A DNA stretch of 46,035 nucleotides from Bacteroidota bacterium (GCA_018333525.1 JAGXTF010000033.1:1-46035); one strand, 5' to 3'. Positions 1 through 46,035 are shown, counted from the stretch's first letter. Numbers and translations: made by a program. The notes: generated by a model from the sequence alone, not told the origin.

Positions 1-446
1 CGCATGTGCAAATAATCATGTGCGAGCCAGTTGGCAAGCAACATAGATGCGGATAAGGTTCCCAGGGTGGGATGCTGATATACCAAATTCCAATCTGCAT
101 CTATTTTATTTTGAAGCCAAAGTATAGACAGTCTGCGCTCATCAAAAAATTTTACTTTCATTTCTTCAAAATTTCGTTCAGCATATTTTCTTTCAGTAAC
201 CCATTGTGGAGGATTGATGGATGTAAATTCACCCTCTTTCTGCTCTATTATATGCGCGATCCTTGGGCGGAAATCCTCGCGTTCTTCGTCGTATAAATGA
301 CAAACAACTTCAAGTAAATTCCATTTGTCCGATACGGGTTTGAATTGAACCATTTCTGGAGAAGAAACCTGCAGCAGGGATTGAAAAGTGACTATGTTGG
401 TTTCCAGATTGGAGAGGATGAATGCAAATGAATTTTGGGGATTCAT
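1..446 (-). CDS. DinB-like domain protein (3' end cut by window edge)
   Basis: The reverse complement is open for 148 codons from an ATG at 446 to the window edge, so the C-terminus is missing. The protein looks like a DinB/YfiT-type four-helix-bundle protein: a first conserved His sits in the segment VVCHLYDEE near residue 49, and the segment WLAHDYLH near residues 142-148 supplies the HxxxH pair. Together these form the three-His metal site usual in the family. Members are putative metal-dependent hydrolases or thiol-dependent transferases; the substrate here cannot be inferred. No in-frame ATG lies upstream for at least 90 bases, so 446 is the best start, although no clear Shine-Dalgarno sequence precedes it. 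It was found by direct translation. Confidence 0.75.
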   Translation of the reverse strand, partial: MNPQNSFAFILSNLETNIVTFQSLLQVSSPEMVQFKPVSDKWNLLEVVCHLYDEEREDFRPRIAHIIEQKEGEFTSINPPQWVTERKYAERNFEEMKVKFFDERRLSILWLQNKIDADWNLVYQHPTLGTLSASMLLANWLAHDYLHM

Positions 447-540
447 GGGAAAGGAATATTCAAAGATATTGAAAGTATTTAATGTCTTAAATATATAATA
501 GTGAGCAATAAAAATAGTGTTGGGTAAAATCAGTTGTTTA

Positions 541-602
541 CCACCTTTTTTCATTGCAAAAAAGGTGGAGCCAAAAAGCCCGCCCGAACGGTACGGGCGG
601 GC
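541..602. terminator. Pair of strong hairpins downstream of palindromic element
   Basis: The first hairpin has perfect 11-bp arms (CCACCTTTTTT at 541-551 and AAAAAAGGTGG at 558-568) around a 6-base loop. The second has perfect 9-bp arms (GCCCGCCCG at 578-586 and CGGGCGGGC at 594-602) around a 7-base loop. Neither is followed by a clean T run on either strand, so a simple Rho-independent terminator role is uncertain. They directly abut the 605-801 palindrome and may be part of the same repeat element. Confidence 0.5.
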
Positions 603-604
603 TA

Positions 605-801
605 GGCCCTTCGGATGAAAAGCTTACAAACTACGATTTGGATTTACCCCGCCGCTAAGGTTTTTGCCAAGGGGACGCAACACTTAATTCCTTTTTTATT
701 GGCAAAAACTGAACCGGCTTAGCTGCGCCCTTTCTATGGCAAGGGCCTCCCCACTCACAAATCCTACATCTTGTTTGTTTGCGCTTTTCATCCAATGGGC
801 C
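605..801. repeat. ~197-bp imperfect palindromic (MITE-like) element
   Basis: The two halves are imperfect inverted copies of one another. Reading inward from each end the matching blocks are GGCCC, GGATGAAAAGC, GATTTG, GCTAAG and GTTTTTGCCAA. The innermost arms lie at 660-670 and 699-709. There is no open reading frame inside. Long inverted halves and absence of coding capacity suggest a non-autonomous mobile or structured repeat (MITE-like) or a long foldback RNA. No flanking target duplication was recognised. Between 802 and 908 nothing else is visible. Confidence 0.55.
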
Positions 802-908
802 GTCCGGTGACGCATGGTTTATTGCTTGACTTTTTTATGGATAACTTTTTTCAACTTAAAAAATGTAACCAGAATTTCAATGTACATTTTAATTTATACT
901 TAGTACTA

Positions 909-1376
909 TTACTTAGTAGCATTTTCTTTTATTCTTTTAATTTTTGTGTATTGAAATACCCTTGCTTTTTCTATTTGTTCTTCCATTTGAAATGTTGGGT
1001 GTGGATAATCATCCTTCACATAGAATTTACCTGTTACTGTAATTTGTTCCTTAAAAACATCAAATGTGGTGTCGCTTGCGGGATTGTACAATTCAGGTGA
1101 TGCAGGTTCAATAAAGATATGGTGCTTTGAAAAGCCGGAGTCCTTATATTTCCTGACATCCTCAAAGGATATCCAATTGGCACAGGCGCATCCCCAAAGC
1201 GTATATTGCAGTTTTAGAATTTTCTCTACATTCTCCAAGGTATTCGAGGAATCTGAAATCACTTTTCGGTATATTGCAATTGGTGACGTATTGGTTTTTG
1301 TGGAATTGCTTTGCCGTGGAAATGGTTTGGTGCAAGTAAATCCAGAAAATAGTATGATTATCAATACGTATTTCAT
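909..1376 (-). CDS. Small putative lipoprotein with Cys-x-Cys motif
   Basis: A 155-residue protein. The N-terminus is a short hydrophobic signal ending at a Cys near residue 15 (FSGFTC), which reads as a lipobox-like lipoprotein signal. A central segment LWGCACANW carries a conserved-looking CxC pair flanked by aromatic residues. The rest is polar, with no recognised domain, and the C-terminus is Lys-rich. The ATG at 1376 is set by the signal peptide and sits inside GTTAAATG, close to what would be a cassette core site for the repeat at 1381-1594. It may be the last unit of the minus-strand lipoprotein array, but no palindrome like the others follows its stop. Function unknown. Confidence 0.65.
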   Translation of the reverse strand: MKYVLIIILFSGFTCTKPFPRQSNSTKTNTSPIAIYRKVISDSSNTLENVEKILKLQYTLWGCACANWISFEDVRKYKDSGFSKHHIFIEPASPELYNPASDTTFDVFKEQITVTGKFYVKDDYPHPTFQMEEQIEKARVFQYTKIKRIKENATK

Positions 1377-1380
1377 TTAA

Positions 1381-1594
1381 CGTATGAATTATTTTTTTTA
1401 TTAATGATTAAAACGGGGCATAATTTCTTGGGAACTTCCAATGAGATGAATTTCTTGGTGCGTGTATTTTAACACTAATATCTTTCGAAGAGCGAGCCCT
1501 GAGCGAAGTCGAAGGGCTGAACTTTCAGCCAGCACTTGACATGCTACGAAGCGCGAAACCCTATATATTTTGTAGGTGCTGAATGTGTTAATGC
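1381..1594 (-). repeat. attC-like imperfect palindrome C
   Basis: This intergenic segment is related to the one at 2251-2421. Both share CTAATATCTT, a GAGCC..TGAGCG..GTCGAA..GGCT block, ACTTTCA, CGAAAC and TTTTG.GTAGGTGCTG in the same order. It contains a 7-bp-arm hairpin (GGCTGAA 1515-1521 / TTCAGCC 1524-1530). Its upper end GTTAATGC (1587-1594) is nearly complementary to GCATTATC at 2251-2258 on the far side of the neighbouring gene (7 of 8). This is the pairing expected of the two core sites of one integron cassette. An ORF covering part of the segment in the minus frame is not coding. Confidence 0.5.
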
Positions 1595-2253
1595 TATTTG
1601 TCTTCAATGAGTATTTTGTTTTTTGGAACAGAAAATAATTTATTATCAATTTGTTGTCTTGATATTGTGGTTGCTGTAACGGTTGCTATAAAGTCTGGGT
1701 ACTCAATTTTATATTTCAAATAGACTGCTTTCATATTTTGAGTATTTAAATTTTTATTGAATGCTGTAAAGTTCCTGTGCCACTCAGGATTTATTCTCAA
1801 AGTGTCTGAGTTAAAATAAAAACTAACGGTTTTGTTGGGGTAGTAAGTCACAAGTTCATCACAGTCAATGCCAAGTATCTTTTCTTTTTTAGGATTAATT
1901 TCAAATTTTAACATTTTTTGCCCTGGCCTTCCGCAGTCATACCAATATAATGTGTCACTTTGATTTTTCCTTACATATGTTTTATTGTCTTGCTTAAGGT
2001 AAAGCTGCTCCAACATTGTACCACCGTCATACAATTCCAAATAATTTCCCTCTTTAAAATATAGGTTTGCAGCCTTTCCAAATGCTTTGTCAAGGTATGC
2101 TGAGTCCACTTTGTTAGTTTTAATAACGAACTCGTTTTTATACATTATTTTTCCTTCAAAATATTCTTTATCATTAGTTTTCTGTGTGGAAGAACAGGCT
2201 ACAATGACAAGAAGTCCAAATAGTATTGTAGTAGTTTTCTTTTTCGTGTGCAT
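1594..2253 (-). CDS. Putative lipoprotein, cassette-like unit A
   Basis: A 219-residue protein starting at the ATG at 2253, which gives MHTKKK followed by a hydrophobic stretch and a lipobox ending VIVACSS, a standard lipoprotein signal. A TTG nine codons upstream would extend it but places the signal internally. The body is rich in Lys, Tyr and Asp with several beta-strand-like segments, including ILGIDCDELVTYYPN. That layout resembles small periplasmic GLPGLI/DUF4412-type lipoproteins of Bacteroidota, but the similarity is too weak to assign. The stop codon overlaps the core site of palindrome C by one base and the start codon lies inside the core site of palindrome B. The gene therefore fills the unit wall to wall, as in a compact gene cassette. 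Confidence 0.7.
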   Translation of the reverse strand: MHTKKKTTTILFGLLVIVACSSTQKTNDKEYFEGKIMYKNEFVIKTNKVDSAYLDKAFGKAANLYFKEGNYLELYDGGTMLEQLYLKQDNKTYVRKNQSDTLYWYDCGRPGQKMLKFEINPKKEKILGIDCDELVTYYPNKTVSFYFNSDTLRINPEWHRNFTAFNKNLNTQNMKAVYLKYKIEYPDFIATVTATTISRQQIDNKLFSVPKNKILIEDK

Positions 2254-2421
2254 TATCTGTATCGGTTTGTAGGCTTGCAATGGTTGGAGTTTTCAATTCT
2301 AATATCTTCTATCTTTCGGATAATGAGCCTTGAGCGGTGTCGAAAGGCTATACTTTCAATAACCACAAAACTGTCTTTGGAACACGAAACTCCGCCTTTT
2401 GGGTAGGTGCTGTTATAGCCG
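2251..2421 (-). repeat. attC-like imperfect palindrome B
   Basis: The intergenic segment separates units A and B. It contains paired blocks such as GGAGTTTT and AAACTCC and shares long stretches with palindrome C. The lower-coordinate side (CGGTTTGTAGGCTTGCAATGG) matches the corresponding side of palindrome A (CGGTTTGCAGATTTGCGATGG). The upper end GTTATAGCCG (2412-2421) is perfectly complementary over 10 bp to CGGCTATAAC at 3038-3047, on the other side of gene unit B. That is the relation between the core and inverse-core sites of one cassette. Confidence 0.55.
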
Positions 2422-2477
2422 GTTGTTCTGTTTCTTGTCTTATTTGTCAGTGAATAAATTCTCATTTATGTCAGGAA

Positions 2478-2978
2478 TTACTTGTCTATTTGGATTGATT
2501 CATCTTTAGTAATAGTCTTTCCTTTATGAATAAAGGATAATTTGTCTATTTTTACATTCGGGTCATTTTCGTGACAACCTTTAATTTTCTCCTGTGACTT
2601 TTTTATTTCAATATTCAAAAGGGTGTCTTTTCCAGTATACCAATCAAATATGAGAGTGCAATTGTCAAAATAGCTGTCATAACGACCAAACTGACTTTGA
2701 GCTTTGCTGGATTCCCTGTCAGTAATAATTTCATTTGTCGAACGAGCATAATTTGCCCAGAGAATGTCTCTCAAAAGGAAAGTGTCACCTACACTTGTAT
2801 TAGAATTGTCTATTCTGTACACTAAAATGTTGTCAATTTCCGAAATACTAAAACCATTGAATTGAATAGGAATTTGCACAATTTCACCGATTCTCAGGCT
2901 TTCATTGCAAGGTTTTTCACATCCACTAATGGCAATAACCAAAAGAAGTGAATAAAGTGATTTAAATATTTTTCTCAT
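2478..2978 (-). CDS. Putative lipoprotein, cassette-like unit B
   Basis: A 166-residue protein. The ATG at 2978 gives MRKIFKSLYSLLLVIAISGC, a clean lipoprotein signal with lipobox AISGC; an upstream TTG would add eight charged residues before it and is unlikely. The mature part has a second Cys just after the lipidated one (CEKPC), then a Cys near the middle and one near the end. No domain is recognised. It is the only gene between palindromes B and A, transcribed in the same direction as its neighbours. The closed unit from 2412 to 3047 is bounded by a perfect 10-bp inverted repeat, supporting movement as a single-gene cassette. Function unknown; an envelope or secreted role is inferred from the signal. 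Confidence 0.7.
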   Translation of the reverse strand: MRKIFKSLYSLLLVIAISGCEKPCNESLRIGEIVQIPIQFNGFSISEIDNILVYRIDNSNTSVGDTFLLRDILWANYARSTNEIITDRESSKAQSQFGRYDSYFDNCTLIFDWYTGKDTLLNIEIKKSQEKIKGCHENDPNVKIDKLSFIHKGKTITKDESIQIDK

Positions 2979-3037
2979 ATGTATTTTGTTTTTTGTTCTC
3001 AATGTGAGGTTAATGAATTTTACTGTCTTTTCACAAT

Positions 3038-3155
3038 CGGCTATAACGGTTTGCAGATTTGCGATGGGCGGGCTTTTTAGAACAAATGTTCATTCGGAGC
3101 ACTGAACTTCCGATCAGCACAAAACCCCGCCTATTGCAAATGTGCTGTTAGCGGT
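3038..3155 (-). repeat. attC-like imperfect palindrome A
   Basis: The best-preserved member of the set. The outer arms TTTGCGATGGGCGGG (3058-3072) and the complement of CCCCGCCTATTGCAAA (3124-3139) pair at 13 of 15 positions. Inner dyads (GAACAAATGTTC, TCGGA/CCGA) give an attC-like long hairpin with mismatches. The lower end CGGCTATAAC pairs with the end of unit B, and the upper end GTTAGCGGT (3147-3155) pairs perfectly with ACCGCTAAC at 3886-3894, the far end of unit C. The ends keep the AAC and GTT of integron core sites but not the full RYYYAAC/GTTRRRY consensus. Confidence 0.6.
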
Positions 3156-3166
3156 TCGTGCTTCTG

Positions 3167-3841
3167 TCATACAAGTTCTATTTGTTGTAAAAATGCTCCT
3201 CTCCATTTTTCTCTGTCAATTATTTGTTTAACTCTGTCTGAAATGATTATTGGTCTATTAGCACTGCCACCACTCCCAAAATAATAATCCAATCTTACAA
3301 TGTCGGTTTTATTGTCAAGAGCCTCTCCCTTTAATTTTATGCAATTGTCGACTTGCGGAAAGTTGAACTTTGTTTGTCCGCAAAATGGTCCTTCTGCAAG
3401 TTTGCTTTTATTGGCTTGTAAAAATTTAAACATGCTTTTGTCTTTAGGACGTTCGCAAACTTCAGATTTCAAATTATCGGTTAAAAGTCCATTGGAAAGC
3501 AAACTGTCAACTCGTAATTGATACAGTCCGCCTATAGGAAGTCCAGTTTTATTAATTACTGGTTGCGAAAATTCAATTCCTGTAATTCCTTCTTGTTCAA
3601 AAACATCTTTAACGCTTTGTCTAACAAAAACCTGGTCAAAGACCCAATTTAGTCCTAAGAACTGGCTGTGCTGTGCTTTCGGTTCACTCCGAAATCTGAA
3701 TTCGTCTTTTTGTCTAAGTCCAATATTACAAGTCAAACAAGCATTTGAACTGTCATAGGTTTTATTTATGTAGCCAAAATCATTTTCTGGTTGGGGATAC
3801 CCAAATTGTCCAGTCGTTATATGATACCAATTTGTCGTCAC
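3167..3841 (-). CDS. Hypothetical soluble protein, cassette-like unit C
   Basis: A 224-residue protein starting with GTG at 3841; an in-frame stop lies seven codons upstream, so no longer start is possible. It has no signal peptide or membrane segment. A CxxC pair occurs near residues 36-39 (CLTCNIG), followed by LRQKDEFRFRSEPK and a Trp-Val-Phe segment (GLNWVFDQVFV). This layout, CxxC then an F-R-x-x-x-x-P-K segment, is reminiscent of small immunity-protein-like families in Bacteroidota, but I cannot assign it to one. Two more Cys follow in the C-terminal half. The gene sits alone in the unit 3147-3894, which is bounded by a perfect 9-bp inverted repeat, so it is likely a mobile cassette gene. 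Confidence 0.65.
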   Translation of the reverse strand: MTTNWYHITTGQFGYPQPENDFGYINKTYDSSNACLTCNIGLRQKDEFRFRSEPKAQHSQFLGLNWVFDQVFVRQSVKDVFEQEGITGIEFSQPVINKTGLPIGGLYQLRVDSLLSNGLLTDNLKSEVCERPKDKSMFKFLQANKSKLAEGPFCGQTKFNFPQVDNCIKLKGEALDNKTDIVRLDYYFGSGGSANRPIIISDRVKQIIDREKWRGAFLQQIELV

Positions 3842-3885
3842 TTTATCGTTTGGTGTTTAATGTGTTGAGTTTTCGTCATAGTATG

Positions 3886-3960
3886 ACCGCTAACGTCCTT
3901 ATATGGATGAAAAAACCATCCCAATGCACCCATTTTGCGTACTATAAGGATGACTTCTAT
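3886..3960 (-). repeat. Upstream boundary palindrome D of the cassette-like array
   Basis: It begins with ACCGCTAAC (3886-3894), complementary to the other end of unit C. It then forms an imperfect foldback between GTCCTTATA (3895-3903) and TATAAGGATGAC (3943-3954), with an inner GGATG/CATCC hairpin. Its sequence differs from palindromes A-C, so it could be a diverged attC or an attachment site at the array end. From 3961 to 4140 there is no coding signal. Confidence 0.4.
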
Positions 3961-4141
3961 TCCCACAAAAATAAAAGAATCCCCATTATTTCCAAGCCAA
4001 CTTATTGGGCCCTAAATGGGTAGATTAATGCAGATTCTCATAAAGGAACAAAATAAAATTTCACAAATCCACGAGTTTTTACCTTCCTCAGCAAAATCCA
4101 CAAAAAACCTTGTACACAAAGGGTTTAAATCATTTTGCCAG

Positions 4142-4191
4142 CCGTTTATAAACGTTTATAATCGGATAAATCCGTAAGTAAACGGAAGAAA
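4142..4191. repeat. 10-bp phased iteron-like repeats upstream of ssb pair
   Basis: Five consecutive 10-bp units: CCGTTTATAA, ACGTTTATAA, TCGGATAAAT, CCGTAAGTAA, ACGGAAGAAA. Read on the minus strand they belong to the same family as the repeats at 45267-45306 (form ATNNNCGNTT). The 10-bp spacing places every unit on the same face of the helix. They end about 80 bp before the first ssb start. Confidence 0.6.
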
Positions 4192-4197
4192 TACGGG

Positions 4198-4224
4198 TTG
4201 GTTTTTGGAGGGCCCACAACTTTG
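4198..4224 (+). promoter_or_regulatory. Weak candidate promoter for ssb pair
   Basis: CAACTTTG at 4217-4224 matches the Bacteroidota -7 element TAnnTTTG at most positions, and a TTGG-type -33 candidate lies at 4198. Spacing is slightly short. Transcription would begin about 40 bp before the first ssb start codon. Confidence 0.3.
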
Positions 4225-4271
4225 CATCAACAAACGACAAAAACATTTTTTAAATTTTAATTACAAGTATT

Positions 4272-4634
4272 ATGAAAAACATGAGAAATTCAGTTCAGAT
4301 CATCGGAAACGTAGGTAACACTCCAGAAGTACGTGAGTTCCAGGGCGGTAAAATTGCAGCGCGTTTTAGCGTTGCCACCCACGAGAGTTTTAAAAATTCA
4401 AAAGGAGAAAAAGTACAAAACACCCAGTGGCATCAAGTAGTGGCCTGGGGCAGCATGGCGGGCTTTATTCAAAAACACGTGACCAAAGGCAGCAGCATTG
4501 CTTTGGAAGGCAAGCTCTCCAGCAGATCCTATCAGGATACCGATGGCAAAAAACACACAGTTACAGAAATTGTGGCGGCGGAGCTGATGTTCACCGGAAA
4601 CAAAAACAAACGCACTGTGGAGGCAACACAATAA
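4272..4634 (+). CDS. ssb: Single-stranded DNA-binding protein, tail-less
   Basis: A 120-residue OB-fold protein starting MKNMRNSVQIIGNVG. The family core is present: RNSVQIIGNVGNTPEVRE at the N-terminus, ARFSVATHES, the WHQVVAWG strand near residues 53-60, and the ALEGKL...Y.D..G strand pair. SSBs coat single-stranded DNA in replication and repair as tetramers. The protein ends just after the OB fold (KRTVEATQ) and lacks the long linker and acidic DDDxPF-like tip that recruits partner proteins. It is therefore probably an accessory SSB, with the essential one elsewhere. The start is the first of two Mets in MKNM. It is followed 52 bp later by a close paralogue in the same direction. Confidence 0.93.
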   Translation: MKNMRNSVQIIGNVGNTPEVREFQGGKIAARFSVATHESFKNSKGEKVQNTQWHQVVAWGSMAGFIQKHVTKGSSIALEGKLSSRSYQDTDGKKHTVTEIVAAELMFTGNKNKRTVEATQ

Positions 4635-4686
4635 ATAAGTTCAAAAAAAATATACAATCAGTTAAATTAAATCATTAAAAATTATT

Positions 4687-5025
4687 ATGAAAAATCTGAG
4701 AAATTCTGTTCAAATCATCGGTTATGTTGGAAATGCACCTGAAGTGCGCGAATTAAATGGCGGAAAAATGATGGCACGTTTTAGTGTAGCCACCCATGAA
4801 TTCTACAAAAATGCCGCCGGCGAAAAAGTGGAAAATACTACCTGGCACAACTTTGTTGCCTGGGGAACAACAGCGAAATATATCAGTCAGTATGTCGCCA
4901 AGGGGCGTGAGATTGCTGTGGAGGGGAAGTTGACAAACCGCAGCTACGAGGACAAGAATGGCGAGAAGCGCAATGTGACGGAGATTGAAGTGAATAACGT
5001 GCTGCTTCTGGGAAAAAAAGACTGA
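4687..5025 (+). CDS. ssb: Second tandem single-stranded DNA-binding protein
   Basis: A 112-residue paralogue of the preceding gene; the starts (MKNLRNSVQIIGYVGN) are nearly identical and the two proteins align without gaps through most of the OB fold (ARFSVATHEFYKNAAGEKV; W-H-x-x-VAWG). It also lacks the acidic C-terminal tip, ending LLLGKKD. The pair looks like a recent tandem duplication. A Rho-independent terminator lies 24 bp after the stop, so the two genes probably form one transcript. In family terms it binds ssDNA; the lack of a protein-interaction tail suggests a structural or competence/phage-type accessory role, which is inference. Confidence 0.93.
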   Translation: MKNLRNSVQIIGYVGNAPEVRELNGGKMMARFSVATHEFYKNAAGEKVENTTWHNFVAWGTTAKYISQYVAKGREIAVEGKLTNRSYEDKNGEKRNVTEIEVNNVLLLGKKD

Positions 5026-5049
5026 GCTTTCGGTGGGGTATTTTACAAA

Positions 5050-5080
5050 GGCTTCCGGATTTTCCGGGAGCCTTTTTTTA
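5050..5080 (+). terminator. Rho-independent terminator after ssb pair
   Basis: GGCTTCCGG (5050-5058) pairs with CCGGGAGCC (5064-5072) around a 5-base loop and is followed by seven Ts. The minus-strand mtgA gene ends inside the T run, at 5078, so the structure probably serves both convergent genes. Confidence 0.85.
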
Positions 5081-5785
5081 TTTTAAATACGTGAGTTGGA
5101 TGTTGTATTTATTCATTGCTGTGAGAATTACATGTCGCCTTCCATACGCAGGATATTTGTTCATATTCCACTTTCTGGGACTAGGCAAAATACTTGCAAT
5201 TTGTACCGCATGCCAGGTATTTAATTTGGATGCGGAAATGTGAAAATATTTATTCGCAGCTGCTTCTACTCCAAATACACCTTCACCGGTTTCCGCCACG
5301 TTTAAATACACTTCCATAATTCTTTTTTTACCCCAGATAATTTCAATTAACAGGGTGTACCACGCTTCAATTGCCTTTCGGAAATACCCGCCACCATTCC
5401 AAAGGAAAACATTCTTGGCTGTTTGTTGGGTAATAGTGCTGGCACCACGCACTTTTTTACCACGGGCATTGTGAGAAGCAGCTGCGCTAATGGCATGAAA
5501 ATCAAATCCAAAATGTTCGGTAAAATGCTGGTCTTCCCCACAAATTGCGGCAAGCTGCATTTGGGTAGAAATTTGTTCGATATCCACCCATTTTTTTTGA
5601 AATACCATTCCCTTTTTTTCTACCCGCATTTTTTGAGAAATCATGGTCCAATTCCATTTTGGATTTACCCATTTGAAAAGTATTACCAGTAAAATGGATA
5701 ATGCCAGATAACCCAAAACAATGCGAATTATCCATTTGCGTAGAAAGCGGAACCAGGGTTTTTTTAGGAATGAGAGGGCGGGCAT
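5078..5785 (-). CDS. mtgA: Monofunctional biosynthetic peptidoglycan transglycosylase
   Basis: A 235-residue glycosyltransferase family 51 enzyme that polymerises lipid II into glycan strands at the inner membrane. The ATG at 5785 (MPALSFLKKPW) gives a basic N-terminus followed by one transmembrane helix (IIRIVLGYLALSILLVILF); the ORF extends 14 codons further upstream through repeat-rich DNA that is unlikely to be coding. The family motifs are all present in order: ICGEDQHFTEHFGFD with the catalytic Glu, RGASTITQQTAKNVFLW, KRIMEVYLNVAETG, and GVFGVEAAA. No transpeptidase domain follows, as expected for MtgA. The next gene upstream is an unrelated lipoprotein, separated by about 225 bp. Confidence 0.95.
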   Translation of the reverse strand: MPALSFLKKPWFRFLRKWIIRIVLGYLALSILLVILFKWVNPKWNWTMISQKMRVEKKGMVFQKKWVDIEQISTQMQLAAICGEDQHFTEHFGFDFHAISAAASHNARGKKVRGASTITQQTAKNVFLWNGGGYFRKAIEAWYTLLIEIIWGKKRIMEVYLNVAETGEGVFGVEAAANKYFHISASKLNTWHAVQIASILPSPRKWNMNKYPAYGRRHVILTAMNKYNIQLTYLK

Positions 5786-5805
5786 GGGGGCGCAATATCG
5801 GGAAT

Positions 5806-5864
5806 GTAGCCACAAGCTGCAAGCCACAAGCTTCAGGCTGCTAGCTGCCGGCTGAAGGCCTCTG
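5806..5864. repeat. Low-complexity CAAGC/GCTG intergenic repeat
   Basis: A short stretch built from variants of AAGCTGCAAGCCACAAGC and its inverse (GGCTGCTAGCTGCCGGC). A similar stretch occurs at 43216-43252 behind the AsmA-like gene, so it is a dispersed intergenic motif. From 5865 to 6010 the DNA is otherwise A-rich and featureless. Confidence 0.45.
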
Positions 5865-6010
5865 GCTCGATTAGGCTGTGAAGTAAAAAAATGAAGAAAT
5901 GAAAAAATGAAGGGAATGAAAAAATGAATTTACGACTTCTAGATTTTTAGCGGATTCCTATTCGAAGCAACGAAATGCAAATGCTAAAAAGGGAGATGTT
6001 TTATTGGAAT

Positions 6011-6610
6011 TTATTCATCCAACCCCGCCATGCGGCATACTTCATCGTATGGCAGGCTGCGCAATTCGTCTTCGCTGTATTGTCCCAATGGATTGCTTGT
6101 AACAGGTTTCTGGCCCGTGACATTTGAATTTTTAGGTACGATTATATATCGGAATTCATGTCGTGCATCCGGCCCATTTACAGGGTAATTATTCAAACTA
6201 TTTTTAAGACGTATGGAAATATTTCCTGATGAAAGTCCAATGGACCACTGATCTTCTGAATTTTGGAAGGAGGAGAGATAAACCGCCGTTGGCAATAATC
6301 CTACATAATCTATCGGCCAAACCAATTCATCATATCCCCGAAGTTTTGCATAAATCAAAACCACAGAGTTGTTCATCACATCTGTAGTAATATCAGGAGC
6401 AAACATGTCTGTGCGATAGTATGGATCTTTTCCGGTTTGATCCCCAAAATACCTTGTCCAATGATTTTCTGAATCGGTAACCGGATGGTACCATTCCGAT
6501 CCAATAATGGCAGTTTCCTTCGTCACCGGTGGCCTTTCTTTTTTGCAGGCAACGGTTCCCAATATCAGGGTAGTCATAGCGATTAAAGGCAAAATGTGCT
6601 TCATAGGCAT
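6011..6610 (-). CDS. Putative lipoprotein of unknown function
   Basis: A 199-residue protein with a clear lipoprotein signal (MPMKHILPLIAMTTLILGTVACKK; lipobox TVAC). Both ATGs, at 6610 and 6604, are possible starts; the second gives a more typical signal. The mature part contains aromatic-rich strands (ENHWTRYFGD, DQWSIGLSSGNISIRL) suggesting a small beta-sandwich, and ends with an acidic tail containing a single Cys (YDEVCRMAGLDE). No known domain was recognised. It stands alone, followed downstream by mtgA after about 225 bp, and its promoter region contains the 6731-7028 minisatellite. Confidence 0.7.
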   Translation of the reverse strand: MPMKHILPLIAMTTLILGTVACKKERPPVTKETAIIGSEWYHPVTDSENHWTRYFGDQTGKDPYYRTDMFAPDITTDVMNNSVVLIYAKLRGYDELVWPIDYVGLLPTAVYLSSFQNSEDQWSIGLSSGNISIRLKNSLNNYPVNGPDARHEFRYIIVPKNSNVTGQKPVTSNPLGQYSEDELRSLPYDEVCRMAGLDE

Positions 6611-6730
6611 GATGACTTAGGGGTTTGTCATATTCGATATTAGTGCAATTTAACGAAAAATGGATGTCGCTGACACGAATGTGGCATAGATTTGACACAC
6701 GCAATGTAACTTTTGTTGTAACGGGGGAAG

Positions 6731-7028
6731 GAAGGATAGCGAGGATGGCAAGGGAAGCAAGGATGGCGAGGATGGTAGTTAGCAAGGATAGCGAGAATAG
6801 TTGATTAGCAAGGATGGCAAGGATGGCAGTTAGCAAGGATAGCGAGAATAGCTGATTAGCAAGGATGGCAGTTAGCAAGGATAGTAGAATAGCAAGGATA
6901 GCAAGGATGGCAGTTAGCAAGGATAGCAGTTAGCAAGGATGGCAGTTAGCAAGGATAGTAGAATAGCAAGGATGGCAAGGATAGCAATTAGCAAGGATAG
7001 CAAGAATAGCGAAGATAGTAAGGTTAGA
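6731..7028. repeat. ~300-bp degenerate minisatellite
   Basis: About thirty imperfect units of a 9-bp core, AGCAAGGAT or GGCAAGGAT (variants AGCGAGAAT, AGCAAGAAT), interspersed with a 6-bp AGTTAG insertion that makes 15-bp composite units. Minus-strand translation gives an artefactual Leu-Ala-Ile repeat ORF that overlaps a real gene in another frame; it is not coding. No gene lies between 6611 and 7110. Confidence 0.85.
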
Positions 7029-7110
7029 TATACTAGTAGGGTGTGGTGGAGAGAAAGTGGAATGTATTAGAAATTCTGATTTTGCCTGGTTTTAACAAGG
7101 CCTGATAGAA

Positions 7111-8118
7111 TTATTCAAAACCCTGCACGCCATTTACGGTGGTGTATTTCAGCACGAGATTTTTATTTGGATAAATGCGTTTAAATGCAGATTGAACCAT
7201 TAAAGTGGCTTCATGAAAACCACAGAGAATGAGTTTGAGTTTACCCGGGTATGTATTGATATCACCAATTGCATAAATTCCGGGGATGTTGGTGCTGTAA
7301 TCCACGGTGTTTACTTCAATTGCAATCTTATCCACGTTCAAACCCCAGTCTGCTATTGGTCCCAGTTTGGGTGATAAACCAAACAGAGGAAGGAAATAAT
7401 TGGTTTCCATCGCGTAATTCGTTTTACCTGTTTCTTCCATCAAAACGCTGTCCAGTTGCCCGTTTCCCATTAAGCCAATAACTTCTGAATTGGTTTTTAA
7501 ATGTATTTTACCTGTATTGGAAAGATCGATTACTTTTTGAACACTATCCGGATGCCCGCGGAATTCAGTTCTTCTGTGTACCAGTGTTACTGAGCTTGCG
7601 ATGTCCGATAGAAAAATACTCCAATCCAGCGCGGAATCTCCACCACCGGCTATGATCACACTTTTATTCCGAAACTTCTCCGGATCGCGGATGATATAGT
7701 CCACGCCCTTGTCTTCAAATTCTGCAATATTGGATATAGGAGGTTTTCGCGGTTCAAAACAACCCAAACCACCTGCTATTGCAACGTTTGGCGCCTTATG
7801 CAAGGTGCCTTTGTTGGTAGTAACGATGAACTTTCCGTCTTCGGTCTGTTCTATGGTTTCGGCCCTTTCTCCCAAAGTAAAACCAGGCTTGAACGGAGAA
7901 CCCTGTTTGATCAGGTTATGCACGAGTTCCTCTGCGGTAACTTCCCAAAAACCGGGAATATCGTAAATGGGTTTTTTGGGGTAAATTTCCGTAAGTTGCC
8001 CGCCTGGCTTGGCCAAAACATCAATGAGGTGACAATGCAATTTGAGCAGACCGGCTTCAAAAACTGTAAAAAGCCCAACCGGACCTGCGCCAATAATGAT
8101 GATATCCGTTTCTATCAT
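7111..8118 (-). CDS. Ferredoxin-NADP reductase, thioredoxin-reductase-like type
   Basis: A 335-residue flavoenzyme moving electrons between ferredoxin and NADP(H). The N-terminal FAD Rossmann motif is IIIGAGPVGL (residues 7-16), with the adenine-side LAKPGGQLTEIYP segment. The NADP-binding motif is IIAGGGDSALDW near residue 156, followed by LVHRR, whose Arg pair recognises the 2'-phosphate. The C-terminal FAD segment IPGIYAIGDI is present. The redox CxxC of thioredoxin reductases is absent between the two nucleotide motifs. Absence of CxxC, and the length, match the YumC/Chlorobaculum-type ferredoxin-NADP reductases common in Bacteroidota. The gene appears to stand alone, with a 109-bp gap to the next minus-strand gene upstream. 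Confidence 0.9.
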   Translation of the reverse strand: MIETDIIIIGAGPVGLFTVFEAGLLKLHCHLIDVLAKPGGQLTEIYPKKPIYDIPGFWEVTAEELVHNLIKQGSPFKPGFTLGERAETIEQTEDGKFIVTTNKGTLHKAPNVAIAGGLGCFEPRKPPISNIAEFEDKGVDYIIRDPEKFRNKSVIIAGGGDSALDWSIFLSDIASSVTLVHRRTEFRGHPDSVQKVIDLSNTGKIHLKTNSEVIGLMGNGQLDSVLMEETGKTNYAMETNYFLPLFGLSPKLGPIADWGLNVDKIAIEVNTVDYSTNIPGIYAIGDINTYPGKLKLILCGFHEATLMVQSAFKRIYPNKNLVLKYTTVNGVQGFE

Positions 8119-8227
8119 TTTCCGGCCGCGAATTTACCAAAGTAAAAGAGGGTGAGTGTAATAAATGTCATGTTTCATTTAAAACCATTTCACCTATGGA
8201 AAGGTTTGGTTGAATTAAATGCGAAAT

Positions 8228-9580
8228 CTACATCACCTGCACAAAGGTTCCTTTTCGCCATTCATACCATTTGCCACCGATGAGTTCCCTTTGACCGGAT
8301 TTGATATTTTTTATATTAGAAATTTCTTTGTCCAGGACAAATAATCTTCCTCCTGTTTTTTTCACCAGTTCAATATAATCCGGATTTACCCGGTCATATA
8401 CCCCGCAAACCATCACGGAAACCGGTATTTTAATTCTGTCTATTAATGCAATATCCTTGATTGGTGCCTGATTATCTGCAACCAATAAAATGGTATCTGT
8501 ATCCGGCCAGTTGGCGATAGTTTTTAATACCGCTTCGAGATCATTTTCCGGAATATCGCCACCCAAACCTTTGTTCATGGTGAATTTCATCCTGGAAAAA
8601 ACGGAATCAAAATTTCCTCCGGATGCGAAATAAATTCCACCTGTACTTCCTGTTTTCTTCAGCATATCCGGAGTGCCATCGCCATCATTAAAAAATGCAA
8701 ATCGGCCTTGTTTCAAAACTTCTGGACTGTATTTCAACCACAACATAATTTGGGTGGAAAATGGACCCATACTTCCAGTAACGTCAGTAACTACGGCCAT
8801 CTTCGTGCTCCATTTGCGTTTGGTTAATGTGTTGAATTCATCGGTTCCAATAAAAGCCGATGTGTCAAATTTCCCAATTCGCATCCAATAACCATTCGTT
8901 TTTTTCTTAATTGTGGAATCCCATTGCACTTTGTATTCAGGCTCCCGTTGCCAGATTCCGGAGGATGAAAATTTTTCTCCGGCCTTTTTCTTTTTATCGC
9001 TTTTTGGAATATAAAATCCGGTTTCAACTTTTCTTTTTTTGATTTTATAATCAATTTTTTCGGGCACCCAGATTAAGGTGTCGCTGTAAGAATCCACAAT
9101 TTTAGAAATAAAACTGAGTTCTTTTTTTAACAAATCGGGTGGGGGTAAATTCTTTAAATAAATTACGAATCCGTGAAAGCAGGTTGTCGCCCTTTCTCTG
9201 GTGGTGGCTTCTCTTTGCTCCAACACTTTCCATTCAATGTCTTTTAAATCGAATAAAACGGGATATGTTTTTTTTAATTCTTCAAAGCGATGGTAATTTA
9301 ATTTTGGCTGGTTGAAAGTATCCACTTCCCTAAAGCGGGTATACACCAAATGAACCCCGTAAATCCATTCGTTCCCTGGGATTTTTTTTAATTGGGAAAT
9401 ATCCAAAAAATTCGATTGTGAAAATGGCATGGGGAGAAAAACAGCGATGGTAGTATCCACCTTTTGTGTACCAATTCCAATCGGTTTCAGCTTCATCAAA
9501 TCATCCGTTTTCCAATACTGTGCGTGCAGCGATTGAAATAAAAAAATAGAGAACAGTCCATATTTAAAAAACAGGTGCAA
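8228..9580 (-). CDS. Secreted von Willebrand factor A-like protein
   Basis: A 450-residue exported protein. The only usable start is TTG at 9580: an in-frame stop lies five codons upstream, and this start gives a complete signal peptide (LFFKYGLFSIFLFQSLHAQ). The N-terminal half is lysine-rich and unassigned. The C-terminal half contains a VWA-like fold: MAVVTDVTGSMGPF near residue 265 matches the MIDAS motif DxTGSM (usually DxSGS), LLVADNQAP forms the later strand with a conserved Asp, and IPVSVMVCGV is the last core strand. Such domains bind ligands through a metal ion. Neighbours (bshB1 behind it, the flavoenzyme ahead) do not explain its role. Confidence 0.75.
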   Translation of the reverse strand: MHLFFKYGLFSIFLFQSLHAQYWKTDDLMKLKPIGIGTQKVDTTIAVFLPMPFSQSNFLDISQLKKIPGNEWIYGVHLVYTRFREVDTFNQPKLNYHRFEELKKTYPVLFDLKDIEWKVLEQREATTRERATTCFHGFVIYLKNLPPPDLLKKELSFISKIVDSYSDTLIWVPEKIDYKIKKRKVETGFYIPKSDKKKKAGEKFSSSGIWQREPEYKVQWDSTIKKKTNGYWMRIGKFDTSAFIGTDEFNTLTKRKWSTKMAVVTDVTGSMGPFSTQIMLWLKYSPEVLKQGRFAFFNDGDGTPDMLKKTGSTGGIYFASGGNFDSVFSRMKFTMNKGLGGDIPENDLEAVLKTIANWPDTDTILLVADNQAPIKDIALIDRIKIPVSVMVCGVYDRVNPDYIELVKKTGGRLFVLDKEISNIKNIKSGQRELIGGKWYEWRKGTFVQVM

Positions 9581-9637
9581 GGGATATATGTATTAACGTT
9601 AAATGAATACTATTTATTTAACGTTGGTAAATGGCAG

Positions 9638-10354
9638 TTATAACAAATCAGAGAAACTATTTATTCCCGGAGCTCTTTCTGTGGTATATCCTTCCCCAAA
9701 AATGCTACCGATAATTCTTCCCATTTCCCTTGCGCGACCTTCCAAAAAACGCAGGTAATCCTCCCCGGATATGGGTGTTCCGGGTTCTTTGTCTTCTCCA
9801 TCCTTGTAAAACTGGCTGGAAAATGCGAGAATGGCCTCCATTTTTTTGTCGTAAAAATCTGTAATATCTATTACCAGATCCGGATGAATAAAACGGTCTT
9901 GTATATAGTGATACACGGCATTTGGTCTGTGAGGTTCCTGAGCACTTCCAAAATATTCCGTTTCAATTTTTCTCAGTCCTGCAAGGAAACAAGCCCGCGA
10001 TGCGAAGCTTGCACCATTGCCGTGGTCGGGGTGTCTGTCATTTACTGCATTTGCAAGCACTATCAAAGGACGGTAATGGCGAATTACTTTTACCAATTCC
10101 AGCAAACTGGGCTCATCATTTTCAAAAAAACCATCTTTTAAACCCAGATTTACCCTTTCCTCTACCCCCAAAATTCGGGCGCTCGCAGCGGCTTCCTGTT
10201 CGCGGAGTTGTGCATTTCCTCTGGTGCCAAGTTCCCCTGCAGTGAGATCCACAATCACCACTTTTTTCCCGAGTTGTATATGCCGCAGCACGGTGCCGCC
10301 GGCTCCGAGTTCAACATCATCCGGATGTGCGCCAATGGCAAGTATATCTGTCAT
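9638..10354 (-). CDS. bshB1: Bacillithiol biosynthesis deacetylase BshB1
   Basis: A 238-residue zinc deacetylase of the PIG-L/LmbE family. It removes the acetyl group from N-acetylglucosaminyl-malate, the second step of bacillithiol synthesis, in the cytoplasm. Zinc motif AHPDDVELGAGGT lies at residues 8-20 and the second ligand segment RHPDHGNG near residue 110. Bacillithiol is the low-molecular-weight thiol of many Bacteroidota. The start is the ATG at 10354, which overlaps the stop of the upstream M28-like gene (TGATG), so the two are translationally coupled; a TTG one codon earlier is unlikely. No bshA or bshC is in the window. Confidence 0.93.
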   Translation of the reverse strand: MTDILAIGAHPDDVELGAGGTVLRHIQLGKKVVIVDLTAGELGTRGNAQLREQEAAASARILGVEERVNLGLKDGFFENDEPSLLELVKVIRHYRPLIVLANAVNDRHPDHGNGASFASRACFLAGLRKIETEYFGSAQEPHRPNAVYHYIQDRFIHPDLVIDITDFYDKKMEAILAFSSQFYKDGEDKEPGTPISGEDYLRFLEGRAREMGRIIGSIFGEGYTTERAPGINSFSDLL

Positions 10355-11340
10355 CAAAATGGGGGATTAAATACCAATGCTGAAATTACTGTTCCTACCA
10401 TTTTCAGGGTGTTTTTATCAATGGCTTCCATATTGTCGTTATGTGTGTGCCAAAAGTATGCGAAGTTTTTGGTTTGTTTGTCGTATTGGATAATATCCAT
10501 CATTGGAATTTGGGTATGCAAAGTTACCTGTTGGTGATCATCCGTAATATTTCCGATTGCCTCCGGTACAAAACGTGCAGCAAACCCGAGTTCTGCTGCT
10601 ATGCCCCAGGTATGCGACAATATTTTAAATGCATTTTGGTAGCTGTAACCTTCGTAAAAGAATTGGGCATCCTTTCCTCCAACCATGTCTAAAAGTACGC
10701 CGCAGTTGGCTTTGTAACCATTCGGTAACGGGTTTTTAGCCCAATATTCACTGCCCAGACAATAAGAATTCATCGCCTCCGGTTTACCCATATCCTCAGC
10801 ATCAAAAAAAACAATATCCACACCAATTCCCGGAGGGGTGTTTTTTAGTTTGGATGCGAGTTCCAATAAAATGCCAACACCACTTGCACCATCATTTGCG
10901 GCAGGAATGGGTTTGTCGTGGTCTTTTAGATCTTCATCTGCCCAGGGGCGACTATCCCAGTGCGATGCCAGTAAAATTCTCTGGGAAGTATCGGGTTTGA
11001 ACTGGCCAATTATATTGATAATAGGTACAGATTTTCCATCGAATGTTTTCACCATAGCTTCCTGGATTAATACGGTATCGCAGAATTTTTGCAATTCGCT
11101 GCGAAGCCACCCGGCACAGGCTTTATGGGTTGCGGTTCCCGGTACTCTTGGCCCAAATTGCAATTGTTTTTCGATATAGGTATATGCAAGGTCGCCAGAC
11201 ATTTCCGGAAATTTATTTTGAACTTTTTTTTCTTCTGTTAGTGTGGAATCCTCATTTTCCACTTTGCCTGTGCATGAAGTACCAAAAGGCAATGTGCAAA
11301 AACAACATACAGCGAGAAGAATACTGCTGATTTTCTTCAT
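10354..11340 (-). CDS. M28-family lipoprotein, glutaminyl cyclase-like
   Basis: A 328-residue exported zinc hydrolase-fold protein. The signal is followed by a lipobox (PFGTSC at residues 18-23). Metal-ligand segments of M28/glutaminyl-peptide cyclotransferase proteins are present: LLASHWDSRPWAD near residue 125, the following AANDGASGVGILLEL (bridging Asp and Glu region), VFFDAEDMG near residue 178, TDDHQQV, and the terminal WHTHNDNMEAID. The conserved SHWDSRP and TDDHxxF/V segments resemble glutaminyl cyclases more than aminopeptidases; these convert N-terminal Gln to pyroglutamate. It overlaps bshB1 by one base. Which activity it has cannot be decided from sequence. Confidence 0.85.
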   Translation of the reverse strand: MKKISSILLAVCCFCTLPFGTSCTGKVENEDSTLTEEKKVQNKFPEMSGDLAYTYIEKQLQFGPRVPGTATHKACAGWLRSELQKFCDTVLIQEAMVKTFDGKSVPIINIIGQFKPDTSQRILLASHWDSRPWADEDLKDHDKPIPAANDGASGVGILLELASKLKNTPPGIGVDIVFFDAEDMGKPEAMNSYCLGSEYWAKNPLPNGYKANCGVLLDMVGGKDAQFFYEGYSYQNAFKILSHTWGIAAELGFAARFVPEAIGNITDDHQQVTLHTQIPMMDIIQYDKQTKNFAYFWHTHNDNMEAIDKNTLKMVGTVISALVFNPPF

Positions 11341-11390
11341 TACGGCAAATTTAGGAGAATTCGGGGAATGAATTTTTTAGGTATATCTTG

Positions 11391-11665
11391 TGCGTTGTCG
11401 GTAGCTTTCAGCTGAATAACAAAATCGCGGATAACCAGAGTGCTGAAATCATTTACCGGCAACAGAACCATACAGCAAAGCCCGATCGCAAAAACATCCC
11501 ACTTCGAACCTCCAAAATTTGTGTTAGGCTTTGCGTTGTCGGTAGCTTTCAGCCAAATAACAGATTCGCGGATTACCAGAGCGCTGAAATCGTTTACCGA
11601 CAACGAGACCGATTATACAAGCACCATCGTAAAAAACTTCCCACTTCGAACATCGTACTTCGAAC
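11391..11665. repeat. Tandemly duplicated palindromic element (141-bp period)
   Basis: Two copies of a 73-bp segment lie at 11391-11463 and 11532-11604, differing at about nine positions. Each is itself an imperfect hairpin: the arm GTTGTCGGTAGCTTTCAGC pairs with the complement of the GCTGAAATCGTTTACCGACAAC-type end (arms about 20 bp). The spacers after each copy are also related and both contain CCCACTTCGAAC, so the duplicated unit is about 125-141 bp. From 11640 to 11720 there is a run of CCCACTTC/ACTTCGAAC/TCCCAC variants. The plus-strand ORFs here are short and not convincing. Confidence 0.75.
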
Positions 11666-11796
11666 ATATGATATCCCACTTCTCACATCTGACATCCCAC
11701 CCGTCCGTATCGGCACGGGCAAGCATCTGTGTCCTGCAAATCATCTGAAAATTCCTTATTTTCGCTGCATTGGCCAATACAATACAAATTCAAAGC

Positions 11797-12663
11797 ATGA
11801 CCGGCTACGGCCGCGCCGAAGGTGAAAGTGAAGGATTGAGGGTAAGCTGTGAAATGCGCTCGCTTAATGGGAGGTACCTGGATCTGGATCTCCGTCTTCC
11901 CCGTTTTTTAATGGAAATTGATCCCGAAATACGCAGAATGCTGACTGAAAAACTGGAGCGCGGTACTGTTACCATCATGTACAACATTGAATATGGCGAC
12001 CAGTTTATTGATCCATCTGATGTAAAACTCAACGAATCCCTTGCAGCGGCATATTATCAAAAATTGAAAGGATTAGGAGATAAACTGGGTTTAGAATTCC
12101 GAGATCCATTTCGCGAAATAATTCGCATGCAGGATGTGATTAGTACTCCTGAAAAAACGCTTTCCGATGAACATAAAAAACTAATAGTTCAGCTCACTGC
12201 AACTGCGGCGAACCATTTGGTGGAATTTCGAAAACAGGAAGGAGCAAACACCGGAAACAAATTAAAAGATGCCACCACTTTTATACGGGAACAACTGCAT
12301 GTGGTGGAAAGCAATGAGGAAAGCAGAAGACAGGGATTGCGTGAAAGAATTTATGGCAATTTACAGGAACATGTAAAAGAAAATATTTCAGACCAAAGTC
12401 GATTTGAACAGGAATTGTTATTGTATTTGGAAAAATGGGATATAGTGGAAGAGAAACAGCGACTGTTGCAGCACATGGATTATTTCGACAGTTGTTTAAC
12501 AGCGGAACCATTGGGTAGAAAACTGAATTTCATTGCACAGGAAATGGGAAGGGAAATGAATACTCTCGGAGTAAAAAGCAACCATTTCGGAATGCAGCAG
12601 GCAGTGGTTTTGATGAAGGAAAAGCTGGAACAGATTAAGGAACAGGTGATGAATTTGGTTTGA
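11797..12663 (+). CDS. YicC-family endoribonuclease
   Basis: A 288-residue YicC/YloC protein. Members are RNases acting on structured or small RNAs; the E. coli protein affects sRNA decay. The N-terminal domain begins SMTGYGRAEGE and contains MRSLNGRYLDLDLRLPR, both hallmarks. The C-terminal DUF1732 domain contains RFEQELLLYLEKWDIVEEKQRL and GRKLNFIAQEMGREMNTLGVKS, ending QIKEQVMNLV. The chosen ATG at 11797 gives MTGYG; a TTG at 11770 would add nine residues and fits family N-termini too, but TATTTTCG at 11757-11764 resembles a -7 element and would leave the TTG almost leaderless. The stop overlaps the tag start (TGATG), coupling the two. Confidence 0.92.
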   Translation: MTGYGRAEGESEGLRVSCEMRSLNGRYLDLDLRLPRFLMEIDPEIRRMLTEKLERGTVTIMYNIEYGDQFIDPSDVKLNESLAAAYYQKLKGLGDKLGLEFRDPFREIIRMQDVISTPEKTLSDEHKKLIVQLTATAANHLVEFRKQEGANTGNKLKDATTFIREQLHVVESNEESRRQGLRERIYGNLQEHVKENISDQSRFEQELLLYLEKWDIVEEKQRLLQHMDYFDSCLTAEPLGRKLNFIAQEMGREMNTLGVKSNHFGMQQAVVLMKEKLEQIKEQVMNLV

Positions 12664-13244
12664 TGATGAAAGAACCGAATCGCTGTAATTGGTGTTTGAA
12701 AGATGATTTGTACATCCGGTACCACGATGAAGAGTGGGGGGTGCCGGTGTACGACGATTTGAAAATGTTTGAATTTTTAATTCTGGAAACATTTCAGGCC
12801 GGATTAAGCTGGTATACCATTTTAAAAAAACGGGAGAATTTTCGCCAGGCATTTTTTCAATTTGACCCGGAAAAAATGGCGAAAATAGATGAGAAATATT
12901 ATTTGAAATTAATGGCTAATGAAGGTATTATTCGCAACCAGGCAAAGATTCGCGGTGCAATCACCAATGCCAAACAATTCTTAAAGGTGGTGGAATCCGG
13001 GGATACATTTTGTGATTATCTCTGGAAATTTACCGACCACAAAACCATTAATAAAAAAGTAAAATCCACAGGAAATGTTCCGGCAACTACGGAACAAAGT
13101 GATATCATGAGTAAAGAATTAAAAAAAGCGGGATTTGCATTTGTGGGCAGCACGGTATGCTATGCCCACATGCAGGCCACGGGTATGGTTAATGATCATG
13201 TTACGGAATGCTTCCGGCACATGGAAGTACAAAATATTAAATAA
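12663..13244 (+). CDS. tag: DNA-3-methyladenine glycosylase I
   Basis: A 193-residue HhH-superfamily base-excision enzyme that removes 3-methyladenine from alkylated DNA. The Tag-type zinc site is visible: the first Cys in the segment RCNWC, the His of YHDEEWGVP, and the His and Cys of NDHVTECF near the C-terminus. The recognition pocket residues appear in LETFQAGLSWYTIL (Glu and Trp). The later GSTVCYAHMQATGMVNDH segment is diagnostic. The start ATG at 12663 overlaps the yicC stop; the next codon is also ATG. The gene ends one base before the start of the next gene, in the same direction, and continues the chain of tightly packed genes. Confidence 0.95.
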   Translation: MMKEPNRCNWCLKDDLYIRYHDEEWGVPVYDDLKMFEFLILETFQAGLSWYTILKKRENFRQAFFQFDPEKMAKIDEKYYLKLMANEGIIRNQAKIRGAITNAKQFLKVVESGDTFCDYLWKFTDHKTINKKVKSTGNVPATTEQSDIMSKELKKAGFAFVGSTVCYAHMQATGMVNDHVTECFRHMEVQNIK

Positions 13245-13245
13245 C

Positions 13246-15123
13246 ATGTTGAAATATTTTTTTCTCTTTTTAATTGTCCTGCAAACAGGAGTTATTTCTG
13301 CACAAAAGGATGTCGATGAGGATAGCACTATGGTGCCTATCGACATTGGAAACAATGCGGATTATTCCGGTTTTTCAGTTTTGGATTCTATGTTAAACAC
13401 GCACCGACTTTTTCTTACAGGCGAAAATTTTAATTACACACCATTTAATGCCAAGGTGGAATTTAAAACCCTGCGATATATGAATTATAAAGTGGGAATG
13501 CGCAATTACCTGATGGAAAGCAGTGCAGCCAAAGCTGCATTGGTAAACCAGTATATCAGCGAGGGAGATTCTACAGTTGAGAAATTGTTGCAATCGGTAT
13601 CTACGGTAAAATACATGAGGTTATATAAAAACCTCAAAAAATTAAATTCCAAACTCGCTGATTCGGTAAAAATTCGTGTATTTGGAATTGATGTAGAGAG
13701 AAGCAATGCTCTGCCATTGGTGCAAATGTCACAGTGCTTTTCAGAAGACAGTGTGCCGGATGATTTGCGAATTCCGGCAGAAGCTATACGCGGAACTGCG
13801 AAATATATTATTTCCCGTGGTTTGGAAGAATACGAAAGGCAAAGAGATGGAAACATGACCGAATCCGACAATTATTTTTATAATCCTTCTGCGTTTTCAG
13901 TTCGTATGAGTGTAGAGGAATTTATGAAGATGTACGATAGCCTGAAGCCACGTTTTGAAAGTTGGCTGGGCAGGCGGTTTGGTGAATTTGATCAGGCAGT
14001 GGGGTGGCTTAAGGAGTATAAAACTTATACCAAATACAGACAAACGGCATTTGAATATACCTGGCGCGAAGAAGAATTATTTCGAAGATTGAATGCGTTA
14101 TTACAACAATATCCCAATGAGAAATTTTTTGGCCAGTTCAGCATGTGCCATGCTGCGGGAAATCGTGTACCAAGAGGCTGTGGACCCTACGATTTCAGTA
14201 CTTTGGTATACAAGCTAAAACACAGCGAAGAAAGCAATGAAAAGAACGTGGTGAATATGGGAATTTATTATTCGCGGGAATTGGGAAAATCGGAAGGCAT
14301 CGCGAGCAAATTACACAAGCAATATGAAGAAGAATTGGAAACGCTTTTTAAACGAACCAAAACCAATACGGCTGTAATTGTGGATCTGAAAAAACTAAAA
14401 GAGGATTTAAAACTTAAAGACGAATTTCAATTTATTTTGCTCAATGATGGAGTTGGTGTGTATGATGATGATGAGTGGGAATATGACACAACCACCGCTG
14501 GTTCAAAATATTCTCCCTATTTCAACAGTGAGAATGCGAAAGCAGCCCGAATCCGAATTGGTGGTGCCAGGATGCACAATAATATAGATTTAGACCGTGT
14601 AGACAAGCAATTAAACGATGCAGGGATGGAGCGTCTCGGATATATTGAATATTTAGGAGCCGAATTTTCGGTAAGCGCCGCAGATAAGTCCTTTTTTCGC
14701 GCCTATTACGGAAGCGGATATTCCAGCGCGAGCAATTTTAATTCTTCGGTTTTGGTTATTTCCGGATCGGAATCTTTAATATTTAGAAAGAATTTAAAAT
14801 GGGGTGTTTCAACAGATCTGGCTTATTACAGACATTCCATTACCCAAAATCCGGGATTGGATTCAGGGCTTTATGTATATGCGTATTCAGCGCCAAAAGT
14901 GTATATAAATCCTGCACTGGTATTTGGAATTTCAACACAGGCCTATTTGGATTTAATGCCATTTTACATTGTTGCAATGGTAGGGCAACAATGGGATCTG
15001 AGCCGCAGTTCCTGGAAACTGGATGGGGTATATACCGGCAGCGCAGGAGGACTTTCCAATAATGCGCTAACCTGGAGTCTTGGATTTGGTTTTTGTGCAC
15101 CAATTTTTTGGAGGAATTATTAA
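13246..15123 (+). CDS. Secreted GExH/erythromycin-esterase-like paralogue 1, lacking the GExH His
   Basis: A 625-residue exported protein; the ATG at 13246 gives MLKYFFLFLIVLQTGVISAQ, a signal peptide, whereas the open frame extending upstream lies inside tag. Residues ~40-330 match the layout of the EreA/ChaN/TraB superfamily: LFLTGENFNY (residues 55-64), an acidic strand YLMESSAAKA with Glu91, and GQFSMCHAAGNR with His302. The family usually has a His in GExH; here residue 62 is Phe, so the copy may be catalytically altered. The last ~165 residues are rich in alternating beta strands (YYGSGYSS, VSTDLAYYRH, YLDLMPFYIVAMVG), resembling a small outer-membrane barrel. The stop overlaps the start of paralogue 2 (TAATG). 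Confidence 0.75.
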   Translation: MLKYFFLFLIVLQTGVISAQKDVDEDSTMVPIDIGNNADYSGFSVLDSMLNTHRLFLTGENFNYTPFNAKVEFKTLRYMNYKVGMRNYLMESSAAKAALVNQYISEGDSTVEKLLQSVSTVKYMRLYKNLKKLNSKLADSVKIRVFGIDVERSNALPLVQMSQCFSEDSVPDDLRIPAEAIRGTAKYIISRGLEEYERQRDGNMTESDNYFYNPSAFSVRMSVEEFMKMYDSLKPRFESWLGRRFGEFDQAVGWLKEYKTYTKYRQTAFEYTWREEELFRRLNALLQQYPNEKFFGQFSMCHAAGNRVPRGCGPYDFSTLVYKLKHSEESNEKNVVNMGIYYSRELGKSEGIASKLHKQYEEELETLFKRTKTNTAVIVDLKKLKEDLKLKDEFQFILLNDGVGVYDDDEWEYDTTTAGSKYSPYFNSENAKAARIRIGGARMHNNIDLDRVDKQLNDAGMERLGYIEYLGAEFSVSAADKSFFRAYYGSGYSSASNFNSSVLVISGSESLIFRKNLKWGVSTDLAYYRHSITQNPGLDSGLYVYAYSAPKVYINPALVFGISTQAYLDLMPFYIVAMVGQQWDLSRSSWKLDGVYTGSAGGLSNNALTWSLGFGFCAPIFWRNY

Positions 15124-17015
15124 TGAAAAAATTATTATTTTTTTTCGCATACATATTTTTCGGATACATTTCTGCCCAGGTTCCCGGTGCGAGCACAGAA
15201 ATAGATATTCGGAACAACGATGATTTTGAAGGCTTTGATATGATTGATGCATCTGTTAAAAATGCGCGCTTGATCATGACAGGTGAAAACCATATGTATG
15301 TAAAATTCAATTCCAAAATGGAATTGAAAATGTTGCGCTATTTAAATAAAAAACTCGGGCTTCGTAATTTTATTATTGAGCTCGGAGAAGCCAGAGCGCA
15401 TTTCTTAAATCGGTATATTTTAAATCCTAAAGATACTGCAGCAACCAATTATTTAAGGGCTACCACATCGCCCAGATATATGGATTTATTCAACAGGTTG
15501 CGCAGTTACAATATGTCTTTACCTGATTCACTTAAAATCCATGTTTATGGAATTGACGTAGAGAGGTTTAATGATTTGCCGTTGATGCGGTTGGCGGAAT
15601 TGCTTCCCGTTGAGAATATTCCTTCTGCAATCAGAGTGGGTGTGGAATCTGTAAAAGGGGCGGCTGCTTACATGGTAAAAGTGGGTCTGGATGAATATGA
15701 AAAAGCAAGAGACGAAAGCAGCACCTATCATTACGAGGGATATCAGACTGCACCATTTTATATCAATCCGACTATTACGGAATTCATTCGGTATTACGAT
15801 AGTTTAAATCCAATATTTCGCAGCTGGCTGGGCGAAAAATTTGATGAAGTAAATCAATCTGTAAGTTGGTTGAAAGAATACGACCAATGGAACAAATACG
15901 AGAATACCACCTTTCAGTATATATGGAGGGAAGAAAATATTTACCAGCATTTGGCAGCATTGATGCGCAAAACCAATGGTGAAAGATTTTACGGCCAATT
16001 TGGACGCTGTCATGTGGCTTATGACGAACAAAACGGAGAATGCGGGTGGTATGGATACCACAGTGTTATGAACAAAATGCGGACGCGTTATTTTCACAAT
16101 TATGATTCTGTACTAACCATTGGTTTATTTTATCATGGGGGAATTGACAATAGCCGGTATTATTCCGACAAAGATGAACACAAGGATATTCAGGAAGAAA
16201 TTGATGTATTACAGGAGAAAGCCGAAGTAAAAAAAATCACTTTGTTCAGTTTGAATGATGAGGTTGCAGATATGCCCCTGTTGTCGAAAAAATTCTCATT
16301 TGCTATAGTAAACCGAAGCATCGACCTTGAATTTGAGGATACCATTGAAAACGAAGTTATTTCCGGGAATACCACATTGAAAAAGAGTTTCACCAGACAT
16401 AATTATATGGGATATGGATATACCTTAACCAGTACCTCACTTAGTCCCCTCGGAGATTTCATAGCGTCAAACGGATATTCAACCAGTTTGGGAAATCTTG
16501 CATTTCACAATATTTTGTACGGATATTCCGGTGACAAGTTGGATGCATCCATGCAATTTTCTTTTATGCCAAGAATTAAATTGCATGGTGGAGATAGTGG
16601 ATTGGTTGAATATGGGTCCCGAGAATTTCTGATCAATGTCGGATATCAGGTGTTGAAAAGACCAAAGTTAACAGCATCACTTGGGTTGGTTGGAGGCTAT
16701 GCAATAGAAAAAATTTATGTTCAAAATCAAACCAGTAATTTTTTACAACCAAAGGGGGATAAGGAGTTTTCGCATCAGGCTTTGATTGGCGGGGTACAAG
16801 GGAAAATGCAATACAGATTTAAAAGTGGAGTTTTTATTGGTTTGCAGGGAAGCATCATTGCGGATGGTTCAACCATGCAATGGTATTATTCAAAAAGTAT
16901 TAAAACATTTGGTAAAAGTGGCGAAGTGACAAGCGGTTTTGGTGGTTATTATGCATTATTCAGCATAGGATATTCATTGGATGCTTTGGATGATATCAGC
17001 GGAGATATGGAATGA
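15123..17015 (+). CDS. Secreted GExH/erythromycin-esterase-like paralogue 2, complete motif
   Basis: A 630-residue paralogue of the preceding protein, with signal MKKLLFFFAYIFFGYISAQ. The putative active-site set is intact: Glu55 and His57 in IMTGENHMY, Glu86 in NFIIELGEARA, and His297 in QFGRCHVAY. Their spacing (29 and 240 residues between His57, Glu86 and His297) parallels the His-Glu-His sites of Ere-type esterases, while GE-x-H is closer to ChaN/TraB. The strand IHVYGIDVERFNDLP is shared by both copies. The C-terminal ~210 residues are beta-rich (GYQVLKRPKLTASLGLVGGYA; FKSGVFIGLQGSIIADG), barrel-like. The stop overlaps pssA by four bases, so expression is coupled to phospholipid synthesis. 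The substrate is unknown. Confidence 0.75.
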   Translation: MKKLLFFFAYIFFGYISAQVPGASTEIDIRNNDDFEGFDMIDASVKNARLIMTGENHMYVKFNSKMELKMLRYLNKKLGLRNFIIELGEARAHFLNRYILNPKDTAATNYLRATTSPRYMDLFNRLRSYNMSLPDSLKIHVYGIDVERFNDLPLMRLAELLPVENIPSAIRVGVESVKGAAAYMVKVGLDEYEKARDESSTYHYEGYQTAPFYINPTITEFIRYYDSLNPIFRSWLGEKFDEVNQSVSWLKEYDQWNKYENTTFQYIWREENIYQHLAALMRKTNGERFYGQFGRCHVAYDEQNGECGWYGYHSVMNKMRTRYFHNYDSVLTIGLFYHGGIDNSRYYSDKDEHKDIQEEIDVLQEKAEVKKITLFSLNDEVADMPLLSKKFSFAIVNRSIDLEFEDTIENEVISGNTTLKKSFTRHNYMGYGYTLTSTSLSPLGDFIASNGYSTSLGNLAFHNILYGYSGDKLDASMQFSFMPRIKLHGGDSGLVEYGSREFLINVGYQVLKRPKLTASLGLVGGYAIEKIYVQNQTSNFLQPKGDKEFSHQALIGGVQGKMQYRFKSGVFIGLQGSIIADGSTMQWYYSKSIKTFGKSGEVTSGFGGYYALFSIGYSLDALDDISGDME

Positions 17016-17737
17016 AAGAGCAATTAAAAAATCTGCCGAATTATATTACGCTGGGAAATTTACTGTGCGGTGCCATTGGTATTGAACGGGTATTTCAGGG
17101 CGATATGTTCACTGCCTTTATTTTGGTAATTCTCGCAGCAATTCTCGATTTTTTTGATGGATTTACGGCTCGTTGGATAGGAGTAGATGGTGAATTTGGA
17201 AAACAACTGGATTCCCTTGCGGATTTGGTGACTTTTGGTGTGTTACCCGGGATGATTTTATACCATTATTTAATGCAATTTGGGTATTGCTGGCCAAATG
17301 GTTTTTGTACCAGCAGGTATGCATGGATAGTATTGCCAGCCGCCGGAGCCTGGCGTCTTGCAAGGTTTAATACCACCAACGTTGGGGATACCGAATTTAC
17401 AGGAGTACCTATTCCAATTACAGGAATTGTTTTTGCATCTTTTGTGTTGAGTTTTGAGAATATTTCTTTTTTGCCTGAAGGGATGCTTCACAGCGTTTAC
17501 AGCAATTTTTATTTTCTAACCATTGCCCCTGTAATTGCTGCTTCGCTAATGGTATCCGATTTGCGAATGATATCGTTAAAATTCAAGAAAAATGACCTGT
17601 TAAATCGCTGGAAAATTGCTTTTTTGTTGATGTGTGCCGCAATATTCGCAGTGTTTTTGAGGGATTCGGGACCGGTTATATTGCTGGTGTATGTTTTGAT
17701 GTCGGTTTTAGCGAACTTTGCAATAAAGAAAAATTAA
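17012..17737 (+). CDS. pssA: CDP-diacylglycerol--serine O-phosphatidyltransferase
   Basis: A 241-residue integral membrane enzyme making phosphatidylserine, the precursor of phosphatidylethanolamine, from CDP-diacylglycerol and serine. The CDP-alcohol phosphotransferase motif DGx2ARx8Gx3Dx3D is intact in [19 protein letters not shown] and the next LAD (residues ~49-71). It begins [17 protein letters not shown], typical of the short PssA subclass, and has about six to seven membrane helices. The ATG overlaps the stop of the preceding GExH gene (ATGA). purE follows after one base. Confidence 0.95.
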
Positions 17738-17738
17738 T

Positions 17739-18260
17739 ATGGCCAAAGTAGGAATCATCATGGGCAGCGACAGCGATCTGGAAATTATGCAGGAAGCGGC
17801 GCGCATGCTGGAATATTTTGAAATCAGTTATGAACTGACAATTGTGTCTGCACACCGCACCCCCCAAAGACTTTTTGATTATGCTTCCAAAGCTGCTGAA
17901 AAGGGAATTCGCGTAATTATTGCAGGAGCAGGTGGAGCGGCGCATTTACCGGGCATGGTTGCCAGTATTACTGCTATTCCGGTAATTGGTGTTCCTGTAA
18001 AATCCAGCAATTTAAGTGGGGTCGACAGCCTTTATAGTATTGTGCAGATGCCTCCGGGGGTACCCGTGGGTACCATGGCAATTAACGGTGCAAAAAATGC
18101 CGGTATTTACGCTGTTCAAATTCTAGCCACTTTTGATGAAAAACTCGCTCAGAAAGTTCAGGATTATAAAGAACGATTAAAAAATGAAGTAGAGGAAAAG
18201 GCGAAAAAACTGGAGCGTGTGGGATATGAAGAATATTTGAATAAAACCGATTTGCTCTAA
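17739..18260 (+). CDS. purE: N5-carboxyaminoimidazole ribonucleotide mutase
   Basis: A 173-residue class I PurE, which converts N5-CAIR to CAIR in purine synthesis. Substrate-binding segments are [10 protein letters not shown] (residues 8-17), [14 protein letters not shown] with the catalytic-loop His (residues 36-49), and [15 protein letters not shown] (residues 62-76). VGVPV-like [22 protein letters not shown] and [13 protein letters not shown] complete the fold. The acid/charged C-terminal ~20 residues are a modest extension. It begins one base after pssA ends; no purK is present. Confidence 0.97.
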
Positions 18261-18278
18261 GCAAAAAAAACAACCATT

Positions 18279-18848
18279 ATGATTATTGTGGGCAAGGTAA
18301 TTGTGGCTGAGCCGATATTGGAGCGAAAGTTTGCATGCCAATTGGACTCCTGTAAGGGGGCCTGTTGTGTGCAGGGAGATTCCGGTGCCCCGCTGTTGGA
18401 AGAAGAGTTGGAAATAATCCGGGATGAACTTCCGAAAATCAAACCTTTTATGTCCAAAGAAGGTATAGAATTATTAGAAGAAAAGGGTTTTTATGAAACG
18501 GATTCCGAAGGGGATTTGGGCACCGTATGCAGACCTTCGGGAGAATGTGTTTTTGTAAATATGGAAAATGGTATTGCAATTTGTGCCATTGAAAAAGCAT
18601 ATTATGCGAAAGAAACCTGGTTCAAAAAACCTATTAGTTGTCATTTATATCCAATTCGCGCCAGGCAATATGGTGATTATATAGCGCTGAATTACCACCA
18701 CTGGGATATTTGTTCTGCTGCCTGTAAAGCCGGTGAAGAAATGAAAGTTCCGGTTTATACTTTTTTACACGATGCGCTTGTAAGAAAATTCGGACCTTCC
18801 TGGTATCGGGAATTGGTTGAAGTGGCCCAGGCCTGGGAAAAAAGATAA
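18279..18848 (+). CDS. DUF3109-family Cys-rich protein
   Basis: A 189-residue protein matching the DUF3109 pattern common in Bacteroidota. Near the N-terminus is FACQLDSCKGACCVQGDSGAPL, a CxxxxCxxxCC cluster, followed by single Cys in TVCRPSGECVF, AICAIEKA, ISCHLYPIR, and WDICSAACKAG. The set resembles the metal-binding CxxCxxxCC clusters of YkgJ-type proteins and suggests an Fe-S or zinc site. No signal peptide is present, so it is cytoplasmic. The function is not established. It follows purE by 18 bp and probably ends the operon; a weak GCCTG/CAGGC dyad lies at about 18868-18885. Confidence 0.85.
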   Translation: MIIVGKVIVAEPILERKFACQLDSCKGACCVQGDSGAPLLEEELEIIRDELPKIKPFMSKEGIELLEEKGFYETDSEGDLGTVCRPSGECVFVNMENGIAICAIEKAYYAKETWFKKPISCHLYPIRARQYGDYIALNYHHWDICSAACKAGEEMKVPVYTFLHDALVRKFGPSWYRELVEVAQAWEKR

Positions 18849-18954
18849 ATAATATCTTAAGTTGGTAGCCTGAACTGTGACAGGCAAAAGAAGAAATTTG
18901 CCCGGGATATAAATTTTAATATTCAAATTAGTAAATTGCAATTTTTATATCGTT

Positions 18955-19599
18955 ATGAAATCTGGATTTTTATCATTTTTTATTTTAATTCATACATTGG
19001 TATTTGCCCAATCCGGAAAGGTTTTTGAACCGAACCGGAATGTGGATGGATATTACAAAGGAATTCTTATCAAACCGACAAAACTTGCAGTGAATGTGGA
19101 CTTCGTAAGTCTGGCATTCAAAGGACAATGTGACCTTGGCCTTGTTTATTCAATAATGAAAAATCTTGGTGTGGAAGCTTCATATGGATTTCCATGGAAG
19201 GAGAATACACTGGATGAAACCCACTTTTCAGATAATACCTACCACAATTCTTTCACAACAAGTTTTATGAATCAATATGGAATAAGTGCATTTTATAAAG
19301 GTGGAACACTCGGTCTGAGTAAAACAGCGTATGCGGGTATGGGTATCAGAAGGAGAAATTTTGTAAGTACATATAGTGGAAGATCGCAGGATAATCTATT
19401 TTATTCTTACGGAAACGACATGTATTGGTTTGCGGGTGCAATGGGTACATTAACTGGAAAATTACAGGTGAACTTATCTGTAGGAGCAGGATTTAGTAAA
19501 ATAAGTGCGCAGGAGAATTTGGAAAAATTTGTGGACTTATCCGTTAGTGGTCAAAGTGTTTTTATGGTTAATCTTAAACTACAGTATGCAATATTCTAA
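18955..19599 (+). CDS. Secreted small beta-barrel protein
   Basis: A 214-residue exported protein with signal peptide MKSGFLSFFILIHTLVFAQ. The mature part alternates polar and hydrophobic residues in long stretches (LAVNVDFVSLAFKGQCDLGLVYSI, KLQVNLSVGAGFSKIS) and ends SVFMVNLKLQYAIF with a terminal aromatic, consistent with an eight-strand outer-membrane barrel. No specific family was recognised. The downstream gene starts inside its last codons (14-base overlap), indicating coexpression. Confidence 0.7.
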   Translation: MKSGFLSFFILIHTLVFAQSGKVFEPNRNVDGYYKGILIKPTKLAVNVDFVSLAFKGQCDLGLVYSIMKNLGVEASYGFPWKENTLDETHFSDNTYHNSFTTSFMNQYGISAFYKGGTLGLSKTAYAGMGIRRRNFVSTYSGRSQDNLFYSYGNDMYWFAGAMGTLTGKLQVNLSVGAGFSKISAQENLEKFVDLSVSGQSVFMVNLKLQYAIF

Positions 19600-21160
19600 G
19601 TCACTTATATTTTATTTACTATTTACATTTTTTGTCATTAACAGTAGGTTAAATGCACAGAATTCCATAAAAAGAATTGTGCATGGCGAGGTTATTGAGA
19701 TCAAAAATTACCGAATGAAATATGAGAAGGTATTTGCATTTGGAGAAAAATATTTTGCGGTTGCCTGTCATATAAAAAAGGGCAATGGCAGTAGTGGTGA
19801 ATATCCAGGTGAAAAAATAGTTAACGATTTTGTGCAGGTGGTTCAATTGGATGCTAACTTGAATAAAGGATACTCTGTTGCTATAAATCTTGCCCCGGGG
19901 GAACAGAAAGTAACGGTAGGCATTGCCGATATATTTATGATGGATGAGCAGATTCTCACTTTCTTTTATTTGCCTACGAAACACAGGGGGAAAAGACAAC
20001 TCATGGTATGTGCGTACAATGTTGTCGATCAGTCCAAAAAATTCTTGCGACTTGCTGCTTCGTCGGATGATGTTGAATCAGCCTCAGACCGGTTCAAATT
20101 TATAGAGGAAAATGGGCGAATATATATTTATCACTACCTGAAAAGAGCGTCGAATGATTCTTCTTCCCATCCGGTTGGATCCGGCGAGTATTGTGTATTG
20201 GATAAAGAACTGAATTTTACATTATCAGAAGGTATTGGACAGGGAAATGGAGAACTGATGTATAAATCCATAATCCCAAAATGGAATTTGGATCTTTCGC
20301 TTTATAACGGTGATGGTTCGGGAGGGAAAAATGTGACATTAATAAAAAGTATTGGAGCGAAAACAGAGTCATTGGATTTTGGGTTTGTTGCGAAAAAATT
20401 CGTTCTAAAATCTGTCCAAAGTACCCCTGATCAAAAAATACAGTATTATTTTTTCATTAAAATGAAAAATGAAATGGACCTGGATTCGGCAGTTGTGGTA
20501 AAGGTTTTGGTTACAGAGGATTCATTTATGTTGATGTCAAAATCCCAATACGGACATTTAAGAATGGAAGATGGAAATAGGGTTTCGTTAACACTAGGTT
20601 ACAATTCAGATCCTGGAACAAAAGCGTACAGAAACGCAAAACAATACATGGTGTTTAATAGTGTATATTATGATTATGTCAATAACTGTATTGTGATTTT
20701 TCATGAATTCAGAAAAATATATACTGTTGCAAAACAGGTTGAAACCAAGCATTATACTGTTGATTCCAAGCACAACCAAAGGTATTCCCATTCTACCTGG
20801 ACCACCCAAACGGAATGGCATTATGTAACCGGACCATATTTGGCCTCGTTTATCACAAATCCTGCGGCAATACAATCCAATCAGAATTTGATTTCAGAAT
20901 CCCATGACAGCAAAGTAACTTTTATTTCATTGCTGTCAACGGTACAGTCAGAAAAAGGAAATATATATTACATGGTAAACGGTGAGCTCCTGGCCTGTAA
21001 TCCACTGACCGGGCAATTTTTTAATTTGAAATTAACAGACTCGGATCAAAAAGTGAGATTTTTAAATCATACAGAGGTAATTACCCATAAAGATAAACTA
21101 TTTATGATTCATACATTGAGCAGTAAGAAAGTGCAATTTTCCATGGCAGAAGTGGAATAA
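19586..21160 (+). CDS. Secreted protein of unknown function
   Basis: A 524-residue protein. The ATG at 19586 gives MQYSKSLIFYLLFTFFVINSRLNAQ, a signal peptide; the open frame further upstream overlaps the previous gene out of frame and is ignored. The mature part is beta-rich with repeated segments of the type I-Y-I-Y-H-Y, Q-Y-Y-F-F-I-K and F-L-N-H-T-E-V-I, which could be a beta-propeller or beta-helix. There is no T9SS C-terminal domain. The overlap with the barrel gene suggests the two products work at the same envelope site. No function is assigned. Confidence 0.7.
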   Translation: MQYSKSLIFYLLFTFFVINSRLNAQNSIKRIVHGEVIEIKNYRMKYEKVFAFGEKYFAVACHIKKGNGSSGEYPGEKIVNDFVQVVQLDANLNKGYSVAINLAPGEQKVTVGIADIFMMDEQILTFFYLPTKHRGKRQLMVCAYNVVDQSKKFLRLAASSDDVESASDRFKFIEENGRIYIYHYLKRASNDSSSHPVGSGEYCVLDKELNFTLSEGIGQGNGELMYKSIIPKWNLDLSLYNGDGSGGKNVTLIKSIGAKTESLDFGFVAKKFVLKSVQSTPDQKIQYYFFIKMKNEMDLDSAVVVKVLVTEDSFMLMSKSQYGHLRMEDGNRVSLTLGYNSDPGTKAYRNAKQYMVFNSVYYDYVNNCIVIFHEFRKIYTVAKQVETKHYTVDSKHNQRYSHSTWTTQTEWHYVTGPYLASFITNPAAIQSNQNLISESHDSKVTFISLLSTVQSEKGNIYYMVNGELLACNPLTGQFFNLKLTDSDQKVRFLNHTEVITHKDKLFMIHTLSSKKVQFSMAEVE

Positions 21161-21184
21161 TTAAATGCCTGCAAAGTATTCACT

Positions 21185-22921
21185 CTAAGGGGAGTCATAT
21201 TCAATGACATCCGCAGTTATATTTCGTATCCATAAGGACTGGTTTTCGACCTCCTGTACCCCGAAAACAACTTTTAACTGCCCTTTTGCTGGCTTTAGGT
21301 AGAATTCAAAACGGAAAGGTTTCCAATTATCAGGTTTCCGTACCATTTTTTTAAACATCTTACTCAAATAATCATGGTAGTTATTGTTTTGTGAGATGTG
21401 AATTACAAGGGTTTCTTCGGTAACTTCTTTTGAGAATCTGGCATCACAGCGAAAGAGAATTCGGTATTGTTTTGTGGAATCCAATTTAAGACTGTCCAAT
21501 GTAAAAAAATCATTGATTTCGTTTGGTAGCATTGGAATTTCCTCTTTTTTAACAAATGTTTTAAGCACCCTGGAATTCCGCGCATTATCAAAACTCCAAT
21601 CATCGGCGGTAAAATATGCGTACCTGCTTTTGGTCTTCATAAATACATCCATGAATTTTTGTTTGTTCATGTTACACCAATCCAAAATAAAATTTCTGAA
21701 TTGATAATGGAGAATTTGGTTATAGGTTATACCGGCTCCTGAAATGATTGTCAAAGCCACTATAAAGAATGTATTAAAAACCGAAAGTTCGCTGATGAGG
21801 ACAAACAGGATCCATGCCGAAAAATCCGTTAAAGGCCTGTTGCCGAGGGTACAGCCAAAAGTCCAGGTTCCCCAGCAACTCAGAACCCAGGATATCAGAC
21901 AAAAAGAAGAGACAAACACGAGAATTCTATACCATTTTTTTCGTAAAGCGAGAAAAACAACAGCCAATAAAAGGGATACCAATAAAAGCGGGCTGTAAAT
22001 AAATGCGCCGATTTGAAATCCAAATAAGAAATCCATCCAATGAGGCTGATGAAAGTTGAATTTTTCTTCCCCATAACTGTAAATAAAAAATGACCCGGTC
22101 TGCCAATAATTTCCGAGAAAGTTTATAAAAACGAAAGCAAAAAACAGGAGTAATGCGATGAATGCTGTTCGAAAATTTGCCCGGAAAATTTGCCACCACT
22201 GCATTGGATTGGCTATATAAAGCAGCGATGGAAAAAGCAATACAATATTAAAGGGACGGGCCAAAACCATCATGCCACCGCAGATGGCGAGCCATATAAA
22301 ATCGTTTGGTTTATTTAATCTGAAAATTCTGTTCGAATAAAAGAGTAACCCTGAAAATAAACCAAAGGTGAATGCATGCGAATATCCGGCGTCAAACGAG
22401 GTATAGTGAAACAAATTAGTTCCAAACAACAGGCTTGCAGTTAAAATAACCGGCAACCAGACGGGCAATTTTAAATGATAGGCCAATCTGAATTGAAAAA
22501 AACATCCGAGCATTACAAAAGCCACTGCGCCTAAGAGCCAGGAAATCTGATAATGAATTTCGAAGCCTTTGTTTTGGTGAATCAGCGTTCCATAAATATG
22601 AGCAACAGCAAAAAAAGGCAATTCACAAATTGCTGGTCCAATGCTGTATTTGTTCATGGCTTTATCGCCTTGAACAGGAACTATAGTGCCTTTAAATGAA
22701 CCACGGGGATGATTTTCGGATTGTGAAAAAACACTGTCGGTAAATTCAAATTCTGAATCCTGATAAATGAAAATAGCCGGGAGCCAAATATAATAACCTG
22801 CCGCATCAGCGTGGATTACATTTTGAAATTTTGTAACACGAAAATTGACATATAAAGCGGATAAAATATACGTTAGCAATAATGCCCAGAGCGCCCATTT
22901 ATATGATTTAAGAATCGTCAA
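21185..22921 (-). CDS. Multipass membrane protein, GT-C glycosyltransferase-like
   Basis: A 578-residue protein starting with TTG at 22921, the only start that includes the first membrane helix. It has about ten hydrophobic segments up to residue ~400. After the first helix comes VIHADAAGYYIWLPAIF, whose Asp in the first periplasmic loop is the position of the catalytic acid in GT-C mannosyl/arabinosyltransferases. WGTWTFGCTLGNRPL resembles the loop of such enzymes. The last ~170 residues form a soluble beta-rich domain (QYRILFRCDARFSKE, LKVVFGVQEVENQSLWIRN), carbohydrate-binding-like. A role in lipid-linked glycan transfer to cell-surface molecules is inferred. Confidence 0.7.
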   Translation of the reverse strand: MTILKSYKWALWALLLTYILSALYVNFRVTKFQNVIHADAAGYYIWLPAIFIYQDSEFEFTDSVFSQSENHPRGSFKGTIVPVQGDKAMNKYSIGPAICELPFFAVAHIYGTLIHQNKGFEIHYQISWLLGAVAFVMLGCFFQFRLAYHLKLPVWLPVILTASLLFGTNLFHYTSFDAGYSHAFTFGLFSGLLFYSNRIFRLNKPNDFIWLAICGGMMVLARPFNIVLLFPSLLYIANPMQWWQIFRANFRTAFIALLLFFAFVFINFLGNYWQTGSFFIYSYGEEKFNFHQPHWMDFLFGFQIGAFIYSPLLLVSLLLAVVFLALRKKWYRILVFVSSFCLISWVLSCWGTWTFGCTLGNRPLTDFSAWILFVLISELSVFNTFFIVALTIISGAGITYNQILHYQFRNFILDWCNMNKQKFMDVFMKTKSRYAYFTADDWSFDNARNSRVLKTFVKKEEIPMLPNEINDFFTLDSLKLDSTKQYRILFRCDARFSKEVTEETLVIHISQNNNYHDYLSKMFKKMVRKPDNWKPFRFEFYLKPAKGQLKVVFGVQEVENQSLWIRNITADVIEYDSP

Positions 22922-22994
22922 ACCTGCTCGTAAATATAAGGATGGCAGTTGTGAATACCGCGATATTTCAGTGTACGGGAGCCATCATACAAAA

Positions 22995-23111
22995 TTAGCA
23001 GCCAATTTGGATAAGGCCTGTAGCAAATGCCAGAATATAGGCCAAAATGCCGCCAATGACCAGTCCGGTAATTCCCAAAATAACTCTTATAATAAATTCA
23101 AATATTTTCAT
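22995..23111 (-). CDS. 38-residue single-span membrane peptide
   Basis: A short minus-strand ORF from ATG at 23111 to TAA at 22995. The peptide is a charged start (MKIFEFIIR) followed by one long hydrophobic helix rich in Gly, Ile and Ala (ITGLVIGGILAYILAFATG) and a terminal Cys. AGGA precedes the ATG by four bases, one of the few clear Shine-Dalgarno sites in the window. It lies 10 bp behind the rhodanese-like gene and 73 bp ahead of the GT-C-like gene, all on the same strand, so it is likely cotranscribed. Small membrane peptides of this size often regulate a neighbouring membrane protein; that role is inference. Confidence 0.55.
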   Translation of the reverse strand: MKIFEFIIRVILGITGLVIGGILAYILAFATGLIQIGC

Positions 23112-23121
23112 ATTCCTGTTA

Positions 23122-23667
23122 TTAATTGTTAATTCTTTTTGCAGTTCGAAATTTTAATTGGGATTTGATGTCTGCCGGGTCAAAACCCGCATCCACCAGC
23201 ATGGCCAATAATACATCCATATCCGGGCCGGAAGGATTGGAGGCCATAGATAAAGCGTATGTTTTTATGGCTCGTTTCCCTGATTTGCAATACAATAAAA
23301 CCGGTTTTTCGCAAGTGTCTAAAACGGTTGATAATTTTGAAATTGCGGTTTCCGGAAAGGAATCTTTTGGTACTGGGATATAATAAAAGGATTGGTTGGT
23401 TTGCAGGATAGCTTCTTCCATATTTTTTACCTTGAATGGGTCTTTCACCTCCTCATCGGGTTGAAAATCAATGATGGTTTTGTACTCTCTGTATTCTTCT
23501 GGCCTGATATAATGCGGTGCAAGAAATACATCATTGCCAAGCGCATGAATCAGCTTTTGTGCAGGTGGATGATGGTGTTTTCTATAATCATAATAATTCT
23601 GGCCATATATCCAAACAAAGCCGGTAAGGAGGGAAAATAAAAATATTTTTAATCTGGTGATTTTCAT
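23122..23667 (-). CDS. Exported rhodanese/phosphatase-like protein (TIGR01244-like)
   Basis: A 181-residue protein with an N-terminal signal or anchor (MKITRLKIFLFSLLTGFVWIYGQ). The fold of beta-lactamase-hydrolase-like phosphatases/sulfurtransferases is recognisable: YIRPEEYREYKTIIDFQPDEEV (residues ~54-75), FYYIPVPKDSF, and the active-site loop PVLLYCKSGKRA with Cys ~127 and Arg five residues later. The four-residue spacing between Cys and Arg is that of rhodanese rather than the CX5R of tyrosine phosphatases. Thiosulfate or persulfide transfer is therefore more likely than dephosphorylation. The small membrane peptide follows after 10 bp. Confidence 0.7.
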   Translation of the reverse strand: MKITRLKIFLFSLLTGFVWIYGQNYYDYRKHHHPPAQKLIHALGNDVFLAPHYIRPEEYREYKTIIDFQPDEEVKDPFKVKNMEEAILQTNQSFYYIPVPKDSFPETAISKLSTVLDTCEKPVLLYCKSGKRAIKTYALSMASNPSGPDMDVLLAMLVDAGFDPADIKSQLKFRTAKRINN

Positions 23668-23806
23668 ATTTACCTAGAATATTTTGGTAACACAGCGTTT
23701 TTTGATTTGGTATAACATACACAAGTACCGATGTAAATTTGGAGTAAGTAACTCACAATTTTAGTGGTAATCGACAAATAGAGAGAATTTGTCTACAATC
23801 GAAAGC

Positions 23807-24655
23807 TTATAGTCCCAATACGCTCAGAATCCCTGTAACCATCAGGCTTTTCAAAAATACCGAAAGGCGATGAAAATCCTTTTTGGATTCTGCTTTTTTC
23901 AAGAGAAACAGAAACACTATAACCGGGAGAATGATAAATAAAGAAATAAAAATATTGTAAGGCAAATTGCCGTGTCGGATAGCAATATATACTACCAAAG
24001 AAACCATTACCAGTAAGATTACAGAAACAAGTACTGCGGATTTCCGAACGCCATAAACGATAGGAAATGTTGCATATTCCTGTTGTTTATCGCCTTCCAT
24101 ATCTTCGATATCTTTTATGATTTCACGTGCCAGGGTAATGAGAAAAGCAAAAAGGGAATACTCTGCAAAATACCCGTCAATTCTGGTATAAACACCTAAA
24201 TCTGCCGTAAATACCACTGCTCCCGTCATAAATGCAATGAGCAGATTTCCCCATAAAGTTTCCCCTTTTAAATCGGAAGAATAAAAATATAACATAATCC
24301 CGATTGCAACACATAAAAACCCCATGGTAATGCCGGAAATAAATCCGAAGATGAGGGAAGCAGCTATTAAGAAACCATAAAAAATTTTCCCGTTTCGCAC
24401 ACTAATTTTTCTGGATATAATGCGTTTTTCCGGATTGTTGATCATGTCTTCCTCTATGTCAAAAATATCGTTGATTACGTTTCCTGCAGCGGCAGTGAGA
24501 ATGGTTGCAAGAATTACAAAAAGGCTTTCGGCCCAACGTATATTATCCATTTCATATCCCGCAGAATGGAAAATAAAAATAAGTTGGGTGCATGCAATAA
24601 TAGCCAGATTCAATGGCCTGGTGAGCAGCAAATAAAAAGGAAGGTGTATTTTCAT
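23807..24655 (-). CDS. UbiA-family prenyltransferase
   Basis: A 282-residue multipass protein. The ATG at 24655 (MKIHLPFYLLL) is preferred over a TTG two codons earlier. The first Asp-rich motif NVINDIFDIEED (N-D-x-x-D-x-x-x-D) is near residues 59-70, and the second is DIEDMEGD near residue 190, as required for Mg-diphosphate binding. UbiA enzymes transfer polyprenyl groups to aromatic or glycerol-phosphate acceptors. The Bacteroidota copies are often annotated as geranylgeranylglycerol-phosphate synthases; from sequence alone the acceptor cannot be told. It lies 16 bp downstream of def in the same operon. Confidence 0.88.
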   Translation of the reverse strand: MKIHLPFYLLLTRPLNLAIIACTQLIFIFHSAGYEMDNIRWAESLFVILATILTAAAGNVINDIFDIEEDMINNPEKRIISRKISVRNGKIFYGFLIAASLIFGFISGITMGFLCVAIGIMLYFYSSDLKGETLWGNLLIAFMTGAVVFTADLGVYTRIDGYFAEYSLFAFLITLAREIIKDIEDMEGDKQQEYATFPIVYGVRKSAVLVSVILLVMVSLVVYIAIRHGNLPYNIFISLFIILPVIVFLFLLKKAESKKDFHRLSVFLKSLMVTGILSVLGL

Positions 24656-24671
24656 TGGCAAGGGAGGTGAA

Positions 24672-25223
24672 TTATTTCTTCGGGAATTTCATTTTATATC
24701 CCACATTCACTTTCCCTATTGAAATGTTTTGCAATTTGGATTTTAGCATGGTGCGCTTCAAAGGACTAATTCTGTCCGTAAACAAAATCCCTTCAATATG
24801 GTCATATTCATGCTGAATAATACGAGCGGCCATGCCATGGAAAACTTCTTCATATTCCACAAAATTTTCATCCTGATAGCGCAGGCGCACATGGCTATGT
24901 CTGTTTACATCAGCGCGGATGGTTGGAATACTCAGGCAGCCCTCTTCATAATCCCATTTGGTTTCAAACTCTTCTATGATTTGTGGGTTGATAAAAACCT
25001 TTTTGAAATCCTTTGTGGATTCATCTTCAATTTCGGTTCCATCGGTAATAAATAACCTGATCGACAATCCGATCTGGGGTGCGGCCAGGCCAATTCCGTT
25101 GCTGTCGTACATGGTTTCATACATGTTCGCAATCAGCCCATTTAAATCGGGGTAATCCGGAGAAATTTCCGTAGCCTTTTTTCGCAGTACTGCGCTGCCA
25201 TATGCATAAATTGGAAGAATCAT
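24672..25223 (-). CDS. def: Peptide deformylase
   Basis: A 183-residue metalloenzyme removing the N-formyl group from nascent proteins. The three PDF motifs are intact: GIGLAAPQIG near residues 43-52, EEGCLSIP with the metal Cys near residue 96, and QHEYDHIEG with the two metal His and catalytic Glu. The start codon at 25223 overlaps the ruvX stop by four bases (ATGA), and the UbiA gene follows after 16 bp, giving the order ruvX-def-ubiA. Confidence 0.97.
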   Translation of the reverse strand: MILPIYAYGSAVLRKKATEISPDYPDLNGLIANMYETMYDSNGIGLAAPQIGLSIRLFITDGTEIEDESTKDFKKVFINPQIIEEFETKWDYEEGCLSIPTIRADVNRHSHVRLRYQDENFVEYEEVFHGMAARIIQHEYDHIEGILFTDRISPLKRTMLKSKLQNISIGKVNVGYKMKFPKK

Positions 25224-25636
25224 GAAATCTGTTGCAGGTAAGTTTGCAAAATTAATGTAGCACTTACAGAGTCCAGCAATTTCTTATCCTGTCTTTTACT
25301 TTTTCTCTGTCCTCCCAGTATCAGAGAGTTCTTTGCCTCGCGGCTGGTAAGTCTTTCATCGATGGTGTATACAGGAATATGCGGATAAACAGCTTTTAGT
25401 TTTTCAATAAATTCAATCACCGGTTGCGTGGCATGTGTGGCTTCTCCGGAGAGCCTGCTGGGCATTCCCACAATCAAAGCATCCACAACTTCTTTTTGCA
25501 GGTAATCTGCGAGCCAGAGGTGCAATACGGCAGTATCCACGGTTTGCAGGGGAGAGGCAATCATTTGCAAAGGATCAGTAGCAGCCACGCCCGTTCGTTT
25601 CATTCCATAATCGAAAGCGAGTATTCTGCCCATCAT
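25220..25636 (-). CDS. ruvX: Holliday-junction resolvase-like protein RuvX/YqgF
   Basis: A 138-residue RNase H-fold protein. The first strand ILAFDYGMKRTGVA carries the catalytic Asp; LIVGMPSRLSGEATHAT and YTIDERLTSREAKNSL supply the remaining conserved acidic and substrate-loop residues, and the final KKLLDSVSATLILQTYL provides the last Asp. Members act in 16S rRNA 5'-end maturation and were first described as putative resolvases. Two adjacent ATGs, 25636 and 25633, are possible starts. Confidence 0.94.
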   Translation of the reverse strand: MMGRILAFDYGMKRTGVAATDPLQMIASPLQTVDTAVLHLWLADYLQKEVVDALIVGMPSRLSGEATHATQPVIEFIEKLKAVYPHIPVYTIDERLTSREAKNSLILGGQRKSKRQDKKLLDSVSATLILQTYLQQIS

Positions 25637-25678
25637 TCAAAGATAGCGGTGCATGCCTGACATGCCAAGAATTTGATC

Positions 25679-26983
25679 TTAAATTGCTTCCCGGCTGGTT
25701 GCAAGCGTGTCATCCAAAACTTCCGGATTGGTGGTTTCATCTGCATATTGTATACCCGGTTCTTTTATCATCCGGTGGATATAATACATCAGATAAATGG
25801 AGAGCATCATAACGCCCACTGCAATATATCCGACAGTATCAAAATGGTTTAATTTACCTGTGGATGATGAAGAGATAATCATGCCGCCAATGATGCTGGA
25901 AACACCGCCTGCCAATTGTTGAATGGAAGAATTAATACTCATAAACGCACCGCGGTCGGATGGCTCAGGTACCCCTGTAATAAGCGAACCCGCCGAGATC
26001 ATTCGCGCAGTAATTCCAACAAACATAATCACGTTGATAATGACTACAATCCAAATAGCGGTTGGTGATAAATTGGTGTAAATTACCATCATTATCATCG
26101 TGAGGATAGTGCCCCAAATAAATAATCTGTATTTGCCCATTTTGTCGCTAAGCCTTCCTACCAATGGCCCGGTTACCATGCTGAACATGCCGGTAATCAT
26201 AAATATTAATGGCAATTGAGATTCTGAAATACCGATATTATTTACTAAAAAAGCTGAAGTAAAAGGCATCAGCATAAATCCACCGATTGCTAAAAAAGCC
26301 ATGGCGGCAAAGCCTTGCAGGTAGCGCTTGTTAATAAGGGTGTGGACCAAATGTAAAAATGGATTTTTATCTGAAATAATTTCCAAATGTTTGTCAACCG
26401 GCTTCATCTTGATAATTACAACGGCAAGGACAATAATACTGAAGGCAACAATCATTAAAAATGGAGCATGCCAACCCATTTTGGTTGCCAGAAAAATACC
26501 TACGGGAATTCCCAATACCTGGCTTACTGCAAAGGACATTTGTACAAAGCCCATCACACGTCCGCGTGCTTGCATCGGAAATAAATCGGTAATGATTGCA
26601 AAACTTACGGAAGACATTACTCCCGCAAAAATCCCGGTAAAAATTCTGGCAAAAAGTAGAAATTCATAATTGGGTGCAATTCCGCAGAACAAGGTTCCCA
26701 ATACGAAGCCGGAATAAAAGAAAACAAGCAGTTTTTTTCTGTCAAATTTATCGGCGAAACCACTGGCAATAAATCCGGCGGCTCCGGCACTCAGGGCGTA
26801 TGCTGCAACCACGGTGCTGAACTTGCCCGGACTAATTGAAAGTATGCGCATGAGAATAGCTCCCAATGGGGAAAGCACCATGAAGTCCAGCACCACGGTA
26901 AACTGAACTATAGCTAATATAGCAATGAGAAAAATTTCGTATTTGGTAAATACGTATTTGGTTAGATTATTTTGGTTTTTCAC
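25679..26983 (-). CDS. MFS drug-efflux-type transporter
   Basis: A 434-residue major facilitator, about 12 helices, starting with GTG at 26983. The first helix contains FTVVLDFMVLSPLGAILM, typical of DHA1 proton antiporters, and the loop between helices 2 and 3 has GFADKFDRKKLL (the GxxxDRxGRR-type motif A); the counterpart in the second half is RLSDKMGKYRL. Helix 5 shows SQVLGIPVGIFLA, motif C-like. It follows the TetR gene by 4 bp and shares its promoter/operator at 27593-27616, so it is likely repressed by that regulator until a substrate drug or metabolite binds. Confidence 0.92.
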   Translation of the reverse strand: MKNQNNLTKYVFTKYEIFLIAILAIVQFTVVLDFMVLSPLGAILMRILSISPGKFSTVVAAYALSAGAAGFIASGFADKFDRKKLLVFFYSGFVLGTLFCGIAPNYEFLLFARIFTGIFAGVMSSVSFAIITDLFPMQARGRVMGFVQMSFAVSQVLGIPVGIFLATKMGWHAPFLMIVAFSIIVLAVVIIKMKPVDKHLEIISDKNPFLHLVHTLINKRYLQGFAAMAFLAIGGFMLMPFTSAFLVNNIGISESQLPLIFMITGMFSMVTGPLVGRLSDKMGKYRLFIWGTILTMIMMVIYTNLSPTAIWIVVIINVIMFVGITARMISAGSLITGVPEPSDRGAFMSINSSIQQLAGGVSSIIGGMIISSSSTGKLNHFDTVGYIAVGVMMLSIYLMYYIHRMIKEPGIQYADETTNPEVLDDTLATSREAI

Positions 26984-26987
26984 GAGT

Positions 26988-27584
26988 TTATTTTGGAGGT
27001 TTAAGAGCTTTAATTACGAGTTGCAGACATTGGTCCAGAGTTTCTTCCGAGAGTTTAAAAGGTCTTTTGCCCAGACTGTGTCCATCCAAATGGAATTTTA
27101 CAAGTTGATACATGGGAGAAAATGCAACGGACCAGTATACTTCAAGAGGAAGCGGAACTAGTTGCTTATTTTCTATGGCATTTTTAACAAAACGATGCAT
27201 GGTTTCGGAAATTAATTTGCTCTTTAATTCTGAAACTTTTTCATAATATGGAGAATGTTTTACCATTTCCAGAAATTGCACGGTCTGTGGATTTTCAAGA
27301 TAAAAGGTTATCCGGTTTTGCCATTGCTTTTTCAAACCGGTTTTAAAGGAAACATCCGGATTGAAATCGGCAAGTGTAGCTTCAGAAAGGGAATTAGCGG
27401 CATCCGCGCAAAGCTGGTGAATGAGATCTTCGCGATCCTTAAAATAAATGTAAATGGTGGCAGTAGCAATTTTGCTGACCTTTGCCAATTTATGCATACT
27501 GAAGCCATCAAAGCCATCGCGCACAATGAGTTCCATAGCTTTGATACGCAGCAGAATATCTTTTTTTGGGTCTTTGGGCCGCAT
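26988..27584 (-). CDS. TetR/AcrR-family transcriptional repressor
   Basis: A 198-residue regulator. The N-terminal helix-turn-helix is MELIVRDGFDGFSMHKLAKVSK and IATATIYIYFKDREDLI at residues 17-55, matching the canonical TetR pattern (G-x-x-x-x-S-x-x-x-I-A...). The C-terminal ligand-binding domain is all-helical. The ATG at 27584 is eight bases after a perfect TATCTTTG -7 box, so the mRNA is nearly leaderless. The gene is the first of a two-gene operon with the MFS pump; the 18-bp palindrome immediately upstream overlaps the promoter, indicating autorepression. Confidence 0.92.
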   Translation of the reverse strand: MRPKDPKKDILLRIKAMELIVRDGFDGFSMHKLAKVSKIATATIYIYFKDREDLIHQLCADAANSLSEATLADFNPDVSFKTGLKKQWQNRITFYLENPQTVQFLEMVKHSPYYEKVSELKSKLISETMHRFVKNAIENKQLVPLPLEVYWSVAFSPMYQLVKFHLDGHSLGKRPFKLSEETLDQCLQLVIKALKPPK

Positions 27585-27592
27585 TTGGGCTG

Positions 27593-27616
27593 CAAAGATA
27601 AATGAACGTTCGTTTA
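27593..27616 (-). promoter_or_regulatory. Promoter and TetR operator of the tetR-MFS operon
   Basis: On the minus strand TATCTTTG (27600-27593) is an exact TAnnTTTG -7 element. Directly upstream, 27599-27616 is an 18-bp palindrome, TAAA(C/T)GAACGTTC(A/G)TTTA, with one mismatched pair, overlapping the -7 box and lying between it and the expected -33 position. The start codon follows eight bases after the -7 box. Confidence 0.85.
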
Positions 27617-27637
27617 TTTAAAAATAAATTAAAAAAA

Positions 27638-30600
27638 TCATCTCAGCAGTAGCAAGCTACCCGTGAAATAGCGATACAGGCCATTGGCGGCAGTTACTTT
27701 CAATCTATATGCATAAGTTCCGGCAGGAGCCATACTGCCGTTTATGGTTCCATCCCAGCCACTTCCACAGCCATGGAACTCCCCGATTTTTCCTCCCCAT
27801 CGATCGTAGATATACATTTCGTAATCTTTAGCCCAGGTTACCACCGGTTTGAAAATTTCATTCAACTGGTTGTGGTTTGGGGTAAACACGTTGGGCACAA
27901 AAGCAGATACTTCTGTGTGAATAGCGAGTTCATTACTCCATGAAATCTGATTGGTATTTGCATCTGCAAAAGGTGCATTGATATTCGAAATCGCCTTGAT
28001 TCTGAATACGGGTGTTGCACCGCAGGTGTTTCCTGCATCTGCCATTTCAAAGGTGGTGTTAGAGGTTTGGTGTACAGTTTCGAAGGTCCCATCCGCAGAT
28101 TTGATTTCCACTTCATACCTGGCAATATTTCCGGGCCAAAAATGATAATGATTCCAATTTAATTGAAGTTTACCACCGACATCGTATTGTGCGGAGAGCA
28201 ACATGGGAGACGTTATTTCTGACCATATGCTGGTACCGGAACATCCATCCCCGGATGCCACGCGATAATAAAAACGATCGCGATCGGTATGCAGATTATT
28301 ATCCAGCAAAATATAGGAGCTTCTCACCGGCAATTGCTTCCAGTCTGTAAAAGAAGCGTCATTGGTTTTGCGTTGTATAAAATATAAAGTTGCAGTTTTT
28401 TGATATACAAATCCGGTGTCCAAATTCAGGGCAACAGATTTTTCATCCAATACCGTTGCATATTTGATGTATGGTGGATTTAATCTGGTTACATAAATTG
28501 GAGTAGCATTGGACGTGTCGCTGGAGCTGAATTCCGACACATTGGAAAACATGGATTCCAGGCGATAGGAATAAGGTGTTTTACAATTCACATTGCTATC
28601 GGTATATGCATTCGTATTTGCCGGAATGTTAGTGATGAAATTTTCTGATCCGGTGGGCAGTGTTCTCCGATACAAGGCATATGTAACCGTATTGTTACCG
28701 GTATAATTGTTCCAGTTGAGCTGTACAGAATTTTGATCCGGAGTGGCTTGTAAATTTACCTGGCAATGCGCAATGGCGGTTGCCGGATTGCTTTCCATTT
28801 TGCAGAAATTCACGGAAGTTACTTTATAACAATAGCTGTTGTGTAAAACATCCAGACCGGAAATTGAAATTAAGGTATCCTCCGAATTGTAAATTTTTCT
28901 TTGAATTTTTTCAGGCCAGTTCGTGGCATCATATACCACATAATTCCTGAAATCAAAATTATTGGTTTTGTGAAAATGCAATTGAAGTTTATTGTCCGGT
29001 AACACAGAACTGGTAATGATTTCCGTGGAATTGGGGGCAATAGTATCCCCGGTTATGGTAACTCCTTTCCAGGTTTTGATTTCCAAACAATTCCAGGCAT
29101 TCCGCAGCATCAATGTCAGGTCAGAAGTACCGGGTATTTTTGCTGTATATGTAGCAACAGAATCCAGAGATTCCTCCCAGTTGTACACCCATTTCCTATA
29201 AATGAAATTGGTATCTGACACGCTTACATCCGCAAACCGGAGTAAATCTCCGGGACAAAGTGTATCTTTATTGTGTGTTTCTTTTACATCAATAAAACTC
29301 TTTTTCGGAATGTAATTCAGGGTGTCATTGCAGCCAATAGGGCCGTAGGCAATAAATTTAATGGTATCTTTTTTACCGGCTACCGGATCATAAAAGAAGC
29401 TTGGGCCGCTGAAAACCGTATTGTCCAACTGCCAGGAGTTCTTTGCTTTCACACCGGGGTACGTACTTTTATCATCGAAATATATTCTGGAATTTTCGCA
29501 AAAACCACTCTGTAAAATTGCTGCCTTTGCAGATTTAAGTCCATATAAAATGGTATCTGAAATAATTCCGATTTTACAGCCCGCACTATCTTCTAAAATC
29601 GCCGAAGGCCTGTAAGAACCTGATGTTGCGAATACATGATTGGAAATTACACCATTTCCAATGGTACCATCGCCATAGTCCCAAACAACATCCTTCAAAT
29701 ATTTTGCAGTTGTTTTGAATTGTACTTTCCAAGGTGAACAGCCGGAATCACTACCTGTGGTAATTTTGCCTTTTGGTCCCTTTACATCAATAAAGGCAGG
29801 AAAGCTATCAGTTGCAAAACAACCAACAAAATTTTTCACCCGAAGTGTAACCGTATATTTACCGGTGCCTAAATAAGTATGTACCGGATTCTTAATGGTA
29901 CTGGTTGCTCCATCTCCAAAGTCCCACCACCATTGTTCAATGGGGTTATTGAAGCTAAAACTGGAATCCTGAAACTGAACGGTTACGGGTGGACAGAGTG
30001 CACCCTTGACATCGCTGTTGAAATGAATTTGGGGTTTGAAAACTCTCGTATACACATATTGTACAATCTCACTTTTACAACCGTTGTTGTCCGTAATTTC
30101 CAATACAACGCGCAACAATTTTACGTTGGGAACGGAATAGGAAAATGAAGGAAGTGACGATCGAAATGTATCGTCAATGATCCAACGATTGGAAACTATA
30201 ATTACGGACGGATTCTTCTTCCAGCTAAAGTCCACACGGGTGGTTTTGCAATTGTAATTAAACAGGTATTGTATTTCAGCTGTTGGTCCGGTAATGTCCA
30301 AATAAAAATCTTTGGTAGCAGAACATCTCTGCAAGCTGTCAAAGGCAGTAAAAGTGATTAGAAGTTTACCTGAGTCCGGAGGCGTTTTGATGGTATAATT
30401 GGTTTTAAAATTTTTAGACCAAATCACACTATCTCCAATTGTCCAAAATGCTTTTTTGCCTGTAAAATACCCGGAATCCACCAGTGTAACTGTATGCGGA
30501 GTACAACCACTAACGGGACTTGCGGAGCTTCGCGTATCCGGTTTCGGTAATACCAAATGCAACCTTGTTGTATCCGCACAAACCTGAAAAATGCTCTTGT

Positions 30601-32836
30601 TTTCAGCAATACGGAAATAATCAAATTCACCAAAATTATTATGGGTGTACCACAATTCCGGATTTTCGATTTTATTGGTGTCCTCTGTTGAAACCCAATA
30701 TATTTTTTCTCCGGAGGAGTTGTTGTCTTTGAGATATATTTTAGCAGGTAAACAGGTATCCAGAATTGTCATATAAGCTCTGGAATCCGGTTGGTTTACA
30801 TTTAAATTGATATTGTATTTAAAACTATCTTCACAACCGGTTGTATCGTTTCTGGCATACATGAATATCTCATAATTGCTGTTGTTTTTGCTAATCCACA
30901 TTTCCTGGTCGTTGCGGTGCATGTACGCCGGTTTTGATGTCCAGATCAATTTGTTATATGCACTGGTACTATTGGTTAGACGTATGGAATCCGGCAGTTT
31001 ACAAGTGAGATAAGGAACATCCATTCCAACCCGTGGTGCCAAAATAAATACGCTGTCTTTGGTTTTAAATGTATCCCTGCAACCCATGTGATTTGCAATT
31101 AAAGTGATGGGTGCATTTGCCTGTGTATATTTAAATCTGGTTGTAAAATCTTTGGTGGTTGCAGTTATTCCTTCACCGCTTGCCCAAAAATATTGAATGC
31201 CTTTGTATTTTTCATCGGTTGTATTGATACAGGTTACATCCTGTGATATACAAACTTCTTTTTTCAAAACATAAAATCCGGCTTTCACTTTATAACCTAC
31301 TTTTACGAAATAAGTTGGAGTATCCACGCATCCTTTTCCGTTTGTCGCCACGTATTTAAGTGCATAAGTTCCAGTGTCCTTAAAGTAGTGGCTGAAGCTA
31401 TTGCCGGAAGAAATGTATTGCCTGTTTAAATACCATTTTTCGCTGGTAAGCGCGTCGCTGGTTTCATAAATTTCACCATATACTTTCATGTCAAATGGAA
31501 CACATCCTTCTATGGTTCCTTTTACCAAAGTGCTTAAAAAATTCATGTGCACATATGCCGAATCGAAAGACCTGCAGCCATTTATTTCGGTTGCTGTGGC
31601 AAGTACAAAGAATGTATCGTCTTTGTTATAAGTGTGTAGAATGTCTTTTCCATAGGCATTCTTATTGTCTCCAAATTCCCAATAAACCGTTGCAGTAGGA
31701 GAGGTATTTGCATGAAAATAAATGTCAAAAGGTAAATTACAGGCACCTGTATCATTTCCACGTATTTTAAGTGATGGATTTTTAGTGACTTTAATATATG
31801 CATTTCGTTTTACCGCCAATGCACAATTGGGACCTGTAACAGAGAGTATTACGGAGAAATTGCCATAAGTATGGTACTTGTATTCAGGCGCAAATACAAA
31901 ACTATAGTTGCCATCCCCAAAATCCCATTTCCAATTATACCCGCTATAAATATTGGAGCTATTGGTAAAAATAGCATTATCTGAAGTATCACATAATGTT
32001 GTGTTTTTAGCAGAAAAAGCAAGTGAAATATTATCAATAACCACAGCGTCGGTTTTGGTTTTAGTGCCTATGCAACCGTTGTTATCCGTGACGGTTAATT
32101 TAACATTGTATTTGCCGTATTTTTTATAAATTTCTGATGGGTTTGTTGTTGTAGATGTATTTCCATTTCCAAAATCCCAACTGTGTTTTAAACCTCCGGG
32201 AAATACATTGCTGGTAAAATTTACCTTTACGGGAATGCGGCAGGAGAGGGAGGTATCCAATGAAAAATCGGCGGTAGGTGGATTCCATACCTGAATAAAA
32301 CTGGTGAATTTTTTTTGAGCCGAGCAACCATTTGCATCCGTCGCTATTAAGGAAACATTTTTAAACCCTGCGCCTGTATATTGATGAACGGGATTTTGCA
32401 ATGCGGAATTATTTCCATCTCCAAAATCCCATTTGTATGAAACAATTGCAGCATCACCGGCTGTACTCTGGTTATAAAAAGTGAGGGTATCGTTTGGGCA
32501 AAGTTTCTTTTTACTGGCTACAAAATATGGTTTGGGTTCGAAAAAAACCTGAATGAAATTTTTGATGGATTTCTGATAGGTATTCCCAAAACTGTCTGTA
32601 ATTTTTAGTTCAATATCATAATATCCGGCAATGTTATAAATAGCGGATGGGTTTTTTAATGTGCTTTGGTTGCCATTTCCCAAATCCCATTGCCAGGATT
32701 TTGCGTTGATGGAAAGGTCGCGAAATTGCACGGTAAGCGGACCGCAACCTACTTTAACATCTGCTGTGAAATTCGCCTGTGCTTGTAAACATAGAGAAAC
32801 AAAAAGAAAGGCTATATGAAACAGCGAAGATTTCAA
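27638..32836 (-). CDS. Giant PKD-repeat secreted protein with gliding-motility C-terminal domain
   Basis: A 1732-residue exported protein. The start is TTG at 32836 (an in-frame stop lies four codons upstream) and gives a signal peptide ending CLQAQA. At least seven PKD-type repeats occur, marked by WDLGNG, WDFGDG, WDFGNG, WDFGDG, WEFGDN (residues ~50-390) and WDFGDG, WDYGDG (~970 and ~1050). Residues ~1230-1600 contain fibronectin-III-like segments (KLQLHFHKTNNFDFRNYVVYD, SVQLNWNNYTGNN...). The last ~85 residues are the CHU_C/gliding-motility type B T9SS domain: VPNVFTPNHNQLNE, MYIYDRWGG, GWDGTINGS, PAGTYAYRLKV. It is thus exported and probably surface-attached as an adhesin-like protein. 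It stands alone. Confidence 0.93.
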   Translation of the reverse strand: MKSSLFHIAFLFVSLCLQAQANFTADVKVGCGPLTVQFRDLSINAKSWQWDLGNGNQSTLKNPSAIYNIAGYYDIELKITDSFGNTYQKSIKNFIQVFFEPKPYFVASKKKLCPNDTLTFYNQSTAGDAAIVSYKWDFGDGNNSALQNPVHQYTGAGFKNVSLIATDANGCSAQKKFTSFIQVWNPPTADFSLDTSLSCRIPVKVNFTSNVFPGGLKHSWDFGNGNTSTTTNPSEIYKKYGKYNVKLTVTDNNGCIGTKTKTDAVVIDNISLAFSAKNTTLCDTSDNAIFTNSSNIYSGYNWKWDFGDGNYSFVFAPEYKYHTYGNFSVILSVTGPNCALAVKRNAYIKVTKNPSLKIRGNDTGACNLPFDIYFHANTSPTATVYWEFGDNKNAYGKDILHTYNKDDTFFVLATATEINGCRSFDSAYVHMNFLSTLVKGTIEGCVPFDMKVYGEIYETSDALTSEKWYLNRQYISSGNSFSHYFKDTGTYALKYVATNGKGCVDTPTYFVKVGYKVKAGFYVLKKEVCISQDVTCINTTDEKYKGIQYFWASGEGITATTKDFTTRFKYTQANAPITLIANHMGCRDTFKTKDSVFILAPRVGMDVPYLTCKLPDSIRLTNSTSAYNKLIWTSKPAYMHRNDQEMWISKNNSNYEIFMYARNDTTGCEDSFKYNINLNVNQPDSRAYMTILDTCLPAKIYLKDNNSSGEKIYWVSTEDTNKIENPELWYTHNNFGEFDYFRIAENKSIFQVCADTTRLHLVLPKPDTRSSASPVSGCTPHTVTLVDSGYFTGKKAFWTIGDSVIWSKNFKTNYTIKTPPDSGKLLITFTAFDSLQRCSATKDFYLDITGPTAEIQYLFNYNCKTTRVDFSWKKNPSVIIVSNRWIIDDTFRSSLPSFSYSVPNVKLLRVVLEITDNNGCKSEIVQYVYTRVFKPQIHFNSDVKGALCPPVTVQFQDSSFSFNNPIEQWWWDFGDGATSTIKNPVHTYLGTGKYTVTLRVKNFVGCFATDSFPAFIDVKGPKGKITTGSDSGCSPWKVQFKTTAKYLKDVVWDYGDGTIGNGVISNHVFATSGSYRPSAILEDSAGCKIGIISDTILYGLKSAKAAILQSGFCENSRIYFDDKSTYPGVKAKNSWQLDNTVFSGPSFFYDPVAGKKDTIKFIAYGPIGCNDTLNYIPKKSFIDVKETHNKDTLCPGDLLRFADVSVSDTNFIYRKWVYNWEESLDSVATYTAKIPGTSDLTLMLRNAWNCLEIKTWKGVTITGDTIAPNSTEIITSSVLPDNKLQLHFHKTNNFDFRNYVVYDATNWPEKIQRKIYNSEDTLISISGLDVLHNSYCYKVTSVNFCKMESNPATAIAHCQVNLQATPDQNSVQLNWNNYTGNNTVTYALYRRTLPTGSENFITNIPANTNAYTDSNVNCKTPYSYRLESMFSNVSEFSSSDTSNATPIYVTRLNPPYIKYATVLDEKSVALNLDTGFVYQKTATLYFIQRKTNDASFTDWKQLPVRSSYILLDNNLHTDRDRFYYRVASGDGCSGTSIWSEITSPMLLSAQYDVGGKLQLNWNHYHFWPGNIARYEVEIKSADGTFETVHQTSNTTFEMADAGNTCGATPVFRIKAISNINAPFADANTNQISWSNELAIHTEVSAFVPNVFTPNHNQLNEIFKPVVTWAKDYEMYIYDRWGGKIGEFHGCGSGWDGTINGSMAPAGTYAYRLKVTAANGLYRYFTGSLLLLR

Positions 32837-32999
32837 GGTGGGGGATTAAGCAATAGACAAGTTTAATAAATTTTCGTTGCATGAAAAAGTCTGAATATGC
32901 TCTGATAAAGTAAAACCTATAGTATTTCGTCAGATTCAGGTCGAAGATCTATACTGGAGCCACTTGTTTAAAGCTTACAACCTATAAGTACACGTATAA

Positions 33000-33027
33000 A
33001 AAAAGGCCGGTATTCACCGGCCTTTTT
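33000..33027 (-). terminator. Rho-independent terminator after groEL
   Basis: GGCCGGT (33005-33011) pairs with ACCGGCC (33016-33022) around a 4-base loop. On the minus strand it is followed by a run of Ts and preceded by As, so it can end transcription in either direction. It lies 20 bp after the groEL stop. Confidence 0.88.
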
Positions 33028-33046
33028 CAATTTCTTATGAATCGGA

Positions 33047-34699
<1,653 letters not shown>

Positions 34700-34981
34700 T
34701 TAGATTACCGCAAAAATGTCACTCTCACGCATAATCAGATAGTCTTTACCATCCACGGTAAGTTCTGTTCCTGCATATTTTCCGTATAGTACAACGTCAC
34801 CTACTTTTACGGTAACAGGCTCATCTGTTTTGCCCGGGCCGGCTGCAACTACTGTGCCTTTCATCGGTTTTTCTTTTGCTGTATCCGGAATGATAATGCC
34901 GGAAGCTGTTTTCGTCTCTGCGGGCAGGGGTTCTACCAGAACCCTGTCTGCCAATGGTTTTACATTTACTGACATATCCAT
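34700..34981 (-). CDS. groS: 10-kDa co-chaperonin GroES
   Basis: A 93-residue co-chaperonin (91 if the second ATG at 34975, [16 protein letters not shown], is the true start, which matches family N-termini better). The mobile loop [18 protein letters not shown] and the [11 protein letters not shown] segment are canonical. It is the first gene of the groES-groEL operon. No CIRCE element is visible upstream; a different inverted repeat lies at 35023-35036. Confidence 0.97.
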
Positions 34982-35022
34982 TCAAATTTATTTGATAGGT
35001 TTGCTTGTTATCGTCCACTATC

Positions 35023-35036
35023 ATGCCAGATGGCAT
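35023..35036. promoter_or_regulatory. Inverted repeat upstream of groES
   Basis: ATGCCA-GA-TGGCAT is a perfect 6+6 bp palindrome around a 2-base centre, 42 bp ahead of the groES start; flanking bases extend it imperfectly to about 10 bp per arm. It does not match CIRCE. It may be an operator or a small hairpin in the leader. Confidence 0.35.
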
Positions 35037-35086
35037 AACATGACAAATTTTCAGTGAATCTGCAGAATGGTCGTTTTACCTGTCTT

Positions 35087-35359
35087 TTAGCCCTCAGTGG
35101 CATCCAGGTCGCCTTCGGAATTATCCGCTTTTGACATGTTATTAATTTCCTTCAGCTCCGGAAATTGTTCTTCAGGAAGTTTTTCCTTGTGGTTGGCCAT
35201 GAGGAAAAATCCAATCATTAATAATGCTATCCGTATCAATAAACCCTTAGGCAGACCCCAGGAATCCAGTTTGTTGATTATGGGCAAATCAAATCCAATC
35301 AAGGCCAGTACAATTGAAATCAAACTAAAAATAATCAGATATAATCCGAAAGTTCTCAT
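35087..35359 (-). CDS. Small two-helix membrane protein
   Basis: A 90-residue protein with two hydrophobic segments, LYLIIFSLISIVLALIGFDL and LLIRIALLMIGFFLMA, joined by a short loop (PIINKLDSWGLPKG), then an acidic, Glu/Asp-rich C-terminal tail of about 35 residues. It is a typical small Bacteroidota inner-membrane hypothetical. The ATG at 35359 follows a non-coding AT-rich stretch. It lies between the macroglobulin gene and groES on the same strand but has its own spacing (about 105 bp to groES). Confidence 0.65.
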   Translation of the reverse strand: MRTFGLYLIIFSLISIVLALIGFDLPIINKLDSWGLPKGLLIRIALLMIGFFLMANHKEKLPEEQFPELKEINNMSKADNSEGDLDATEG

Positions 35360-35482
35360 AGTATTGGATGGGTATTCAAATTTGATAATAAATTATCAAA
35401 GCATCAAGAATTAATGAACATAGTGTAAAGCACAAATTTTGCACAATCTCATGTTTATGCGATACTCAGAAATTATATAGAC

Positions 35483-38400
35483 TTAAGGTAAGATTGAAAT
35501 TTTACACTTTTTACCTGTATTCAGGTTCTTATCTTCGTAAAAAGCAAACACTTTGGGTGGCAGAATTTGAAATTCTCCGGCAAACAGACAACTCATACCA
35601 AAATCGATAGCCTTTATTTCACCCGGAAGGAATTTCAAAAAATAAAGCGTTAAACAATTTCCCTGGATTTCATAATAATTGAATTTCTTTTGTTTCATCA
35701 AATTGTTTAACACCTCCGGACCAGGTTGCATGCCATCGGGGAAGTAAACACAGGCAACGGTTTGTCCTCTTTCTCTTTGTAGTTGATTGGAAATTTCAAG
35801 ATGAAAAATGTTGCTTTCTCCGGAATGTAAACTGGATTTTTGCCAATTGTTTTTGATGCTGAAATAACCGGTATCTTTATAATAAAAACCCGGGTATTCG
35901 AAGTTGGCATTAGCTTTAAAAAACGTGGATCCTTCACAGCCTGCTATGTGGATTTGGTTTTTACCGGAATGTAAATAATTTTCGGGAATCTGAATAACCT
36001 GTACCATGGATGTATTATTTAATGCCATAACCCGGATTCCATTCACATAAACCAGATTTTCTTTTTCGTTTTTGGATATCACATTTCTGTTTTTTTCCAG
36101 GTGCATGGCCATAAATTCAAAAAACAAGGCATTTGCTTGGGTTTGATAAGTGGAAATATATTTTTTTAATTTTCTGGCTTCCTCCAAAATCAAATCGGCT
36201 TCTTCTGCATTTCGTCCGGATTGCAACAATCCCATTCCATAAATACACAACATTTCCATGGCAGCAGAATAACCGGTGCTGTTAGTAATGGTGTGCATTT
36301 GGTACTTGCTTTTATCCGGATTGTTGCTGATGTACATTTCCAATTTAGCATGTATTTTTTCTGCAGCAATAGTGTCAGACTGATATAAATAAACGCGATA
36401 TAAAAGTGCGGCAATATAAGGATCGAAATCAGATTGAATTCTTTGTTGTAAATGCTGAATGTTTTTCTGCAAATTAGGATAACCGGAAATTGCAAGTGCA
36501 TAGGTGATGTAGGCATTCGATACATTGTCGGGGATATTGGCAAAATGATCATATTTGCCGGTGTTGTTTTTAAAACTACCATCGGAATTTTGTTGTGTGA
36601 TCAGCCAGTTTTGGGTTTCATGAACAACCGCAACATTTAACAATCCAAGTTTACTTGCAGTGTGAAATTGTATGAGTCCATATGCCGTTAAAGCCTGGTG
36701 CGGTGGAGTATGGCCAAACCATTCGTAACCGCCCTCGCTTGTTTTGTATTTTTGCAAGGCGTTTAATCCGAGTTGAATATTGTGGGTGAGAGATTCTTTC
36801 GAAGATTCCAGCATGTGCATGTTTTTCAGGAATTCATAAACAATCAGGTTTGGATAATTGCTGGAAGATACCTGTTCAAAGCAACCATATGGCTGGCGAA
36901 TCATCGACTGAGCTTCCTGCACCAGTGATTCCGTGTTATTGCCAGATTTTACCAATACCAAATCTATATTATCAGAAGGCAATTCAAATTCATACATACC
37001 TGATTGTGCCTGATTTGCAATTTCAATTTCGTTGTGGGTTTGAAACGGAATTACTTTTATCATTTTCGTGAAATTTTCCTGAATGGAGTTGTATGAGATT
37101 ATCCAGGAAAACCAGGATGTATTTTTGGGAGTTGAGGGAATAAAAATATTTCTGTTCTCCTGCGCAGCCAAAGTGATTGTTTGAGAAACCGTAGTATCTG
37201 CACCAGACAACCGGAAGGAAATTCCAATACTATTTTCAGAGTGGTTTTTCAGGATAAATTTGTGAAATATTTTATCACCGGAATGTACATATTCCGGCAT
37301 TTCCCATGCCAGTGTAATCTCGGGTTTTGATATCAGATATAGGGTATCACTGAGCAACATTCCGGCACCAAAACCTTCCAGGGTGACGCGATATACAGCT
37401 TCATTATAATTGTTTTGAAATTCAATTTTAAACAGGCCTTTTGTATTGGTTTTGGCAGCAGGAATCACCCACATGGTTGAAACCGGATTTCTGTCAAAGG
37501 GTTCCACATATTTGGAATAAGCAGGTTCATAATAGGTAGTGGTCCAAATATTTTCTCTGTCTCCTCTGGGAAGCATGGTCAGAATATTTTCAGAATAATA
37601 GTACAAACTTTGATAATAGGAGCGTTGATAGTAGTAGTGATTAGAGTAACCATAATTGGTTCCAAAAGCGGGTACAGAATTGGAAACCGGGATGCTGGAA
37701 TTTCCAATATTGATGGTGTTTTCACCTATGATTGGAGATTTTAAATAAGTGGCACCACCGGAGGGAAAGCTGGACCATCCGGCAGAAGTGAAAGTGTTGA
37801 ATTGAATGGAAATAAATGCAGGTAATTCCGTTTCATCATAAACGCGCATGCCATCTATAAATGTTCCGTTTCCATCCACCCGGGTACCGCGAACAGAAAT
37901 TCCAAATGGTGTAGCAATAACAGCCGAATTTCTGACTATTAATCCATCGACTCCCCGTCGCGCGGATTGTAACAAACCCGTTCCACTTGCTGTATTGGAA
38001 TTACCAACCAAATTTATAAGATCTGCTTTTCTGTTTATTTTAATACAAGCCACACCTATATTTTTGGTTTCGGCAGATTCTACACTTTGTCCATCTGCAA
38101 AATCTACATCCGCAATTTTTGGTTTTTCATTTTCAGCGACTACTTTTTTCGCCTTCATCAGGTTATTGTTGGCAAATCGGTTATCAGCCACGGACTCCAT
38201 ATTCTGATAACCTGTTATAGCATATTTTTTTCGCAGGGCAACATCTTCACATATATAAATATTCCTGTTCCGGTGATAATAATATTCCGGTATTGCGTCT
38301 TCAGGAATAAAATTGATATCGTAGGTAATGAGTGGTGCCGGATGTTTTATCTTATAATAAGTTTGAAGAATTAACGGGTTTATTGCATTGGGGAAGCAAG

Positions 38401-40024
38401 GCAGACCAACATTGTAATGTGCCAGTATTATTCTTTCCTTTCTTGCAAGAGGGATTTTTGAATTTGAAATTCTGCGCCAGCCATGTGTTAACATGACCAG
38501 ATCCAATGCTGCGAATTTGGATGAATCCATATCGTTAAAATACCAGTTTGGATCCTCCACATTTCCTTTTAACTCGTCTGTGAACATCATAGATGCAAAG
38601 AGGTTTGGCTGCTTGTCGTTCACCAGGTTCAGGTCTTTTTCATTGACCACAGCAGCGGCAAATTTGCAAAATACCGGATTCCCTTTTTCATCGGTAACCC
38701 GAAACTCCAGACTGTTTTTTTCACCCGGTCGGAGGTATCTGGAATGGTTCAAAAATTGCACCTTTATTTTTTTTTCAGGGAACAGAAATACAAGCCTTTC
38801 ACCTTGTGCAGCGCTCCAATGCAACAATCGGATTTTTGCAATGCCGGGAATGTAATGGTTCATTGCGATGGGAATGCGGTTCAGCCCTTTTTTAAGAGTA
38901 ATTGTTTGTTGTGTTTGTTTGGTATTATCCCTGGAAATTTCCAGTTGAGCAATGGTGTTTCTTTTGGAATTAATTACAGCAACATATTTGTCTTTTATTC
39001 TCTGTATTTCCAGATTAAATTCAGCAACAGTATCTACTTCCGGCAATGATATAGTTTTATTATAAACCGGTTGAATAATTTTGGCAAAATAATGCATTCC
39101 TTTACCGGGGGTCAATCTTACCTGCCCCATTCCACGGTGTGTGCTGGAAAATTCCGTAACCATTCGGTTACTATCATCCACGATGATGCCTTTTACCTGA
39201 ATACCAATTCCGGATTTATCTATACATTTAAAGGCTAGATTAGCAGTTACATCTGCCAGAAAATTTCCGCCTTCAGGGAGAAAACTTAAATCGCCAATTG
39301 CAGAATTAAACAACAGCGGATATACCTTACTGTATGCCTGATTTCCATATTTAAATGCGGCAGTAATATATCCGGATTCAGCAAGGAAGGAATCTTTGAG
39401 TTTCAAGGAAACTTCATATTCCTCACCTTTTACCTGAATCACAGTGGCATCCAAAAAGTTTATTATTTCACCATTTGCTACAACCTGAAATTCGGGAAAC
39501 AAATCCATTAATGACTGGTTATTCGCATTCTTGACTGAAAAGCGAAACCGAATGGTATCGCCCGGGAAATACAAATCGTTGTTAAGCTGGTATTGCATGT
39601 AAATATCAGCAAAGTCTGCGCTCTGAATGAAAAAGTTTTTGGTTGCATATACGGGTTCCGGCATACTGCTGGAATTCCAGGATGTTGTAGCTTTAATTTT
39701 ATAGGATCCACCTTTAAGCAAATTCAATGGAAATGTATGTGTGGCTGTACCTTCATAAATTACAGCTTTGTTTTTGTATACTATTTCATCGCGACCGTCG
39801 AGCACATCAAAATATACCAGCGCGCTTCTGCCCGGAGTGAAATAATGGTCGTTTTCAGTGAGGACAAAAAATGTGAGGTACATAGATTCCGAATTGGCAT
39901 ACATGGGTTTATCCATGAACATGTAAATTTTATTGGGTTCTGTAGTTTCCGGAATCGGACGAAAAATTTGTGCATGCAAGAGCAGACTGCTAAGCAGGCC
40001 CCAGACAGTAATGATAATTTTCAT
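35483..40024 (-). CDS. Alpha-2-macroglobulin-like protein with embedded TonB-plug-like segment
   Basis: A 1513-residue exported protein; the ATG at 40024 gives MKIIITVWGLLSSLLLHAQ, a signal peptide, so a TTG six codons earlier is discarded. The N-terminal ~600 residues are macroglobulin-like beta domains (MG1/MG2, first strand NKIYMFMDKPMYANSESMYL). Residues ~665-735 look like a TonB-dependent receptor plug: LLQSARRGVDGLIVRNS, then GISVRGTRVDGNGTFIDGMRV. After an aromatic Tyr-rich stretch (~residues 780-810), the A2M complement-like domain holds the thioester signature PYGCFEQVSS, with Cys1048, Glu1050 and Gln1051 of CxEQ intact. Helical complement-component residues follow to ~1300. It is a probable periplasmic or outer-membrane protease trap. 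Confidence 0.88.
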   Translation of the reverse strand: MKIIITVWGLLSSLLLHAQIFRPIPETTEPNKIYMFMDKPMYANSESMYLTFFVLTENDHYFTPGRSALVYFDVLDGRDEIVYKNKAVIYEGTATHTFPLNLLKGGSYKIKATTSWNSSSMPEPVYATKNFFIQSADFADIYMQYQLNNDLYFPGDTIRFRFSVKNANNQSLMDLFPEFQVVANGEIINFLDATVIQVKGEEYEVSLKLKDSFLAESGYITAAFKYGNQAYSKVYPLLFNSAIGDLSFLPEGGNFLADVTANLAFKCIDKSGIGIQVKGIIVDDSNRMVTEFSSTHRGMGQVRLTPGKGMHYFAKIIQPVYNKTISLPEVDTVAEFNLEIQRIKDKYVAVINSKRNTIAQLEISRDNTKQTQQTITLKKGLNRIPIAMNHYIPGIAKIRLLHWSAAQGERLVFLFPEKKIKVQFLNHSRYLRPGEKNSLEFRVTDEKGNPVFCKFAAAVVNEKDLNLVNDKQPNLFASMMFTDELKGNVEDPNWYFNDMDSSKFAALDLVMLTHGWRRISNSKIPLARKERIILAHYNVGLPCFPNAINPLILQTYYKIKHPAPLITYDINFIPEDAIPEYYYHRNRNIYICEDVALRKKYAITGYQNMESVADNRFANNNLMKAKKVVAENEKPKIADVDFADGQSVESAETKNIGVACIKINRKADLINLVGNSNTASGTGLLQSARRGVDGLIVRNSAVIATPFGISVRGTRVDGNGTFIDGMRVYDETELPAFISIQFNTFTSAGWSSFPSGGATYLKSPIIGENTINIGNSSIPVSNSVPAFGTNYGYSNHYYYQRSYYQSLYYYSENILTMLPRGDRENIWTTTYYEPAYSKYVEPFDRNPVSTMWVIPAAKTNTKGLFKIEFQNNYNEAVYRVTLEGFGAGMLLSDTLYLISKPEITLAWEMPEYVHSGDKIFHKFILKNHSENSIGISFRLSGADTTVSQTITLAAQENRNIFIPSTPKNTSWFSWIISYNSIQENFTKMIKVIPFQTHNEIEIANQAQSGMYEFELPSDNIDLVLVKSGNNTESLVQEAQSMIRQPYGCFEQVSSSNYPNLIVYEFLKNMHMLESSKESLTHNIQLGLNALQKYKTSEGGYEWFGHTPPHQALTAYGLIQFHTASKLGLLNVAVVHETQNWLITQQNSDGSFKNNTGKYDHFANIPDNVSNAYITYALAISGYPNLQKNIQHLQQRIQSDFDPYIAALLYRVYLYQSDTIAAEKIHAKLEMYISNNPDKSKYQMHTITNSTGYSAAMEMLCIYGMGLLQSGRNAEEADLILEEARKLKKYISTYQTQANALFFEFMAMHLEKNRNVISKNEKENLVYVNGIRVMALNNTSMVQVIQIPENYLHSGKNQIHIAGCEGSTFFKANANFEYPGFYYKDTGYFSIKNNWQKSSLHSGESNIFHLEISNQLQRERGQTVACVYFPDGMQPGPEVLNNLMKQKKFNYYEIQGNCLTLYFLKFLPGEIKAIDFGMSCLFAGEFQILPPKVFAFYEDKNLNTGKKCKISILP

Positions 40025-40098
40025 AAATATGTTCCCTTTCAATCACTAATTCCTTTATGCTGGAAATAGTAAACAGAGGAAATGTAAAGTTTTGGTCA

Positions 40099-40168
40099 GG
40101 AAGGAGAGGAGGAAGTGGGAAGTTAGATGTGGGAAGTGAGAAGTGGGAAGTTAGAAGTTTGAGAAGCA
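40099..40168. repeat. GGGAAGT/AGAAGT-type intergenic simple repeat
   Basis: The stretch is built of GTGGGAAGTTAGA and GTGAGAAGTGGGAAG variants. Its complement resembles the CCCACTTC/TCACATC run at 11640-11720, so the motif is dispersed. The remainder of 40025-40261 shows no gene. Confidence 0.5.
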
Positions 40169-40261
40169 GGTAGCGGGATTCATAGCTTAAACCAGGTGAT
40201 TCAACCATGCCTCTTCTGAACACGAGGATTTGGTGTTATTTTTGATATAACCATTCCAAAT

Positions 40262-43207
40262 ATGAAACGCCTTTCCAGGATTCTTAAAATAACCGGTATT
40301 ACATTACTCGCGTTCTTGTTGTTGCTGGTTCTTGCTCCTTTTTTATTTAAATCAAAGATTGTAAAAGCCATTAAAAATACTGCGAATTCGGAGTTAAACG
40401 CCACGTTGAATTTTGATGATGACATCAGTATTAGTTTTCTCAGAAGCTTTCCAAATGTTTCCTTGAAGCTGGAAAAACTCAGTATTGTGGGCAAAGACAG
40501 TTTTGCCGGAGATACCTTGTTATATTTCCCTTCTACCCGGCTCACCCTGGATGTAATGAGTGTTTTTAAGGGAGAAGAAATTCAGGTTAAAAAAGTGTTT
40601 TTACAAAATCCGGATATTCGCATTGAGACACTTCCCAGCGGTCGTGCGAACTGGGATATTGTAAAAACAGATACCACGCAGAAACCGGATACCGCACCTT
40701 CGACTTTCAAATTGGCTTTAAAGGAGTTCAATATTGAAAAAGGAAATCTGATTTATAACGACAGGAGTCTGGATTTTTATACCGAACTGCGCAATTTCGA
40801 CCATAGCAGTACAGGAGATTTTACTGCCGATAATTTTACCATGGAAACGGAAACACATACCCCATCACTCATTCTGGGATATGGTGGTATAAACTGGCTT
40901 TATAAAATTAAAACCGATGTGATTGCGAAGATCCAAATGGACATGAAGTCGTATAAGTTTTCATATGAAAAGGCCAGTGCAAAACTCAATAATCTGGAAA
41001 TTGAAAGCAATGGATTTGTGGACCTCAACGATAACGACATCGATATGGACATTGCCTTTAAAGCCTTGCAAAATGATTTTAAAAGTTTCTTAAGTCTGGT
41101 TCCGGGCGTTTACAGCGAATCGTTTAAAGACGTGAAAGCTTCGGGCAGTATGGGCCTTATGGGGTCTTTAAAAGGCAAAATGACCGATGATAAAATGCCT
41201 GCAACATACCTTGCATTGAATATCCAAAACGGATCCTTTCAATATCCATCTTTGCCATATGCAGCAGATCAGATTTTTTTAGATGCAAAATATACCAACC
41301 CGGATGGAATGCCGGATAATTCTGTAATTGATATCAAGAGATTTTTGATGCGAATTGCCGGAGAATCCTTTACCATGAATGCATTATTAAAAACTCCGGT
41401 AAGCGATCCTTATGTAGATGGCGGAATGAAAGGCAGGCTGGATTTGTCTAAAATTCTTGGATTAATTCCAATGGAAAAAGGGACCAAACTGGCGGGAATA
41501 ATTGATGCAGATTTAAAAGTTGCCGGCAATTACAGTTCTGTACAAAAATCAAAATACCAGAATTTCAAAGCGGATGGTCGCTTTAAAATGCAGAACTTAT
41601 TATACCAATCGGTTACAGATAAATCGCCATATACGGTAGATGCACTAGCGCTGAATTTTACCCCACAAAAGGTGGATTTAACAGAATGCAAAGGTGTTTT
41701 GGGTAAAAGCGATTTTGATGTAAAAGGTACAGTGGATAATATATTCGGATATTTATTTTCTAATGAAGTGCTCAAAGGAAAAGTGGCATTTAAAAGTAAA
41801 TATTTCAATTTGAACCAATTTATGAGTGATGAAGAATCACCCGATGAGCCGAAAGCAACTGACACCGGCAATGTAGCCATTGTGGAATTGCCGGCAAATC
41901 TGGATTTTATTTTGAATGCGGAAGTAGGAAAAATAATTTACGATAATTATACGTTGAGTAATGTAAGTGGTACTGCACACCTTCATGATGCGGTGCTGGA
42001 TATGGAGGGCTTGCGCGCAAACCTGCTGGGAGGCACCATTGCACTGGATGGAACTTATGACAGCAAAAACGTAAAAAACCCGTTTACGAAATTGGATACG
42101 AAACTGGAACAATTAAATTTTGCTCAAAGTTTTGAGTATTTCCCGATTCTTTCCAAATACGCTCCAATTGCAAAATATGTAGATGGGTTGTTTAATGCAT
42201 CTATTGATATGAATAGCATTTTGAATGAAAAGATGCAACCTAATTATGAAAGCATGAACGTAAATGGAATGGTGAGTTTTAATGATGCGGCAATTAAAAA
42301 TTCAGAAATTTTACAACAAATAGCAAAACAATTAAATGTGAACTGGCTGGAGAATTTGACTTTGAAAAATCAGAAAATAAAATTCAGCATTAAAGAAGGG
42401 GTTTTTCAATTGCTGGATAGTTTGGTGGTTCCGTTGCCAAAAGGTGCTACCATGAAACTGAGCGGCGCAACTAAATTGGATAAAACAATTAAATATGGTG
42501 GCTGGATCAAAGTTCCGAGAGAGGCCATGGGAGCCGGAAATCAGGTATTAAACGGTTGGGTGAAACAGGCAGCAGGTAAGGGCTGGAATCTGAATGTGGA
42601 TCCCATGATTCCCGTGGATTTAAGTATAGCTGGAACCTTTTTAAAACCGGTTGTAAATGTATCGTTAAAAGGATTTGCAAAATCTACTGCAGCAGGAATT
42701 AAGGACCAGGCAACAGGAATTGCAAAAGATGAAGCCAATAAAAAGTTGGATGAGGCTTTGAAAAAAGCGAAAGCAGAATCTGAAAAAATTATCGCTGAAG
42801 CGCAAAGACGTTCGGATCAGTTGCGTGAAGAAGGTCATAATGCCGCAGAGAAAATTAGAAGAGAAAGCAAAACTGCAGGGGATGCTATTCGCAAACAGGG
42901 AGATGACGCTTACGCCAAGGTGATGAATGAAACCGAAGTAGCAGCTAAAAAAGCCGAAGATCAGGTTACGATTCCTGCTTTGAAAAAAGCAGCAGGAGAT
43001 AAGGTACGCAGGGAAGGACAGAAAAAGGCGCAACAGAGCAAAGATCAGTTATACCTAAAGGCACAACAAACCGAAGAAGCCGGAATGAAAAGAGCAGATG
43101 CTGTGGAATCTGAAGCCAACAACAAGGCGGATTTGATAATGAAAGAAGCAAAGGAAAGAGCAGATAAAATCATGAAGGAAGCGGAGGATAAGGGTAAGGT
43201 GAAGTAG
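40262..43207 (+). CDS. AsmA-like membrane protein with long charged helical C-terminus
   Basis: A 981-residue protein. An N-terminal membrane anchor (LKITGITLLAFLLLLVLAPFLF) is followed by AsmA-type beta-rich segments: LRSFPNVSLKLEKLSIVGKD near residue 60, typical of the N-terminal AsmA domain, and GRANWDIVK near residue 134. The central repeated beta strands fit the bridge-like AsmA/TamB/DUF748 proteins that carry phospholipid between membranes. Residues ~815-981 form a continuous Lys/Glu/Ala-rich helix (EANKKLDEALKKAKAESEKI), long enough for a periplasm-spanning coiled coil; E. coli AsmA lacks it. It is monocistronic. Confidence 0.85.
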   Translation: MKRLSRILKITGITLLAFLLLLVLAPFLFKSKIVKAIKNTANSELNATLNFDDDISISFLRSFPNVSLKLEKLSIVGKDSFAGDTLLYFPSTRLTLDVMSVFKGEEIQVKKVFLQNPDIRIETLPSGRANWDIVKTDTTQKPDTAPSTFKLALKEFNIEKGNLIYNDRSLDFYTELRNFDHSSTGDFTADNFTMETETHTPSLILGYGGINWLYKIKTDVIAKIQMDMKSYKFSYEKASAKLNNLEIESNGFVDLNDNDIDMDIAFKALQNDFKSFLSLVPGVYSESFKDVKASGSMGLMGSLKGKMTDDKMPATYLALNIQNGSFQYPSLPYAADQIFLDAKYTNPDGMPDNSVIDIKRFLMRIAGESFTMNALLKTPVSDPYVDGGMKGRLDLSKILGLIPMEKGTKLAGIIDADLKVAGNYSSVQKSKYQNFKADGRFKMQNLLYQSVTDKSPYTVDALALNFTPQKVDLTECKGVLGKSDFDVKGTVDNIFGYLFSNEVLKGKVAFKSKYFNLNQFMSDEESPDEPKATDTGNVAIVELPANLDFILNAEVGKIIYDNYTLSNVSGTAHLHDAVLDMEGLRANLLGGTIALDGTYDSKNVKNPFTKLDTKLEQLNFAQSFEYFPILSKYAPIAKYVDGLFNASIDMNSILNEKMQPNYESMNVNGMVSFNDAAIKNSEILQQIAKQLNVNWLENLTLKNQKIKFSIKEGVFQLLDSLVVPLPKGATMKLSGATKLDKTIKYGGWIKVPREAMGAGNQVLNGWVKQAAGKGWNLNVDPMIPVDLSIAGTFLKPVVNVSLKGFAKSTAAGIKDQATGIAKDEANKKLDEALKKAKAESEKIIAEAQRRSDQLREEGHNAAEKIRRESKTAGDAIRKQGDDAYAKVMNETEVAAKKAEDQVTIPALKKAAGDKVRREGQKKAQQSKDQLYLKAQQTEEAGMKRADAVESEANNKADLIMKEAKERADKIMKEAEDKGKVK

Positions 43208-43215
43208 GAACTTTA

Positions 43216-43367
43216 AAGAAGCTTCAAGCTGCAAGCCCCAAGCCCCAAGCTAAAGGTCTGATGCTACGGGATTCATGATTAAAATTCTCAGGGTTGATTA
43301 CGGATGATTCATTAATCAAACCAAATTAAATTGGTAATGGAAGATGCGACAAGTCATGACTTGTCGC
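43216..43367. repeat. Intergenic repeats: CAAGC-type run and 22-bp perfect palindrome
   Basis: From 43216 to 43252 is a CAAGC/AGCTT-type run similar to that near 5806. From 43346 to 43367 lies a perfect 22-bp palindrome centred on CATG, with arms beginning GCGACAAGTC. It has no loop and no T run, so it is more like a REP-type repeat or protein-binding site than a terminator. Confidence 0.55.
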
Positions 43368-43445
43368 TACATATAGCCAGACTAACAACTGATGGATGAC
43401 GACTGAGCCCTCGGTAACTCGGTCACTATCTACTAAATTCGCGGC

Positions 43446-44387
43446 ATGCTTTATGGCTGGGAAGAAATAATGACGATTGTGTCGGTACCGCTTTATGCGG
43501 TAGTTATACTCGGCGAAATTATTATTTCAAATATTCTGCATCGCAAACTTTACGATGTAAAAGACACGCTCAACAATTTTCTGATGACCGCTTTAAACAC
43601 ATTGTTTACAGTGCTGGTTGCGGGGAGCTTTGTGGTGATGATGAGTACTGTTTATTCGGTGCGAATTTATACCTGGGAAAGAGGAATTGTATACTGGGTT
43701 TTGGCCATGATATTAACCGATCTGGCATACTGGGTGGTGCATTGGGCGGGCCATATGGTGCGTTTGTTTTGGGCTGTGCATGTGGTACACCACAGCAGTC
43801 AGAAATACAATATTTCTGTGGGTTTTCGAAGCTCCGTTTTTGAACCGTTATACAGGGGTTTCTTTTTTCTTCCACTTGCATTCTTGGGTTTTCGTGCTGA
43901 GGATGTGATGCTCGCATTTGCCATTCAGCAATTGTATGGTAGTTTGGTGCATACCGAATTAATTAAAAAGATTCCGGTTTGGGAATGGGTGTTTGTAACT
44001 CCTTCGCACCACAGGGTTCACCACGCTAGTAATCCCAGGTATTTGGATAAAAACATGGGAATGATTTTTATTATTTGGGATAAATTATTTGGCACTTTTG
44101 AACCAGAAGACGATCACTACGATAAGGTTAAATTTGGATTAACCAAAAATCTGGAAACCTACAATCCCGGAACGGTTATTTTTAAGGAATGGATAGAAAT
44201 GTTTCGTGATGTTAAAACTGCTCCGGGAATTAAAAATAAACTGATGTACATATTTGGTCCTCCAGGCTGGAGCCATGATGGTAGCAGGCTTACCAGCAAG
44301 CAGATGCGAGAAGAGGAAGGAGAGCAAAAGCCACAAGTTGGCTTACCCGATGGTTTGCAACCGATAACTGGCAACGTGGAGAATTAG
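43446..44387 (+). CDS. Sterol desaturase / fatty-acid hydroxylase family protein
   Basis: A 313-residue integral membrane di-iron oxygenase. The His boxes are HWAGH (HxxxH), HVVHH (HxxHH) and HHRVHH, with further His in between, supplying the iron ligands. About four to five hydrophobic segments surround them, starting with ILGEIIISNILHRKLYDVKD. Members hydroxylate or desaturate fatty acids, sterols or carotenoids; the Bacteroidota proteins are often annotated as putative sterol desaturases without known substrate. The C-terminal ~45 residues (EEGEQKPQVGLPDG...) are low in conservation and may be a non-homologous extension. No neighbour suggests a pathway. Confidence 0.93.
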   Translation: MLYGWEEIMTIVSVPLYAVVILGEIIISNILHRKLYDVKDTLNNFLMTALNTLFTVLVAGSFVVMMSTVYSVRIYTWERGIVYWVLAMILTDLAYWVVHWAGHMVRLFWAVHVVHHSSQKYNISVGFRSSVFEPLYRGFFFLPLAFLGFRAEDVMLAFAIQQLYGSLVHTELIKKIPVWEWVFVTPSHHRVHHASNPRYLDKNMGMIFIIWDKLFGTFEPEDDHYDKVKFGLTKNLETYNPGTVIFKEWIEMFRDVKTAPGIKNKLMYIFGPPGWSHDGSRLTSKQMREEEGEQKPQVGLPDGLQPITGNVEN

Positions 44388-44424
44388 AGAAGCTAAAAGC
44401 AAACCGCAATAACAAAATCACAAA

Positions 44425-45121
44425 TTAGGGAACAACTCTAAAATAAACGTCTTTGGTATCGATCAGATTTCCGTTGAATTCATATACTTTTAATTGATAA
44501 TTGTGAATTCCAAGGGATGGTTTTATTAAGTGGATTTTTCCAATTCCATCTTTCATTTTAACATTTTTATTTTCCAGTTTCAAACGAAAATCTTTCCGAC
44601 AATAGTAATATATTAAATCGGGGATAATATCGGCTTCAAAATCTTCTCCATAATGAACTTTGCTGCTTCGGGCCAGAACGGCAGTGAATTGTCTGCTGCA
44701 GGAATATGAGTTAGAATAATAAGCTGAGTAAAAGATATTGGCTAATTGAAGAATACCGGTAATTGTATCATAAGGCTTATTATTTTCAACATAACCTTTG
44801 GCCAAATGCTCTATGAATTCATTGCGTTCCTTTATTCCGTAACCATTTTCGTTAATGATTTGCTGAACAATGGTGTCATCCAGGGACATGAAAACTTTAT
44901 GTTTGGATAGATTCAAAAGGAGTTTATCTCTAATTCTGTGAATCTTTAAAGGATGACCTTCGTGAATGGTTCTGGATATCAAGCACTGCGCGATAGTTGT
45001 AGCCAGATATTTTTGTCTTTGATAAATTTCTTTTTGATTCTTCCTTTTTTTGATTTTGGCATGTGTTGATATGGAAAAGTATACTTACCATCAACAGAGA
45101 GAATAAAATCCATTTCACCAT
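44425..45121 (-). pseudogene. Frameshifted lipoprotein gene
   Basis: Two overlapping minus-strand frames read as one gene. The upstream frame starts at ATG 45121 with a lipoprotein signal (MVKWILFSLLMVSILFHINTCQNQKK; lipobox INTC). The downstream frame continues KRKNQKEIYQRQKYLATTIA and then the 185-residue body down to 44425, but has an upstream in-frame stop and no good start. The switch point is a run of seven As (minus strand) at 45051-45045; one A fewer would join the frames into a protein of about 230 residues. This is either a real inactivating frameshift, a sequencing homopolymer error, or programmed slippage. The body is Tyr-rich and unassigned. Confidence 0.6.
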
Positions 45122-45266
45122 ATAGGGTTAACCTGTGTAGTTGTGGTTTATTACAGGAAATGTATTTTCCAATACGAAAAGACCTGATTTTGAGGGGGAA
45201 TATGGTTTATGACAAAAAAAATTATTATTGAATTGAGGGAGATTTAAGATTGCTGAAGGTGTGGAG

Positions 45267-45306
45267 ATAACCGATTATAACCGGATATAACCGTTTATTT
45301 CCGTTT
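45267..45306. repeat. 10-bp phased iteron-like repeats upstream of transposase
   Basis: Four consecutive 10-bp units: ATAACCGATT, ATAACCGGAT, ATAACCGTTT, ATTTCCGTTT. They end about 40 bp before the transposase start and belong to the same family as the repeats at 4142-4191 (opposite orientation relative to the downstream gene). Confidence 0.65.
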
Positions 45307-45346
45307 ACATGGTGGTGTTGCAACAGGGGTTTTGAATTTTGCAGGT

Positions 45347-45790
45347 ATGGGAACATATACAAGAATTATATATCATGTGGTTTTTGCTACCAGGCGGCGG
45401 GAAAGAACATTGACAAAGGAGGGTCGTATAAAATTATTTGCATATATGATTGGAATTTTGCAGAAAAAGAAGTGTTATTTATATATTATCAATGGGGTTG
45501 AAGATCATATTCACATCCTGTTTGACCTTCATCCGGATATTACGCTTTCCTCATTAATCAAGGATATTAAGATGGCGAGTACCGTTTTTATTAAGCAAGA
45601 GAAATTATTTCCGAATTTTAGAGGTTGGCAGGAAGGTTTTGGTGCGTTTACCGTTAGTTCTCAATCAAAAGAAAGGGTAATTGAATACATCGAAAATCAG
45701 GAACAACGGCATATGAATATGGATTCTAAACAGGAACAAATCGATTTATTGAATGAGGCAAAAATTAAATTTGATGAAAAATATTTGTAA
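45347..45790 (+). CDS. IS200/IS605-type Y1 transposase (REP-associated type possible)
   Basis: A 147-residue Y1-transposase. The ATG at 45347 (MGTYTRIIYHVVFATRRRER) is chosen over a TTG five codons earlier. The HUH metal motif is DHIHILF near residue 57 and the catalytic Tyr lies in ERVIEYIENQEQRH near residue 113, as in IS200/IS605 TnpA and the related REP-associated tyrosine transposases (RAYT). There is no accompanying tnpB, and short hairpins flank the gene on the downstream side, which fits a single-gene IS200 or RAYT that cuts and joins ssDNA at such hairpins. The 10-bp phased repeats lie just upstream. Confidence 0.85.
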   Translation: MGTYTRIIYHVVFATRRRERTLTKEGRIKLFAYMIGILQKKKCYLYIINGVEDHIHILFDLHPDITLSSLIKDIKMASTVFIKQEKLFPNFRGWQEGFGAFTVSSQSKERVIEYIENQEQRHMNMDSKQEQIDLLNEAKIKFDEKYL

Positions 45791-45828
45791 ATAATCTAGA
45801 TTGTTTTGTTCATAAACGGGAGAATATT

Positions 45829-45845
45829 CAACCCCTTCGGGGTTG
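45829..45845. other. CCCC-TTC-GGGG hairpin downstream of transposase
   Basis: CAACCCC (45829-45835) and GGGGTTG (45839-45845) form a perfect 7-bp stem around TTC. There is no T run. It resembles REP-type hairpins that IS200/RAYT enzymes recognise, and a second stem of the form AATCCC-TTC-GGGATT occurs in each of the following 83-bp repeats. Confidence 0.5.
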
Positions 45846-45872
45846 GTATTTCGTAACGCCGGGGGCTACGGA

Positions 45873-46035
45873 AATTGAATCCCTTCGGGATTTTGAATGC
45901 AAAAAACAAAATTCGACTATCAGAGTTGGTGTGTGATGATGTCAATGGTTAGGGGAATTGAATCCCTTCGGGATTTTGAATGCAAAAAACAAAATTCGAC
46001 TATCAGAGTTGGTGTGTGATAATGTCAATGGTTAG
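45873..46035. repeat. 83-bp direct tandem repeat (continues past window end)
   Basis: Two copies with an exact 83-bp period, at 45873-45955 and from 45956 to at least 46035, identical except at one position in the aligned bases. Each contains an AATCCC-TTC-GGGATT hairpin, then a GAATGCAAAAAACAAAATTC segment and AGAGTTGGTGTGTGAT. Units abut directly with no variable spacers, so this is not a CRISPR array. No ORF of note is present. The array likely continues beyond the window. Confidence 0.85.

Follow-up and report, generated by a model that had tools for sequence, protein, structure and literature searches.

An integrase-less array of attC-like hairpins in a Bacteroidota genome suggests a divergent integron-like system

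Introduction

What placed three genes of one strand between long imperfect palindromes that share sequence, with no integrase nearby? The window that raises this question, by which we mean the whole 46,035-nt stretch of DNA analyzed here, is contig C33 of a 3.7-Mb, 118-contig Bacteroidota-related genome that is about 98% complete. An initial annotation of the window read the three genes as units of an integron-like cassette array, here C, B and A in the direction of transcription, and proposed that their hairpins might belong to a divergent family of recombination sites. A cluster of attC sites lacking an integron-integrase is known as a CALIN, a term of IntegronFinder. We examine here whether the units are cassettes, how widely their sites occur among other genomes, and which recombinase accompanies such sites where arrays are intact.

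Results

Organization of the array

Genes A, B and C all lie on the minus strand, as first described, and the neighbors of the array look ordinary, with an ORF at 909-1376 (minus) and two ssb-like genes at 4272-5025 on the plus strand. Cassette C (3047-3893, minus) would extend from the TT of its R' box (GTTAGCGGT on the minus strand, 3886-3894) through gene C (3167-3841, minus), an open frame of 224 aa with no assigned function, as far as position 3047, the G of the following R'; the assignment is based on the complementarity of the ends GTTAGCGGT and ACCGCTAAC over a 9-bp arm, beyond which the mismatch is shifted, a pattern also seen in other family pairs. The attC-like site between C and B (3038-3156, minus) comprises R'' at 3147-3155, a covarying L''/L' stem, and R' at 3038-3047, the last of which pairs with R'' at 2412-2421 across cassette B (2263-3046, minus). 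Gene B (2478-3002, minus) is a 174-aa frame with a TTG at 3002, whose translation starts MRTKNKIHMRK and includes a lipobox-like ISGC.

The attC-like site 3' of B (2254-2421, minus) is degenerate, with an intact R'', a long loop and an R' that now reads GATACAG. Unit A (1594-2262, minus) carries a lipoprotein-like gene with a lipobox-like IVAC and is presumed to be a cassette whose far end has decayed; its ORF spans 1594-2280 from a TTG, with an in-frame ATG at about 2253. The region 3' of A (1401-1605, minus) contains a palindrome with similarity to AGCACCTA and no recognizable site, and a full scan with filters off finds none there, the best score being 3.3 bits (E 3.9). Searches of Pfam and NCBIfam with genes A, B and C return no family above cut-off.

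Covarying attC-like hairpins

A plain scan for AAC..GTT duplexes is too noisy, with 20 chance sites per 6 kb of window-like sequence, and covariance models were therefore used instead. The palindrome at 3038-3156 folds strongly and scores 106.7 bits against our R1 model; since this site is itself in the R1 training set, a second model, R2, was rebuilt from 64 sites, all from genomes other than that of the window, and gives 93.3 bits (E 1.7e-19). The degenerate site at 2254-2421, which is outside the R1 training set, scores 32.6 bits against R1 and 28.7 bits (E 2.6e-4) against R2. In an alignment of nine sites, 13 of 21 pairs are changed on both sides, a level reached in none of 500 shuffles, and among the 64 foreign sites 16 of 17 stem pairs covary, with 97.9% paired versus 71.6% in shuffled sequences. 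These are covarying hairpins with R and L boxes and an AAC/GTT core, as integron sites are, and the core deviates from the RYYYAAC/GTTRRRY consensus, as had been remarked, at 1-2 positions. A search of Rfam finds no attC or other relevant match.

Complementarity of cassette ends

The pairing of short ends across a gene, on which the reading as cassettes turned, is found where it was described for two of the three units, with GTTATAGCCG (2412-2421) complementary to CGGCTATAAC (3038-3047) around B and GTTAGCGGT (3147-3155) complementary to ACCGCTAAC (3886-3894) around C. The 7/8 match proposed around A fails, as the R' expected after the B site is GATACAG, not GTT, and the match in question lies 7 nt further on. 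Around B, pairing resumes beyond a mismatch (GTTATAGCCGATTGT versus GTTATAGCCGGTTGT), giving 10 bp paired, a mismatch at position 11 and 4 bp paired, which is the signature of the family. A match of the seven free bases past the constant GTT is expected by chance about once in 16,000.

We then compared R' at the cassette start with R'' at the cassette end, with neighboring sites and shuffled controls. In a first set of 23 pairs, matching extends over positions 1-10, breaks at position 11 and resumes over positions 12-15, with none of 10,000 shuffles as good; the same pattern is obtained in a second set of 25 pairs (0 of 10,000) and in a third set of 55 pairs from named Bacteroidota (0 of 5,000). 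Overall, arms of the family have 9-10 bp paired, the conserved mismatch and 4 bp more, and this comparison shows that the two ends of a cassette co-evolve. Position 11 is matched in 0 of the 48 pairs of the first two sets and in about 2% of the 55 pairs of the third, and is nearly always A at the cassette start and C at the end (G in the complement). On the bottom strand this position becomes a T-G wobble, so that the bottom strand would be able to pair along the entire arm, and it is the better fold in 74 of 82 rebuilt circle junctions (p 1.6e-14). Within a single site of a linear array, both R boxes agree in GTT(A) only, as expected if they derive from different cassettes.

The Vibrio superintegron, analyzed as a control, has arms of 10-11 bp and a second block at chance level. 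We consequently dropped arms of 9-10 bp as a peculiarity of the family; arm length is canonical, and what distinguishes the family is only the mismatch together with the 4-bp block.

Exchange of cassettes between genera

A 3.35-kb cassette is common to loci of two genera (L144/L149), identifiable from GTT to GTT between unrelated flanks. In a second pair of loci (L118/L176), one cassette stands first in one array and behind a different cassette site in the other, with an identical attC and divergence just past GTTAT. Comparison of these loci shows that two whole cassettes have moved between genera with breakpoints at GTT; since GTT is constant, the exact cut between G and TT is a position that we infer. 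Cassette genes are commonly without homologues, and a search of 391 further Bacteroidota genomes (E 1e-5) finds none for gene C.

Distribution of the sites

Pattern and DNA searches of the same genome for further copies, a check proposed at the outset, did find more: R1 identifies at least 24 sites, spread over seven contigs, with arrays of single genes and hairpins on contigs C1, C114, C106 and C16 and five strong sites within 3.2 kb on C114. A lack of copies in related genomes had been named as an argument against an array; of the 108 genomes of the host's order, 75 have R1 sites, as do 150 (~38%, E 1e-5) of the 392 Bacteroidota genomes sampled. No conserved gene order was seen for these genes among relatives.

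An insertion-less recombinase adjoins intact arrays

The own genome encodes XerC, XerD and other recombinases. A search for an IntI-type recombinase beyond the window, also suggested initially, returns no canonical IntI above cut-off in this genome. A partial TIGR02249 match on contig C46 was considered as the host IntI and rejected; the contig looks gammaproteobacterial, and the match is therefore taken as contamination. Genomes of the order encode many tyrosine recombinases of ~350-370 residues that match both ends of TIGR02249 and skip its middle. These proteins pass NF040815 and fail TIGR02249 (208-212 bits versus a cut-off of 265), and are ~42 residues shorter, the IntI-specific insertion being absent: an alignment to VchIntIA (2A3V) places ~20 residues where IntI has ~60, and the spacing from KG..R to HxLRH is 65-66 residues in the family versus 107-108 in IntI and 67-73 in Xer/XerA. 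The family recombinase lacks the additional domain by which IntI integrases are recognized, and we do not class the system as an IntI integron for this reason. In a quick tree the family forms one clade, sister to IntI (SH-aLRT 88) and apart from XerC/XerD, a placement that is provisional since the tree holds three IntI rows only. No integrase of this insertion-less family is encoded anywhere in the own genome, which extends the original observation of an array without an integrase from the window to the whole assembly.

At 15 of the 20 recombinase loci in relatives, sites follow downstream of the gene and in its orientation. A scan of genome contigs for the family adds 80 further loci, many in named Bacteroidota, of which 31 have sites, and 84 of the 91 site matches at those loci are downstream on the same strand. 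The locus of Flavobacterium difficile (L220) has 11 sites downstream of the recombinase, and named genomes of Flavobacterium, Algoriphagus and Pedobacter have such arrays too. Arrays occur in 84 of 119 recombinase-positive genomes versus 66 of 273 others (Fisher p 6e-18, E<=1e-65 set), and in 31 of 35 genomes of a strict recombinase set (Fisher p 1.6e-10). Within the looser set, 31 of the 119 positive genomes represent subfamilies in which no arrays are detected, and the recombinase is missing at E 1e-65 from 66 genomes with arrays, both counts being subject to crude cut-offs. The integrase being absent from the own genome, its tie to the window is by site homology.

The attI site was sought as the partner of R'' of the first attC after the recombinase. 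In 28 of 39 loci such a partner is found no more than 170 nt from the recombinase stop, usually at 95-110 nt, placing an attI-like site next to the recombinase in these relatives; the partners have 10-14 of 14 matches and share a TATAnAnnA motif directly before GTT. The left junction of the array in the window (3895-3960, minus), a small hairpin ending in ATATAAGGAC directly before GTT, has an attI score of 2.4, which is in the top 2% of GTT contexts and below nearly all leave-one-out scores of true attI sites, a weak resemblance.

In an AlphaFold model, a beta-beta-alpha-beta-beta-alpha unit precedes the recombinase fold. Its best match among solved structures is the SMARCAL1 HARP domain (E 0.13), and Pfam searches with 14 members detect DUF5710 in six (best E 2e-4) and HARP in two (best E 0.009), in each case below the curated cut-off; a profile search of PDB sequences places 4o66 at E 0.45, third behind two unrelated chains. 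This N-terminal domain is absent from some family recombinases, and that it might read folded DNA is a guess on our part.

Alternative origins of the array

A canonical IntI integron, with its IntI missed or on an unassembled contig, would account for the attC architecture and the ~10-bp arms, both like those of the Vibrio superintegron, and could be accommodated by an assembly of 118 contigs that is about 98% complete and by reviews that name Bacteroidota among integron phyla, in no detail (PMC8618304). However, none of the 108 genomes of the order, 75 of which have sites, contains a TIGR02249 match above cut-off, the arrays adjoin the insertion-less recombinase, and R1 is blind to Vibrio attC sites, with 0 matches in a 100-kb control that includes the own XerC/XerD loci and the Vibrio superintegron. 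We consider this explanation largely refuted, and very improbable.

It is likewise hard to credit that XerC/XerD, which are present in every genome here, move the cassettes while the adjoining recombinase is incidental. Both proteins are encoded in the own genome, and the 66 of 150 array-positive genomes without the insertion-less recombinase at the cut-off used would be explained; yet no sites are found around the own XerC/XerD loci, the arrays stand beside the insertion-less recombinase and share its strand, attI being ~100 nt past its stop, the two are associated in presence and absence, and classical integrons are known to lose the integrase and keep their arrays, as CALINs. The idea that the hairpins are transcription terminators or non-autonomous palindromic repeats within an ordinary gene order, for which the strong stems between genes speak, scarcely merits consideration given that end complementarity is cassette-specific and spans the gene (0 of 10,000 shuffles), that R boxes differ between neighboring sites of an array, that shared cassettes swap neighbors exactly at GTT, and that gene C has no conserved homologue.

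Discussion

We consider it very likely, from sequence comparison, that the window holds a CALIN-like array, with clear cassettes C and B and probably A, that an integron system spread across Bacteroidota has left behind. The designation follows from a genome that has arrays and no family integrase, and the array has two attC sites with no integrase nearby, the sites being those of our R1 and R2 models rather than of IntegronFinder's. The initial view of an integrase-less attC-like array is borne out by hairpins that covary and recur in the genome and the order, and by an end complementarity that proves to be a general rule. Its suggestion of a divergent, undescribed family also stands, in that the sites are of a separate lineage and accompany an insertion-less integrase in relatives, and we found no published description of arrays like these in the open-licence literature. 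On comparative evidence, we infer that the system behaves as an integron.

Intact copies have a tyrosine recombinase gene upstream of the array and in the same orientation; attI comes ~100 nt beyond it, ahead of the cassettes. An excised cassette circle would rebuild a full attC whose bottom strand could self-fold, and the recombinase would bind the R and L arms of this hairpin, cut between G and TT, and join the cassette to attI or to another attC, much as classical integrons do. As the IntI insertion is absent, the hairpin is probably recognized in a different way, perhaps through the DUF5710/HARP-like domain at the N terminus of the recombinase together with the extended arms. The arrays of the own genome may be relics; alternatively, an integrase that the assembly lacks, or that is provided from elsewhere, may move them.

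We lean, by a narrow measure, towards a broader proposal, namely an unrecognized, phylum-wide integron lineage without the IntI-specific domain, in which hairpins would be read via the DUF5710/HARP-like domain, as one that binds DNA structures, and via extended arms that hold a conserved bubble. If so, the IntI-specific domain is not required for integron-type recombination, and the lineage would offer a natural test of the role of that domain as well as new recombination sites. This domain both defines integrons and guides the search for them, and surveys would then miss the cassette pool of the phylum, a large unexplored store of cassette genes, many without known relatives, in common inhabitants of water, soil and wastewater.

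Several known systems come close. The family recombinase passes NF040815, annotated 'site-specific tyrosine recombinase/integron integrase', and an 'integron-like' subgroup of tyrosine recombinases has an insertion described as 'not fully conserved' yet 'essential for integron function' (PMC8138268); neither in the portions of that study consulted here nor in NF040815 are insertion-less members tied to cassette arrays. IntegronFinder 2.0 reports one complete Bacteroidetes integron, in Salinibacter ruber M1, with only In0 elements earlier (PMC9024848). Those finds are from the same Bacteroidetes/Chlorobi group and are of IntI type in single genomes, whereas the divergent sites described here occur in about 38% of sampled genomes. 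Like CALINs, the arrays of the own genome are sites without a family integrase, the sites here being from a separate lineage. The closest parallel is with IntI sedentary chromosomal integrons such as the Vibrio superintegron, which share one-direction single-gene cassettes, attC hairpins with an AAC/GTT core, ~10-bp complementary cassette ends, an attI by the recombinase and a bottom strand that folds better. In contrast to these, the family recombinase is without the insertion (65-66 versus 107-108 residues), usually has an extra N-terminal domain and is usually encoded co-directionally with its array, and the cassette ends have, unlike those of the Vibrio superintegron, a pairing that is interrupted by a conserved mismatch at position 11 and then resumes for another 4 bp.

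Additional cassette arrays in the same genome

The same integron system is represented by more cassette arrays on separate contigs of the window's own genome, namely C1 (locus L065), C114 (L066), C106 (L064), C16 (L067), C75 (L157) and C93, and each of these arrays runs in a single direction. Both ends of the 3.2-kb contig C114 (1-3213) carry the same sequence, the region around CATTAGCTTATAAATCGTAACTC, and because these two ends repeat each other, we find that C114 is probably a collapsed or broken piece of a longer array. Where cassette ends pair, a mismatch is retained at position 11, which hardly ever forms a Watson-Crick pair on the top strand in the arrays examined.

At 540-840 the window also contains nested inverted repeats that form a GC-rich block (GCCCGCCCGAACGGTACGGGCGGGC and neighbours), which recurs on C16 (L067 9030-9600). 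The block does not resemble the attC sites and may constitute a separate repeat family. A tandem pair of adjacent single-strand-binding-protein-like genes is located at 4272-4634 and 4687-5025 of the window.

Contig C46 (L015) appears gammaproteobacterial in composition and gene content and is likely contamination; a 33-residue fragment on this contig matches the integron integrase profile. The phage-type recombinase on C107 (L003) may share the origin of C46.

Recombinases of the family in other genomes

Recombinases of the insertion-less family are also found in Halonatronum saccharophilum (Bacillota; L213) and in a MAG labelled Desulfurellales (L236); in the former the gene is accompanied by an attI-like junction and a single site. 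Either the family has spread outside Bacteroidota by transfer in these two cases, or the MAG contigs carry wrong labels.

One relative harbors two recombinase copies (L123 and L124) that share 99% identity across 1.2 kb, yet the arrays that follow them differ. In another locus from a relative (L121), a second family recombinase (about 8976-9506, minus strand) lies immediately before the array and points away from it, which is the orientation usual for IntI.
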